DNA of 46,048 nucleotides from Methanobrevibacter sp. UBA412 (GTDB lineage: Archaea > Methanobacteriota > Methanobacteria > Methanobacteriales > Methanobacteriaceae), in contig DAGJ01000009.1 in assembly GCA_002495685.1 (NCBI GenBank), forward strand, positions 1-46,048, written 5' to 3'. Under the pieces are notes generated by a model. The model did no database searches and was not told the DNA's origin. It worked only from the letters and a program-made list of their open reading frames with translations. Made by a program: the position numbers and the translations under genes. Positions 1-46,048 of the stretch are shown here, piece after piece; the first letter of the stretch is position 1, and each line of letters opens with the position of its first letter.

Positions 1-102
1 GGATTTCTACAGAGCCTAATTTTTTATTATTTATTAAAATTTATTTGTTTTTATAAAAAATTTTATTAACAAGTTAAAAGATAAACTTCTATGAATATTT
101 AA

Positions 103-110
103 TTTATAAA
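103..110 (+). promoter_or_regulatory. Probable TATA box for the aminotransferase gene
   Basis: TTTATAAA lies about 50 nt upstream of the chosen ATG, consistent with an archaeal TATA element about 25 nt before a start of transcription near 130-135. It is the best match in an AT-rich leader, so the assignment is only moderate. Confidence 0.4.
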
Positions 111-161
111 AAATTTTTTATTATTCTTAATGAAAATGTTTTTATATATTTAGTGATAGTT

Positions 162-1313
162 ATGATTCCAAAAAAAGAACATGGGAAAAAACTAAGAAAA
201 GCTCCTAAAGGATTTAAAACAGCTAATGATTTCTTTGAAGAACTTTTCCTTGATGAAGATTTAATATGGATGGGTCAAAATACTAACCACTTACATGATG
301 AAAACTTTGTAAGAGATGCTATGATTAAAGCTGTGGAAAGTAAAGATTATTGTAAATATCCTCCACCAGAAGGTCTCAGTGAATTAAAAGAATTAGTATT
401 AAAAGATTTAGATCTTGAAGATATGGATTTAGTTATTACTGCTGGAGCAACAACCGCTCTTTATTACTGTATGAGTGATTTATTAAGTCCAAATGATAAT
501 GTTATATCTCCGGATCCAGGTTATTTGATTATTGACAATTTTGCTAGTCGTTTTGCTAAAGAAGTTAAATCTATACCTATTTATAATGAAGAATGTGGTT
601 ATAAATTAACTCCCGATTTGGTAAAAGAAAATATTGATGAAAATACTGGTCTTATTATTCTAATTGATCCTTTAAACCCGTTAGGTGGTGCATATACAGA
701 GGATGAAATTAAAGAATTTGCAAAAATCGCTAAAGATAATGATTTATTTTTATTACATGATATTACATATAGAGATTTCTCTAGAAAACATTATCTTGCC
801 GCAAATTATGCGCCAGAAAACACCATAACTGTTTATAGTTTTTCTAAAATTTTTGGTATGGCAGGAATTAGAGTAGGTGCTTTAGTTTCAACTCATGAAG
901 TTATGAATTCAGTTAGACAAGTTTTAATTGATGATTTAGGAACAAATGTTATAGCCCAATATGGTGCTATTGAAGCACTTAAATCTAAACCCGATTGGAT
1001 AGATTATGTGAAAGATACAACATTTAATAATCAAAAAATTATTAAAGATGCAGTGGATGAATGTGATGGTGTTTTTATAGTTAGATATCCATCTGATGCT
1101 AATATGTTGGCTATTGACCTTTCAGGTGCGAATATTAATCCTAAAGACATGTCAAAATACTTATTAGAACGTAATGTATTTACTCGTGAAGGACAGTATA
1201 CTAGTAAAAAATTTGGTGATAAATATTTACGTGTTAGTTTTTCTGTTCCACCTGAAGATGTAAAGGTCTTTGCTGATGAATTTAAAAAAGCAGTAGAAGT
1301 TTTACGAAAATAA
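162..1313 (+). CDS. PLP-dependent class I/II aminotransferase
   Basis: This is a cytosolic fold-type I aminotransferase of about 383 residues, the usual length for the family. The PLP lysine lies in the motif [14 protein letters not shown] near residue 230, and the substrate/PLP loop that is usually NPNNPTG reads DPLNPLGG. The frame stays open upstream to a GTG at 153, but GTGAT at 153-157 looks like the Shine-Dalgarno sequence for the ATG at 162, so I chose that ATG. The substrate cannot be read from sequence; aspartate aminotransferase-like enzymes are the closest general match. The gene stands alone and ends at a hairpin terminator shared with the convergent ABCE1 gene. Confidence 0.85.
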
Positions 1314-1350
1314 TTTTTTTATATTTTTTTTTAATTTAATAAAGAATTTT

Positions 1351-1380
1351 TTTGGGTTTTTTTAAAAACCCAAATTTTTT
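1351..1380. terminator. Hairpin terminator between convergent genes
   Basis: A perfect 11-bp inverted repeat, TTTGGGTTTTT (1351-1361) and AAAAACCCAAA (1364-1374), is followed by a T run. It sits between the stop codons of the aminotransferase and the convergent ABCE1 gene and could stop transcription from both sides. Confidence 0.7.
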
Positions 1381-1434
1381 AAAAAAAACTTTTTTTGAAA
1401 ATTTTATTATATTATTTATTGAATATATTTTTTT

Positions 1435-3213
1435 TTATTCTAATTTTAAATAGTAATATTCGCCTTGTTCTTTTTGTTCTCTATCAAGGTAACTATCTAA
1501 TTTATTAACTCTTGGACGTTTTGTTTCTTTATCCCGTCTAAATGTTATGTTTAAATCTTTTAAAAATATATTCATTGAAGTTCTAAGATCGGAGGGTGCT
1601 GTTGCATTACCATTTAATCCTGGTTCTCCTTGGAATACCATTGCTCTGTCTGATACATAATCGATAAATACTATATCGTGGTCTATGATTAATGAAGCAG
1701 CATTTTTACTTTCTACGATTTTGCTTATTGTTCTTCCTGCGGTTAATCTTTGTTCTACATCCAAAAATGCTGTTGGTTCATCAAATAAGTATATATCAGC
1801 ATCTTTTGCTAAAGTTGTTGCTACAGCAACTCTTTGTAATTCTCCTCCACTTAAATCTTTAATATTTTTATCTAATAATTCATCAAGTGCAAATGGTTTT
1901 CCTATTTCACTTTTAAATATATTTGAACCGTAAGTTGGTGCATTCATATATAAGAAGCTTTCTACTGTGCCTTCAAAGTCTGAAACAATATATTGAGGTT
2001 TGTAAGCTATTTTAACTTTTTGTTCTACTCTACCTTTGTTTGCTTCTTCTTCACCGGCTAATATTTTTGCAAATGTTGTTTTTCCCATTCCATTGGATCC
2101 AAATGCTGTTACTATTTCGTCATGATAGATTTCTCCAGCTTTTGCATTTAATTCAAATCCTTTAAATTTTTTATTAATATCAGAATAGTTGGTTAATATG
2201 TTTCCTTCATCTTCAGGGGTTGGTGGTCTTATATCAAATTCTATGGGTTTATTTCGTATTCTTACATTTTCTTCTTTTAGGAATCCGTTAATGTAAGCAT
2301 TTATTCCTACTCTTACTCCTTTCATACTTGAAACTACACCATATGCTCCAGGTTGGCCGTATAATACATGAATGTTATCACTTAATGCATCTAATGTTGC
2401 AAGATCGTGTTCTATGATTAATACTGTTTTGTTATCTTCTGCTAGTGATCTTATTACTTTGGTTGCATTTATTCTTTGTCTCACATCTAACCATGATGTA
2501 GGTTCATCAAAGTAGTAAAAATCACCTTCTCGTAGTACGGTTGCTGCTATGGCTACTTTTTGAAGTTCTCCTCCACTGAGGTTTTTCATATCTCTTTCTA
2601 AGACACTTTCTAAGTCTAAATTTTCTACTATGTAATCAAATTGGTTTCTTTCATCTACATTAGTTAGTAATGTTTTTACGTTACCTTTAACTACTTTAGG
2701 TAGTTGGTCTACCATTTGTGGTTTGTGTATTGTTTTTATTTCTCCTTTTTGTAAACTTTTGAAGTAATTTTGTAATGAAGAACCCTTGTAATATTCTATT
2801 ACTTCTTCCCAATTTCCTGGTTTTTCAAAGTTTCCTAAATTTGGTATTATTTCTCCTGAAAGTATGTTCATTATTGTGGATTTTCCTATTCCATTTTGTC
2901 CAAGTAAACCAACTACTTTTCCTTGTTTTAGTGTTGGTAATCCGAATAATTCAAATTGATTTTGTCCAAATCGGTGTATTGGGTCTTCTAATGCTTCTGG
3001 TAAATTTATTACTTTTATTGCTTCAAATGGACATCTATTTGTGCAAATTCCACATCCAGAACATAGTTCTTCAGATATTAATGGTTTTTTATTGTTTTCA
3101 TCTATTACTATTGTGTCTTCATCCATTCGGACTCCTGGACAGTACTCTATACAAACATAGTTACATTTTTTGGGTTGGCATCTATCTTGGTCTAATATAG
3201 AAATTCTACTCAT
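1435..3213 (-). CDS. abce1: ABCE1 / Rli1 ribosome-recycling ATPase
   Basis: ABCE1 splits post-termination ribosomes together with aRF1/Pelota and is essential in archaea. The 592 residues show the full architecture. The N-terminal double iron-sulfur domain begins with [15 protein letters not shown] and continues with [12 protein letters not shown]. It is followed by two ABC ATPase domains. Walker A motifs are GQNGIGKST near residue 107 and GSNGMGKTT near 372, and each domain has an LSGGEL signature (near 212 and 454) and a DEPT Walker B end. Length and motif order match archaeal ABCE1. It is transcribed alone, divergent from the peptidyl-tRNA hydrolase gene. There is no sign of damage. Confidence 0.97.
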
Positions 3214-3367
3214 TTTTAATCTCTCTTTTCCCTTTATATTTTTGTGATTTTATTGTTATTTTGAAAAAAATAATTTTTTATTAATTTTTAGTATTATAAG
3301 TTATATATTTATTAAAGATTATGTTTAAATATTTGTATATGTTAATTAAATTTGAGATGATTTTTAA

Positions 3368-3706
3368 ATGAAACAAGTTATTGTTGTTCGTAATGATCTT
3401 AAGATGGGTAAAGGTAAATTAGCTGCTCAATGTTGTCATGCTTGTCTTGGATCTTATGAAAAAGTTAATTCTAGTGTGATTCGTAGATGGGAGTCTGAGG
3501 GTTCAGCTAAGGTTGTTCTTAAGGTTTCTTCTTTAGATGATCTTTTTGTTATTAAAGAAATGGCTAAGAAAAATAATATTCCTAATTTTTTAGTAACTGA
3601 TGCTGGAAGAACCCAGTTACCTACATCAACTATTACATGTTTGGGTATTGGGCCTGATGAAGATGAAATTATTGATAAGGTCACTCAAGATTTAAAGTTG
3701 TTATGA
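3368..3706 (+). CDS. pth2: Archaeal-type peptidyl-tRNA hydrolase (Pth2)
   Basis: Pth2 cleaves peptidyl-tRNA that drops off the ribosome and releases reusable tRNA. The 112-residue length and the N-terminal block [14 protein letters not shown] are diagnostic of the archaeal/eukaryotic Pth2 family, as is the later segment TDAGRTQ...TCLGIGP. GAGATGA upstream of the ATG could serve as ribosome binding site. It is divergent from ABCE1, another ribosome-rescue factor, and ends at its own hairpin terminator. Confidence 0.96.
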
Positions 3707-3707
3707 G

Positions 3708-3760
3708 TTAACTATCAATTTAATTATAAACTTCTTTATTTAAATGATAGTTAATTTTTA
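3708..3760 (+). terminator. Stem-loop terminator after pth2
   Basis: The 10-nt arms TTAACTATCA (3708-3717) and TGATAGTTAA (3745-3754) are perfectly complementary, separated by 27 nt, and followed by a short T run. Position right after the pth2 stop fits a transcript end. Confidence 0.55.
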
Positions 3761-3793
3761 TTAAGAATATTGTTTTTTGAAAAATTATTTTTG

Positions 3794-4477
3794 GTGATTA
3801 AAATTATTGATTGGGTTATAAAAATTGGGGGAAGTTTAGTTCCAGAAAGTGCAATATCTCTTATAAACGAATTAAAAGGAACTAATACATTACTTGTTAT
3901 TGGTGGGGGAGAATTTGCAAACTTAATTAGAAAATATGATATGGAAATAGGATTTTCTAATGATGTTACTCATGAAACTGCTATAAATTCAATGGATATT
4001 TTAGCTAAATTATTAAATGATAAATTTAATTTTACAAAATTAGCTAAAACAATTAATCAAGCAGTAAAAATATCAAATGAAGGTAAAATACCTATTTTGT
4101 TATGTTCTGAGTTATTGTTGATTGAAGATCCATTTGAACATACTTGGGATGTGACTTCTGATTCTATTGCAGCATATGTTTCACACCTCATAAATGCAAA
4201 ACTTTTAATAGCAACAAATGTAAATGGTATATATACTCGACAACCTACACTAGAGGGGTCCAAATTTATTGAAGAAATTGATGTAAAAAAACTACTAACT
4301 TTTGAAGAATCATCAATAGACTTAATGTTGCCCTCTACTTTAATACGATTCGAGTCTGATTGTTACATTGTTAATGGAAACTTTCCTAAGAGAGTTTTAT
4401 CAATAATTACAAATCAAGGGAACTTTGATGCGTTCCCATATACATATATTAAAGGTGATAAAAAATGGAAAAAATAA
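3794..4477 (+). CDS. mfnE: Amino-acid-kinase-fold kinase, probably MfnE of methanofuran synthesis
   Basis: The protein has the amino acid kinase fold: KIGGSL at the N-terminus, the glycine loop VIGGGEFA, and the nucleotide-site segment [10 protein letters not shown]. In methanogens this short branch includes MfnE, which phosphorylates 5-(aminomethyl)furan-3-yl methyl phosphate to its diphosphate for methanofuran. The family assignment is firm; MfnE specifically is inference from family and organism. The start is uncertain: TTG at 3770, TTG at 3791 and GTG at 3794 are all open and none has a good Shine-Dalgarno; I chose the one nearest the conserved kinase start. Its last 13 bases overlap the next gene. 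Confidence 0.75.
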
Positions 4478-4626
4478 TTTGCCAATCTTGTAAACAAGAA
4501 ATACCACAAATTGAACCTTATGTTCAATTTAAATGTCCACAATGTGGTAAACTCATCGCTAGATGTGAAAAATGTAGAACTTTCGGTCACTCTTATAAAT
4601 GTGACTGTGGATTTGAAGGACCATAA
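4465..4626 (+). CDS. Small zinc-ribbon protein (HVO_2753-like), 53 aa
   Basis: A short ORF encodes 53 residues with eight cysteines at positions 6, 9, 24, 27, 34, 37, 46 and 48. The pairs CQSC, CPQC, CEKC and CDC imply two structural zinc sites, the arrangement of small archaeal HVO_2753-type zinc-finger proteins. It starts 13 nt inside the end of the kinase gene, so translation is probably coupled. The biochemical role is unknown; the family tends to sit beside elongation factor genes, and here aEF-1beta follows directly. The stop codon overlaps a terminator hairpin. Confidence 0.88.
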
Positions 4627-4659
4627 GATTAAAATTTAAGTTTTAATCTTATTTTTTTT
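4624..4659 (+). terminator. Terminator hairpin overlapping the zinc-ribbon stop codon
   Basis: The perfect 11-bp arms TAAGATTAAAA (4624-4634) and TTTTAATCTTA (4641-4651) flank a 6-nt loop and are followed by eight T. The 5' arm includes the TAA stop. It separates the kinase/zinc-ribbon pair from aEF-1beta, fully or partly. Confidence 0.65.
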
Positions 4660-4682
4660 ACTATTTAATTGGAGGAATGATT

Positions 4683-4952
4683 ATGGGAGATGTTGTAGCA
4701 ACTATTAAAGTAATGCCTGTAAGCCCAGAAACTGATTTAGAACAATTAAAATCAGATATTAAATCTAATATACCTGATGATGCAGAATTTTACCAAATTG
4801 AAGAAGAACCAATAGCATTCGGTTTAGTAGCTTTAAATACTATGGTTGTTGTTGATGATGGTGAAGGTGGATCTGAATCTACTGAAGCAGCTTTAAGTAA
4901 TCTTAAAGATGTAGAAAGTATTCAAGTAACTGATGTTCGAAGATTAATGTAA
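4683..4952 (+). CDS. ef1b: Translation elongation factor aEF-1beta
   Basis: This is the guanine-nucleotide exchange factor for aEF-1alpha. The sequence MGDVVATIKVMPVSPETDLE opens like other archaeal aEF-1beta proteins, and the length of 89 residues is standard. The frame is open from an ATG at 4677, but GGAGG at 4671-4675 is only one base before that ATG and seven bases before the ATG at 4683. The second therefore decides the start. The C-terminus VESIQVTDVRRLM is also typical. Confidence 0.95.
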   Translation: MGDVVATIKVMPVSPETDLEQLKSDIKSNIPDDAEFYQIEEEPIAFGLVALNTMVVVDDGEGGSESTEAALSNLKDVESIQVTDVRRLM

Positions 4953-5064
4953 AAATTTTCTAGTTTTTACGTTAAACTTAACTTTTTTTTAAATTTTTTA
5001 TTATACTAATTTAGTATAAAATTAACATAGCTTTTTTTATAGATAAATAATTAAATATTATATT

Positions 5065-5460
5065 ATGGCATTATTTAATAAAGATTCTGCAAAAGAAAAA
5101 GTTAAAGAATTTACCGGAGGATTTTCATTAAGCCAAGACTTTAAAAATAAATTGGAGTCAAATGGTTTAGAAGTGGATTATGGTCCTAAAATTCAAATAT
5201 TATTAAAGCAAGATGTTAATAATGGTTTACCTGCAAATCAAGTTGAAGATCGTTTAAATTTTTATATTAAAAAAGCAGTATTAGAAAAGATTGAAAATCA
5301 AAATGTTGAAAATTTTAATATCAAAAATGAAGATGTTTCAATTAAGCAAATTAAAAAAGAGTTAGATAATTTAAATTATCAAAATCAAATTTTAGTTAAG
5401 CAAATTGAAATTTTAAAAAAACAAAATGATGACATTTTAAAAAGGTTAAATGAAAAATAA
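5065..5460 (+). CDS. Hypothetical protein with C-terminal coiled coil, 131 aa
   Basis: I do not recognise this family. The 131 residues are soluble, with no signal peptide or membrane segment. The first 75 residues are mixed; from about residue 92 to the end there is a strong heptad pattern rich in Lys, Glu, Asn and Leu/Ile, consistent with a coiled coil and oligomerisation. There is no Shine-Dalgarno before the ATG, and a TATA-like TTTTTTATAG lies about 30 nt upstream, so the mRNA may be leaderless. It is convergent with the TPR gene, 18 nt away. Confidence 0.7.
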   Translation: MALFNKDSAKEKVKEFTGGFSLSQDFKNKLESNGLEVDYGPKIQILLKQDVNNGLPANQVEDRLNFYIKKAVLEKIENQNVENFNIKNEDVSIKQIKKELDNLNYQNQILVKQIEILKKQNDDILKRLNEK

Positions 5461-5478
5461 ACTTTGTCATGAAAAAAA

Positions 5479-6018
5479 TTAAGTTTTACTTTTTATATGA
5501 TTTTTTATTTCTTCAATTTCAGGATTATATGGACTTATATTTAAAATCATTTCACATATATTCAAGGATTTTTTATAATCTTTCAATTCATTTAAAATTT
5601 TTACTTTTAAAATTAATAATTCAATATTATTTTGATTAACTTTTAATCCTTTATTACAAGTATTTAATGCTTCTTGAAATTTATCTTGCTTTTTATAAAT
5701 TTCTACTTCTTTAATTATTGCTGATAAATTATTTTTATCTTTTTTTAAAATATAATTAATATATTTATGTGCATTATCATATTTTTCTTTTTTACAGTTG
5801 TTTTCTGCTATTTTTATTAGTATCATTTTCCAATAATTTAATAAAATGATTAATGTTAATATAATAGATAGGAATGCAACATTCCAATCATTTATTATTA
5901 AACTTATTAGAAATATTATTATTAAAGCACCTAAAAATAAATTATCGTACCATTGCCATATTTTTGCTTTTTTTCTTCCTCTTTTGTAACTTTCATGGTA
6001 CAAGGTTTTAATATTCAT
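5479..6018 (-). CDS. Membrane-anchored TPR-repeat protein
   Basis: The 179-residue protein begins with a basic stretch (SYKRGRKKAKIW) followed by two hydrophobic segments at about 27-44 and 48-68 that should form a hairpin in the membrane. The rest, about 75-175, is helical with tetratricopeptide-like repeats, for example YDNAHKYINYILKKDKNN, QEALNTCNKGLKVNQNN and YKKSLNICEMILNISPYN. Such proteins are scaffolds for protein contacts; no catalytic motif is present. No partner can be inferred from the neighbourhood. Confidence 0.75.
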   Translation of the reverse strand: MNIKTLYHESYKRGRKKAKIWQWYDNLFLGALIIIFLISLIINDWNVAFLSIILTLIILLNYWKMILIKIAENNCKKEKYDNAHKYINYILKKDKNNLSAIIKEVEIYKKQDKFQEALNTCNKGLKVNQNNIELLILKVKILNELKDYKKSLNICEMILNISPYNPEIEEIKNHIKSKT

Positions 6019-6124
6019 TTTTTTTACTCCTATAATTAATTTAAAAAGTTATTTTCTTATTATTGGATGATATAATTAAATTTTATTTTCTTTTAATTAT
6101 TTTTATATTCTGTTCATATGTATA

Positions 6125-6181
6125 AATACTTTTTTACTAATTAGTAATACTTTTTTAATCATTTTTTAAAAATAGTATTAT
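6125..6181. promoter_or_regulatory. Palindrome and direct repeats between TPR and Nif3-like genes
   Basis: A perfect 14-bp palindrome, TTACTAATTAGTAA (6134-6147), overlaps two copies of AATACTTTTTTA (6125-6136 and 6146-6157) spaced 21 bp apart, two helical turns. GTAATACT (6144-6151) and AGTATTAT (6174-6181) form a further near-inverted pair. A TATA-like TTTTTATAAAA follows at about 6193. The layout resembles an operator, possibly for the Nif3-like gene. No function is proven. Confidence 0.4.
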
Positions 6182-6261
6182 TTCATTTTTATTTTTATAA
6201 AAACTATTTAAATAATAAAAATATAATCCTATTTAATAATAAGAAAAAAGTGAAAAATATT

Positions 6262-6981
6262 ATGTTAACTATAAATATTTTTAAAGCTATAGATGAAATG
6301 ATTCCTAAAGAATTAGCTTTAAAAGAAGATAAAATAGGATATTTTGGAATAAATTACCAAAATTCCGAAATAAAAAACATCAAAGTCATGATGGATATAT
6401 TACCCAAAAATGATGATTCTTTCAATAAAGGAGATTTAGTTATAACACATCATCCCCCAATTTTCACACCAAGAACACCAACGTATACGGTCCACACAAA
6501 CTGGGATGTTTATAAAGGAGGATCTAGTGATGCATTAGCTAAAAGTTTAAACTTAAAAGTAATGTCAACATTTGATATAACAACAGGTTTAGGACGTATA
6601 TGTTCATGTTATCGGACACTTGAAGAAATATTAAACACAATTTCTCAAAGATTTAATGAAGAAAATACAAGAGTGATTAATGGTAGAAACCCTAATAAAA
6701 TTGTAAAAAAAATTGCTATTTTAGCAGGAAATGGATTAAGCAACTTAAATTACATAAAATTAGCAAAAGAAAGAAATGTTGATGTTTTCATATCTGGAGA
6801 TTTAAATCATCAATCAAGTATTTTAGCTGAAAAATTAAACTTAACATTAATTGATTTATCTTATTATTATAGTGAAATACCAGGATTATATGCTTTAGCA
6901 GATTTAATATCTTCAATTGGTATTCCAATTGAAGTAATAGATTCAGGTGTTCCATGGGATTATATTAAAAACTTAAAATAA
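6262..6981 (+). CDS. Nif3-like dinuclear-metal protein (YbgI/HcgD-related)
   Basis: Nif3-family proteins form hexameric toroids with a dinuclear metal site; the methanogen member HcgD acts in iron-guanylylpyridinol cofactor synthesis. The family motif ITHHPPIF supplies the usual histidine ligands near residue 62, and GDLNHQSSILAE and the closing Glu of YYYSE fit the C-terminal half. The motif that is normally GHY-x-T-E reads SYYYSE here, so one expected histidine ligand is a tyrosine. The frame is open from a GTG at 6250, but that GTGA looks like a Shine-Dalgarno eight bases before the ATG at 6262. Substrate unknown. Confidence 0.8.
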   Translation: MLTINIFKAIDEMIPKELALKEDKIGYFGINYQNSEIKNIKVMMDILPKNDDSFNKGDLVITHHPPIFTPRTPTYTVHTNWDVYKGGSSDALAKSLNLKVMSTFDITTGLGRICSCYRTLEEILNTISQRFNEENTRVINGRNPNKIVKKIAILAGNGLSNLNYIKLAKERNVDVFISGDLNHQSSILAEKLNLTLIDLSYYYSEIPGLYALADLISSIGIPIEVIDSGVPWDYIKNLK

Positions 6982-7163
6982 ATTAAAAAATTTTTTCATA
7001 AATTTTTCAAGGTATTTATTTTTTTATCATACATAATTAATAATATTTTGAATATTATTATTACTTATTTATAATAAATGTTTTTTTAATATTAAAATTT
7101 TCATGAAAATGGAGATTAATAAATAAATTATGTAGTAAGGTATTAAGATTAGGAGTGATGAAC

Positions 7164-7730
7164 TTGATTAATTATAAAATTATTGAATTATCTGAACTAA
7201 AATTTTCATTATATAAAGTTCAAAAATTTTTATTAAATTTAATTAAAAAAGAGTATGGCTTAAATTATATTCCTAAGTTTCATAAAGATATTGAATTGTT
7301 AAAAAATTTTTATATTGCTCCTGTAAGAAATACATTCTTTTTAGCTATAAATACAAAAACTAATGAAATTATTGGTTCCATTGGTATAAGAGAATATGAT
7401 CGAAAATCTGAATGTTTTGAAAATAATTTTTCAAGAAAATCAACTGCTAGTTTTTATAAAGTTTTTGTTGATGAAAAATATCGAAGAAATGGAATAGCTT
7501 CTGCTTTAGTTAAAAAAGCAGAAAAATTTTGTTATAATCAGGGATATAATGAAATATATTTACATACTCAAAATATTGTTGATGGGGCTTTGTTTTTTTG
7601 GAATAAAATGAATTTCAATATCATATTTAAAGTAAATGATAAGTTAGATACTGTGCATATGTCTAAAAATATTTATAGGGCGCCTTTAAAACTTTATGAT
7701 ATCTCATTAACTTCAATTCAAGCTAAATAA
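7164..7730 (+). CDS. GNAT-family N-acetyltransferase
   Basis: The GNAT acetyl-CoA motif A is visible as VDEKYRRNGIASALVKKAEKF, preceded by the strand ASFYKVF and followed by the motif B segment NEIYLHTQ...FFWNKMNF. The substrate cannot be predicted. The first possible starts are GTG 7155 and ATG 7158, but GGAG at 7152-7155 overlaps or abuts these and lies eight bases before TTG 7164, so I use the TTG. The gene is monocistronic between two long AT-rich spacers. Confidence 0.8.
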   Translation: MINYKIIELSELKFSLYKVQKFLLNLIKKEYGLNYIPKFHKDIELLKNFYIAPVRNTFFLAINTKTNEIIGSIGIREYDRKSECFENNFSRKSTASFYKVFVDEKYRRNGIASALVKKAEKFCYNQGYNEIYLHTQNIVDGALFFWNKMNFNIIFKVNDKLDTVHMSKNIYRAPLKLYDISLTSIQAK

Positions 7731-8196
7731 TTTATTTTATTAATATTATCATTAAATATTCATGATTTTTTCTTTTTTTATTTAAAATTTAATTTTGTAC
7801 TATTTAATTTAGTAGATATCATTTTTGGATTAATTATTTTAAATTTTAAGTTTTTTATTATTATTTTAGCTTTGTTATAAGAGAATATTCTTTTAATTTA
7901 TTAAATTTGCATTGATTTATTCTTGAATGATAAAATATTCTTATTTTAGTTTTATTTTATTTTTTTATTATTATTTTATTAATTTTTAAAAAATATAACC
8001 GATTATTAAAATCTTTTAAATAATTATTATCTAAATTTGAAGTATTACTATTTTATCTAAATTTATATTTAAATTATTACTAACAAAATCTTTATAAATG
8101 ATATTTTAATAAATAACTTAATTGTCAAGTAATTTTTAACTTAAAAATTTATTAATGGGCTTGATTTTTAATATTAATCATTTAAATAAAATATTT
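7731..8196. other. Gene-free AT-rich leader upstream of the metal-import cluster
   Basis: About 470 nt hold no credible ORF on either strand and no recognisable cobalamin riboswitch. The stretch is mostly A and T. A half-site AGTATTAC at 8041-8048 matches one arm of the inverted repeat described just downstream. A terminator for the acetyltransferase probably lies in the early T runs but is not distinct. Confidence 0.5.
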
Positions 8197-8236
8197 GTAA
8201 TACTCCATATATAAATAAAATTATAAAAAGTATTAC
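8197..8236. promoter_or_regulatory. Perfect inverted repeat flanking the TATA box of the cbiM cluster
   Basis: GTAATACT (8197-8204) and AGTATTAC (8229-8236) are exact reverse complements separated by 24 bp, with arm centres about 32 bp or three helical turns apart. Between them lies ATATATAAATA (about 8208-8218), the best TATA box of the region. A dimeric or tetrameric repressor bound here would block the promoter. A nickel- or cobalt-sensing NikR-type regulator is a reasonable guess from the genes downstream, but no regulator gene is in the window. Confidence 0.55.
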
Positions 8237-8280
8237 TTGTATTTTAAAACAGAAAAAAATAATTTGGGAGGATTAAAAAT

Positions 8281-8934
8281 ATGCATATACCTGACGGTTT
8301 TATTCCACTTTGGCAATGTGCTATTTACTATGTAATTTTAATAATTGCACTTTACTTTGCATCTAAGTGGGCACGTAATAACCTTAATGAGAAACGTATT
8401 CCTTTATTGGCTGTATTAGCAGCAGGTATATTTGCTATAATGTCAATGAACATGCCTATTCCATTTGGTACAAGTGGACATATGGTAGGTGGAACATTAG
8501 TAGCATTAGTATTTATGGCTCCAGAAGCAACAGTACTTGTATTTACAGTGGTTTTACTTGTACAAGCTTTATTCTTTGGTGATGGAGGTATCACTACTTT
8601 GGGAGCTAATGTACTTAATATGGGTATTATAGGGGGTGCAGTTGGTTTATTTACTTTTAAAGGTTTACGTAAATTTATTGGAAAATATCCTGCAATTGGA
8701 GTGGGAGCATGGCTTGCGACTTTTATAGCTGCAGAAGCTTGTGCAGTAGAAATGGCACTTGCTGGAACTTTCCCTTTAAATATAGGTTTAGCTTCTATGG
8801 GTCTTTACCATGCATTCATAGGAGTAATAGAAGCTATTTTAACAATTATTGTTATTGCTGCTCTTGAAAAATACAGACCTGACCTATTAGCTTGGAATGA
8901 TAAATCAACAAGTAAAAATGTGGAGGTTAATTAA
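8281..8934 (+). CDS. cbiM: CbiM/NikM-type substrate-specificity component of Ni/Co ECF importer
   Basis: The membrane S-component binds the metal ion. The protein starts with MHIPDGF, where the free amino end and His2 are known ligands in CbiM/NikM, and carries a second conserved His at residue 67 in [11 protein letters not shown]. About six or seven hydrophobic segments follow over 217 residues. GGGAGG a few bases upstream supports the ATG. The stop TAA is directly followed by the ATG of the next gene. Nickel or cobalt cannot be told apart from this subunit alone. Confidence 0.93.
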
Positions 8935-9216
8935 ATGAAACAAAAAGACAAAATTTTAATTGTAATTGCTATTATAGTTTGTGTTGTTTTAGCATGTCTT
9001 TCTCCTTTCATTGCATCTGGAAATCCTGATGGATTAGAAAAATCCGCAGAAGATTCTGGTGTTGGTGAAGCAAGTGCATTTTTACAATCACCATTTCCAG
9101 ATTATACTTTTGAACCATTAGGAAAATTAGGTGAAATTGGTGTTTTAATAATTGGTACATTAATAGTTTTAGCACTAGGATATGGTGTTGGGGAAATTGT
9201 TAAAAGACGGAATTAA
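8935..9216 (+). CDS. PDGLE-domain NikN/CbiN-type component of the importer
   Basis: The 93-residue protein has two membrane segments (about 7-27 and 66-86) with an extracytoplasmic loop between them. The loop carries the literal PDGLE motif at residues 31-35, then KSAEDSG and a SPFPDY segment. This PDGLE type accompanies nickel/cobalt ECF transporters and is often linked with NikM-type systems, whereas classical CbiN lacks it. The gene begins on the base after the cbiM stop, so translation is coupled. The role is to assist metal loading of the M-component. Confidence 0.88.
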   Translation: MKQKDKILIVIAIIVCVVLACLSPFIASGNPDGLEKSAEDSGVGEASAFLQSPFPDYTFEPLGKLGEIGVLIIGTLIVLALGYGVGEIVKRRN

Positions 9217-9441
9217 ATTTAAATAGGAAGAACTTAAATAAAATAGATAATAAGTTAGTTATTAATTATTTTTAACTAATTTATATTTATTTTTTAAAAA
9301 ATTTAATATTCTTTTAATTCTTAAATAAAATTAAAAAAATAATATTGAAAACTTATTTTTAATAAATAATTATTAATAAATAATGAATTTATTAACTTAA
9401 GTAATAAATTGATTATTTGTAATATGAAATGGGGTTAGTTA

Positions 9442-10278
9442 ATGGTGAATATAAATGATGCACTCGATTTGGATGTTGTAAGTGCACAAAATAATGTTAT
9501 TCATAATTTGGACGGAAGAGTAAAATTAATATCTGTACTTTTTATAATAATATATTCAGTTTTTTCTAATCAATTATTTGTCCCTATAATTTTAGAAATA
9601 TTCTTGTTAATTGTAATGGGTCTTGCAAAATTATCATTTAAAGCTTCATTTACACGTATTTTATTATTGATCCCATTTGGTGGGGCAATTATACTATTTC
9701 AACCATTTATTCATCCTGGAAATATAATATGGGTTAGTTCTATTTCATGGATTCATATTACCGATGCTGGACTTAACTGGGGAATTATTTTAATGTCTAG
9801 ATTAATTGTTTGTTTAACTGCAATAGTCATATTGTCATCTACAAGTCCAATGCAAGAAGTTGTTGAATCATTTAGAAAATTAGGAATGCCTCGAGATTTA
9901 GCCATGATTTTAAGTATTATGGTACGTTTTTTATTTATGTTTATTGATGAATTAGCACAAATAAGAAAATCACAAAAATCTAGAAACTTTGATATTCATA
10001 GTAAATTAACTCCTTATAAATGGAGAATAAAACAAGTAGGTTATACAGTAGCCATGATGTTTTTAAAATCTTATGAAAAAGGAGAAACAACATATTCAAG
10101 TATGGTAAGTAGAGGATTTTCTAATGATTCTCAATTTTATGTAAGTAGAAAGAAAATGACAAAATCAAATTATGTTTTCATAATATCTATTGTATTATTA
10201 ATTTTATTTATAGAAATTTTAGTTATATTTTATGCACCACAATTAGGATATTTTGGTTTACATTTTACAGCAACATAA
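9442..10278 (+). CDS. cbiQ: CbiQ transmembrane (T) component of ECF metal importer
   Basis: The protein couples the ATPase to CbiM. The 278 residues contain several hydrophobic helices and the coupling-helix motifs of CbiQ: RKSQKSRNFD near residue 175 and SSMVSRGF near 217. The family name energy-coupling factor T is well supported. A 225-nt AT-rich gap separates it from the PDGLE gene, so it may have its own promoter or long spacer, but strand and function place it in the same transporter. A GGGGTTAG sequence precedes the ATG. Confidence 0.92.
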   Translation: MVNINDALDLDVVSAQNNVIHNLDGRVKLISVLFIIIYSVFSNQLFVPIILEIFLLIVMGLAKLSFKASFTRILLLIPFGGAIILFQPFIHPGNIIWVSSISWIHITDAGLNWGIILMSRLIVCLTAIVILSSTSPMQEVVESFRKLGMPRDLAMILSIMVRFLFMFIDELAQIRKSQKSRNFDIHSKLTPYKWRIKQVGYTVAMMFLKSYEKGETTYSSMVSRGFSNDSQFYVSRKKMTKSNYVFIISIVLLILFIEILVIFYAPQLGYFGLHFTAT

Positions 10279-10305
10279 AGAAATAATTATTGGGAGGAAA
10301 TTATT

Positions 10306-11151
10306 ATGTCAGAACCTATTTTAGAAACTCAAGATTTAACATTCACATACCCTGATGGTACACAGGCATTAAAAAATATAAATATGAGTATTAATAAGGG
10401 AGAGAAAGTAGCAGTTATGGGGGCTAATGGTGCAGGTAAATCAACTTTATTCTCCCATTTTAATGGATTATCCCAACCAACAAGTGGGATTGTTAAAATT
10501 AATGGGGAAGAAATGAAATATGATAAAAAGAGTTTGCTTAAAATTAGGCAAAAAGTAGGGGTAGTATTTCAAAACCCTGATGACCAATTGTTTGCCCCTA
10601 CAGTTCAAGAAGATGTAGCATTTGGTCCAATGAATTTAGGTTTAGACTTAAATGAAGTGGATAAAAGAGTTGAAAAATCTTTAAAAATGGTAGGAATGGA
10701 AGGTTTTGAGGAAAAACCTCCTCATCATTTAAGTGGAGGTCAACAAAAAAGAGTGTCTATTGCAGGAATTATTGCAATGGATCCTGAATTAATGATTATT
10801 GATGAACCAACAGCAGGTTTAGATCCTCAGGGTGTTGATCAAGTTTTAACAATCCTTAATCACTTAAATGAAAAGGGCATGACTTTGCTTGTTTCTTCTC
10901 ATAATGTTGAACTTATAACAGAATTTGCAAATAAAATTTTTATTGTTCATGATGGTGAAATTATTAATGAAGGATCTACTAATGATGTATTTTCTAATCA
11001 TGAAATTCTAAAAAAAGCACATTTAAGACCTCCAAAAGCTAGTGAAATATTACATAAGTTGCAAAAAGAGGGGTTAAATGTCCAACCTAATAAATTAACT
11101 ACTCAAGAAGCCTGTGATGAAATTATTAAAGCTAAATTAAGCAATCATTAA
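10306..11151 (+). CDS. cbiO: CbiO ATP-binding component of ECF metal importer
   Basis: The ABC ATPase has Walker A GANGAGKST near residue 40, Q-loop FQNPDDQLFAP (the Q-x-x-D-D-Q form typical of ECF ATPases), signature LSGGQQKRV and Walker B LMIIDEPTAGLDP with a switch histidine in SSHNVEL. The length of 281 residues is usual, including a C-terminal extension after about 220. GGGAGG stands eight bases before the ATG. It lies 27 nt after cbiQ and 26 nt before the nicotianamine-synthase-like gene. Confidence 0.95.
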   Translation: MSEPILETQDLTFTYPDGTQALKNINMSINKGEKVAVMGANGAGKSTLFSHFNGLSQPTSGIVKINGEEMKYDKKSLLKIRQKVGVVFQNPDDQLFAPTVQEDVAFGPMNLGLDLNEVDKRVEKSLKMVGMEGFEEKPPHHLSGGQQKRVSIAGIIAMDPELMIIDEPTAGLDPQGVDQVLTILNHLNEKGMTLLVSSHNVELITEFANKIFIVHDGEIINEGSTNDVFSNHEILKKAHLRPPKASEILHKLQKEGLNVQPNKLTTQEACDEIIKAKLSNH

Positions 11152-11177
11152 TTAAATTTTTATGGAGTTGTTATTAT

Positions 11178-11999
11178 ATGAGTTGTTGGAAATATTGGCC
11201 AAAAATTGAGGAAATTGCTGAAAAACTTGAAGAATATGGTGTTGATTCTTTAAATGATTTAAATACTTTAGATGATGTGAATTTAAATGAAATCACCATT
11301 TTATTGGATGAAATCGAAGTTATTGCTCATGATGAAGAAATTGATTTTGATTCAGCAAAACATATATTAGATAATGTTCGGATGAATAAAGCATTAAAAC
11401 TTATCAGAAAATTTTATTTATATATTGGTGCAAGATTAGAAACTGAAAATGCTATGGATATTATTCAATCTAAAGACCCTTATCAAACTTTAGATACTTT
11501 TCATTTTTATGAAAGATATGAAGGTTTATTAATTAATGAATCTAAATTAGCTAAGTTTAGTAAAGATAAAACCTTTGTGTTTATTGGTAGTGGACCATTA
11601 CCTCTTACATTAATATTATTTAGACAAGCATTTGGTTGTAATTGCATTGGTATTGAAATTCAAGAAGATGTTGCTGAATTATCTCGTGAGGTTATAGCTA
11701 AATTAGGATTATCTGCTGGTATTAAAATTGTTGTTGGTGATGAGACTAAATTAAAAGATCTTGATTATGATATTGTGATGGTTGCAGCATTTGCTATTCC
11801 TAAAGATAAAGTTTTTGCTAATGTTTGGGAAACTGTTGATATAAATACTCCAGTTCTTGTTAGAACTTATAGTGGTATGCGAGCTATTCTTTATGCTCCA
11901 TTAACTGATAAAGATATAAGAGGATTTCATAAAGAGGTTATGCTTTTACCTATAGGAAATACTAACAATACAAGTGTATTACTTAGAAAAGTAGTTTAA
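11178..11999 (+). CDS. Nicotianamine synthase-like protein (thermonicotianamine-type metallophore)
   Basis: The 273-residue protein belongs to the nicotianamine synthase family, whose archaeal member from Methanothermobacter condenses aminopropyl/carboxypropyl groups from SAM with glutamate to make a nicotianamine-like chelator. The SAM-binding Rossmann motif FIGSGPLPLT spans about 135-144. Glu88 and Tyr114 keep the 26-residue spacing I recall for the catalytic Glu/Tyr pair of the archaeal enzyme. It follows cbiO by 26 nt with GGAG upstream, so it is very likely in the metal-import operon. A product that chelates nickel or cobalt is inference. It ends 8 nt from a convergent gene. Confidence 0.88.
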   Translation: MSCWKYWPKIEEIAEKLEEYGVDSLNDLNTLDDVNLNEITILLDEIEVIAHDEEIDFDSAKHILDNVRMNKALKLIRKFYLYIGARLETENAMDIIQSKDPYQTLDTFHFYERYEGLLINESKLAKFSKDKTFVFIGSGPLPLTLILFRQAFGCNCIGIEIQEDVAELSREVIAKLGLSAGIKIVVGDETKLKDLDYDIVMVAAFAIPKDKVFANVWETVDINTPVLVRTYSGMRAILYAPLTDKDIRGFHKEVMLLPIGNTNNTSVLLRKVV

Positions 12000-12007
12000 A
12001 TATTTTT

Positions 12008-13303
12008 TCATATCTTAAACTTTCTATTTTTTATTAAAATTACTAAGTATATGAATAATCCTATTATGAAATATAATATAACTTGAATGTCTAATATTCC
12101 TGTTTCTACTCCAAGTATTGTGTAAGTTAATAATAATGCATATATGAATAAGTAAAATGAATTTTTAGTTTTTTCCACTATTTTAAATCCTATTCCTAAT
12201 ATAAAACCTATTAATCCCATTCCGATTGCAACACCTATTCTTCCAAAATCTACAATCATTGGTCCTATTATTGTAGGTGTTACTGTAACTTCACTTCTCC
12301 AAGCTATTAGTTTTCCAATCATCATTCTGGGTCCAAGAGCACTACCTGGTAGTGAGCTAGCTATTAGTTTTCCATGTAATAATCCATAATCTCCGGATAC
12401 ACTATTTATTAGATTTAATACATGTAATGTGAAATCTGCTCTTGATTGTAATGTTGATATTGGGCTTGCTCCTTTTGTTATAGTTCCTTCTTCAATTACA
12501 CGATAATAACCAATTCCTACAATTGCACCTATACCAATTAATGCAGCTATTACAACTTCCCATAGAGAAAGTATTTCTCCATAATATCCCATGATTATAA
12601 GGAGTAATAAAACTGCAAGTAGCGGGGTTCTATAAGCTAAAGTTAAAAATATGACTGCACTAATCATAAACAGAATTAAAAATCTGAATCTAACTTGAGT
12701 TCTTGAAATAATATTTTTTTTATAATCCATTAAATAACAGCTTGCTATCATTCCAATTCCAGGTATCATTAAAAATATAGGCATTGTTAATGCAGGAGAA
12801 AGTTTATATCTTAAACTTGAATGGATTATAGGTAATCCTCCAGCTTTACCTATACAAAGAATAAAGAATATTAATCCGAGTAATATCAGGCAGAATCCTA
12901 TTGAATATATTTCTTTTCTTTTAAAATTAAATAATTCAATATCTTTGTTTAACAAGTATTTTGGTATTAATTTTGCACCTATAAAAAAGGTTAAAAATGC
13001 TATTAAAAGATTTATTTCTAAACTCCAACTTACAGGGGTAAAAGAAAGAAGTAAAAATATGGTAAATACAACGATTACAATCAATGGACTAAATAGATAT
13101 TTATTCAATATTTTACTTTTTTTAAAGAAAGATAAAAAGTTTTCTTTAGGATAAAAACTTTTAAAAAAACTGTTGATCCATGCATCTTCAAAATATTTTA
13201 AAATATTAAATATAGTAATGAATAAGAATGATTCTTTTACTTTACTTGTAATACTTTCTGTAATATGGGTTAATATATTATAAATGGTGCTCATATTTTT
13301 CAC
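12008..13303 (-). CDS. Polytopic membrane protein, probable polysaccharide repeat-unit polymerase
   Basis: The 431 residues contain about ten or eleven hydrophobic segments and a large loop between about 275 and 340. That loop holds SRADFTLHVLN, LIASSLPG and TVTPTIIGPMIVDFGRIG, the pattern of the O-antigen/oligosaccharide repeat-unit polymerase family, which joins lipid-linked oligosaccharides at the membrane. The family call is moderate because such proteins diverge strongly. It is the third gene of a tight minus-strand set, 16 nt after the DUF4330-like gene. Confidence 0.65.
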   Translation of the reverse strand: MKNMSTIYNILTHITESITSKVKESFLFITIFNILKYFEDAWINSFFKSFYPKENFLSFFKKSKILNKYLFSPLIVIVVFTIFLLLSFTPVSWSLEINLLIAFLTFFIGAKLIPKYLLNKDIELFNFKRKEIYSIGFCLILLGLIFFILCIGKAGGLPIIHSSLRYKLSPALTMPIFLMIPGIGMIASCYLMDYKKNIISRTQVRFRFLILFMISAVIFLTLAYRTPLLAVLLLLIIMGYYGEILSLWEVVIAALIGIGAIVGIGYYRVIEEGTITKGASPISTLQSRADFTLHVLNLINSVSGDYGLLHGKLIASSLPGSALGPRMMIGKLIAWRSEVTVTPTIIGPMIVDFGRIGVAIGMGLIGFILGIGFKIVEKTKNSFYLFIYALLLTYTILGVETGILDIQVILYFIIGLFIYLVILIKNRKFKI

Positions 13304-13319
13304 ATATTTTTAGAAATTC

Positions 13320-14120
13320 TTATGAAATATATCCAACATTTGTCACGTTATAATTACTTTCAATATTTTCTAAAGTAGTGTTATTACAATTATAAATACG
13401 TAACTTTATTGAGTCAGTTTTACCATCAAGTTGGTTTAGAATATTGCTTGCAATGTTAATTTCTTTTCCTGTTGCTCTAATAATTTCTATTTGGTCTTGT
13501 AATGCAGCATTTTCAGGTTTAATACATATTCTGCAATGATTTTCATATAATTGATTTGTAATTTCTTGGTAAGTTTGAGTATCTTTAGTTGAAGATGCAA
13601 CTGTTGTTGAAATCTCATAATTTGTACCATTAGGTATTCCTTTTATCAATTCATTTAAAGTATTAATATTCATTGGACTTATTGTGCATTCTACAGTATT
13701 ATTATACTTTGAACCATTTTTTTCAAGTGTTAATTCATCAATATAAATATCTGCATTTTTAACATCATTATATACTGCAGCTAAATATTTGTGTCCTCCA
13801 GAGTCAATTAACAATTTTGTATTTGCTCCGGAATCATCATCTTCCCACAGTACAGTACCATTTATATTAATATTTTTCCCATTACTTGCATTATATCCTT
13901 CAATAGTAGTAGTTATAATGTCTCCTTCTAAATAATATTCAGAATATTTTTGTCCAACTTTACTCATTGTTGTACTATCAATTGATGTAGATTCAGTTCC
14001 ATTATCATCTGTTGCTATGTAAATAAATGCAAAACAAACTGCTAAAATAATACATAGGATTATAATCCAATCAATAATAGTTAATTTTTTTAAAAATCCA
14101 GGTAATTTCATTTTTTTCAA
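13320..14120 (-). CDS. Single-pass anchored protein, DUF4330-like
   Basis: The 266-residue protein has one N-terminal membrane segment, about 14-34, preceded by IIDW, then a Thr/Ser/Asn-rich extracytoplasmic domain. The opening LTIIDWIIILCIILAV resembles DUF4330-type proteins; the function is unknown. The gene is 16 nt before the polymerase-like gene and 17 nt after the ferredoxin gene on the same strand, which suggests a surface-polysaccharide role by association only. The start may be TTG 14120 or ATG 14111; an AAGG just upstream does not decide it. Confidence 0.65.
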   Translation of the reverse strand: MKKMKLPGFLKKLTIIDWIIILCIILAVCFAFIYIATDDNGTESTSIDSTTMSKVGQKYSEYYLEGDIITTTIEGYNASNGKNININGTVLWEDDDSGANTKLLIDSGGHKYLAAVYNDVKNADIYIDELTLEKNGSKYNNTVECTISPMNINTLNELIKGIPNGTNYEISTTVASSTKDTQTYQEITNQLYENHCRICIKPENAALQDQIEIIRATGKEINIASNILNQLDGKTDSIKLRIYNCNNTTLENIESNYNVTNVGYIS

Positions 14121-14137
14121 AACCTTTTAGTTATATA

Positions 14138-14305
14138 TTATGCTTCTTTATGAATGGCACCACAAGGACATATTTCTAAGCATTTCCCACAGTTGTTACA
14201 TCCTTCTAAGATAACTACTGAAAATACATTTCTTTTTATTATATTTAATGGGCATAAGTCTATACATTTTTCACAAATACCACAAGCTTCATTATCTATT
14301 ATCAA
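14138..14305 (-). CDS. Small 2[4Fe-4S] ferredoxin, 55 aa, TTG start
   Basis: This short minus-strand gene has two full CxxCxxCxxxCP motifs: cysteines 8, 11, 14, 18 and 36, 39, 42, 46. It is therefore a bacterial-type two-cluster ferredoxin that carries low-potential electrons in the cytosol. An in-frame TGA lies just upstream, and GGTGA six bases before TTG 14305 fixes an unusual TTG start. The next minus-strand gene begins 17 nt downstream, so it heads a three-gene set with the DUF4330-like and polymerase-like genes. Its redox partner is unknown. Confidence 0.9.
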   Translation of the reverse strand: MIIDNEACGICEKCIDLCPLNIIKRNVFSVVILEGCNNCGKCLEICPCGAIHKEA

Positions 14306-14408
14306 ATTGTGTCACCAAATTATTTTAATTATTGATACTATTTTATTTTTAATTAATAAATAAGTTTAGAATTGATTTAGTTTTTAAAATTTTTTAAAAA
14401 ACGTTACC

Positions 14409-14416
14409 TTTATATA
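14409..14416 (+). promoter_or_regulatory. TATA box of tRNA-Leu
   Basis: TTTATATA lies 34 nt upstream of the mature tRNA-Leu 5' end, the expected distance for an archaeal TATA box with a short leader. Confidence 0.6.
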
Positions 14417-14449
14417 TGAGATAAATCTTAAATTAATATGTTGTAGTAT

Positions 14450-14536
<87 letters not shown>

Positions 14537-14619
14537 TATATTAATCAAAATCATTTTTTTATCAAGTTTATTACTAAAAGGATGATTTATTCTATTTTTA
14601 ACACATGTACCAATTTATT

Positions 14620-14692
14620 GCCTTAGTGGCTCAGCCGGTAGAGCGCCACCTTGGTAAGGTGGAAGTCGGGGGTTCGAATCCCCCCTAAGGCT
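14620..14692 (+). tRNA. tRNA-Thr (anticodon GGU)
   Basis: Acceptor arms GCCTTAG (14620-14626) and CTAAGGC (14685-14691) pair perfectly; the anticodon stem CCACC/GGTGG encloses the loop TTGGTAA, giving GGU. The T-arm GGGGGTTCGAATCCCCC is complete. CCA is not encoded and no intron is present. Confidence 0.97.
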
Positions 14693-14923
14693 CTTAATTT
14701 TTGGAGAATTTACTTATTTCATATTTTAATAACTATTTTTTACAGTACTAATTTTATATTAATCAAATAATTTCTTAATTTATTTTAAAAATAGATAATT
14801 TTATTAATTTATAAAACAAATATATAAAAGAATATAAAATTTTACATTTAAACACCAAAAAATCATAAGAGAATTATGATTATTTTATTAAAAAAAGTAT
14901 AATAGACTTTATTGGAGGGTAAA

Positions 14924-15844
14924 ATGTCTAAAAAAACAAAACATTTTAATATTTTAATGGCAGGAGTAATTTCTGGTATAGTCGCAATAACCACCGCAAC
15001 TTTAGGACTAACTGGGACTGTCATAGGATCTGTATTAAGTTCAATAATTTATCAATTATTATCAACTTATTCTGAAGAAAAAATTGACACATATTCAAGA
15101 GATGGTATAAAAGTTAAGAAGTTAGAAACAAATATTGGTGGAGAAGTTGTTTATTTGCTCCCTATAGTTGTTATAACATTAATTGAATTAGTCTATTTAT
15201 TAACTACATTCCATTATAATTTTGTTGAAATCTTCAATTTACTTGAAACCGCAACAAATCAAAATCTTTTCCGTGTTATGGGTTTAGGTATGATAGTTTT
15301 AAGTTTTTACCCATTCTTCCGTTCTAATAACATTCCGAAAAAAAATGGAGTGTTAGTATTTTTCACTGGTGGAATTATACTACTTAGAGGATTAGTAGAT
15401 GTTAACAATGTCTTCTTCTCTTTAGTGGGTAAAGTATTTGATAAATTTGATTTTTTCGCTACATTAATAATATTATTATTACTATTAATCATTATAGTTG
15501 GTGTAATAAGCAGTATATTTAATGCACGTAACGAAAATAAAGATAATGGTTATGATAATGAATACCGAAATCAGTATAGATCTTCAAGAAATCCACGAGA
15601 TTATGACCCATTAGATTTTGATGAATTAGAAATGTCAAGAATTCAAAAATCTAGAAGAAACAGAAATTATGAGAATGATTATAATCGGGAGTATATTCCT
15701 AATAAACGAGTGGTAAATGAAGAGGATTATCAAAATTATCATAATCCTAAAAATTCATCTTCAAATTATTCAAATAAGTCTATGAATGCTTCTGATAAAA
15801 CTAAAAAATTTTTTAATAATAAATTCAATGATAAAAAAAGATAA
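14924..15844 (+). CDS. Membrane protein with charged Asn/Arg/Tyr-rich tail
   Basis: I do not recognise the family. The first half has about five hydrophobic segments (about 12-45, 72-90, 108-122, 136-155, 170-193 counted from the ATG). From about residue 205 on the protein is hydrophilic and rich in Asn, Arg, Tyr, Asp and Ser, probably a disordered cytoplasmic tail. GGAGG at 14914-14918 stands five bases before ATG 14924, so this is the start although the frame is open from TTG 14912. The tail could bind partners or nucleic acid; that is a guess. Confidence 0.7.
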   Translation: MSKKTKHFNILMAGVISGIVAITTATLGLTGTVIGSVLSSIIYQLLSTYSEEKIDTYSRDGIKVKKLETNIGGEVVYLLPIVVITLIELVYLLTTFHYNFVEIFNLLETATNQNLFRVMGLGMIVLSFYPFFRSNNIPKKNGVLVFFTGGIILLRGLVDVNNVFFSLVGKVFDKFDFFATLIILLLLLIIIVGVISSIFNARNENKDNGYDNEYRNQYRSSRNPRDYDPLDFDELEMSRIQKSRRNRNYENDYNREYIPNKRVVNEEDYQNYHNPKNSSSNYSNKSMNASDKTKKFFNNKFNDKKR

Positions 15845-15856
15845 AAATTTTAAATT

Positions 15857-16126
15857 TTATTTTTTTAATTCTTTTTCAATTTCTTTTTCTTTCCATTCAC
15901 TACCTTTTTTAGGGAATAAAATAACTTTTATAAATTCAATTACTACAAAAATTCCCCAAATTATACTTACCCAATAGAACCACCAAGTTCCGGGGCTTGT
16001 AAAATAATTTATTGCTAATAATAAAATATTTACTATGATATATATTGAAAGATGCTTGTAAAATCTAATTTTGCTCTCTACACGTTGTTCTGCTTTTTTA
16101 TATTCTTTGCTTTCATAATCTACCAT
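15857..16126 (-). CDS. 2TM-domain small membrane protein
   Basis: This small protein has a charged N-terminus with YKKAEQRVESKIRFYKHL, two membrane segments separated by a short aromatic loop (TSPGTWWFYWVSIIWG), and a lysine/glutamate tail. This is the layout of the 2TM domain family (YrhC/histidine-kinase-linked 2TM domain) of unknown function. Starts at GTG 16135, ATG 16132 and ATG 16126 are in frame; GTGAT at the first acts as a likely Shine-Dalgarno for the last. It is convergent with the preceding membrane protein gene. Confidence 0.75.
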   Translation of the reverse strand: MVDYESKEYKKAEQRVESKIRFYKHLSIYIIVNILLLAINYFTSPGTWWFYWVSIIWGIFVVIEFIKVILFPKKGSEWKEKEIEKELKK

Positions 16127-16348
16127 TTTCATCACAATTTTATTTATATATAATTTTATTGCCGATATTAAATTTTATTCACATTGAAAAATTTTATATT
16201 TAATATAATTTAAACTATTTAATGTAAAACATTTAATTATTAATTTAATTATTATATCATTATTCGATTTAAATAAATATTATTAATTTAATTATCTGTT
16301 TTTTTTATTTAATATTTAAAAAAAATTAATTATGGGAGGATAAATTTT

Positions 16349-18391
16349 ATGACAAAATTTTTTCATAAAATTATTCTATTATTAATGTTGTTCTTAATGG
16401 TATTTTGTGTAATACCATTTGTTGCTGCTGAAAATGTAGAAAATAATAATTCAAGTTTTAATAATAATATTGCTATTGATTCTAATAGTAATTATTTAAG
16501 TTCTAATTATGATTTGTATGTTTCTTCTGATGTAAATACCTCAGGTAATGGATCAAAATCTAATCCATTTAAAACAGTTCAAGAAGCATTAAATGCTAAT
16601 ACTGGAGGTCAATCAATTTATGTTTCTAAAGGAATATATAATATAAGTAATTATGAATTAACTAAAAATGTGAAATTAATCGGAGAAAATTATTCAAATA
16701 CTGTAATTAGTGGAGATAATGCTACTCATATTTTCATTATAAATAATCAAGTTACAATTAATTTAAATAATTTAACCTTTATTAATGGAAATACGATTTC
16801 ATCTCAAGAAGTTGGTGGAGCCATTCAAAAAAATACAGGTACTTTAACTATTAATAATTGTATTTTTGAAAATAATTCCGCTCAATATGGAGGAGCTATA
16901 TATAATCTTATAGGGGAATTAACAGTAAATAACTCTAAATTTATTAATAATTCAATTATTAATAGTGGTTGTGATGGGGGTGCAGCTATTTATGATTTAT
17001 ATGGTACTGGAAATATTTATAATACATTATTTATAGATAATATTGCTTATAAGCAAAATGGGGGAGCCATATATCAAAATAAGGGATATTTAAATTTGTA
17101 CAATTCTACTTTTATAAATAATCAAGGTACTGGTATTGGTATAGGTGGGGCTTTGTACTTAAACGATAGATCTTATTCTAATATAACTAACTGTATTTTT
17201 AAAGGGAATTCTGCTTCTCAAGCAGGAGCTATATACTCTGCAAATGCTCTTAATGGTATGATTGGGTCTTGTTTAATTTATAACTGTATATTCGATAGTA
17301 ATAAAGCTAATTTCTATGGAGGTGCTATTTTTAATTACTGGTACTATAGTTTAATGACAGTAGAAAATTGTATGTTTTCAAATAACACTGCTAAGTACGG
17401 GGGAGCTTGTTATAATCAATATTCTGTATTAACCTTAAAAAATAACACTATTAAAAATTGTACAGCTTTAGAAAGTGGTAACAAGATTTATAATGACGGA
17501 ATTTTAAGTAATGCTTATCTCACTTTACTAAATAATCAAACTATTAAAGTAGAAAAAGGTGAAATTGTAAATATTACAGCTTCACTCACTGATGATAATG
17601 GTAATGAAATAACTGCAGGAATTGTTAATATTTTGGTTAACGGTATTTCTATAAATAATTTAACAGTTAATGAAGGTTTAGTTTACTGTAATTATACAGT
17701 TAATAAATTAGGTGAATCATTAATTGAAGGTAATTATTCACAAGCACAAAATACTATATTAAAAACTGCTATTTTAAACACCAATACTTCATTAAAAACA
17801 GTTTTAATAGGTGAAAATTTAACAGAAAATTATGGTCAAGGGTTAAATTACACTGCTAAATTATTAGATATTAATGGAAATCCTTTAATCGGTTATCATG
17901 TTGCTTTAAATTTAACCAATCCTCTTAATGGTTTAAGTAAAGTTTATTGGGCTACAACAGATACTGAAGGTAAACTATTTTTAGAAATTAATCTTTTCCC
18001 TGGACAGTATACTGTTCAAGCATCTTTTTCTGATATTGAAGGTTACTTAGCTAGTACTTGTAATAATTCTATTGTTGTAAATAATGTTGATAAAGTATCT
18101 ACACTTTTAAGTGTTAATAAATTTGTAGGTACTTATGGAGAATTGAAAAATTTAACTGGAGTATTGCAAACAGTTTCTGGGGATAAATTAGCAGGTCAAC
18201 ATATTGCTTTAAATTTAACTAATCCTCACAATGGTTTAAGTAAGGTTTATTGGGCTACAACTGATGATAAAGGGGAATATCAATTGCCTATTAATTTATA
18301 TTCTGGCGATTATATTGTAAAATGTTTTTATTATGGTTCTACTGATTATACTTCTTCTTTTAATAATACAAGTATAATTGTAAACCTTTAA
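16349..18391 (+). CDS. Adhesin-like surface protein: beta-helix plus Ig-like repeats
   Basis: This is a secreted cell-surface protein of the adhesin-like type common in gut Methanobacteriales. A signal peptide (about 1-27, hydrophobic core then VAAE) is followed by a right-handed parallel beta-helix from about 55 to 385, marked by eight or so GGAIYN-like turns every 25-40 residues. Three Ig-like or transthyretin-like modules follow from about 390 to the end. The last two share a nearly identical segment, ALNLTNP-x-NGLSKVYWATTD, one 101-residue period apart. No C-terminal membrane anchor or cell-wall binding domain is visible. GGGAGG precedes the ATG. Binding target unknown. Confidence 0.9.
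   Translation: MTKFFHKIILLLMLFLMVFCVIPFVAAENVENNNSSFNNNIAIDSNSNYLSSNYDLYVSSDVNTSGNGSKSNPFKTVQEALNANTGGQSIYVSKGIYNISNYELTKNVKLIGENYSNTVISGDNATHIFIINNQVTINLNNLTFINGNTISSQEVGGAIQKNTGTLTINNCIFENNSAQYGGAIYNLIGELTVNNSKFINNSIINSGCDGGAAIYDLYGTGNIYNTLFIDNIAYKQNGGAIYQNKGYLNLYNSTFINNQGTGIGIGGALYLNDRSYSNITNCIFKGNSASQAGAIYSANALNGMIGSCLIYNCIFDSNKANFYGGAIFNYWYYSLMTVENCMFSNNTAKYGGACYNQYSVLTLKNNTIKNCTALESGNKIYNDGILSNAYLTLLNNQTIKVEKGEIVNITASLTDDNGNEITAGIVNILVNGISINNLTVNEGLVYCNYTVNKLGESLIEGNYSQAQNTILKTAILNTNTSLKTVLIGENLTENYGQGLNYTAKLLDINGNPLIGYHVALNLTNPLNGLSKVYWATTDTEGKLFLEINLFPGQYTVQASFSDIEGYLASTCNNSIVVNNVDKVSTLLSVNKFVGTYGELKNLTGVLQTVSGDKLAGQHIALNLTNPHNGLSKVYWATTDDKGEYQLPINLYSGDYIVKCFYYGSTDYTSSFNNTSIIVNL
17901..17970 (+). 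repeat. Internal duplication in adhesin gene, copy 1
   Basis: This 70-nt segment matches 18204-18273 with 8 mismatches by my count. The offset is exactly 303 nt, or 101 codons, so one Ig-like module was duplicated recently or is kept similar by conversion. Confidence 0.85.
18204..18273 (+). repeat. Internal duplication in adhesin gene, copy 2
   Basis: Second copy of the 70-nt segment at 17901-17970, in frame. Several mismatches are silent third-position changes, while the core NGLSKVYWATTD is unchanged in protein. Confidence 0.85.
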
Positions 18392-18471
18392 TTTTTTATT
18401 TTTTTTAGTAATGTTTATTAATTTGAATTTATTAAAATAATTTTAGTTAAATCTAATTTTTGCTGATTTTT

Positions 18472-19353
18472 ATGGTGAATAAAGGAAATAGTACTTTAAA
18501 AGATATTTTGGACATAATTTTATATGAAAATCCATCTACTCAAGATGAAATTGCTGATAAGTTAGGTATTACTCGTCGTTATGTTACTCAATTATTACAA
18601 CCTCTTGTTAAAAAGGAAATTGTTAAAAGGGCTTATATTATTGATTTAAAAAAATATGAAGAGTTATATGGAAATAATACGAATTCCCCAGAGTATTCTA
18701 GTAATTTATTGATTAAAAATATGTTACAAAATATGAGCGATCACGTTAAACAGGAAGTAGAGGTTGCTTTTAATTCTATTGTTGAAAATGATAAGAAAAT
18801 AGCTGAAGATGCTCTTGAAATGGATTATACTACAAATAATCTCTTTGAAAAGGTTCGTTATTCTGTTGAAACTATTGTTAATATTGATCCTCATTCTAAA
18901 GTTTCTAAAGTTTCTGTTTATAATGAAGTTGCTTATGATTTAGAACGTATTGGTGATTATTCTGCCCATCTTGCTAAATTTACTGTTAATGATGATTTAG
19001 CTGTGGATGAAGATGTTTTGAAATTTTTAAAAAAGATGCATAAAGCTGCTCAAAAATCTATAGATATTTCTATGGAAGCTTTTATTGATGGTAAATTAAG
19101 TGTTAAAGGGGATCTTATGGATAATGAAGAAAAGATTCATACTTTACAGAAAGATGCAATGAATTGTATTGCTTTTCAAATGGCAGATACTAGTTTTGAT
19201 GATACTCAACATTCTAATTATTATTTGTACTTGTCTCGTGTTGTTAAAGCTTTTGAACGTATTGGGGATATTAGTGTTGAAATTATGGATACTGCAGCTG
19301 AATTTCATAAAGATATTCCTCGCCCTATTACTCCACGGTCTTTTCGTGAATAA
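18472..19353 (+). CDS. HTH-PhoU phosphate-uptake regulator
   Basis: The protein joins an N-terminal winged helix-turn-helix (about 5-65, with STQDEIADKLGITRRYVTQLLQPL) to a PhoU helical bundle (about 85-285) that carries the repeated metal-site motif E-x-x-x-D seen in ERIGDYSAHLA and ERIGDISVEIM. PhoU domains sense or relay Pst transporter state; the HTH form is an archaeal variant likely to bind DNA itself. It lies immediately upstream of the pst cluster and is the obvious candidate repressor for it. The start is likely ATG 18472, or GTG 18475; TTG 18460 is also open. It ends at a hairpin terminator. Confidence 0.88.
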   Translation: MVNKGNSTLKDILDIILYENPSTQDEIADKLGITRRYVTQLLQPLVKKEIVKRAYIIDLKKYEELYGNNTNSPEYSSNLLIKNMLQNMSDHVKQEVEVAFNSIVENDKKIAEDALEMDYTTNNLFEKVRYSVETIVNIDPHSKVSKVSVYNEVAYDLERIGDYSAHLAKFTVNDDLAVDEDVLKFLKKMHKAAQKSIDISMEAFIDGKLSVKGDLMDNEEKIHTLQKDAMNCIAFQMADTSFDDTQHSNYYLYLSRVVKAFERIGDISVEIMDTAAEFHKDIPRPITPRSFRE

Positions 19354-19378
19354 GCTTTTGCTTTAAGCTTATTTTTAT
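19349..19378 (+). terminator. Hairpin terminator at the HTH-PhoU stop
   Basis: AATAAGCTT (19349-19357) and AAGCTTATT (19365-19373) form a perfect 9-bp stem with a 7-nt loop followed by TTTATT. The 5' arm includes the TAA stop codon. Confidence 0.65.
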
Positions 19379-19450
19379 TCCTATTTTGTGAATTTTGTGT
19401 ATTTTTATATCACTTCTTTTTTACATTTAGTTCCTATTTTGTGTATTTTC
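19378..19450. promoter_or_regulatory. Direct repeats upstream of pstS, candidate Pho operator
   Basis: TTCCTATTTTGTG occurs at 19378-19390 and 19431-19443, and TTTTGTGTATTTT at 19393-19405 and 19437-19449. The second pair is 44 nt apart. They sit just before the TATA box of the first pstS gene, where a phosphate-dependent regulator would bind. The HTH-PhoU protein encoded next door is a candidate. Confidence 0.5.
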
Positions 19451-19468
19451 ATTCACATTATGGAAACC

Positions 19469-19484
19469 TTTATATATATAAAAA
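19469..19484 (+). promoter_or_regulatory. TATA box of the pst cluster
   Basis: TTTATATATATAAAA is the strongest TATA element in the spacer. It ends 30 nt before the pstS ATG, and GGGTGAG at 19499-19505 gives a good ribosome binding site eight bases before the ATG. Confidence 0.65.
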
Positions 19485-19513
19485 TCAACCTTTTAAATGG
19501 GTGAGAATGATAT

Positions 19514-20329
19514 ATGAAAAAAAATAAAAAAATAGCAATACTTGCTATTATAATTATAATAGCTGCAGCTTTATTGATTGTTACAACATCAAGTGCTCAA
19601 AAAATAGATATTGTAGGCTCAACTAGTGTACAACCAGTAGCTGAAAAACTTGTATCTGAATACAACCAAACCCACTCTGGAGTAGAAATCAACGTCCAAG
19701 GTGGAGGATCTAGTGTAGGGATAAAAAGTGCCCAAGATGGTACTGCAGATATAGGATCTAGTTCTAAAGAAGTAAAAGGTTCAGATGCAAGTGGATTAAA
19801 ACAATATGAATTAGGTAAAGATGGTATAGTCATTGCTGTAAATAATGAAAATAGTATTTCTGACTTAACTACAGACCAATTAAAAGGTATTTACTCAGGT
19901 AATATTACAAATTGGAACCAAGTTGGGGGAAATGATGGGGAAATTAATTTAATTACTAGAGAAGAAGGATCAGGAACCTTAGATGCATTCCAAAAATTAG
20001 TCTTAGGAAATGATTCAATGAAAAAAGATGCAGTAGTACAAAGTTCTACAGAAGCAGTAAAACAATCTGTAGCACAAGATCCAAATGCAATTGGATTTAT
20101 ATCATATGCTCATATGAGTGATGATGTAAAATCCGTAAGTGTTGATGGAGTATCTCCATCAGACAGTACAATAAGTGATGGATCTTATAAATTACAAAGA
20201 CCTTTCATATTTTTAACTAAAGGTGAACCTACAGGAGAAACTAAAAAGTTCCTTGATTGGGTCATGAGTGATGAAGGTAAAAAAGTGTTACAACAAGAAA
20301 AAATTGTGCAATCTACTGCATATATTTAA
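19514..20329 (+). CDS. pstS: Phosphate-binding protein PstS, paralogue 1
   Basis: This extracytoplasmic phosphate receptor is tethered by an N-terminal membrane segment (about 7-25). The family motifs are clear: IDIVGSTSVQPVAEKL, QGGGSSVGIKSAQDGTADIGSSSKEV, GIYSGNITNWNQVGG and TREEGSGTLDAFQ, whose Ser, Thr and Arg hold phosphate. The length of 271 residues is normal. It is the first of two PstS genes in a row and is followed by pstC, pstA, pstB and phoU. No lipobox cysteine is seen, so anchoring is by the uncleaved helix. Confidence 0.95.
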   Translation: MKKNKKIAILAIIIIIAAALLIVTTSSAQKIDIVGSTSVQPVAEKLVSEYNQTHSGVEINVQGGGSSVGIKSAQDGTADIGSSSKEVKGSDASGLKQYELGKDGIVIAVNNENSISDLTTDQLKGIYSGNITNWNQVGGNDGEINLITREEGSGTLDAFQKLVLGNDSMKKDAVVQSSTEAVKQSVAQDPNAIGFISYAHMSDDVKSVSVDGVSPSDSTISDGSYKLQRPFIFLTKGEPTGETKKFLDWVMSDEGKKVLQQEKIVQSTAYI

Positions 20330-20507
20330 AAGTTTAATATTAATAGAATTATATCACTAAAAAAAATATTATGAAATTTTAAAGAATTTCTTCTCTTTTT
20401 TCCTTTTATTTTTTTAAAATAAAATTATTTTCTTCACAAAAAAGATATGTGGTTTAATACTTATTTCTTATTAATTAAATTTTAAAAAACTAAAAGTGGA
20501 TTTTTTT

Positions 20508-21314
20508 ATGAAATCAAAGTATAAATGGATAATTGGAATAATCATAGTAATAATAATTGCTTTGTTACTTGTCGTACCAGGTATGAATGTTCAAAGGATG
20601 GACATTGTAGGTTCAACAAGTGTACAACCTTTAGCTGAAGAATTAGCAGATGCTTATGATACAAACCATTCTGATATTAAAATTAGTGTTCAAGGAGGAG
20701 GTTCTGGAATGGGTATAAGAAGTACTCATCAGGGAATCGCAGATATTGGGATGAGTTCTAAAGAATTGGATTCTTCAGATAAACAAAATATAACTGAAGT
20801 GGAATTAGGTAAAGAAGGAATAGTCATTGGTGTGAATAATGGTAATAACATTTCAGATCTTTCAAGTTCACAAATTAAAGGTATTTTTAATGGAAATATA
20901 ACAAATTGGAAAGAAGTTGGAGGTCCAGATCAGGAAATTCATGTTATAACTCGTGAAGAAGGATCTGGTACAAGAGATGCTTTCACAAGTCTTATCATGG
21001 ATAAATCGGATATAATGTCTTCAGCTATAGTTCAAAGTTCTACCGAATCAGTTAAACAAGCAGTTTCAACAGATCCAGGGGCTATAGGGTACATGTCTTT
21101 TGCTCATATGTCTAATGATGTTAAATCTCTTTCAGTTGATGGTGTTCAACCTTCTGAAGAAACTATATCTAATGGGGATTATGAACTTCAAAGACCTTTC
21201 TTGTTCCTTATTAAAGGAAAACCTACTGGTGAAGTAAATAAATTTTTAGAATGGGTTAAATCTCCTGAGGGAACAAAAATAATTGAAGAAAATAAGATTA
21301 TTCCAGTATCATGA
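20508..21314 (+). CDS. pstS: Phosphate-binding protein PstS, paralogue 2
   Basis: A second phosphate receptor with the same layout: membrane segment about 6-23, MDIVGSTSVQPLAEEL, QGGGSGMGIRSTHQGIADIGMSSKEL and TREEGSGTRDAFT. It differs from paralogue 1 in the loop GTRDAF, where the extra Arg is the classic PstS form. The frame is open from GTG 20496, but GTGGAT there is probably the Shine-Dalgarno for ATG 20508. A tandem duplication with divergence suggests receptors of different affinity; that is inference. Confidence 0.94.
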   Translation: MKSKYKWIIGIIIVIIIALLLVVPGMNVQRMDIVGSTSVQPLAEELADAYDTNHSDIKISVQGGGSGMGIRSTHQGIADIGMSSKELDSSDKQNITEVELGKEGIVIGVNNGNNISDLSSSQIKGIFNGNITNWKEVGGPDQEIHVITREEGSGTRDAFTSLIMDKSDIMSSAIVQSSTESVKQAVSTDPGAIGYMSFAHMSNDVKSLSVDGVQPSEETISNGDYELQRPFLFLIKGKPTGEVNKFLEWVKSPEGTKIIEENKIIPVS

Positions 21315-21393
21315 AGAATTGGTACTTTTTATAGAAAAATAGATGAAATTAAAAAATTATCATGTTATTAATATATTTTAATAAAAAAAAGTT

Positions 21394-22284
21394 ATGGGGT
21401 ATGAAATGGGAGAAAAAACTTTTTCAGAATTGTTTATAGAGAAAGGCTTGTTATTAACAGCTTGTTTTTCTATTTTAATAATTCTTGTAATAGTGGCATT
21501 CATATTAATTCAAGGATTTCCTGCATTTCAAGATTATGGATTTTTAAATTTTATTTTTGGAATGGATTGGGCTCCTGATTCCAATCAATATGGTGTTTTC
21601 ACTATGATTGTTGGTTCATTAGAAGTTACATTACTTGCATTGCTTATGGCTGTGCCATTATCAATCTTATGTTCCATATTCATGGCGGAAGTTGCTCGCG
21701 ATAATGTAAGAAAATTTTTACAACCAGTAATTCAAACATTAGCTGGAATTCCAAGTGTAGTATATGGATTTTTTGGTTTAATTGTTTTAGTGCCTATAAT
21801 TAGAAATAATTTTGGGGGAACTGGGTTTAGTATTTTAACAGCTGCAATTATATTGGCGATAATGATTTTACCTACAATTATTAGTGTATCTCAAGATGCA
21901 CTTCGTAGTGTTCCTAAACAGTTTAAAGAAGCTTCATTAGGTTTGGGTGCTACAAATTGGCAAACAATTCGTCATATTATTTTACCTGCGGCGCTTCCAG
22001 GTATTGTAACTGCAGTAATTTTAGGTATGGGTCGTGCAATAGGTGAAACCCTAGCAGTTATAATGGTTGCAGGTAATGTTACTCAAATTCCAGGATCTAT
22101 TTTTGAACCAGTTAGAACTTTAACTTCTAATATAGCATTAGAAATGGGTTATGCAACAGGTTTACATTATAATGCATTATTTGCAACAGCAGTAGTATTA
22201 TTCATAATCATAATGATTTTATTATTGTTTACTAATTGGATTCAACGTAAATATAAAATGGACATCGGGGGTGGGGGTTTATGA
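21394..22284 (+). CDS. pstC: Phosphate ABC transporter permease PstC
   Basis: This is one of the two permeases of the Pst importer. The 296 residues hold six membrane segments and the EAA loop [29 protein letters not shown] near 175-205. [16 protein letters not shown] is the usual PstC continuation. Starts at ATG 21394 and ATG 21406 are both possible; GGGGT precedes the second by five bases. The stop codon TGA overlaps the ATG of a 50-codon ORF. Confidence 0.95.
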
Positions 22285-22433
22285 TTTATGAGAAAATCAA
22301 TATTCAAAAAAATATTAGAGTCCCACGTCGTGTTATTGGAACAAAAAAAATTTTAGAAGAAATAGATTCTTGTGATTATTATAATATAATGTATTCAAAA
22401 AATATTAAAAACTATATTAAGGAGGAATATTAA
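22281..22433 (+). CDS. Unrecognised 50-aa ORF inserted between pstC and pstA
   Basis: The ORF begins in an ATGA overlap with the pstC stop and ends in a TAA directly followed by the pstA ATG, so it is coupled on both sides. The 50 residues are basic and soluble, with [19 protein letters not shown] in the middle and no membrane segment. The pstA Shine-Dalgarno GGAGG (22421-22425) is inside its last codons. I know no family for it. It may be a small regulator of the transporter or PhoU signalling, or only a translated linker that couples the two permeases. Confidence 0.6.
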
Positions 22434-23288
22434 ATGTCATTTAAAATTTGTAGTTCAAAATCTTCAGATAAAATAATGAATAAAATTTTTATTTTATCTG
22501 GTATAGTGACATTAGGTATTCTACTTATTATTTTAGGTTATATTCTAGTAAAAGGGTTACCTGTAGTTAATTTGGAATTTTTATTAGGTAGTCCTATAGA
22601 TTCTGGTAAATCTGGTGGAATATTACCTATGATTATATCTTCCGTATATGTGACTTTAATTGCAGCTGTGATTGCAACTCCTCTGGGTGTTGGGGCTGCT
22701 GTGTATATGGTTGAATATGCAGGTGAAAGTAAAATTGTTAATTTAATTCGTTTTGGTGCAGAAACCTTATCAAGTATTCCTTCAATTGTATTTGGTTTAT
22801 TTGGTTTAGCATTTTTCGTGGTATTTCTAAATTTAGGATGGTCTATTCTATCAGGAGGGTTAGTCCTTGCTATTATGGCGGTTCCAACTGTATTTCAAGT
22901 TTCTGAAGTTGCTATAGCTTCTGTTCCTAATACTTATCGTCAAGCATCTTTAGGTTTAGGTGCTACTAAATGGCAAACTATAGCTAATGTTGTTATTCCG
23001 GCTTCAATTCCGGGAATTGTGACTGGTGTAATACTTGCTATGACAAGGGCTATATCTGAAGCTGCTGCTGTTATGTATGCTGTTGGTTCAGCACTTTCAG
23101 TGCCTATATCCATATTTGATCCAGGACGTCCTTTACCTCTCCATTTATATATTTTAGCTACTGAAGGAATTTCAATGGATAATGCATTTGGTACAGCTGC
23201 AGTTCTAGTAATAATTGTTCTTATACTAACATTTGCTACTAATTACTTAGTTAATAGATATCAAGAAAAAATGATGGGGAAATTTTAA
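22434..23288 (+). CDS. pstA: Phosphate ABC transporter permease PstA
   Basis: The second permease, 284 residues with six membrane segments. The EAA loop [28 protein letters not shown] and the following [15 protein letters not shown] match PstA. GGAGG stands eight bases before ATG 22434. It pairs with PstC in the membrane and is driven by PstB, encoded 21 nt downstream. Confidence 0.95.
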
Positions 23289-23309
23289 AATTTAAGGAAG
23301 GTTTTGTAA

Positions 23310-24062
23310 ATGAATAGAATTACAGTAAAAAATTTGAACACAAAATTTGGAGATAATCACATATTAAAAAATATTAATATGCAAGTTCCAGAAAATACAG
23401 TCACTGCACTTATTGGTCCTTCTGGTTGTGGTAAATCTACTTTTTTGAGAACTTTAAATCGTATGAATGATTTGATTCCTTCATTTAATCATACAGGTGA
23501 AATTTATTTAGATGACACTGAAATTTATGGTAAAAATATTGATGTTGTGAATTTAAGAAAAAGAGTAGGGATGGTTTTTCAAAAAGCTAATCCATTTCCT
23601 AAATCAATATTTGATAATGTAGCGTATGGTCTTAGAATCCATGGAATAGAAGATGAAGATTTTATTGCACAAAGGGTTGAAGAAAGTTTAAAATCTGCAG
23701 CTATATGGGATGAAGTTGAATCTAAACTTTATGATTCTGCTATGAGTTTATCTGGTGGACAACAACAACGTGTTTGTATTGCCCGTACAATTGCTAATAA
23801 ACCTGAAGTTATTCTTATGGATGAACCATGTTCTGCTTTAGATCCAATATCAACTATTAAAATTGAAGATTTGATTAATCGTCTTAAAAAAGAGTATACT
23901 ATTTTAATTGTTACACATAATATGCAACAAGCTACACGTGTTAGTAAATATACTTCTTTTTTCTTAAATGGTGAAATTATTGAAAATAATTTAACTTCTG
24001 AACTTTTCATTAATCCTCGTGAAGAAAAAACTGAGGAATATATTACTGGAAGATTTGGTTAA
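23310..24062 (+). CDS. pstB: Phosphate ABC transporter ATPase PstB
   Basis: PstB energises phosphate import. The 250-residue ATPase has Walker [10 protein letters not shown] near residue 33, the PstB-typical [13 protein letters not shown]-loop [12 protein letters not shown], signature LSGGQQQRV and Walker [17 protein letters not shown]. Length and motifs are standard. AAGGAAGG lies just upstream. It is followed by phoU after 55 nt. Confidence 0.97.
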
Positions 24063-24119
24063 ACAGTTAAGTTTGAATTATTTACTAAATATATATAATA
24101 TTATAATTGTGGAGATGTG

Positions 24120-24821
24120 ATGATGAATAAAATTTTTCCTAGTATTTCATTTAAAAATCAAATGAAGAATATAAATAAAGATTCTGAAAAATTAGGACAG
24201 CTTGTGATTGATTCTCAGAGTGAATGTATAGATTTGCTTGAAAGTTATGATGAAAATAAATTTAATGATTTAAAGAGAAAAACTGATGAAATTGATGTTT
24301 TTACTATTGAATTAGAACGTAAATGTATTAGGTTTATTGCTAGTGAACAACCTTATGCTAGTGATTTAATGTATATTGAATCTTTAATACGTAATATTAG
24401 TCATATTAAACGTGTTGGTCATTTATCTTTGAATATTGCAGATTCTATTAGTAAAATTAATTTTGATTTAGTTCCTGAGAAACTTGTTAAAGAATTAGCT
24501 TTTATGAGTGATTATGTTCATTTAATGTTAATTAAATCTATTAAGGCCTTTCATAATCATGATTTAGAAAAAGCTAGAGAATTAAGTACTGATGATGATA
24601 AGGTAGATGAACTTTTTGATAATGTACTTACTAGATCTACTAATTTAATGAGTGAAAGTACTGAGGGTATTGAAAATTTTGTTCAATTAATTTTTATTGC
24701 AAGATTTTTAGAACGTTCTGCTGATAGAGCTGTTAATATTTCTAATCGTACTATTTTCATGTTAACTCTTAAAAGACCTGATATTAAACCTTTAGATAAT
24801 GAAAATGATGAAGATTTATAG
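24120..24821 (+). CDS. phoU: Phosphate-signalling protein PhoU
   Basis: This classical PhoU lacks an HTH. It consists of two three-helix bundles, with the motif E-x-x-x-D seen in DEIDVFTIELERKC and ERSADRAVNIS. PhoU transmits the state of PstSCAB and restrains uptake. GGAG at 24111-24114 allows ATG 24120 or ATG 24123 as start. A second, HTH-bearing PhoU protein is encoded upstream, so the cluster has two PhoU domains with different outputs. Confidence 0.93.
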   Translation: MMNKIFPSISFKNQMKNINKDSEKLGQLVIDSQSECIDLLESYDENKFNDLKRKTDEIDVFTIELERKCIRFIASEQPYASDLMYIESLIRNISHIKRVGHLSLNIADSISKINFDLVPEKLVKELAFMSDYVHLMLIKSIKAFHNHDLEKARELSTDDDKVDELFDNVLTRSTNLMSESTEGIENFVQLIFIARFLERSADRAVNISNRTIFMLTLKRPDIKPLDNENDEDL

Positions 24822-24824
24822 GGT

Positions 24825-24851
24825 AAATAATAATTTTTATTATTTTATTTT
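24825..24851 (+). terminator. AT-only hairpin after phoU
   Basis: AAATAATAA (24825-24833) and TTATTATTT (24837-24845) form a 9-bp stem before a T-rich run. The stem has no GC pair, so it is weak, but its position and the long T-rich stretch after it fit the end of the pst transcript. Confidence 0.45.
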
Positions 24852-25215
24852 TTAAACTTTTTATCTTGTTTTATTTCTTTTTTTTAATTATTTTTTTTAA
24901 TTATAATGATTAATCATGACTATGTTTTTATTTTTTTCAATTTTTATTAAATGTTCTTATATTTTATTTTCTTCTTTTATTCATTTTATACTATATATTG
25001 CTTATTTAAATGATTTTTGATTTGTTATTCTTTATTTTATTTTTGTTTTGCTTTTTATGGCTTGTTTTATTTAATTTAAGATGTTTTTTCTATTTTTGAA
25101 TATTTTTTATTTTTTTTACTAATTTTTTAAAAATTTTATAATAAAAATACTAATTTTATTACTTTTTTCTTTTATTGTTCCTTTTTTAGTTCTGTTTTTT
25201 CATAATTTTATATTT
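24852..25215. other. Gene-free T-rich spacer between pst and por operons
   Basis: About 360 nt carry no credible gene. The plus strand is strongly biased to T over A, with many oligo-T runs suited to termination of the pst transcript. The only distinct element is a 12-bp palindrome, ATGATTAATCAT, at 24906-24917. Confidence 0.5.
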
Positions 25216-25233
25216 ACTATAAAAGTATATATA
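25216..25233 (+). promoter_or_regulatory. Probable promoter (TATA) of the por operon
   Basis: CTATAAAAGTATATATA is a strong TATA-like element about 50 nt before the porC start codon, leaving room for a short leader with GGAGG at 25267-25271. Confidence 0.5.
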
Positions 25234-25279
25234 TTATTTAATTTAAATGATTAATTATGACAAAATGGAGGAAAATATT

Positions 25280-25801
25280 ATGATTGAAATTCGCTTTCAT
25301 GGTCGTGGAGGACAAGGTGCTGTAACTGCAGCTGAAATTTTAGCAAAAGCAGCATTTGAAGATGGAAAATTTTCTCAAGCGTTCCCATTCTTCGGAGTAG
25401 AAAGAAGAGGGGCACCGGTCATGGCTTTTACTAGAATTGACTCAAAACCTATAAAAATCAGATATCAAGTATACAATCCTGATTATGTAATGGTTCTAGA
25501 TGATGGATTACTCAATGTTGTAGACATTTATTCTGGAATAAACAAAGATGGTGAAGTAATTATAAATACTACTAAAGAATTAGATTCTAAAGATGTGGAA
25601 GTATTTGATATTGATGCAACTGGTATTGCATTAGATAACTTAGGTAGAAACATAGTAAATACCATTATTTTAGGATGCTTTGCTAAAAGAACTGGTGAAG
25701 TAACCATTGAATCTATTATAAAAGTAATTAAAGAAACATTCCCTGGAAAAATAGGGGAAAAGAATGCAACTGCTTGTAAGATTGCATATGACTTAGCTTA
25801 A
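25280..25801 (+). CDS. porC: Pyruvate:ferredoxin oxidoreductase gamma subunit
   Basis: The gamma subunit of the four-subunit enzyme that reversibly carboxylates acetyl-CoA to pyruvate using reduced ferredoxin, the main entry of carbon into biosynthesis in methanogens. [20 protein letters not shown] is the standard gamma start, and [11 protein letters not shown] follows. The frame is open from an ATG at 25247, but GGAGG eight bases before ATG 25280 and the family alignment set the start there. Length about 173 residues. Confidence 0.96.
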
Positions 25802-25879
25802 AAAATTTTTAAAATTTTTTTATTAAAATTAAAATTTATTTTAACGTATTATCAAAAAAATTATAAAAAGGTGATATAA

Positions 25880-26125
25880 ATGGATACTATTGGAGGAGCA
25901 ATAGCCAATCCCGGAAATACCCGTATTAATAAAACAGGTAGTTGGAGAACCTTTAAACCAACACTTAATAAAGATGAATGTGTTGATTGTGATAACTGTA
26001 TCCTGTTCTGTCCAGAAGGATGTATAAATAAAGATCATGATATAGATTACGATTATTGTAAAGGCTGTGGAATTTGTAAAAATGAATGTCCAGTAAAAGC
26101 TATTGAATTAGCGAGAGAAGAATAA
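25880..26125 (+). CDS. porD: Pyruvate:ferredoxin oxidoreductase delta subunit
   Basis: The 81-residue ferredoxin-like subunit has two CxxCxxCxxxCP-type motifs, [15 protein letters not shown] and [16 protein letters not shown], so it carries two [4Fe-4S] clusters between the thiamine site and ferredoxin. The N-terminus [10 protein letters not shown] is typical. AAGGTGAT precedes the ATG. It lies 78 nt after porC and 14 nt before porA. Confidence 0.96.
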
Positions 26126-26139
26126 AAAGGAGATTATTT

Positions 26140-27288
26140 ATGACAAAAAAAGTTATGACATCAAATGAAAGTGTAGCTACTGCTGTAAAGTTAGCTAAAC
26201 CTAAAGTAATTCCTGTTTATCCTATAACTCCACAAACAACAATATCTGAAACATTAGCACAATATGTAGCTGATGGAGATCTTGATGCTGAATATATTAG
26301 AGTTGAATCTGAACATAGTGCAATGAGTGCAACTTTAGGAGCTTCTGAAGCTGGAGTAAGAGTATTTACTGCTACATCTTCTCAAGGATTAATGTTTATG
26401 CATGAAGTAGTATATGCTGCTGCTGGAATGAGAGCACCTATTGTTATGGCTGATGCTAATAGAGCAATTTCTGCACCATTGAATATTTGGAATGATCATC
26501 AAGATGCAATAGCAGAAAGAGATTCTGGATGGATACAAATCTTTGTAGAAGATGCTCAAGAAGCATTAGATACAACTTTAATGGCTTATAAAATAGCTGA
26601 AAACGAAAATGTATCTTTACCTGTAATGGTTTGTTTAGATGGATTTATTTTAACACATACTGTAGAACCTGTAGAAATTCCAGAACAAAGTGATGTAGAT
26701 GAATTTTTACCACCTTATGAACCGGTACATCAATTCTTAGATCCAGAAAAACCAATGAGTTTAGGTAATTTTGCAGATACTAAATCTTATACTGAATTAA
26801 GACATGATATTCAAAAAGCTTTAGATTATTCTAAAGATGTAATTACTGATGTTGGTAAAGAATTTGGTGAAAAATTCGGTAGAGAATATGGTCTTATTGA
26901 AACTTATAAAACAGAAGATGCTGATATTATAATTGTTTCAATGGGAAGCCTTTGTGGTACTATTAAGGCTGTTGTAGATGATTTACGTGATAAAGGTGAA
27001 AAAATAGGATCATTAAGAGTTAGATCTTACAGACCTTTCCCATATGAAGAAATTGAAGAAGCAACTAAAAATGCAAGTAAATTAGCTATAATTGATAAAA
27101 ATGTATGTTTCGGTGTTGGAGGAGCATTATATAATGATATCAAAGCTCGTGTTGGTAAAGAAGCTTATGATTTTATAGCTGGTTTAGGTGGAAGAGATAT
27201 TACTCGTGAAACAATTTTAAAAGTTGTTGAACAAACCAAAAATCCTGTTAAAGATGTTAATTGGATAGATCTTAAGGAGGACTATTAA
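26140..27288 (+). CDS. porA: Pyruvate:ferredoxin oxidoreductase alpha subunit
   Basis: The 382-residue alpha subunit carries the motif [11 protein letters not shown] at about residue 25 and the [16 protein letters not shown] segment of the active-site domain. [10 protein letters not shown] and the C-terminal domain II with RVRSYRPFP also match. It pairs with the beta subunit to form the thiamine site. AAGGAG lies before the ATG. The porB ATG comes one base after its stop codon, so the two are coupled. Confidence 0.97.
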
Positions 27289-27289
27289 A

Positions 27290-28156
27290 ATGGAAGTACC
27301 TGAAATAGAATTATTAGCACCAGGTCACAGAGGTTGTTCTGGTTGTGGAGCTAGTATTGGAGTAAGACTTGCTCTTAAAATGTTAGGTAGAAATACTGTA
27401 GCTATAGCTGCTACAGGATGTTTAGAAGTTATGACAACTCCTTTCCCTGAATCTGCATGGGAAGTTCCTTTTATTCATGTTGCTTTTGAAAATGCCGCAT
27501 CTGTTGCTTCTGGTGTAGAAGCAGCACTTAAAGCTCAAGGTAAAGAAGATGTTAATGTAGTAGCTTTCGGTGGTGATGGGGGAACTGTAGATATAGGTCT
27601 CCAAGCATTATCTGGGGCAATGGAAAGAGGTCATAACATGTTATATATTTGTTATGATAATGAAGCTTATATGAACACGGGTATTCAAAGAAGTGGAGCA
27701 ACACCTTATGGTGCAAGTACAACTACTTCTCCTGCAGGTAATGTTAGTTTTGGTAAAACAGAAACAAAGAAGAACATGCCTCTTATTATGGCAGCTCATG
27801 GAATACCTTATGTTGCAACAGCAAGTATTGCTTATCCTGAAGATTATATGAAGAAAGTTAAAAAAGCATCTGAAATAGATGGACCGTCATATATACATTT
27901 ACATCAACCATGTACTACTGGTTGGGGATTTGATCCAAGTAAAACTATTGAAATTGGTCGTAAAGCTGTTGAATCTGGTGCATGGTCTTTATATGAGATT
28001 GATCAAGGGGAATTTAAAGTAACTTATAAACCTCAAAACAGAATTCCTGTTATGGATTATTTAAGTACTCAAAAAAGATTCAGACATCTTAAACAAGAAC
28101 AAATTGATCAAATACAATCTTATGTTGATTCAAATTGTGAAGAATTAGGAATATAA
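27290..28156 (+). CDS. porB: Pyruvate:ferredoxin oxidoreductase beta subunit
   Basis: The beta subunit binds thiamine diphosphate and one [4Fe-4S] cluster. [12 protein letters not shown] has the CxxC pair, and [13 protein letters not shown] is the thiamine-diphosphate GDG motif. [12 protein letters not shown] is the next conserved block. Length 288 residues is usual. AAGGAGG within the last porA codons serves as ribosome binding site. Confidence 0.97.
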
Positions 28157-28178
28157 ATAATAGAAGGAGGTAACTCTT

Positions 28179-28685
28179 TTGGAAAAATTATTAGTACAAA
28201 GTGAATTATGTGATGGTTGTTTAGATTGTGAAAAAGCTTGTGAAGGTATTCATGGTGTTAAAAATATCACTATTCATGATGTAGGTGACAGTTATTATCC
28301 AATACGTTGTCAACAATGTGAAGATGCTCCTTGTGAAACTATATGTCCTACTGGTGCTATGACCAGTGAAGGTGTTGATGCAACTAAATGTATAGCTTGT
28401 GGTTTTTGTTCCATGGTTTGTCCATTCGGTAGTATTTCAATAGCTTATGGAAGTTCTCATAAATGTAATCTTTGTAAAGATCGTGAAGATGGTCCAGCTT
28501 GTATTCAAGCATGTAGTAAACGAGCTATTGCTCTTGTTGATATTGAAAATCTTAAAGATAAAAAACAGAGTGCACATGTTGCTAAAATTCAAAGTTTAGG
28601 TAAAAAACCTAAACGTAAAGGTGTTTTATCTCTTGTAACAAGTGCAACTAAAAATAGTGCTGCTATGGATAAGGAGAGTGAATGA
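28179..28685 (+). CDS. porE: Polyferredoxin PorE, accessory to pyruvate oxidoreductase
   Basis: The 168-residue iron-sulfur protein has four cysteine clusters of the HycB/DMSO-reductase iron-sulfur type, for example CDGCLDCEKAC, CQQCEDAPCETICPTGAM, CIACGFCSMVCPFGSI and CNLCKDREDGPACIQAC. In related methanogens porE and porF sit in the por operon and are needed for pyruvate use. The start is TTG, fixed by a GGAGGT eight bases upstream. It overlaps porF by 4 nt. Confidence 0.93.
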   Translation: MEKLLVQSELCDGCLDCEKACEGIHGVKNITIHDVGDSYYPIRCQQCEDAPCETICPTGAMTSEGVDATKCIACGFCSMVCPFGSISIAYGSSHKCNLCKDREDGPACIQACSKRAIALVDIENLKDKKQSAHVAKIQSLGKKPKRKGVLSLVTSATKNSAAMDKESE

Positions 28686-29116
28686 GTATGCGTGAATTGA
28701 ATTTAACTCCAGAATTATGCGTAGATTGTGGAAAATGTGAAAGAAATTGTCCAAATAATGCAATTCATGTTAATGAAGGAATACCATTATTCTGTATGCA
28801 CTGTGATCCTAATCGAGCTCCTTGTCTTCATTCATGTCCAGAGGGCGCTATTGAAGAGTTAGGTGGAGCTATAATTATCAATGAAGATAAATGTATAGGG
28901 TGTGGAACATGTACAACTGTTTGTCCTATTGGTGCCATAAACATTGATGAGGTTGGAACCGCAAAAAAATGTGATTTATGCTTTGATAAAGAATCTCAAG
29001 CATGTGTAGATTCTTGTCCAACTAAAGCATTAACTAATGACATAGAAGAAATTATTCAAGAACGTCAAGAAAAAGTTTCTGAAGGATTAGTTAAAATTCA
29101 AAGCATAATGAAATAA
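28682..29116 (+). CDS. porF: Polyferredoxin PorF, accessory to pyruvate oxidoreductase
   Basis: A 144-residue relative of PorE with cysteine blocks CVDCGKCERNCPNNAI, CMHCDPNRAPCLHSCP, CIGCGTCTTVCPIGAI and CDLCFDKESQACVDSCP, enough for four clusters. The ATG overlaps the porE stop as ATGA, so the two are translated together. It is the last gene of porCDABEF and is followed by strong oligo-T runs. Confidence 0.93.
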   Translation: MSMRELNLTPELCVDCGKCERNCPNNAIHVNEGIPLFCMHCDPNRAPCLHSCPEGAIEELGGAIIINEDKCIGCGTCTTVCPIGAINIDEVGTAKKCDLCFDKESQACVDSCPTKALTNDIEEIIQERQEKVSEGLVKIQSIMK

Positions 29117-29133
29117 AAAATTTATATTTAAGA

Positions 29134-29182
29134 TTTTTTTAGATTATTTTTTCTTTTTTTCAAATTTTTTTTACTATTTTTT
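29134..29182 (+). terminator. Oligo-T terminator of the por operon
   Basis: A series of T runs of six to eight bases follows the porF stop within 70 nt, the usual archaeal termination signal. No stable hairpin is needed or seen. Confidence 0.55.
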
Positions 29183-29261
29183 AATAAATTATTTAAATTT
29201 GTTTGTATAATATTTAATAGAAAAACTATTAAAAATTTTATTTTTTTAAGGGAATATTTTT

Positions 29262-30104
29262 ATGATTACAGAAAAACTTATTGAAGATACAATTTTCCAA
29301 CTTTATAAAAAAGCAGCTATAGAAGTTAGAGATGATGTAAAAAATGCACTTGAAAATGCACTAGAACAAGAGGACAATGATTTAGGAAAACTAAACATTA
29401 ATAATATTCTAAAAAATGTAGAATTAGCCTTTAAGAATCAAATACCTATGTGTCAAGATACTGGCTTACCCATAATTTTTGTTAAACTTGGAAATGTCAA
29501 ATGTGAAAATTTAGTTAAAGCTATCCAAAATGGGGTTAAAAAAGCTACTAAAGATGTGCCTTTACGACCTAATGTTGTAGACCCATTAACTAGAGAAAAT
29601 ACGGGTACTAATATTGGGGATGGTATTCCTCAAATAAATATTGATTTAATAGATGAGCCCTATGTGGAATTCACAGTTTTACCTAAAGGTTTTGGTTCAG
29701 AAAACAATAATAAATTAAAAATGGCATTACCTGCTGAAGGTATTGAAGGAATTAAAAATTTTGTAATAGAATCTGCTTTAGCTGCAGGTGGAAAACCTTG
29801 CCCTCCAATGATTGTTGGAGTTGGAGTTGGTGGAACTAGTGATATGGCTATGAAATTAGGTAAAAAAGCTTTATTAAATAATATTGGTGAACATAATCCT
29901 AATGAAGAAATAGCTAAAATTGAATCAGAAATTTTAAGTGAAATTAATAAAAAAGGTAAAGGACCAATGGGAATGGGTGGACGCACAACTGCTTTGGATG
30001 TTAAAATATTAACTGCAAGTACACATACAGCAGGATTACCTATTGGGGTAGTTATCCAATGTTGGGCTCATAGACATGCTACAACTCGTTTATTTAATGA
30101 ATAA
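29262..30104 (+). CDS. Fumarate hydratase class I, alpha subunit
   Basis: The alpha subunit (FumA N-terminal/TtdA type) holds the [4Fe-4S] cluster that hydrates fumarate to malate, or the reverse, in the incomplete reductive citrate pathway of methanogens. The three cysteine motifs [30 protein letters not shown] and [12 protein letters not shown] are all present, as is [14 protein letters not shown]. Length 280 residues is normal. The beta subunit is not next to it. A tartrate dehydratase alpha would look alike; fumarate is the likelier substrate in this organism. Confidence 0.92.
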
Positions 30105-30134
30105 ATTTAATTAAATTTTTAGGAAGTAACTAAA

Positions 30135-31730
30135 TTGAAAGTTCTTATAATTACAGGAAAACTTGCTTATCCTTTAGTAAAAGAAAAAGCAGACAAGAGT
30201 AAAGTTGATACAATTGTTCATATTGCAGATAATACTCAGGTAGCAGCATTTTTAACTCCTAATAAAATTATTAAAGAAATCAAAAATAATTTTGCTAATC
30301 AATTGGATACTGTTGATTTTATTATTGCTCCAGGTTTGATGAGAAAATCTACAACTGAAATTAAAGAAGCATTTAACATACCTACTTTTAAAGGATCTAC
30401 TGATGCAGCAGATTTACAAATGGTTCTAGATTTAATGGAAGATTTAGAATTATCTGAAGTTAAAGCTGCAGATAGGTTGATTGAAGAAGAAAAGCGCAAA
30501 CAAGCATTTGAATTAATTAATAATTATGAAAATGATAAAATTAATGTAAATAATTTACTTAAAAAATCAGAAAATATTCTTGTTAAAAATTTACCTGTAG
30601 GTGAAGACTTTCCAATGCGAGTATTATCTGAAATTGCAAATGCTCCGGCTTTATCTAAAGAAGATTTAATTAAAAAAGCAGAATACTTTATTGCTTCCGG
30701 TTCAGATATGATAGATATTGGTATGCTGGCTGGTGAAGATCGTTCTGAAGATATACCTTCTTTAATTGATACATTAAGGCTGATTGTTGGGGATAAACCT
30801 TTAAGTATTGATACTTTAAATCCCAAGGAAATAAAAATTGCTGTTGATTGTGGAATTGATATGGTATTAAGCTTAGATCATGGGAATTGTGAAGAATTAT
30901 TACCTTTATTAAAAGAACATAATGTTCCTGCAGTATTGCTTCCAACAAATTATAATGAGGGATTTGTACCTCATACTCCTAAAGAACGTATCGACTCTAT
31001 GAAAAAGCTTATTAAAAAGACTGAAGGCTTGGATATTATTGCGGATATGGTTTTAGATCCAATTAATAGTAATAGTCTTGTTGATTCTATAACTGCTTAT
31101 AATGATTTTCATAAGCAATGTAAAAGACCAATGTTTTTTGGTATTGGGAATGTTATAGAATTAATGGATACAGATTCTGTAGGAGCTAATGCAGTACTTT
31201 CAGGTTTAGCCATGGAATTAGGGGCAAGTATACTTTTTACTCCTGAAGAAAGTGCTAAAACTGCAGGTAGTGTTCATGAATTGGCAGTTGCTAGTAAAAT
31301 GATGTTTTTAGCTAAAAAAAGACATTCTATACCTAAAGATTTAGGTATTGACTTATTGGTTTTTAAAGATAAAAGAAAACATAATAATTTATCAGAACAA
31401 TATAATGTTCCTTTAGAAGAAGCTAGTGAATGTAAAAAATTTAAAAGGGATCCTAAAGGTAGTTTTAAGATTCGTGTAAGTTATGGTAAAAATGTTGAGG
31501 ATAGTAAAATTATTGTAACACATTTTACTAAAACAAAGCCAGATATTTCTATTTCAGGATCTTATGCTAAAGAAATTTATGATGAACTAGTTAAAAAAGG
31601 ATTAGTAACCAGATTAGAGCATGCTGCTTATTTAGGAAGTGAATTAGAAAAAGCTGAAATTGCTATGATTACTGGTAAAGATTATATTCAAGATTTTCCT
31701 TTATTTAACCATCCATTAAAATTAAATTAA
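30135..31730 (+). CDS. Dihydropteroate-synthase-like protein
   Basis: The 531-residue protein has an N-terminal domain of about 150 residues, a DHPS-like TIM barrel from about 160 to 400 (for example [37 protein letters not shown]) and a C-terminal domain of unknown function. In methanogens such proteins are linked to tetrahydromethanopterin synthesis, where a DHPS-type step joins pterin to an arylamine riboside. The DHPS relation is clear; the exact reaction is not. The start is TTG 30135 with AGGAAG eight bases upstream. It lies 30 nt after the fumarase gene and is probably cotranscribed. Confidence 0.85.
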
Positions 31731-31745
31731 TCTTTTTAATTATTT

Positions 31746-32204
31746 TTATATTTTATCAATAATTGGGGATATTTTTGAATCAAGGTTATTTAATTCAGAT
31801 TCTTTAACCATTAAAGTTTCTAAAGGTTCTTTTCCAATAATCTCACTCATTTTATTAAAAGTTTTTTCACCCTTATCGGATTTACTTGTTGCAACATATA
31901 TTACATTTTTAAATTTATTTGCATTTTCATTGATGTAAGCTAATATTGGTGAAGACATAGTTCCTGCCCATATTGGTGTTGCTAAAATAATACAATCATA
32001 ATCTTCAGGATTATAATTAGTTTTTTCTATTTTAATCTTTTTTCCAATTGCAGAATCTTTACCGCCTTTTATATAACCAATTTTTCCAGAATAATTAGTT
32101 TTTGGTATTATTTCTTCAATATCGCATGAAAGTTTATTTTGTATTCCTTCAGCAACTTTTTTAGTATTATTTGTTCTTGAATAATATGTAATTAGTGTTT
32201 TCAT
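31746..32204 (-). CDS. Flavodoxin-like protein
   Basis: The 152-residue FMN protein opens with LITYYSRTNNTKKVAEGI, the phosphate-binding loop of flavodoxins (S/T-x-T-x-N-T), and has ATPIWAGTMSSPI where the family places its second FMN loop. It should carry low-potential electrons or act as a quinone or metal reductase. It is convergent with the DHPS-like gene (15 nt) and divergent from the acyltransferase gene. Confidence 0.88.
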   Translation of the reverse strand: MKTLITYYSRTNNTKKVAEGIQNKLSCDIEEIIPKTNYSGKIGYIKGGKDSAIGKKIKIEKTNYNPEDYDCIILATPIWAGTMSSPILAYINENANKFKNVIYVATSKSDKGEKTFNKMSEIIGKEPLETLMVKESELNNLDSKISPIIDKI

Positions 32205-32340
32205 TTTTTTTCATCTCTTAAAGTCTATATTTTAAGGTTAATTTTATATTTAATAATAAAAATATTATATTATATAAATTTTAATGAAAAAAGTCTATTT
32301 TAAAAATAAAATTTTTATAATTATTTTTGAGGTTTAATTA

Positions 32341-33435
32341 ATGAGTTATCGAGGAAATAGGATACAAAAACGTAATAGAATAGCTTACTTAGATCAATTA
32401 AAAGCTATTTCAATTTTACTTGTTATTATAGCTCATGTTTGTTATTATTATATTCCTGGACATATTAATGGTTCAGAAGTTGCAACTTTTTATGATATTA
32501 TTTGTAAAGTAAGTATTCCTCTTTTTATGATGGTTTCAGGAGTTCTAATTTTAGGTAGAAAATCTGATTTTATTAATTTTGTAAAACTTAGATTTCCTCG
32601 AATGTTAATTCCATTTTTTTCATGGTGGATTATATTCATAGTTTTAGCATTAGTAACTGGAAATTATGTAAGAACTGCATCTGTATATCATGTTTCTTTT
32701 ATAACTTATATTTTTAAAATGTTATTAGGAGAACCACAATACTTAGGTCATTTTTGGTTTGTTTGGCTTATGTTAAGTATTTACTTAGTTGCTCCTATTA
32801 TTAATAAATGGATAACTAAATCTTCTTTCGATGAAGTAGGTATTTTCCTCATTATTTGGTTTATAACATGTATTTTTACAACTTTCCATCTTCCATACAT
32901 TAATATAGATTTAAGATACTTTGCGGGACCATTAGGTTATTTTATCTTAGGTTACTATTTACACAATAAAAGAAGTTTTATTTTAGAAAATAAATGGATT
33001 TGGCCAATCGTTTTCATTGCTGTGACTATAATTAGGTTAACTTTACCCTCAAATAATATATTAACTGCAGGCACAAGTGATAATTCATTATATTATAATA
33101 TACTTATAGTCTTCCAAGCTGTTAGTTTTTTCTTAACTATAAAAAACTTTAATTATGATTCCAGAACATTAAGTAATAAAAATAATTTTTTCACAACAGG
33201 TTTTTTTAGTTTTGCTATAATATCCTTAAGTAGTAATGTTTATGGAATTTATTTAGGGCATATGTTATATTATGAATTATTAACACCATTATTCCTGATT
33301 AATAATTTTTGGTTAATGATTCCATTATCTGGAATATTTATTTTACTATTAACTTGGGCTACAATGTTAGTATTTAATGAAATACCAATATTAAGAGCTT
33401 TAACAGGTAGAATTAGGTATAAAAATACTAGATAA
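32341..33435 (+). CDS. Acyltransferase family 3 membrane protein
   Basis: The 364-residue protein has about ten membrane segments and the acyltransferase-3 signature at the N-terminus, RIAYLDQLKAISILLVIIAHV, with the key His at the end of that helix. FMMVSGVLI and FWFVWLMLSIYLVAPI are the next family blocks. Members add acetyl or succinyl groups to surface polysaccharides or lipids. The acceptor is unknown here; modification of cell-wall pseudomurein or surface glycan is a possible role. Confidence 0.88.
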   Translation: MSYRGNRIQKRNRIAYLDQLKAISILLVIIAHVCYYYIPGHINGSEVATFYDIICKVSIPLFMMVSGVLILGRKSDFINFVKLRFPRMLIPFFSWWIIFIVLALVTGNYVRTASVYHVSFITYIFKMLLGEPQYLGHFWFVWLMLSIYLVAPIINKWITKSSFDEVGIFLIIWFITCIFTTFHLPYINIDLRYFAGPLGYFILGYYLHNKRSFILENKWIWPIVFIAVTIIRLTLPSNNILTAGTSDNSLYYNILIVFQAVSFFLTIKNFNYDSRTLSNKNNFFTTGFFSFAIISLSSNVYGIYLGHMLYYELLTPLFLINNFWLMIPLSGIFILLLTWATMLVFNEIPILRALTGRIRYKNTR

Positions 33436-33492
33436 AAAAATTTTATTATTTTTTTTATCTTATGCTCTTTTTAAATTTATTTATTTTAAAAA

Positions 33493-33732
33493 TTAAGAAT
33501 TATTATTAATTTTCATATTTGGATTATTGTATGGAATGTTTAAATTTTCTCCTATATTAATTAAGGGTATTATGCAGTTTAATTCATTGGTTATGGAATT
33601 ATTTCCATTTAATTCTTGGTTGTTTGTGTTGTTTTGGGTGTTGTCAGTTGAATAAAATGAACTTATTGCGAATCCGCCTAAAACTATTATAAACAATATT
33701 ATTAATCCTATTATTTTTTTATTCATTTTCAT
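33493..33732 (-). CDS. Small membrane-anchored Asn-rich protein, 79 aa
   Basis: The ORF codes for a short protein with a basic start, one hydrophobic segment (about 6-24) and an extracytoplasmic part rich in Asn. It has no known motif. The hydrophobic anchor followed by an Asn/Thr linker is like the starts of other surface proteins in this window, so it may be a real small secreted protein or the remains of a longer one. Evidence is limited to that composition. Confidence 0.5.
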   Translation of the reverse strand: MKMNKKIIGLIILFIIVLGGFAISSFYSTDNTQNNTNNQELNGNNSITNELNCIIPLINIGENLNIPYNNPNMKINNNS

Positions 33733-33932
33733 TATGCTCGTAAAATTAATTATTAATTATCTTTTATAATTTTTAGTATTTTATTTTTTGGTTTTAAAAA
33801 ACATTTTTAGTTTTAATTGTTTAAAACAAATCTATTTATTTAAAGAAAATGAATATTATAATTATTAAAAAAAAATAATTTTAATAATAATATTAATTGA
33901 ATTATAAAAAAAATATAAGAAAGGTTTTTAAA

Positions 33933-34784
33933 TTGGTTAAAGATGAGATTACAATTAAAAATATTGATAAAAATTTAAATGAAATTGGTTATGTTAGTAA
34001 TAAAGAAATAACCACAGCTATGTTCTTAGCATTATCTTTAAATAAACCTATACTAATTGAAGGACCTCCAGGTGTAGGTAAAACTGAATTAGCAAAAGCT
34101 ATTGCTAAATCATTAAATAGGGAATTTTTCCGTATACAATGTTATGAAGGAATAACATTTGAACAAATAATTGGTGAATGGAATTATCAAAAACAATTAT
34201 TACACTTAGAATCATCTAAAGGAAAAAATCAAGATGAAAATAGTATCTTTAATAATGAATATTTTATTAAAAGACCATTACTTAATGCTTTTATGAATGA
34301 AAACGATTCACTATTGTTAATAGATGAAATTGATAAAGCAGATGAAGAAGTCGAAAGTTTTTTATTACAAGCATTAGGTGAAAAAGAAGTTACAGTAAAT
34401 GATTTAGGGACTTTTCAATTAAATAATGATCTTATTGTTATATTAACAAGTAATTCACAAAGAATGTTACTGGATGAAACTAAGGATAGATGTTTATTTT
34501 TATATATTCCATATCCAAGTGTAGAACGTGAAATGAAAATTGTTAAATCAAAAATACCTGAAGTTGATGATGGTTTATCTCGTAAGGTGGTTAATTTAGT
34601 TCATCGTATTCGTGATTTGAACTTAACTAAGAAACCTAGTGTGAGAGCAACTGTAGACTGGGTTAATAGTGTAGAAAATTTAAACACTAAAAATGTAGAT
34701 CAAGCACTTATAGATAGTGTAGGTGTAGCAGTTAAAAGTGAATCTGATAAAAAAAGAGTTATGAAAGATATTTTCAAACAATAA
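33933..34784 (+). CDS. MoxR-type AAA+ ATPase
   Basis: MoxR ATPases act as chaperones with partner VWA proteins. Walker [10 protein letters not shown] lies near residue 44, Walker [16 protein letters not shown] near 132, followed by sensor motif [10 protein letters not shown] and the C-terminal lid. The frame is open from TTG 33897, but AGAAAGG at 33918-33924 is eight bases before TTG 33933, so I prefer that start. The VWA gene follows by about 30 nt and is the likely partner. The client protein is not known. Confidence 0.9.
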
Positions 34785-34821
34785 TAATTATATAAATAAT
34801 GAATTAATTTTTTTGATGTTT

Positions 34822-35979
34822 ATGAAAGCTAAAATAATATATTTGTCTAATCAACTTAGAGATAAAGGTTTAAATGTAAGTATTCGTAGTACACAAACTG
34901 CATTAGATACTTGTGAAATTATAGGTGTGAATGATTTAGTTTCACTTAAAAGAGCTCTAAGAAGTGTTTATGTTAAAGATAAATATGATATGATTAAATT
35001 TGATGAAATTTTTGATCAATGCTTTATTAAACCTCCTTTAACTGATGAATCTAAGAAAGTTAAAAAAAATAGTAATATGAATGCAGGTAAAGCTGGTGGA
35101 AAATCTAATAAGTATGTTATTAAGAAAAAGAATGCTAAAGTTCATAAAAAACCAAATAAAATGGGAATGGAACAAATTAAACAACTTTCAGGGACACCTG
35201 TATTAGATGATAGAGAAAATTTAGAACGTGAAGGTGAACTTTTAAATAAAGATTTAACAAAGTTAAATAAATTTGATCCTAGAATGTTGGAGTTATGTCA
35301 ACAATTGGGTCGTCGTATTGCTAATAAAAGATCTAGACGTAATAAATTAGCTAAAACTAATAAAGTTGATATTCGAAGAACTATGCGTAAAAATATTAAA
35401 TATGGTGGAGTTCCTGTTGAGTTAATTAAAGCTAAACCTAAAAGACATAAGAATGAACATTTATTTTTAAATGATATAAGTGGATCATGTGAATGGATTA
35501 GTAGTTGGTTTTTCATGTTAATGTATTCCTGTCAAACAGCTTTTAAGAATTCAAGAGTTTTTGAATTTGATAATAAAGTTATTGAAACAACTGATGCTCT
35601 TAAACAGGATTATTTATTAAATGCTTTTGCTGATGTTAGAACTTTACGTATGAGGAATGCGATGGTTCATGGAACTAGTAATATGTATTCAGCATTTAAT
35701 TTATTTAAGAAACAAGCAAAATTAAATAATAAATCTTATGTTGTTTTATTATCTGATTGTCGTGATTGGGCAGGTCCAAAAATTGACGGTATACCTGCAA
35801 GTGTTGAAGTATTACAAGATATAGTAAGGGACAGTAAAAAAGTTGTTATACTTAATCCTGAGGATAAAAATAAATGGGATGTAGTTGATAGCTGTGTTAG
35901 TTTATATGAAAATGTTGGTGCTAAAGTATTTGAAGTTAGCACTCTTAATCAGTTAGCTGATTTTGTAGTTCAAATGTAA
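34822..35979 (+). CDS. VWA-domain protein (CoxE-like), MoxR partner
   Basis: The protein has an N-terminal helical part (about 1-130), a very basic middle (SRRNKLAKTNKVDIRRTMRKN), and a C-terminal von Willebrand A domain whose metal site DISGS lies near residue 218. This is the CoxE-like arrangement that pairs with MoxR ATPases in metal-centre insertion or protein assembly. It is 30-odd nt after the MoxR gene. Starts at ATG 34816 and ATG 34822 are both possible. The client is unknown. Confidence 0.85.
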   Translation: MKAKIIYLSNQLRDKGLNVSIRSTQTALDTCEIIGVNDLVSLKRALRSVYVKDKYDMIKFDEIFDQCFIKPPLTDESKKVKKNSNMNAGKAGGKSNKYVIKKKNAKVHKKPNKMGMEQIKQLSGTPVLDDRENLEREGELLNKDLTKLNKFDPRMLELCQQLGRRIANKRSRRNKLAKTNKVDIRRTMRKNIKYGGVPVELIKAKPKRHKNEHLFLNDISGSCEWISSWFFMLMYSCQTAFKNSRVFEFDNKVIETTDALKQDYLLNAFADVRTLRMRNAMVHGTSNMYSAFNLFKKQAKLNNKSYVVLLSDCRDWAGPKIDGIPASVEVLQDIVRDSKKVVILNPEDKNKWDVVDSCVSLYENVGAKVFEVSTLNQLADFVVQM

Positions 35980-35999
35980 AAATTTAATAGATGATTAAT

Positions 36000-36941
36000 A
36001 TGGATATATGTAGTAAATGTGGTAACCCCAATATTGTAATTAAAAGAAAAGCATCTGGACAAGCCTTGTGTCAAGATTGTTTTATAGAAAGTATTGAGAA
36101 AAAGGTTATTAAAACAATTAAAAAAGAAAATCTTTTACAAAAAGGAGATAAAGTTATGGTTGCGTTATCTGGAGGTAAAGATAGTGTAGCTACACTTGAA
36201 ATTTTGAATTCTTATGTTGAAAGACATTTCATTGAGTTATGTGCATGTACAATTGATGAGGGTATTAAGGGGTATCGTCAAGAAGGAGTAGATATAGCTA
36301 AGAGACATGCAAAACGTTTGGGGATAGAACATCAAATTTTATCATTTAAAGATGCTTTTGATATAGATCTTGATGAGATTATGAATGTTCCAGATCATAG
36401 AGGAGCTTGTACTTACTGTGGGGTTTTTAGACGATGGTTAATAAATCGTGCAGCAAGGGATATGGGTGCAACTAAAATTGCAACTGGTCATAATTTGGAT
36501 GATGAAGCTGAAGCTATAATGATGAATTATTTAGAAGGCAATATTGGAAATTTAGTTAAAATTGGTCCGATAACAGAATCTAAAAGTGAATTGTTTACTC
36601 CTAAGATCAAACCACTTCGTGAAATTCCTGAAAGAGAAGTTGGATTATATGCTTTATCTAAAGGTTTAGAAATCCATTTAGATGGTTGTCCTTATGCTCA
36701 ACAATCTTTCAGAATGGAAGTAGGTAATGTTTTAAAAGATTTAACACCAGAACATCCTACAATAATGTATAGTACACTTAGAGGATTTGATAAAATGCGA
36801 CCAGTTATTCGTGAAGAATTAACTGAACCTTTTGAATTTGATAGGTGTGAAATTTGTGGTGAACCTTCATCAAATAAGGTTTGTCGGGCTTGTACTTTCT
36901 TAAAAGAGTTAGGTCATAGCCCTAACTTAGATTATTTTTAA
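36000..36941 (+). CDS. tRNA 2-thiolation enzyme of the TtuA/NcsA/Ctu1 family
   Basis: The enzyme adenylates and thiolates tRNA, normally U34 or U54. It has the PP-loop ATP motif MVALSGGKDSVA near residue 55, an N-terminal zinc finger (CSKCGNP...CQDC), the catalytic CTYCGVFRR block, and a C-terminal zinc finger CEICGEP...CRAC. This two-zinc-finger layout is that of the TtuA/NcsA family. ATG 35991 is in frame; ATG 36000 has GATGAT upstream. The next gene encodes a sulfur carrier ending in GG, the partner expected for this enzyme family. Confidence 0.93.
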   Translation: MDICSKCGNPNIVIKRKASGQALCQDCFIESIEKKVIKTIKKENLLQKGDKVMVALSGGKDSVATLEILNSYVERHFIELCACTIDEGIKGYRQEGVDIAKRHAKRLGIEHQILSFKDAFDIDLDEIMNVPDHRGACTYCGVFRRWLINRAARDMGATKIATGHNLDDEAEAIMMNYLEGNIGNLVKIGPITESKSELFTPKIKPLREIPEREVGLYALSKGLEIHLDGCPYAQQSFRMEVGNVLKDLTPEHPTIMYSTLRGFDKMRPVIREELTEPFEFDRCEICGEPSSNKVCRACTFLKELGHSPNLDYF

Positions 36942-36980
36942 GGGATTAAATTTTTTTTAAATAAATATAAGATGATTTTT

Positions 36981-37181
36981 ATGACATTTAAATTAGAGTA
37001 TAATGAAATTAATGAAGATAAAGAATTAAATGGTAAAACAACAATATTAAATGTTTTAGATGATTTGGAAGTTTCTCCACAAACTATTGTTGCAAAAAAG
37101 AATGATCAAATAGTATCAGAGGATGCTGAAATAAATGATGGAGATACTATTAAATTAATTCAAATTATATATGGGGGATAA
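36981..37181 (+). CDS. Ubiquitin-like sulfur carrier (MoaD/ThiS/SAMP type)
   Basis: The 66-residue protein has the beta-grasp pattern and ends in IIYGG, the diglycine tail that is activated to a thiocarboxylate. TVLEVLDDLEVSPQTI-like and EINDGDTIKLI segments match MoaD/ThiS. It follows the thiolase by 39 nt, which suggests that it delivers sulfur for tRNA thiolation; it may also modify proteins as archaeal SAMPs do. The start is ATG 36981 with GATGAT ahead of it. Confidence 0.92.
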   Translation: MTFKLEYNEINEDKELNGKTTILNVLDDLEVSPQTIVAKKNDQIVSEDAEINDGDTIKLIQIIYGG

Positions 37182-37213
37182 GATTTGAATTTTATCGTTA
37201 TGAGGTTAATTTT

Positions 37214-38083
37214 ATGAAAGTATATTATGAATGTGGGGCATGTTATTTACGTCAAGCTAAGGAAGCATTAAATCTAGCTAGTGATGATGATGATTTAAAA
37301 CTTAAAATAATGGAAGATGTAATTAAGTTTTTGTCAAAAAATTTTAAAAAGGGAGCATCATCTAATGCAACAGGATCTGGAATGCATAAATTGATAATGG
37401 ATGAAACAGGTTGTAATGATCCTTATAATGAGAAGAAACATTTAGGTAATGAAATAGCTAAAAATTTATTACCTCAAGTAAAAGAAATACTTAAAAAAGA
37501 TGATAGTTTAGAAAATTATGTTAAAATAAGTATTGTAGGTAATATTTTAGATTTTGGTGCTTTTGGTTTTGATACTGATATTAATAGTTTATTAAATGAT
37601 TATTTAGGTAAAGATTTGGCTATTAATGATGTAAATAGTTTAGATTATGCGTTGAAAAATCATGATGAATTGTTATATTTGGTTGATAATACTGGGGAAA
37701 TAGTTTTTGATAAACTTTTGCTTGAAAAAATAAAAGAGGATTATGATATTCATATTACTGTTGCAGTAAAACATAATCCAATTTTAAATGATGCATGTAT
37801 GGAAGATGCATTAGAAGTTGGTTTAGATGAATTTGCAGATTTAATTACAATTGGGACTAATACTGTAGGTGTAGTATATAATAGTTTATCTGATGATTTT
37901 AGGGATTTCTTTGATAAATCAGATTTTATTATTTCTAAAGGTATGGGTAATTATGAAGGTTTAAGTGAATTAGATTTTCCAACTCAGGATGTTTTTTATT
38001 TATTATGTTCTAAATGTAAAGCTAATGCTTTATCTTTAGATGTTGCTAATGGTGATATGGTTTTGTTAAAATTTAAGAATTAA
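37214..38083 (+). CDS. DUF89/ARMT1-like metal-dependent phosphatase
   Basis: DUF89 proteins are metal-dependent phosphatases that remove damaged or stray sugar and cofactor phosphates. The 289 residues show the family cores: YLVDNTGEIVFDK with the metal aspartate, VAVKHNPILNDA, and SDFIISKGMGNYEGL. The N-terminal CGACYLRQA cysteine pair marks the archaeal/plant subgroup. It lies 32 nt after the sulfur carrier gene. The substrate is not known; association with thiolation is by position only. Confidence 0.9.
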   Translation: MKVYYECGACYLRQAKEALNLASDDDDLKLKIMEDVIKFLSKNFKKGASSNATGSGMHKLIMDETGCNDPYNEKKHLGNEIAKNLLPQVKEILKKDDSLENYVKISIVGNILDFGAFGFDTDINSLLNDYLGKDLAINDVNSLDYALKNHDELLYLVDNTGEIVFDKLLLEKIKEDYDIHITVAVKHNPILNDACMEDALEVGLDEFADLITIGTNTVGVVYNSLSDDFRDFFDKSDFIISKGMGNYEGLSELDFPTQDVFYLLCSKCKANALSLDVANGDMVLLKFKN

Positions 38084-38135
38084 TCTTTTTTTTAATAAAA
38101 TTTATTATTCGTATATTTATGAACAAATTGGTAAT

Positions 38136-38144
38136 CTTTATAAA
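38136..38144 (+). promoter_or_regulatory. TATA box of the thioredoxin-CcdA pair
   Basis: CTTTATAAA ends 24 nt before the ATG at 38169. With no Shine-Dalgarno before the ATG, this implies transcription begins at or next to the start codon, i.e. a leaderless mRNA. Confidence 0.55.
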
Positions 38145-38168
38145 CAATAAAATTTATTATATAAAATT

Positions 38169-38687
38169 ATGAAAGAAAAAACTTCATGGATAATATTAAT
38201 TATTGTTTTTATTTTAATAGTGGTATCCGCTTTTGCAATAACTAATAATTATTTTAATATTAATCCGCAAACTAATGAGGTTTCTACCTCTGCTGATTCC
38301 AATTCTGTAAGTGATTCAAGCAATTATCATGTTGAAAATAGTTCAAATGTAACTGTAATTAGTAATAATATTGAATGGTATACTGATTTAGATTCAGCAC
38401 TTAGTGTTGCTCAAAAGGATCAAAAACCATTATTTTTAGCGTTTCAATCTTCCACTTGTCAGTATTGTCAACAAATGAATTCTGAAACATATACAGATGT
38501 TAATGTTCAAGATAAACTTAATAGTAATTATATTCCAGTAATTATTGATGGGGATAATCATCCTGAATTATGTAGTAAATACCAAGTTGTAAGTTATCCA
38601 ACATTTGTAATTTTAAATTCAAATGGTGATGTGAATAAAACAATTATAGGATTCCAATCTGTAAATGATTTATTAAGTAAAATTTAG
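38169..38687 (+). CDS. Membrane-anchored thioredoxin-like protein
   Basis: The protein has a membrane anchor at about 7-26, an Asn/Ser linker, then a thioredoxin fold with the redox pair in SSTCQYCQQM (C-Q-Y-C) near residue 97 and the cis-proline loop VVSYPTFVIL. It should act outside the membrane on disulfides. The next gene encodes CcdA, which would pass electrons to it. Together they form an extracytoplasmic thiol-reduction system. Confidence 0.93.
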   Translation: MKEKTSWIILIIVFILIVVSAFAITNNYFNINPQTNEVSTSADSNSVSDSSNYHVENSSNVTVISNNIEWYTDLDSALSVAQKDQKPLFLAFQSSTCQYCQQMNSETYTDVNVQDKLNSNYIPVIIDGDNHPELCSKYQVVSYPTFVILNSNGDVNKTIIGFQSVNDLLSKI

Positions 38688-38709
38688 TTAGTAGTGTAGG
38701 TATTGGTTT

Positions 38710-39333
38710 ATGGATTTCATGTTTATTATTTCATTTTTAGTAGGTATAACTTCAGTACTTTCACCTTGTGTATTACCTGTAATTCCTATAATTATTGCAT
38801 ATTCTTTTTTAGAAAGAGATAAAATTGAAACATTAGTTTTTACTTTGGGATTATTTTCAGTTTTCTTTGTAATTATCATTTTGTCTATGATTTTTACTGC
38901 AACTATTACTCATTATTTACATTGGATAAGAATTTTAGCATCTTTAATTTTAATATTTTTAGGTTTAGTTCTATTATTTAATTTAAATCTATTCAATTTT
39001 AATTTAAGAGTTAAAAATAATAAAACTGGATTGTTAAAATCTTTTTTAATGGGTTTAGTAACTTCTTTAGCTTGGGCTCCTTGTTATGGCTCATATCTTT
39101 TAAGTTTGATGAGTGTTACTATATCTAAAGGTAATGTTGTTTATACTGGTTTGAACTTATTATCATATACTTTAGGTTTTGCTTTTACAATTTATTTAAT
39201 AGGATTTATTGTATCAGAAATAAACTTCAAGAAAATCAATGAATGGTCCAATATAATTAATAGAATTTGTGGATTAATCATTTTAATAGTGGGAGTATAT
39301 ATGCTACTTGCTCAATATGGAATTTTATTATAA
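38710..39333 (+). CDS. ccdA: CcdA/DsbD-type thiol-disulfide transmembrane carrier
   Basis: The 207-residue protein has six membrane segments. The two redox cysteines are in the family positions, SPCVLPVIP and AWAPCYGSYLL, the reciprocal CcdA helices. It carries electrons from cytosolic thioredoxin to the outside. It starts 22 nt after the anchored thioredoxin gene and ends within the leader of the next gene. Confidence 0.94.
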   Translation: MDFMFIISFLVGITSVLSPCVLPVIPIIIAYSFLERDKIETLVFTLGLFSVFFVIIILSMIFTATITHYLHWIRILASLILIFLGLVLLFNLNLFNFNLRVKNNKTGLLKSFLMGLVTSLAWAPCYGSYLLSLMSVTISKGNVVYTGLNLLSYTLGFAFTIYLIGFIVSEINFKKINEWSNIINRICGLIILIVGVYMLLAQYGILL

Positions 39334-39346
39334 AAATGGTGAGACA

Positions 39347-40090
39347 ATGGATATAGGGTTTATAGGTTTTGGCAAAGTTAATCAAACATTAGCAAATAAA
39401 TTAACAAAACAATATAAAACATATGTCTCAATAGAAAACAGAAGCGAAGAAACAATAAAACGCATAAAACAAACAGAAACAATAAAATTAGATTCAAATA
39501 AACAACTAATGGAAAAATGTGACATAATAATAAGTGCAAATAGTCCAAAAAACGCACTAAACGTAGCAAAACAATTTTCAAACTATGAAGGATTATACCT
39601 AGATTTAAACAATATAAACCCAACAACCACCCTAAAAATAGAACAAATATTTTCAAACAATTTCATTGATGGTGCAATAATAGGTAAAGTTGAAAATTTA
39701 AAACTTTTAATATTATCAGGTCCAAAATCAAAAAAATTATCAATTTTCAAAAACTGCAATATTAAAACAAACATCATAAGTGACAAAATTGGAGATGCAT
39801 CTAAATTAAAAATGTTAAGAAGTATCTATACAAAAGGAGTAAGTGCCCTATTAATCGAAACATTTGAAAATGCAAATAACTTAAGCTCACAATTATGGGA
39901 CATATTAGAAATTACAGAAAATACAGATTTCAAATCATCAAGCACATCCCGTATAAAAAATAGTAAAAAAAATAAAAAACGTAAAAATGAAGAGTTAAAT
40001 GAAATATTAAATTTCTTAAAAAACCAAAACTCTTCTACAAATAATTTAATCATGACTGAAGCTACAAAAAATAAATTCGAAAAACTTTAA
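39347..40090 (+). CDS. 6-phosphogluconate-dehydrogenase-like NAD(P)-binding protein
   Basis: The N-terminal Rossmann domain starts with MDIGFIGFGKVNQTLANKL, the GxGxxN/G nucleotide loop, and DIIISANSPKNALNVAKQ follows as in hydroxyacid/6-phosphogluconate dehydrogenases. The C-terminal half has the helical domain (KLKMLRSIYTKGVSALLIET) of the DUF1932-type subgroup. The frame is open from within ccdA, but GGTGA just before ATG 39347 sets the start. Codon use is A-rich compared with neighbours. The stop overlaps the convergent nucleotidyltransferase gene by four bases. Substrate unknown. Confidence 0.8.
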   Translation: MDIGFIGFGKVNQTLANKLTKQYKTYVSIENRSEETIKRIKQTETIKLDSNKQLMEKCDIIISANSPKNALNVAKQFSNYEGLYLDLNNINPTTTLKIEQIFSNNFIDGAIIGKVENLKLLILSGPKSKKLSIFKNCNIKTNIISDKIGDASKLKMLRSIYTKGVSALLIETFENANNLSSQLWDILEITENTDFKSSSTSRIKNSKKNKKRKNEELNEILNFLKNQNSSTNNLIMTEATKNKFEKL

Positions 40091-41400
40091 TTGTCATGAA
40101 TATAAATTTTAACTCTCAATCCACGATCCCTTTCCACTACCTCTCCCCTAACAGGTATGAATTGTGAATCGATAATATAACGTAAATAAGTAACATGCAA
40201 TGCAGGTAATTTTAATATAGTTTTAATCTTAAATTTACCCTCTTTAATCTCACAAGATAACATATTATCCTTATCAACATAAATTTTAGCAGGGATTCTA
40301 TGTTCCTTTAACCCTCTTTTAAGCTTTTTAGTTTCAAACTTTGTAATATTCAAACCACCCTCAAAACTTAAAGGAACATTATTTACCTCAATATTCTCAC
40401 TTCTGAAACGTTCATTAGCATCTTGTGTTAGTTCCTCATTTTCAACTTCACTAGCAACATAAAAAGCTCGTTGAATAACTTTATCAACAATTTGTTCTGG
40501 AGGAATAACACCTTTAGCTTCATAAGTCCTCATAAGTTTAACAACTTCATTTTTACTAACCTCTTTTTCAATAGCACTAGTTGCTAATCTTGTAAGAACA
40601 GGACCATAACCAACTCTTCTAAAAACAGCCCAAATACTTTCAGGATCTTGATATTGCCGAGCTTCAATTATTGCATTTACAGCATCTGCATTTAAATATG
40701 CAATATTAGTCAAATCTCCACGGGAATAAGTATTCATTTTATGAGTGATACTTCTATAATTTCTTTGATTATTAATAGTTCCATTATCAATTTCCCTTTT
40801 AATAATCTTAATACTTGATTTTGGAAGTAAATTTTCCACTTCATCTGTAATTTCCATATCATTCTCAATTATAGATTTCCTAATAAAACGTCCACTAATC
40901 TTTCCATCCTTTTCTAACTCCGGTATGATATGGATTTTCATATTATGTTCAAATTTGGTTTTCAAAAACTCATTAACTGCATACCATCTAACAACATTCC
41001 TATTTGGTATTTCACGAGGCATTCCTAAAAAGTTTTTTTCACGCACAAAACGATCACCCATCTTTTTAATCTTTTCAGGACTAACTTCTGCAGCACTAAT
41101 ATAATCAGTTATACCCTCCTCAATCATTTGTGATGCACGTATAGGTACACTATAAGATAAAGTTAATCTATGATGTAATCCTTCTACAGGTACAATAACA
41201 TCTGCACCACATGCTTTAGCCATTTCAGCCCTAGCATTAAAATTACAGAAAAAAGGTGCATGATTTGCACTGTAACCTTTATTTAAGTATACAACTACTT
41301 TATCTCCAGTTTTATTTGCTATTTTTTTTCCACTTTGGATTAATTGTTCATGCCCTAAATGTACAGGGTCAAAATCTGCACTGATTCCAATCATTTTCAT
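40087..41400 (-). CDS. TmcAL-like nucleotidyltransferase family protein
   Basis: The 437-residue protein has an N-terminal nucleotidyltransferase fold with GISADFDPVHLGHEQLI, where HLGH is the nucleotide-binding H-x-G-H, and RASQMIEEGITDYISAAEVSPE later. The family includes bacterial tRNA(Met) cytidine acetate ligase (TmcAL). The C-terminal 250 residues hold an archaeal extension with no motif known to me. Whether it acts on tRNA in archaea, where the usual ac4C enzyme is TmcA, is open. Its stop overlaps the convergent dehydrogenase gene by four bases. Confidence 0.75.
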   Translation of the reverse strand: MKMIGISADFDPVHLGHEQLIQSGKKIANKTGDKVVVYLNKGYSANHAPFFCNFNARAEMAKACGADVIVPVEGLHHRLTLSYSVPIRASQMIEEGITDYISAAEVSPEKIKKMGDRFVREKNFLGMPREIPNRNVVRWYAVNEFLKTKFEHNMKIHIIPELEKDGKISGRFIRKSIIENDMEITDEVENLLPKSSIKIIKREIDNGTINNQRNYRSITHKMNTYSRGDLTNIAYLNADAVNAIIEARQYQDPESIWAVFRRVGYGPVLTRLATSAIEKEVSKNEVVKLMRTYEAKGVIPPEQIVDKVIQRAFYVASEVENEELTQDANERFRSENIEVNNVPLSFEGGLNITKFETKKLKRGLKEHRIPAKIYVDKDNMLSCEIKEGKFKIKTILKLPALHVTYLRYIIDSQFIPVRGEVVERDRGLRVKIYIHDN

Positions 41401-41503
41401 ATATTCCTTAAAAAAATATTATTCATTTAAAAAAAGTTTACTTATTCATTAATAAAATAAAAATTTTAATTTTAAAAAAAATTTGTTAAAGACAGATTAT
41501 ACT

Positions 41504-41986
41504 TTATCTGTCTAATAAATTCAATATACCTGCTAAAATTAACCATATTCCGATTAAAGCTCCTAGAACTGTAGGATCTTGTATGTAAGTTCCTACTATA
41601 ATATATATTACACCTAAAATAATACCTATTATACCAATCCAAAATCCGTAACGTGTTTCTCTACTTGTTATAAGAATTATTAAACCTATGACGATTAAGA
41701 ATAGTCCTGCAAGGTAAATAGTTAATGCTGCTAAGAATGCGAATAAACTTGGATTGAAAATTAATCCTAATGAAAGTACTAACATTACAATACCTATTAT
41801 AAGGTATAAAATACATTTAGTTTTACTATAATCAATTTCAGATACACCAGTAACAAGTAAAAATATACTCATTAATAATATAGATAATCCAAGAATACTA
41901 CTTGCTCCAATTACGCCCAGCATAGGAAATGCAATGATTATAACACCTAAAATTATGGCAATAATACTAATTGATTCCTTTTTCAA
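41504..41986 (-). CDS. DUF308/HdeD-like membrane protein
   Basis: The 160-residue protein is nearly all hydrophobic, with six membrane segments in three pairs, as in DUF308/HdeD proteins of unknown or acid-resistance role. The start is TTG 41986, fixed by GGAGG nine bases upstream. It stands alone between the nucleotidyltransferase and RaSEA genes. Confidence 0.8.
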   Translation of the reverse strand: MKKESISIIAIILGVIIIAFPMLGVIGASSILGLSILLMSIFLLVTGVSEIDYSKTKCILYLIIGIVMLVLSLGLIFNPSLFAFLAALTIYLAGLFLIVIGLIILITSRETRYGFWIGIIGIILGVIYIIVGTYIQDPTVLGALIGIWLILAGILNLLDR

Positions 41987-42055
41987 TATAATAAACCTCC
42001 CTTTATAATTGTTATTAATATAATATTTTTAATTAATTATTAAAAAAACTTTTCT

Positions 42056-43165
42056 TTAATATAAAGGTAAATGTTTTTTATTTGTTTTAGATTGACTTAA
42101 ATTATTAAATTTTATTTCTGCTTCCCATTCTTTTTTACAAGCACAATCATGATGAATTTGTGTTTGTGTAAGATTACTACTAATAATTTTATGTTTTAAA
42201 TCTTTATTACATTTCTTACAATTGTAAGGGCCACGTTTAGAACCAAATCCTGAGGTATCCATTAATGCCGGAATTTTTACATTTTCTCTTATTGTGTTAA
42301 TAATCTTAACAGTACTCCAAATCCAAGGAGGTTGATATGATCCTCTTCTCCATAATCTTTCTATCACAGTTCCTTTATGGATAGTAGCAGGACAACAACT
42401 AATACGATCAACTCCAATTTCTTCAACAAAATATGTAGTATCAATAGCTTCTTTTATAGCTTCAGATTCGGATACGAGAATAGGTTTAACAAAAATATAC
42501 GCTTTACTTTTTATATTATACTCATTTTTAGCTTCTTTGATTAAATCTATGGCTTTTTTAAAAGTTTCTGTACTGAATCCCTTATTTATTTTTTCTAAAC
42601 GTGTTTCTTCATTTACTGTTTCTAATCCTATACTTATTTCAAAAAGTTTTCCATTTAAAATTTCACAAATTTCATTTATACGTGTACTTGTAATATATTC
42701 AGGTCTTGATTCAACAATAACTTCACTTATTTCATCAATATTACTAATTATTTTTAAAATTTGATCTCGTGCTTTTATTGGTAGTTCTTCAGGATTAAAA
42801 AAACTTCCAGATGCAAATAATTTTATAGCAATCTTTTCACCATTATCAAAATCTTCTTTAATTTCTTCTAAATATCTATTTAATTGATTTTGGAACAATT
42901 CTATGATTTTATCAGTTTCTATAGGTTTTAAATAACAATCATGAATATAACTACACATTGTGCATCCACCACTTGGACTTAACGCCCAACTACAACCAGG
43001 TGTAGGTAATATTAAAAATATAGATTTTCCTTTACCTGAGTATAATAAGTCTTCTTGGTACCAACTTGTGGCTAGATATTCTAAATCCTTAGGTTTTGTT
43101 CTTTCAATAGCATTATCCCGTATTTCTTTTGTTAATTCTCTTATTTCCATAGTTTTAAAATCCAT
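42056..43165 (-). CDS. raSEA: Archaeosine biosynthesis radical SAM protein RaSEA
   Basis: RaSEA works with ArcS to turn lysine-modified preQ0 in tRNA position 15 into archaeosine. The diagnostic cysteine block PTPGCSWALSPSGGCTMCSY is at about 52-71, with the radical SAM Cys triad continuing to HDC. The C-terminal zinc site is CKKCNKDLKH...CACK. Length 369 residues fits. It is divergent from mer, whose promoter is in the spacer. Confidence 0.93.
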   Translation of the reverse strand: MDFKTMEIRELTKEIRDNAIERTKPKDLEYLATSWYQEDLLYSGKGKSIFLILPTPGCSWALSPSGGCTMCSYIHDCYLKPIETDKIIELFQNQLNRYLEEIKEDFDNGEKIAIKLFASGSFFNPEELPIKARDQILKIISNIDEISEVIVESRPEYITSTRINEICEILNGKLFEISIGLETVNEETRLEKINKGFSTETFKKAIDLIKEAKNEYNIKSKAYIFVKPILVSESEAIKEAIDTTYFVEEIGVDRISCCPATIHKGTVIERLWRRGSYQPPWIWSTVKIINTIRENVKIPALMDTSGFGSKRGPYNCKKCNKDLKHKIISSNLTQTQIHHDCACKKEWEAEIKFNNLSQSKTNKKHLPLY

Positions 43166-43279
43166 TTTGTTTAATTGTTATTATTATAATTATTCTTTAT
43201 GTTTTTAATTAATAATATAAAAAGATGAAACATAATTTTTTATATATAAATGTTTCGATATTTTTCTAATAACAAATAC

Positions 43280-43287
43280 TTTATAAG
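43280..43287 (+). promoter_or_regulatory. TATA box of mer
   Basis: TTTATAAG lies 33 nt before the mer ATG. GGTGAT at 43309-43314, five bases before the ATG, is the ribosome binding site. The short leader fits a highly expressed gene. Confidence 0.6.
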
Positions 43288-43319
43288 CTCTTGCATATAA
43301 TTTAACATGGTGATAATAA

Positions 43320-44285
<966 letters not shown>

Positions 44286-44295
44286 ATTCTCTTAA

Positions 44296-44318
44296 TTTTT
44301 TATTTTTTCTTTTTTTTT
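44296..44318 (+). terminator. Oligo-T terminator of mer
   Basis: Three T runs (5, 6 and 9 or so bases) follow the mer stop within 35 nt. This is a classic archaeal intrinsic terminator without hairpin. Confidence 0.65.
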
Positions 44319-44386
44319 TAAAATTATAATTTTAAATTCCAATAAATTAAATATTCAATTAAAATAAATACTATTTTTAAATAAAT

Positions 44387-45334
44387 TTAATATAATAAAT
44401 TTGAAATATTATACTCTTTTGATAAATTTTTCACTTTCTTTAATAAATTATATTGATAATGTTTATTAGGATAATCTAAGTATTTGCTTTTCACTTTACT
44501 TTCAAACAATTTTTTAGTCTCATCATAATATTCAGGATAAAATTTTTTAACTTTTTTTAAATATTTGTAACGGCAGTCATTTTCACTTTCACCATATAAA
44601 GTTAGAGTGCTAGGTAAAATGTAATCCACATTATAATCTTTAAAAATTTTTATAGTTTCTCTTAAAACTTTATCAGTATCTGTTATAAAAGGAAGGATAG
44701 GCATAAATGTAATACCTACTCTAAAACCTGCATCTTTTAATTTTTTAATAGATTTTAATCGTCTGGTAGGTTTAGGAGCATTAGGTTCAAAAATTTTAGC
44801 CACATCATCAAAAACGGTACTAAAAGAAAAAGAAACAATAACTTTTTCATCTATTTTATCAACTAATTCCATAGGTAATATAGAGTTTTTATTAATTTTT
44901 TGTAATATATCTATATCTCTACAAATTAAATCGGATTTTGTAACTATATGAACTGGGTAATGAAATTTATTAGCAATTTTTAAGAACTCTCGAGTCATAA
45001 ATAATTCTTTTTCAATTTCCATGTAAGGATCAGATGCAGAACCAATAGTAAATAAAGCCCTTTCACCTTTTTTTGCTTTATTTTTTAATTGTTGGTGTAA
45101 AAGATCATTAGCATTAGTTTTTACATAGTATGTTTTTGTATCTTCCGCATACTTGCTTCCATTGATATAACAATAACTACAATCAAAGGTGCACCCGTTA
45201 TAAATGTTAAAACTATAGTCTTCCATAAATAATTGTCTAGGACCATGTCTTTTATTTAGTATTGTTTTTACTGTTTTTTCTTTGAAATGATACTTTTTTA
45301 TTATCTTTGTTTTATCATTTAGAGTATTAATCAT
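44387..45334 (-). CDS. SPL-family (COG1533-type) radical SAM protein
   Basis: The 315-residue protein carries the radical SAM triad CTFDCSYCY (C-x3-C-x2-C) in the block YSFNIYNGCTFDCSYCYINGSKY, as in the spore-photoproduct-lyase-like COG1533 family. TIGSASDPYMEIEKELFMTREFLK is the second family block. Such archaeal proteins have unknown substrates; DNA photoproduct repair cannot be assumed. It is convergent with mer. Confidence 0.88.
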   Translation of the reverse strand: MINTLNDKTKIIKKYHFKEKTVKTILNKRHGPRQLFMEDYSFNIYNGCTFDCSYCYINGSKYAEDTKTYYVKTNANDLLHQQLKNKAKKGERALFTIGSASDPYMEIEKELFMTREFLKIANKFHYPVHIVTKSDLICRDIDILQKINKNSILPMELVDKIDEKVIVSFSFSTVFDDVAKIFEPNAPKPTRRLKSIKKLKDAGFRVGITFMPILPFITDTDKVLRETIKIFKDYNVDYILPSTLTLYGESENDCRYKYLKKVKKFYPEYYDETKKLFESKVKSKYLDYPNKHYQYNLLKKVKNLSKEYNISNLLY

Positions 45335-46048
45335 TATTTTAATCTCTTTTATTCTATTTATTTATCTGTTTTTTTATTATTACCTAATTTAATTTTCTTT
45401 TTTATTATAATTTACTGTTTAAACTAATTTTTATTTTAATTTTCCCTATTTTCTTTCATACCGTAAATTTTATTTTTTTTATTTTTTTTATTTTTTCCAA
45501 TTTTGTATTACTATTTTAAATTTATTTATTATTATCTATTTTTTTAAAAATTTTAAAGATTTAATAATACTTTAATAATTAAAATATTAAATTTTAATTT
45601 TTATTTATCCATATAAATTAAAATATATTTATATTTTTTAAAAATAAATTTTTTTGCAAATATTTTTATTAAATTTTATCTTTGTTGTAACTTTCTCTAA
45701 AGGTTGTGCCATGTGTTTATGGCGTTGGTTTAAGTTTGATGTATTTTACATTTTAACTATGATGACTGCTTTTCCACATGTGGCTAAATTTTTTCATGTT
45801 TATAAGTCAATCAACTTTGATTGATTCAATAATTCTACATGTTTTTATGAGGACCTAATACTTAGTATTATGGTTTGATGTTGGTTTTGTAGATGTGGTG
45901 ATATTTGATTGTTATATCTGATATGTAAGATGTAATGAATCTGTATTTTATGTGTATTACTCTGTCTATTTTTTTATGTGTACTTCTTAACGTGACTAAT
46001 AATGTTATAACGTATTTAGTTTACTATTTTTTTGTATTTTCTGTCAAA
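45335..46048. other. Gene-free right end with several palindromes
   Basis: The first 300 nt are low-complexity A/T. From about 45640 the composition becomes more mixed, with three inverted repeats in 100 nt: CCACATGTGG (45774-45783), TCAATCA/TGATTGA (45807-45824) and TAATACT-T-AGTATTA (45856-45870). A 56-codon ORF from TTG 45654 is open but resembles no known protein. The stretch may be the leader of a gene beyond the window, a structured RNA or decayed sequence. No gene is called. Confidence 0.5.

Follow-up and report, generated by a model that had tools for sequence, protein, structure and literature searches.

A nicotianamine synthase-family gene behind a probable nickel importer in Methanobrevibacter, and a candidate operator that may place it in a nickel-limitation regulon of Methanobacteria

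In a 46,048-nucleotide stretch of DNA from Methanobrevibacter sp. UBA412 (contig DAGJ01000009.1, hereafter the window), a gene of the nicotianamine synthase (NAS) family lies directly behind the genes of an ECF-type metal importer, which raises the questions of whether NAS is tied to metal import, which metal is concerned and what the NAS product does. Our literature search found nothing on the gene neighbours or the operator of archaeal NAS, although Laffont and Arnoux (2020) may treat the neighbours. The reading that we favour, with a probability of roughly 0.6, is that NAS belongs to a nickel-limitation regulon in Methanobacteria and that its product is a ligand helping to acquire nickel in starvation.

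The NAS protein (11178-11999, + strand) matches the PF03059 profile with 74 bits against a cut-off of 27.1, and matches the sequence of the solved MtNAS structure (MTH675, thermonicotianamine synthase, PDB 3FPE) with an E-value of 8.5e-80 and 51% identity. The SAM motif FIGSGPLPLT named in an initial annotation of this DNA was found, and the residues that it singled out, Glu88 and Tyr114, do not vary in an alignment of nine sequences, their counterparts in MtNAS being the catalytic Glu81 and Tyr107; the equivalent Glu and Tyr are essential in AtNAS1 (PMC10248798). The CntL equivalog profile gave 39.7 bits, below its cut-off of 350. Judging from its family, the protein would make a small nicotianamine-type ligand from the aminobutyrate units of S-adenosylmethionine. 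The start of the gene 26 nt past the end of cbiO, with a GGAG of its own (11164-11167, + strand) as the likely ribosome-binding site, was also confirmed.

The importer genes, all on the + strand, comprise cbiM (8281-8934; PF01891, 190 bits) for the substrate-binding membrane subunit, an N subunit of the PDGLE family (8935-9216; PF13190, 59.1 bits), cbiQ (9442-10278; PF02361, with TIGR02454 over its cut-off) for the transmembrane coupling subunit and cbiO (10306-11151; PF00005, with TIGR01166 over its cut-off) for the ATPase, so that by Pfam profiles the component set M, N, Q, O of a nickel ECF importer is complete. The NCBIfam profile that the window CbiM matches over its cut-off is named for a cobalt transporter. 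However, a CbiM 57% identical to it (locus L226) is divergently oriented from CODH/ACS genes, and the operon beside CODH/ACS has been proposed as NikMNOQ (CbiM1N1O1Q1, MTH1704-1707; PMC3087415). Judged via L226 the two importers are orthologous, and the annotated cbiMNQO is probably nikMNQO, a nickel importer. The NikMNOQ operon differs from the window in having no NAS alongside, and the nikM-cdhA gap of L226 has single half-sites only of the operator described below and no full site. In the window, NAS would most likely be read from the same operon as the importer, although one transcript from cbiM to NAS is uncertain because 225 nt separate cbiN and cbiQ.

The initial annotation had tied NAS to metal import through this adjacency and had suggested surveying homologues for a conserved cbiM-cbiO neighbourhood. 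Among 104 genomes with a NAS match, five (G024, G051, G075, G080 and G152) were left out, and neighbours were labelled with profiles built from earlier clusters, the window proteins being among the seeds. Cbi components lie within 9 kb of NAS in only 6/100 regions (CbiM in L113, L114, L116 and L138; CbiO/CbiQ only in L169 and L183), and we therefore rejected a conserved NAS-cbiMNQO operon. The wider link to import does recur: 23 of the 100 regions have NikA/CntA-like ABC importer genes no more than 8 kb from NAS, and SBP_bac_5 was found within 6 kb of NAS in at least 22 of the 76 genomes with both listed, where about 1.1 would be expected within 10 kb. Thus the absence of a neighbour link, named beforehand as the result that would speak against the proposal, did not occur, since importer and Cbi neighbours recur; these counts and the site counts below are not independent events, because the genomes are related. 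None of the scored neighbours was present in 48 regions, for 16 of which one flank is shorter than 3 kb. RLI, by its domains a ribosome-recycling factor to which no metal meaning is assigned, lies near NAS in 8/100 regions. The number of separate origins was estimated by eye on the NAS tree, some of whose branches are long and have weak support.

A more frequent partner is a GNAT acetyltransferase, which neighbours NAS in 38/100 regions; G147, G148, G149 and G151, outside the GNAT matches listed by coordinate, have it next to NAS as well. The gene of the crystallised MtNAS (L127, 263/263 residues) is among the 38; it differs from the window in that NAS diverges from GNAT and precedes genes for an FmdE-domain protein and a CobN chelatase, whereas the window NAS follows cbiO. 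An identification of this CobN with CobN1 (PMC12350162) was unsupported; the eight genomes searched hold several CobN copies. NAS and the nearby CobN are both broken in G145 and G152. The window has a GNAT of the same family (7155-7730, + strand, with a possible start also at ATG 7158; PF00583, 54.5 bits), which is 35-50% identical to 13 relatives with 23 invariant columns; the 300 nt preceding the gene hold no operator site. Structure comparison returned a plain GNAT fold (best match 3d8p, TM 0.71) with no hint of the substrate.

Upstream of cbiM, by 44 nt, lies a candidate operator with exact arms, GTAATACT-N24-AGTATTAC, whose spacer contains TATATAAAT (8197-8236) and which is kept in relatives. 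Position 8197, where the initial annotation let its region begin, is the first base of this palindromic element. A site search also returned an imperfect copy at 8042-8080, with two arm mismatches and a spacer of 23. Any 8-nt inverted repeat with at least two G/C in the arm arises in 5.5% of shuffles of the region. A TATA-like spacer occurs at 6/9 cbiM sites against 27% of shuffled spacers, which is suggestive only, and a sigma-70 promoter scan, with a model not meant for archaea, found 44 promoters against 45.1 expected.

Across relatives the consensus is GTAWTAC-N25/26-GTAWTAC, that is, paired palindromes with a full length of 39-40 bp. Exact pairs number 58 in NAS-bearing regions compared with 1, 0, 0, 0 and 0 for control palindromes, and 54 of the 58 have a half-site distance of 32 nt (N25); with up to two mismatches, 80 sites were found in 102 NAS-bearing sequences compared with 1-4 for five arm permutations. 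The element is present in 82/151 genomes of the class, the reversed pattern in three. Sites lie mostly 5' of NAS, GNAT, the NikA/CntA-like ABC importer and a heavy-metal P-type ATPase (gene-site pairs: NAS 25, GNAT 24, PATP 19, SBP 15, NikD 5, CbiM 4, permB 1, other 9). Upstream of orthologous cbiM, in regions not chosen by site, full sites were found in 15/20 and controls in none; within the NAS regions a half-site precedes CbiM in 2/6, with controls at 0-2 of 6. FmdE-domain genes have sites upstream in seven loci at three mismatches, an uncontrolled count that we set aside. These data suggest that the shared operator is a stronger link between NAS and metal import than adjacency to cbiMNQO, and that the wider NAS link is this operator plus the GNAT partner.

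Which metal is concerned? Hmd, a hydrogenase that contains no nickel, comes into use when the metal is scarce. In a second hmd set of 20 hand-picked regions, exact pairs were present upstream in 4/20 and, with L293 dropped as too short, exact half-sites in 16/19, or 15/18 without L309 (G001), which already had a known site; a first set (L230-L259) was positive in 2/30 compared with 0-4 for controls, i.e. no enrichment. Nickel limitation raises Hmd and HcgG (PMC12350162); the transporters which that study names as rising are MTBMA_c10530 and MTBMA_c10830 and not the operon MTBMA_c02830-02860. The repressor at the element may be NikR or a relative. NikR_C is found in 138/151 genomes of the class, a set that excludes the window's own genome, and the site at up to three mismatches occurs at 12/30 NikR loci compared with 0-4 for controls, although none of these 30, examined for autoregulation, carries an exact pair. 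In delta-proteobacteria, as described in PMC545781, NikR half-sites (GTGTTAC/GTAACAC) resemble GTATTAC/GTAATAC, occur in both orientations as here, and serve nikMQO-type importers as well as, by prediction, a nickel-free hydrogenase; the published spacer is N13/14, whereas it is N25/26 here. Low nickel would then cause the repressor to leave GTAWTAC-N25/26-GTAWTAC, and the ECF importer would be made together with the nicotianamine-type ligand, which may serve nickel acquisition. In relatives, GNAT probably modifies the ligand and the NikA/CntA-like importer probably takes up its nickel complex.

Whether such a ligand acts outside or inside the cell divides the remaining readings. As far as is known, ECF importers of this kind bind bare ions. 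The window NAS is linked to such an importer, and it is a possible, if doubtful, reading that free nickel enters by this route and that the NAS product, under nickel control, buffers it or delivers it to hydrogenases, MCR or CODH. Genomes G145-G152, the MtNAS type among them, fit this picture, as NAS is present in all eight, in split form in G145 and G152, and SBP_bac_5 is unmatched. Against it stand the NikA/CntA-like importers near NAS and a MATE transporter in 8/100 regions, all eight with such an importer; moreover, bacterial NAS-type products work in uptake from outside (PMC7438024). Where a binding-protein-dependent importer is present, export and re-import are at least as plausible as the cytosolic chelation or delivery first proposed. 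Within our favoured reading, we rank them a little above an exclusively cytosolic role in holding nickel. The relatives resemble the staphylopine and pseudopaline systems (CntL, CntM and importer), in which a NAS-type enzyme is likewise accompanied by a binding-protein-dependent ABC importer; the SBP scores with the NikA and CntA models are below both cut-offs. Those opine systems have the dehydrogenase CntM; the Methanobacteria relatives have a GNAT, and CntM (PF10100) was matched in 0/151 class genomes but in 0/14 control genomes as well. Acetyltransferases occur in some of the bacterial clusters (PMC7438024). In its fullest form, which we put forward tentatively, NAS and a dedicated GNAT would make an acylated nicotianamine-type ligand, exported by MATE in some species and re-imported as the nickel complex by the NikA/CntA-like system, with the whole set derepressed at the operator by nickel starvation.

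Less probably, the metal that the regulon and ligand serve is a different one (cobalt, zinc), or there are several, the nickel signs being incidental. The database names give cobalt, NAS follows znuA-znuC-znuB in L111 and adjoins FmdE-domain and CobN genes in L127, and known NAS-type ligands bind several metals (PMC7438024); the orthology of the importer to the operon beside CODH/ACS, the half-sites upstream of hmd and the lack of an exact site at the paralogous CbiM loci L227-L229 argue for nickel. That the cbiO-NAS adjacency is a chance rearrangement is improbable: 17/18 rows of one neighbouring clade in the NAS tree lack any scored neighbour, and RLI and a second gene are common to the window and the regions where NAS adjoins RLI, but cbiO and NAS share a strand across a 26 nt gap, Cbi neighbours recur in L169, L138, L113, L114, L116 and bacterial L058, and NAS elsewhere carries the candidate operator.

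Since NAS shares the operator with nickel import and, in some of the tested genomes, with hmd, its role can be tested by nickel starvation in culturable methanogens, and the GNAT partner is a starting point for working out the chemistry of the NAS product. If the secreted form is true, this would be, to our knowledge, the first metallophore pathway in archaea, with an acetyltransferase replacing the opine dehydrogenase. Nickel limits methanogenesis, and a ligand that scavenges or holds nickel would therefore bear on the methane output of guts and sediments.

The initial annotation assigned the gene at 11178–11999 (+) of the window to the nicotianamine synthase (NAS) family with Glu88 and Tyr114 retained, and this was borne out by scores of 74 bits against PF03059 (cut-off 27.1) and 271 bits, at 51% identity, against the crystallized thermonicotianamine synthase MtNAS, with which both residues align. 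Its closest named protein among the matches listed is from Methanobrevibacter sp. AbM4 (85%), so the host is probably a member of the Methanobacteriaceae. On the same strand lie a GNAT acetyltransferase gene (7155–7730, +), cbiM (8281–8934, +), a PDGLE-type N subunit (8935–9216, +), cbiQ (9442–10278, +) and cbiO (10306–11151, +), and the 26 nt gap from cbiO to NAS, with a GGAG at 11164–11167, was also as annotated. On the 3′ side of NAS is a PF01901 (O-antigen-polymerase-like) gene (12008–13303, −); tRNA-Leu (14450–14533) and tRNA-Thr (14620–14693) are also present. A PF01901-family gene also lies immediately 5′ of cbiMNQO in the fetched region L218 (6258–7544), with similar-sized ORFs directly 5′ of cbiMNQO in L219, L223, L224 and L225.

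A survey of NAS homologues for conserved proximity to cbiM–cbiO had further been suggested, with refutation if no link to metal import genes was seen elsewhere. A profile search of 151 genomes from the class Methanobacteria gave PF03059 matches in 104 (102 above cut-off), and we labelled the neighbours in 100 NAS regions, from 99 of these 104 genomes, with profiles made from earlier gene clusters. The link with metal import held, since NikA/CntA-like ABC genes lay within 8 kb of NAS in 23 regions, whereas conservation of cbiM–cbiO did not, CbiM lying within 9 kb in only four regions and CbiO/CbiQ without CbiM in two. GNAT was found within 3 kb in 38 regions, a heavy-metal P-type ATPase (above its class cut-off) within 5 kb in nine, and the ABCE1-type gene RLI in eight; 48 regions had none of the scored neighbours, although in 16 of them the sequence to one side of NAS was shorter than 3 kb. 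The best model for the ABC substrate-binding protein (SBP) was NikA and the next CntA, both scoring under cut-off. A MATE-family transporter (78–100% identity) was present in eight regions, every one with ABC genes, plus one fragment, and more distant MATE transporters in five others. Judged by eye, a tree of 97 NAS rows, the reading of which is limited by long and weak branches, has Cbi neighbours scattered over several positions and ABC neighbours over four or more. Outside the 100-region set, CbiM, CbiQ and CbiO adjoin NAS in a sequence labelled Peptococcaceae bacterium (L058). Near NAS in L113 (10725–12387), L116 (13440–15115) and L057 (1394–3122), CbiM is accompanied by two small flanking proteins, for which a family search gave no convincing match. 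The RLI–NAS neighbourhood seems to be common to the window, there with approximately 8 kb between the two: an RLI-type gene lies at 1435–3213 (−) and a second gene at 3770–4477 (+), and relatives of both occur near NAS where it is directly 3′ of RLI.

Position lists giving about 150 of the matches each for SBP and GNAT (mean of 1.5 SBP_bac_5 copies listed per positive genome) placed NAS within 6 kb of SBP in at least 22 of the 76 genomes for which the lists included both (approx. 1.1 expected within 10 kb) and, among the matches listed, NAS within 2 kb of GNAT in at least 34 of 84 genomes (approx. 1.2 expected within 10 kb) and GNAT within 6 kb of SBP in at least 61 of 81. NAS and GNAT occurred together in 92 genomes, NAS alone in ten, GNAT alone in 20 and neither in 29 (Fisher P=3×10−10, uncorrected for kinship among related genomes and excluding two weak matches per family). 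The MtNAS gene itself (L127, 263/263 residues) has a same-family GNAT as its divergent neighbour. Aligned with 13 relatives, to which it is 35–50% identical, the window GNAT shows 23 invariant columns but deviates from the family consensus at some motifs, and its structure model (mean pLDDT 85.3) has a plain GNAT fold. Some bacterial zincophore clusters include acetyltransferases of unclear role (PMC7438024). GNAT may acylate the NAS product. In G145 (C1:990243–990850) and G152 (C1:992928–993535) NAS is in two pieces with its GNAT neighbour kept, and a second GNAT copy lies 3′ of SBP–permB–permC in the same cluster in L137, L142, L146, L149, L151, L152 and L162.

These genes also share a candidate operator. 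The sequence GTAATACT-N24-AGTATTAC lies 5′ of cbiM at 8197–8236, with an imperfect copy at 8042–8080; four more three-mismatch sites in the window look like background, and the window scan found no operator upstream of GNAT. Allowing at most two mismatches and a 23/24 nt spacer, we counted 80 sites across 102 NAS-bearing sequences, compared with 4, 1, 3, 2 and 1 when the arms were permuted in five ways. The 80 sites preceded NAS (25), GNAT (24), PATP, the P-type ATPase (19), SBP (15), NikD (5), CbiM (4), permB (1) and other genes (9). A site between divergent genes was scored once for each gene, and all but one of the nine assigned to other genes also precede SBP. GTAWTAC-N25/26-GTAWTAC gave 58 pairs against 1, 0, 0, 0 and 0 for five control palindromes, with a distance of 32 nt in 54 cases and of 31 nt in ten. 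Half-sites lay within 300 nt upstream of GNAT (36/46), SBP (24/28), PATP (9/11), NAS (40/105), NikD (9/26), CbiM (2/6), RLI (0/10) and other genes (74/1072), compared with control values of 2–8/105 for NAS, 0–2/6 for CbiM and 21–83/1072 for other genes. Exact arms with a spacer of 2–30 nt occurred in 82/151 genomes and the reversed pattern in 3/151. Where a metal or GNAT neighbour was present, 30/46 regions had an exact 8 nt half-site before NAS or GNAT, and where there was none, 21/56 did, indicating that NAS can bear the element without such neighbours. In L210 (4421–7848), L220 and L221 a series of small ORFs lies approximately 400 nt downstream of the operator, and three of these ORFs had no match in a Pfam search. 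The leading, although unproven, candidate for the regulator is NikR, NikR_C being matched in 138/151 genomes by profile search. Delta-proteobacterial NikR sites, GTGTTAC-N13/14-GTAACAC in both orientations (PMC545781), have similar half-sites but a different spacer, and are also predicted to regulate a nickel-free hydrogenase (PMC545781).

The importer and hmd, the nickel-free hydrogenase gene, bear on the metal. Among 16 regions fetched for having a site, ten had it 5′ of orthologous cbiM; of 20 cbiM upstream regions chosen irrespective of sites, 15 had one (controls 0), comprising 11/11 orthologues at least 77% identical and 4/9 others, and three paralogous CbiM loci (30–35% identical) had no exact site. 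Window CbiM shares 57% identity with its L226 counterpart, which has genes for CODH/ACS subunits as divergent neighbours, and MTH1704–1707, adjoining CODH/ACS in M. thermautotrophicus, have been proposed as NikMNOQ (PMC3087415). In L224 a 38 nt site separates hmd from an FeGP-cofactor gene. A first set of 30 hmd regions showed no site enrichment; of 20 hand-picked regions, 19 usable, 16 carried an exact half-site in the 350 nt before hmd (one control hit), an exact pair being present in only 4/20. Nickel limitation raises Hmd and HcgG in M. marburgensis (PMC12350162). Against nickel we count the emphasis of that paper on two other transporters (MTBMA_c10530 and MTBMA_c10830), the cobalt-named profile matched by window CbiM, the lack of a full site in L226, and L111, one of the 48 regions without scored neighbours, where genes for a zinc-type importer (ZnuA, an ABC ATPase and a znuB-type ABC-3 permease) and for a DUF3194 protein lie 5′ of NAS (9106–12614).

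The component parts are already known, and in oral Methanobrevibacter archaeal NAS has been listed among candidates for metal uptake (PMC8485483); the NAS–GNAT pairing, shared operator and nickel assignment were not found in the literature searched, coverage of which was incomplete. Most likely, nickel shortage would derepress importer and NAS together, and NAS would make a nicotianamine-type nickel ligand. Holding of this ligand in the cytosol fits both the window, where the partner is an ECF importer, and eight genomes (G145–G152) in which SBP_bac_5 had no match. Export, with uptake as a complex, fits species having the SBP importer and MATE gene, and it is towards export that we lean slightly.
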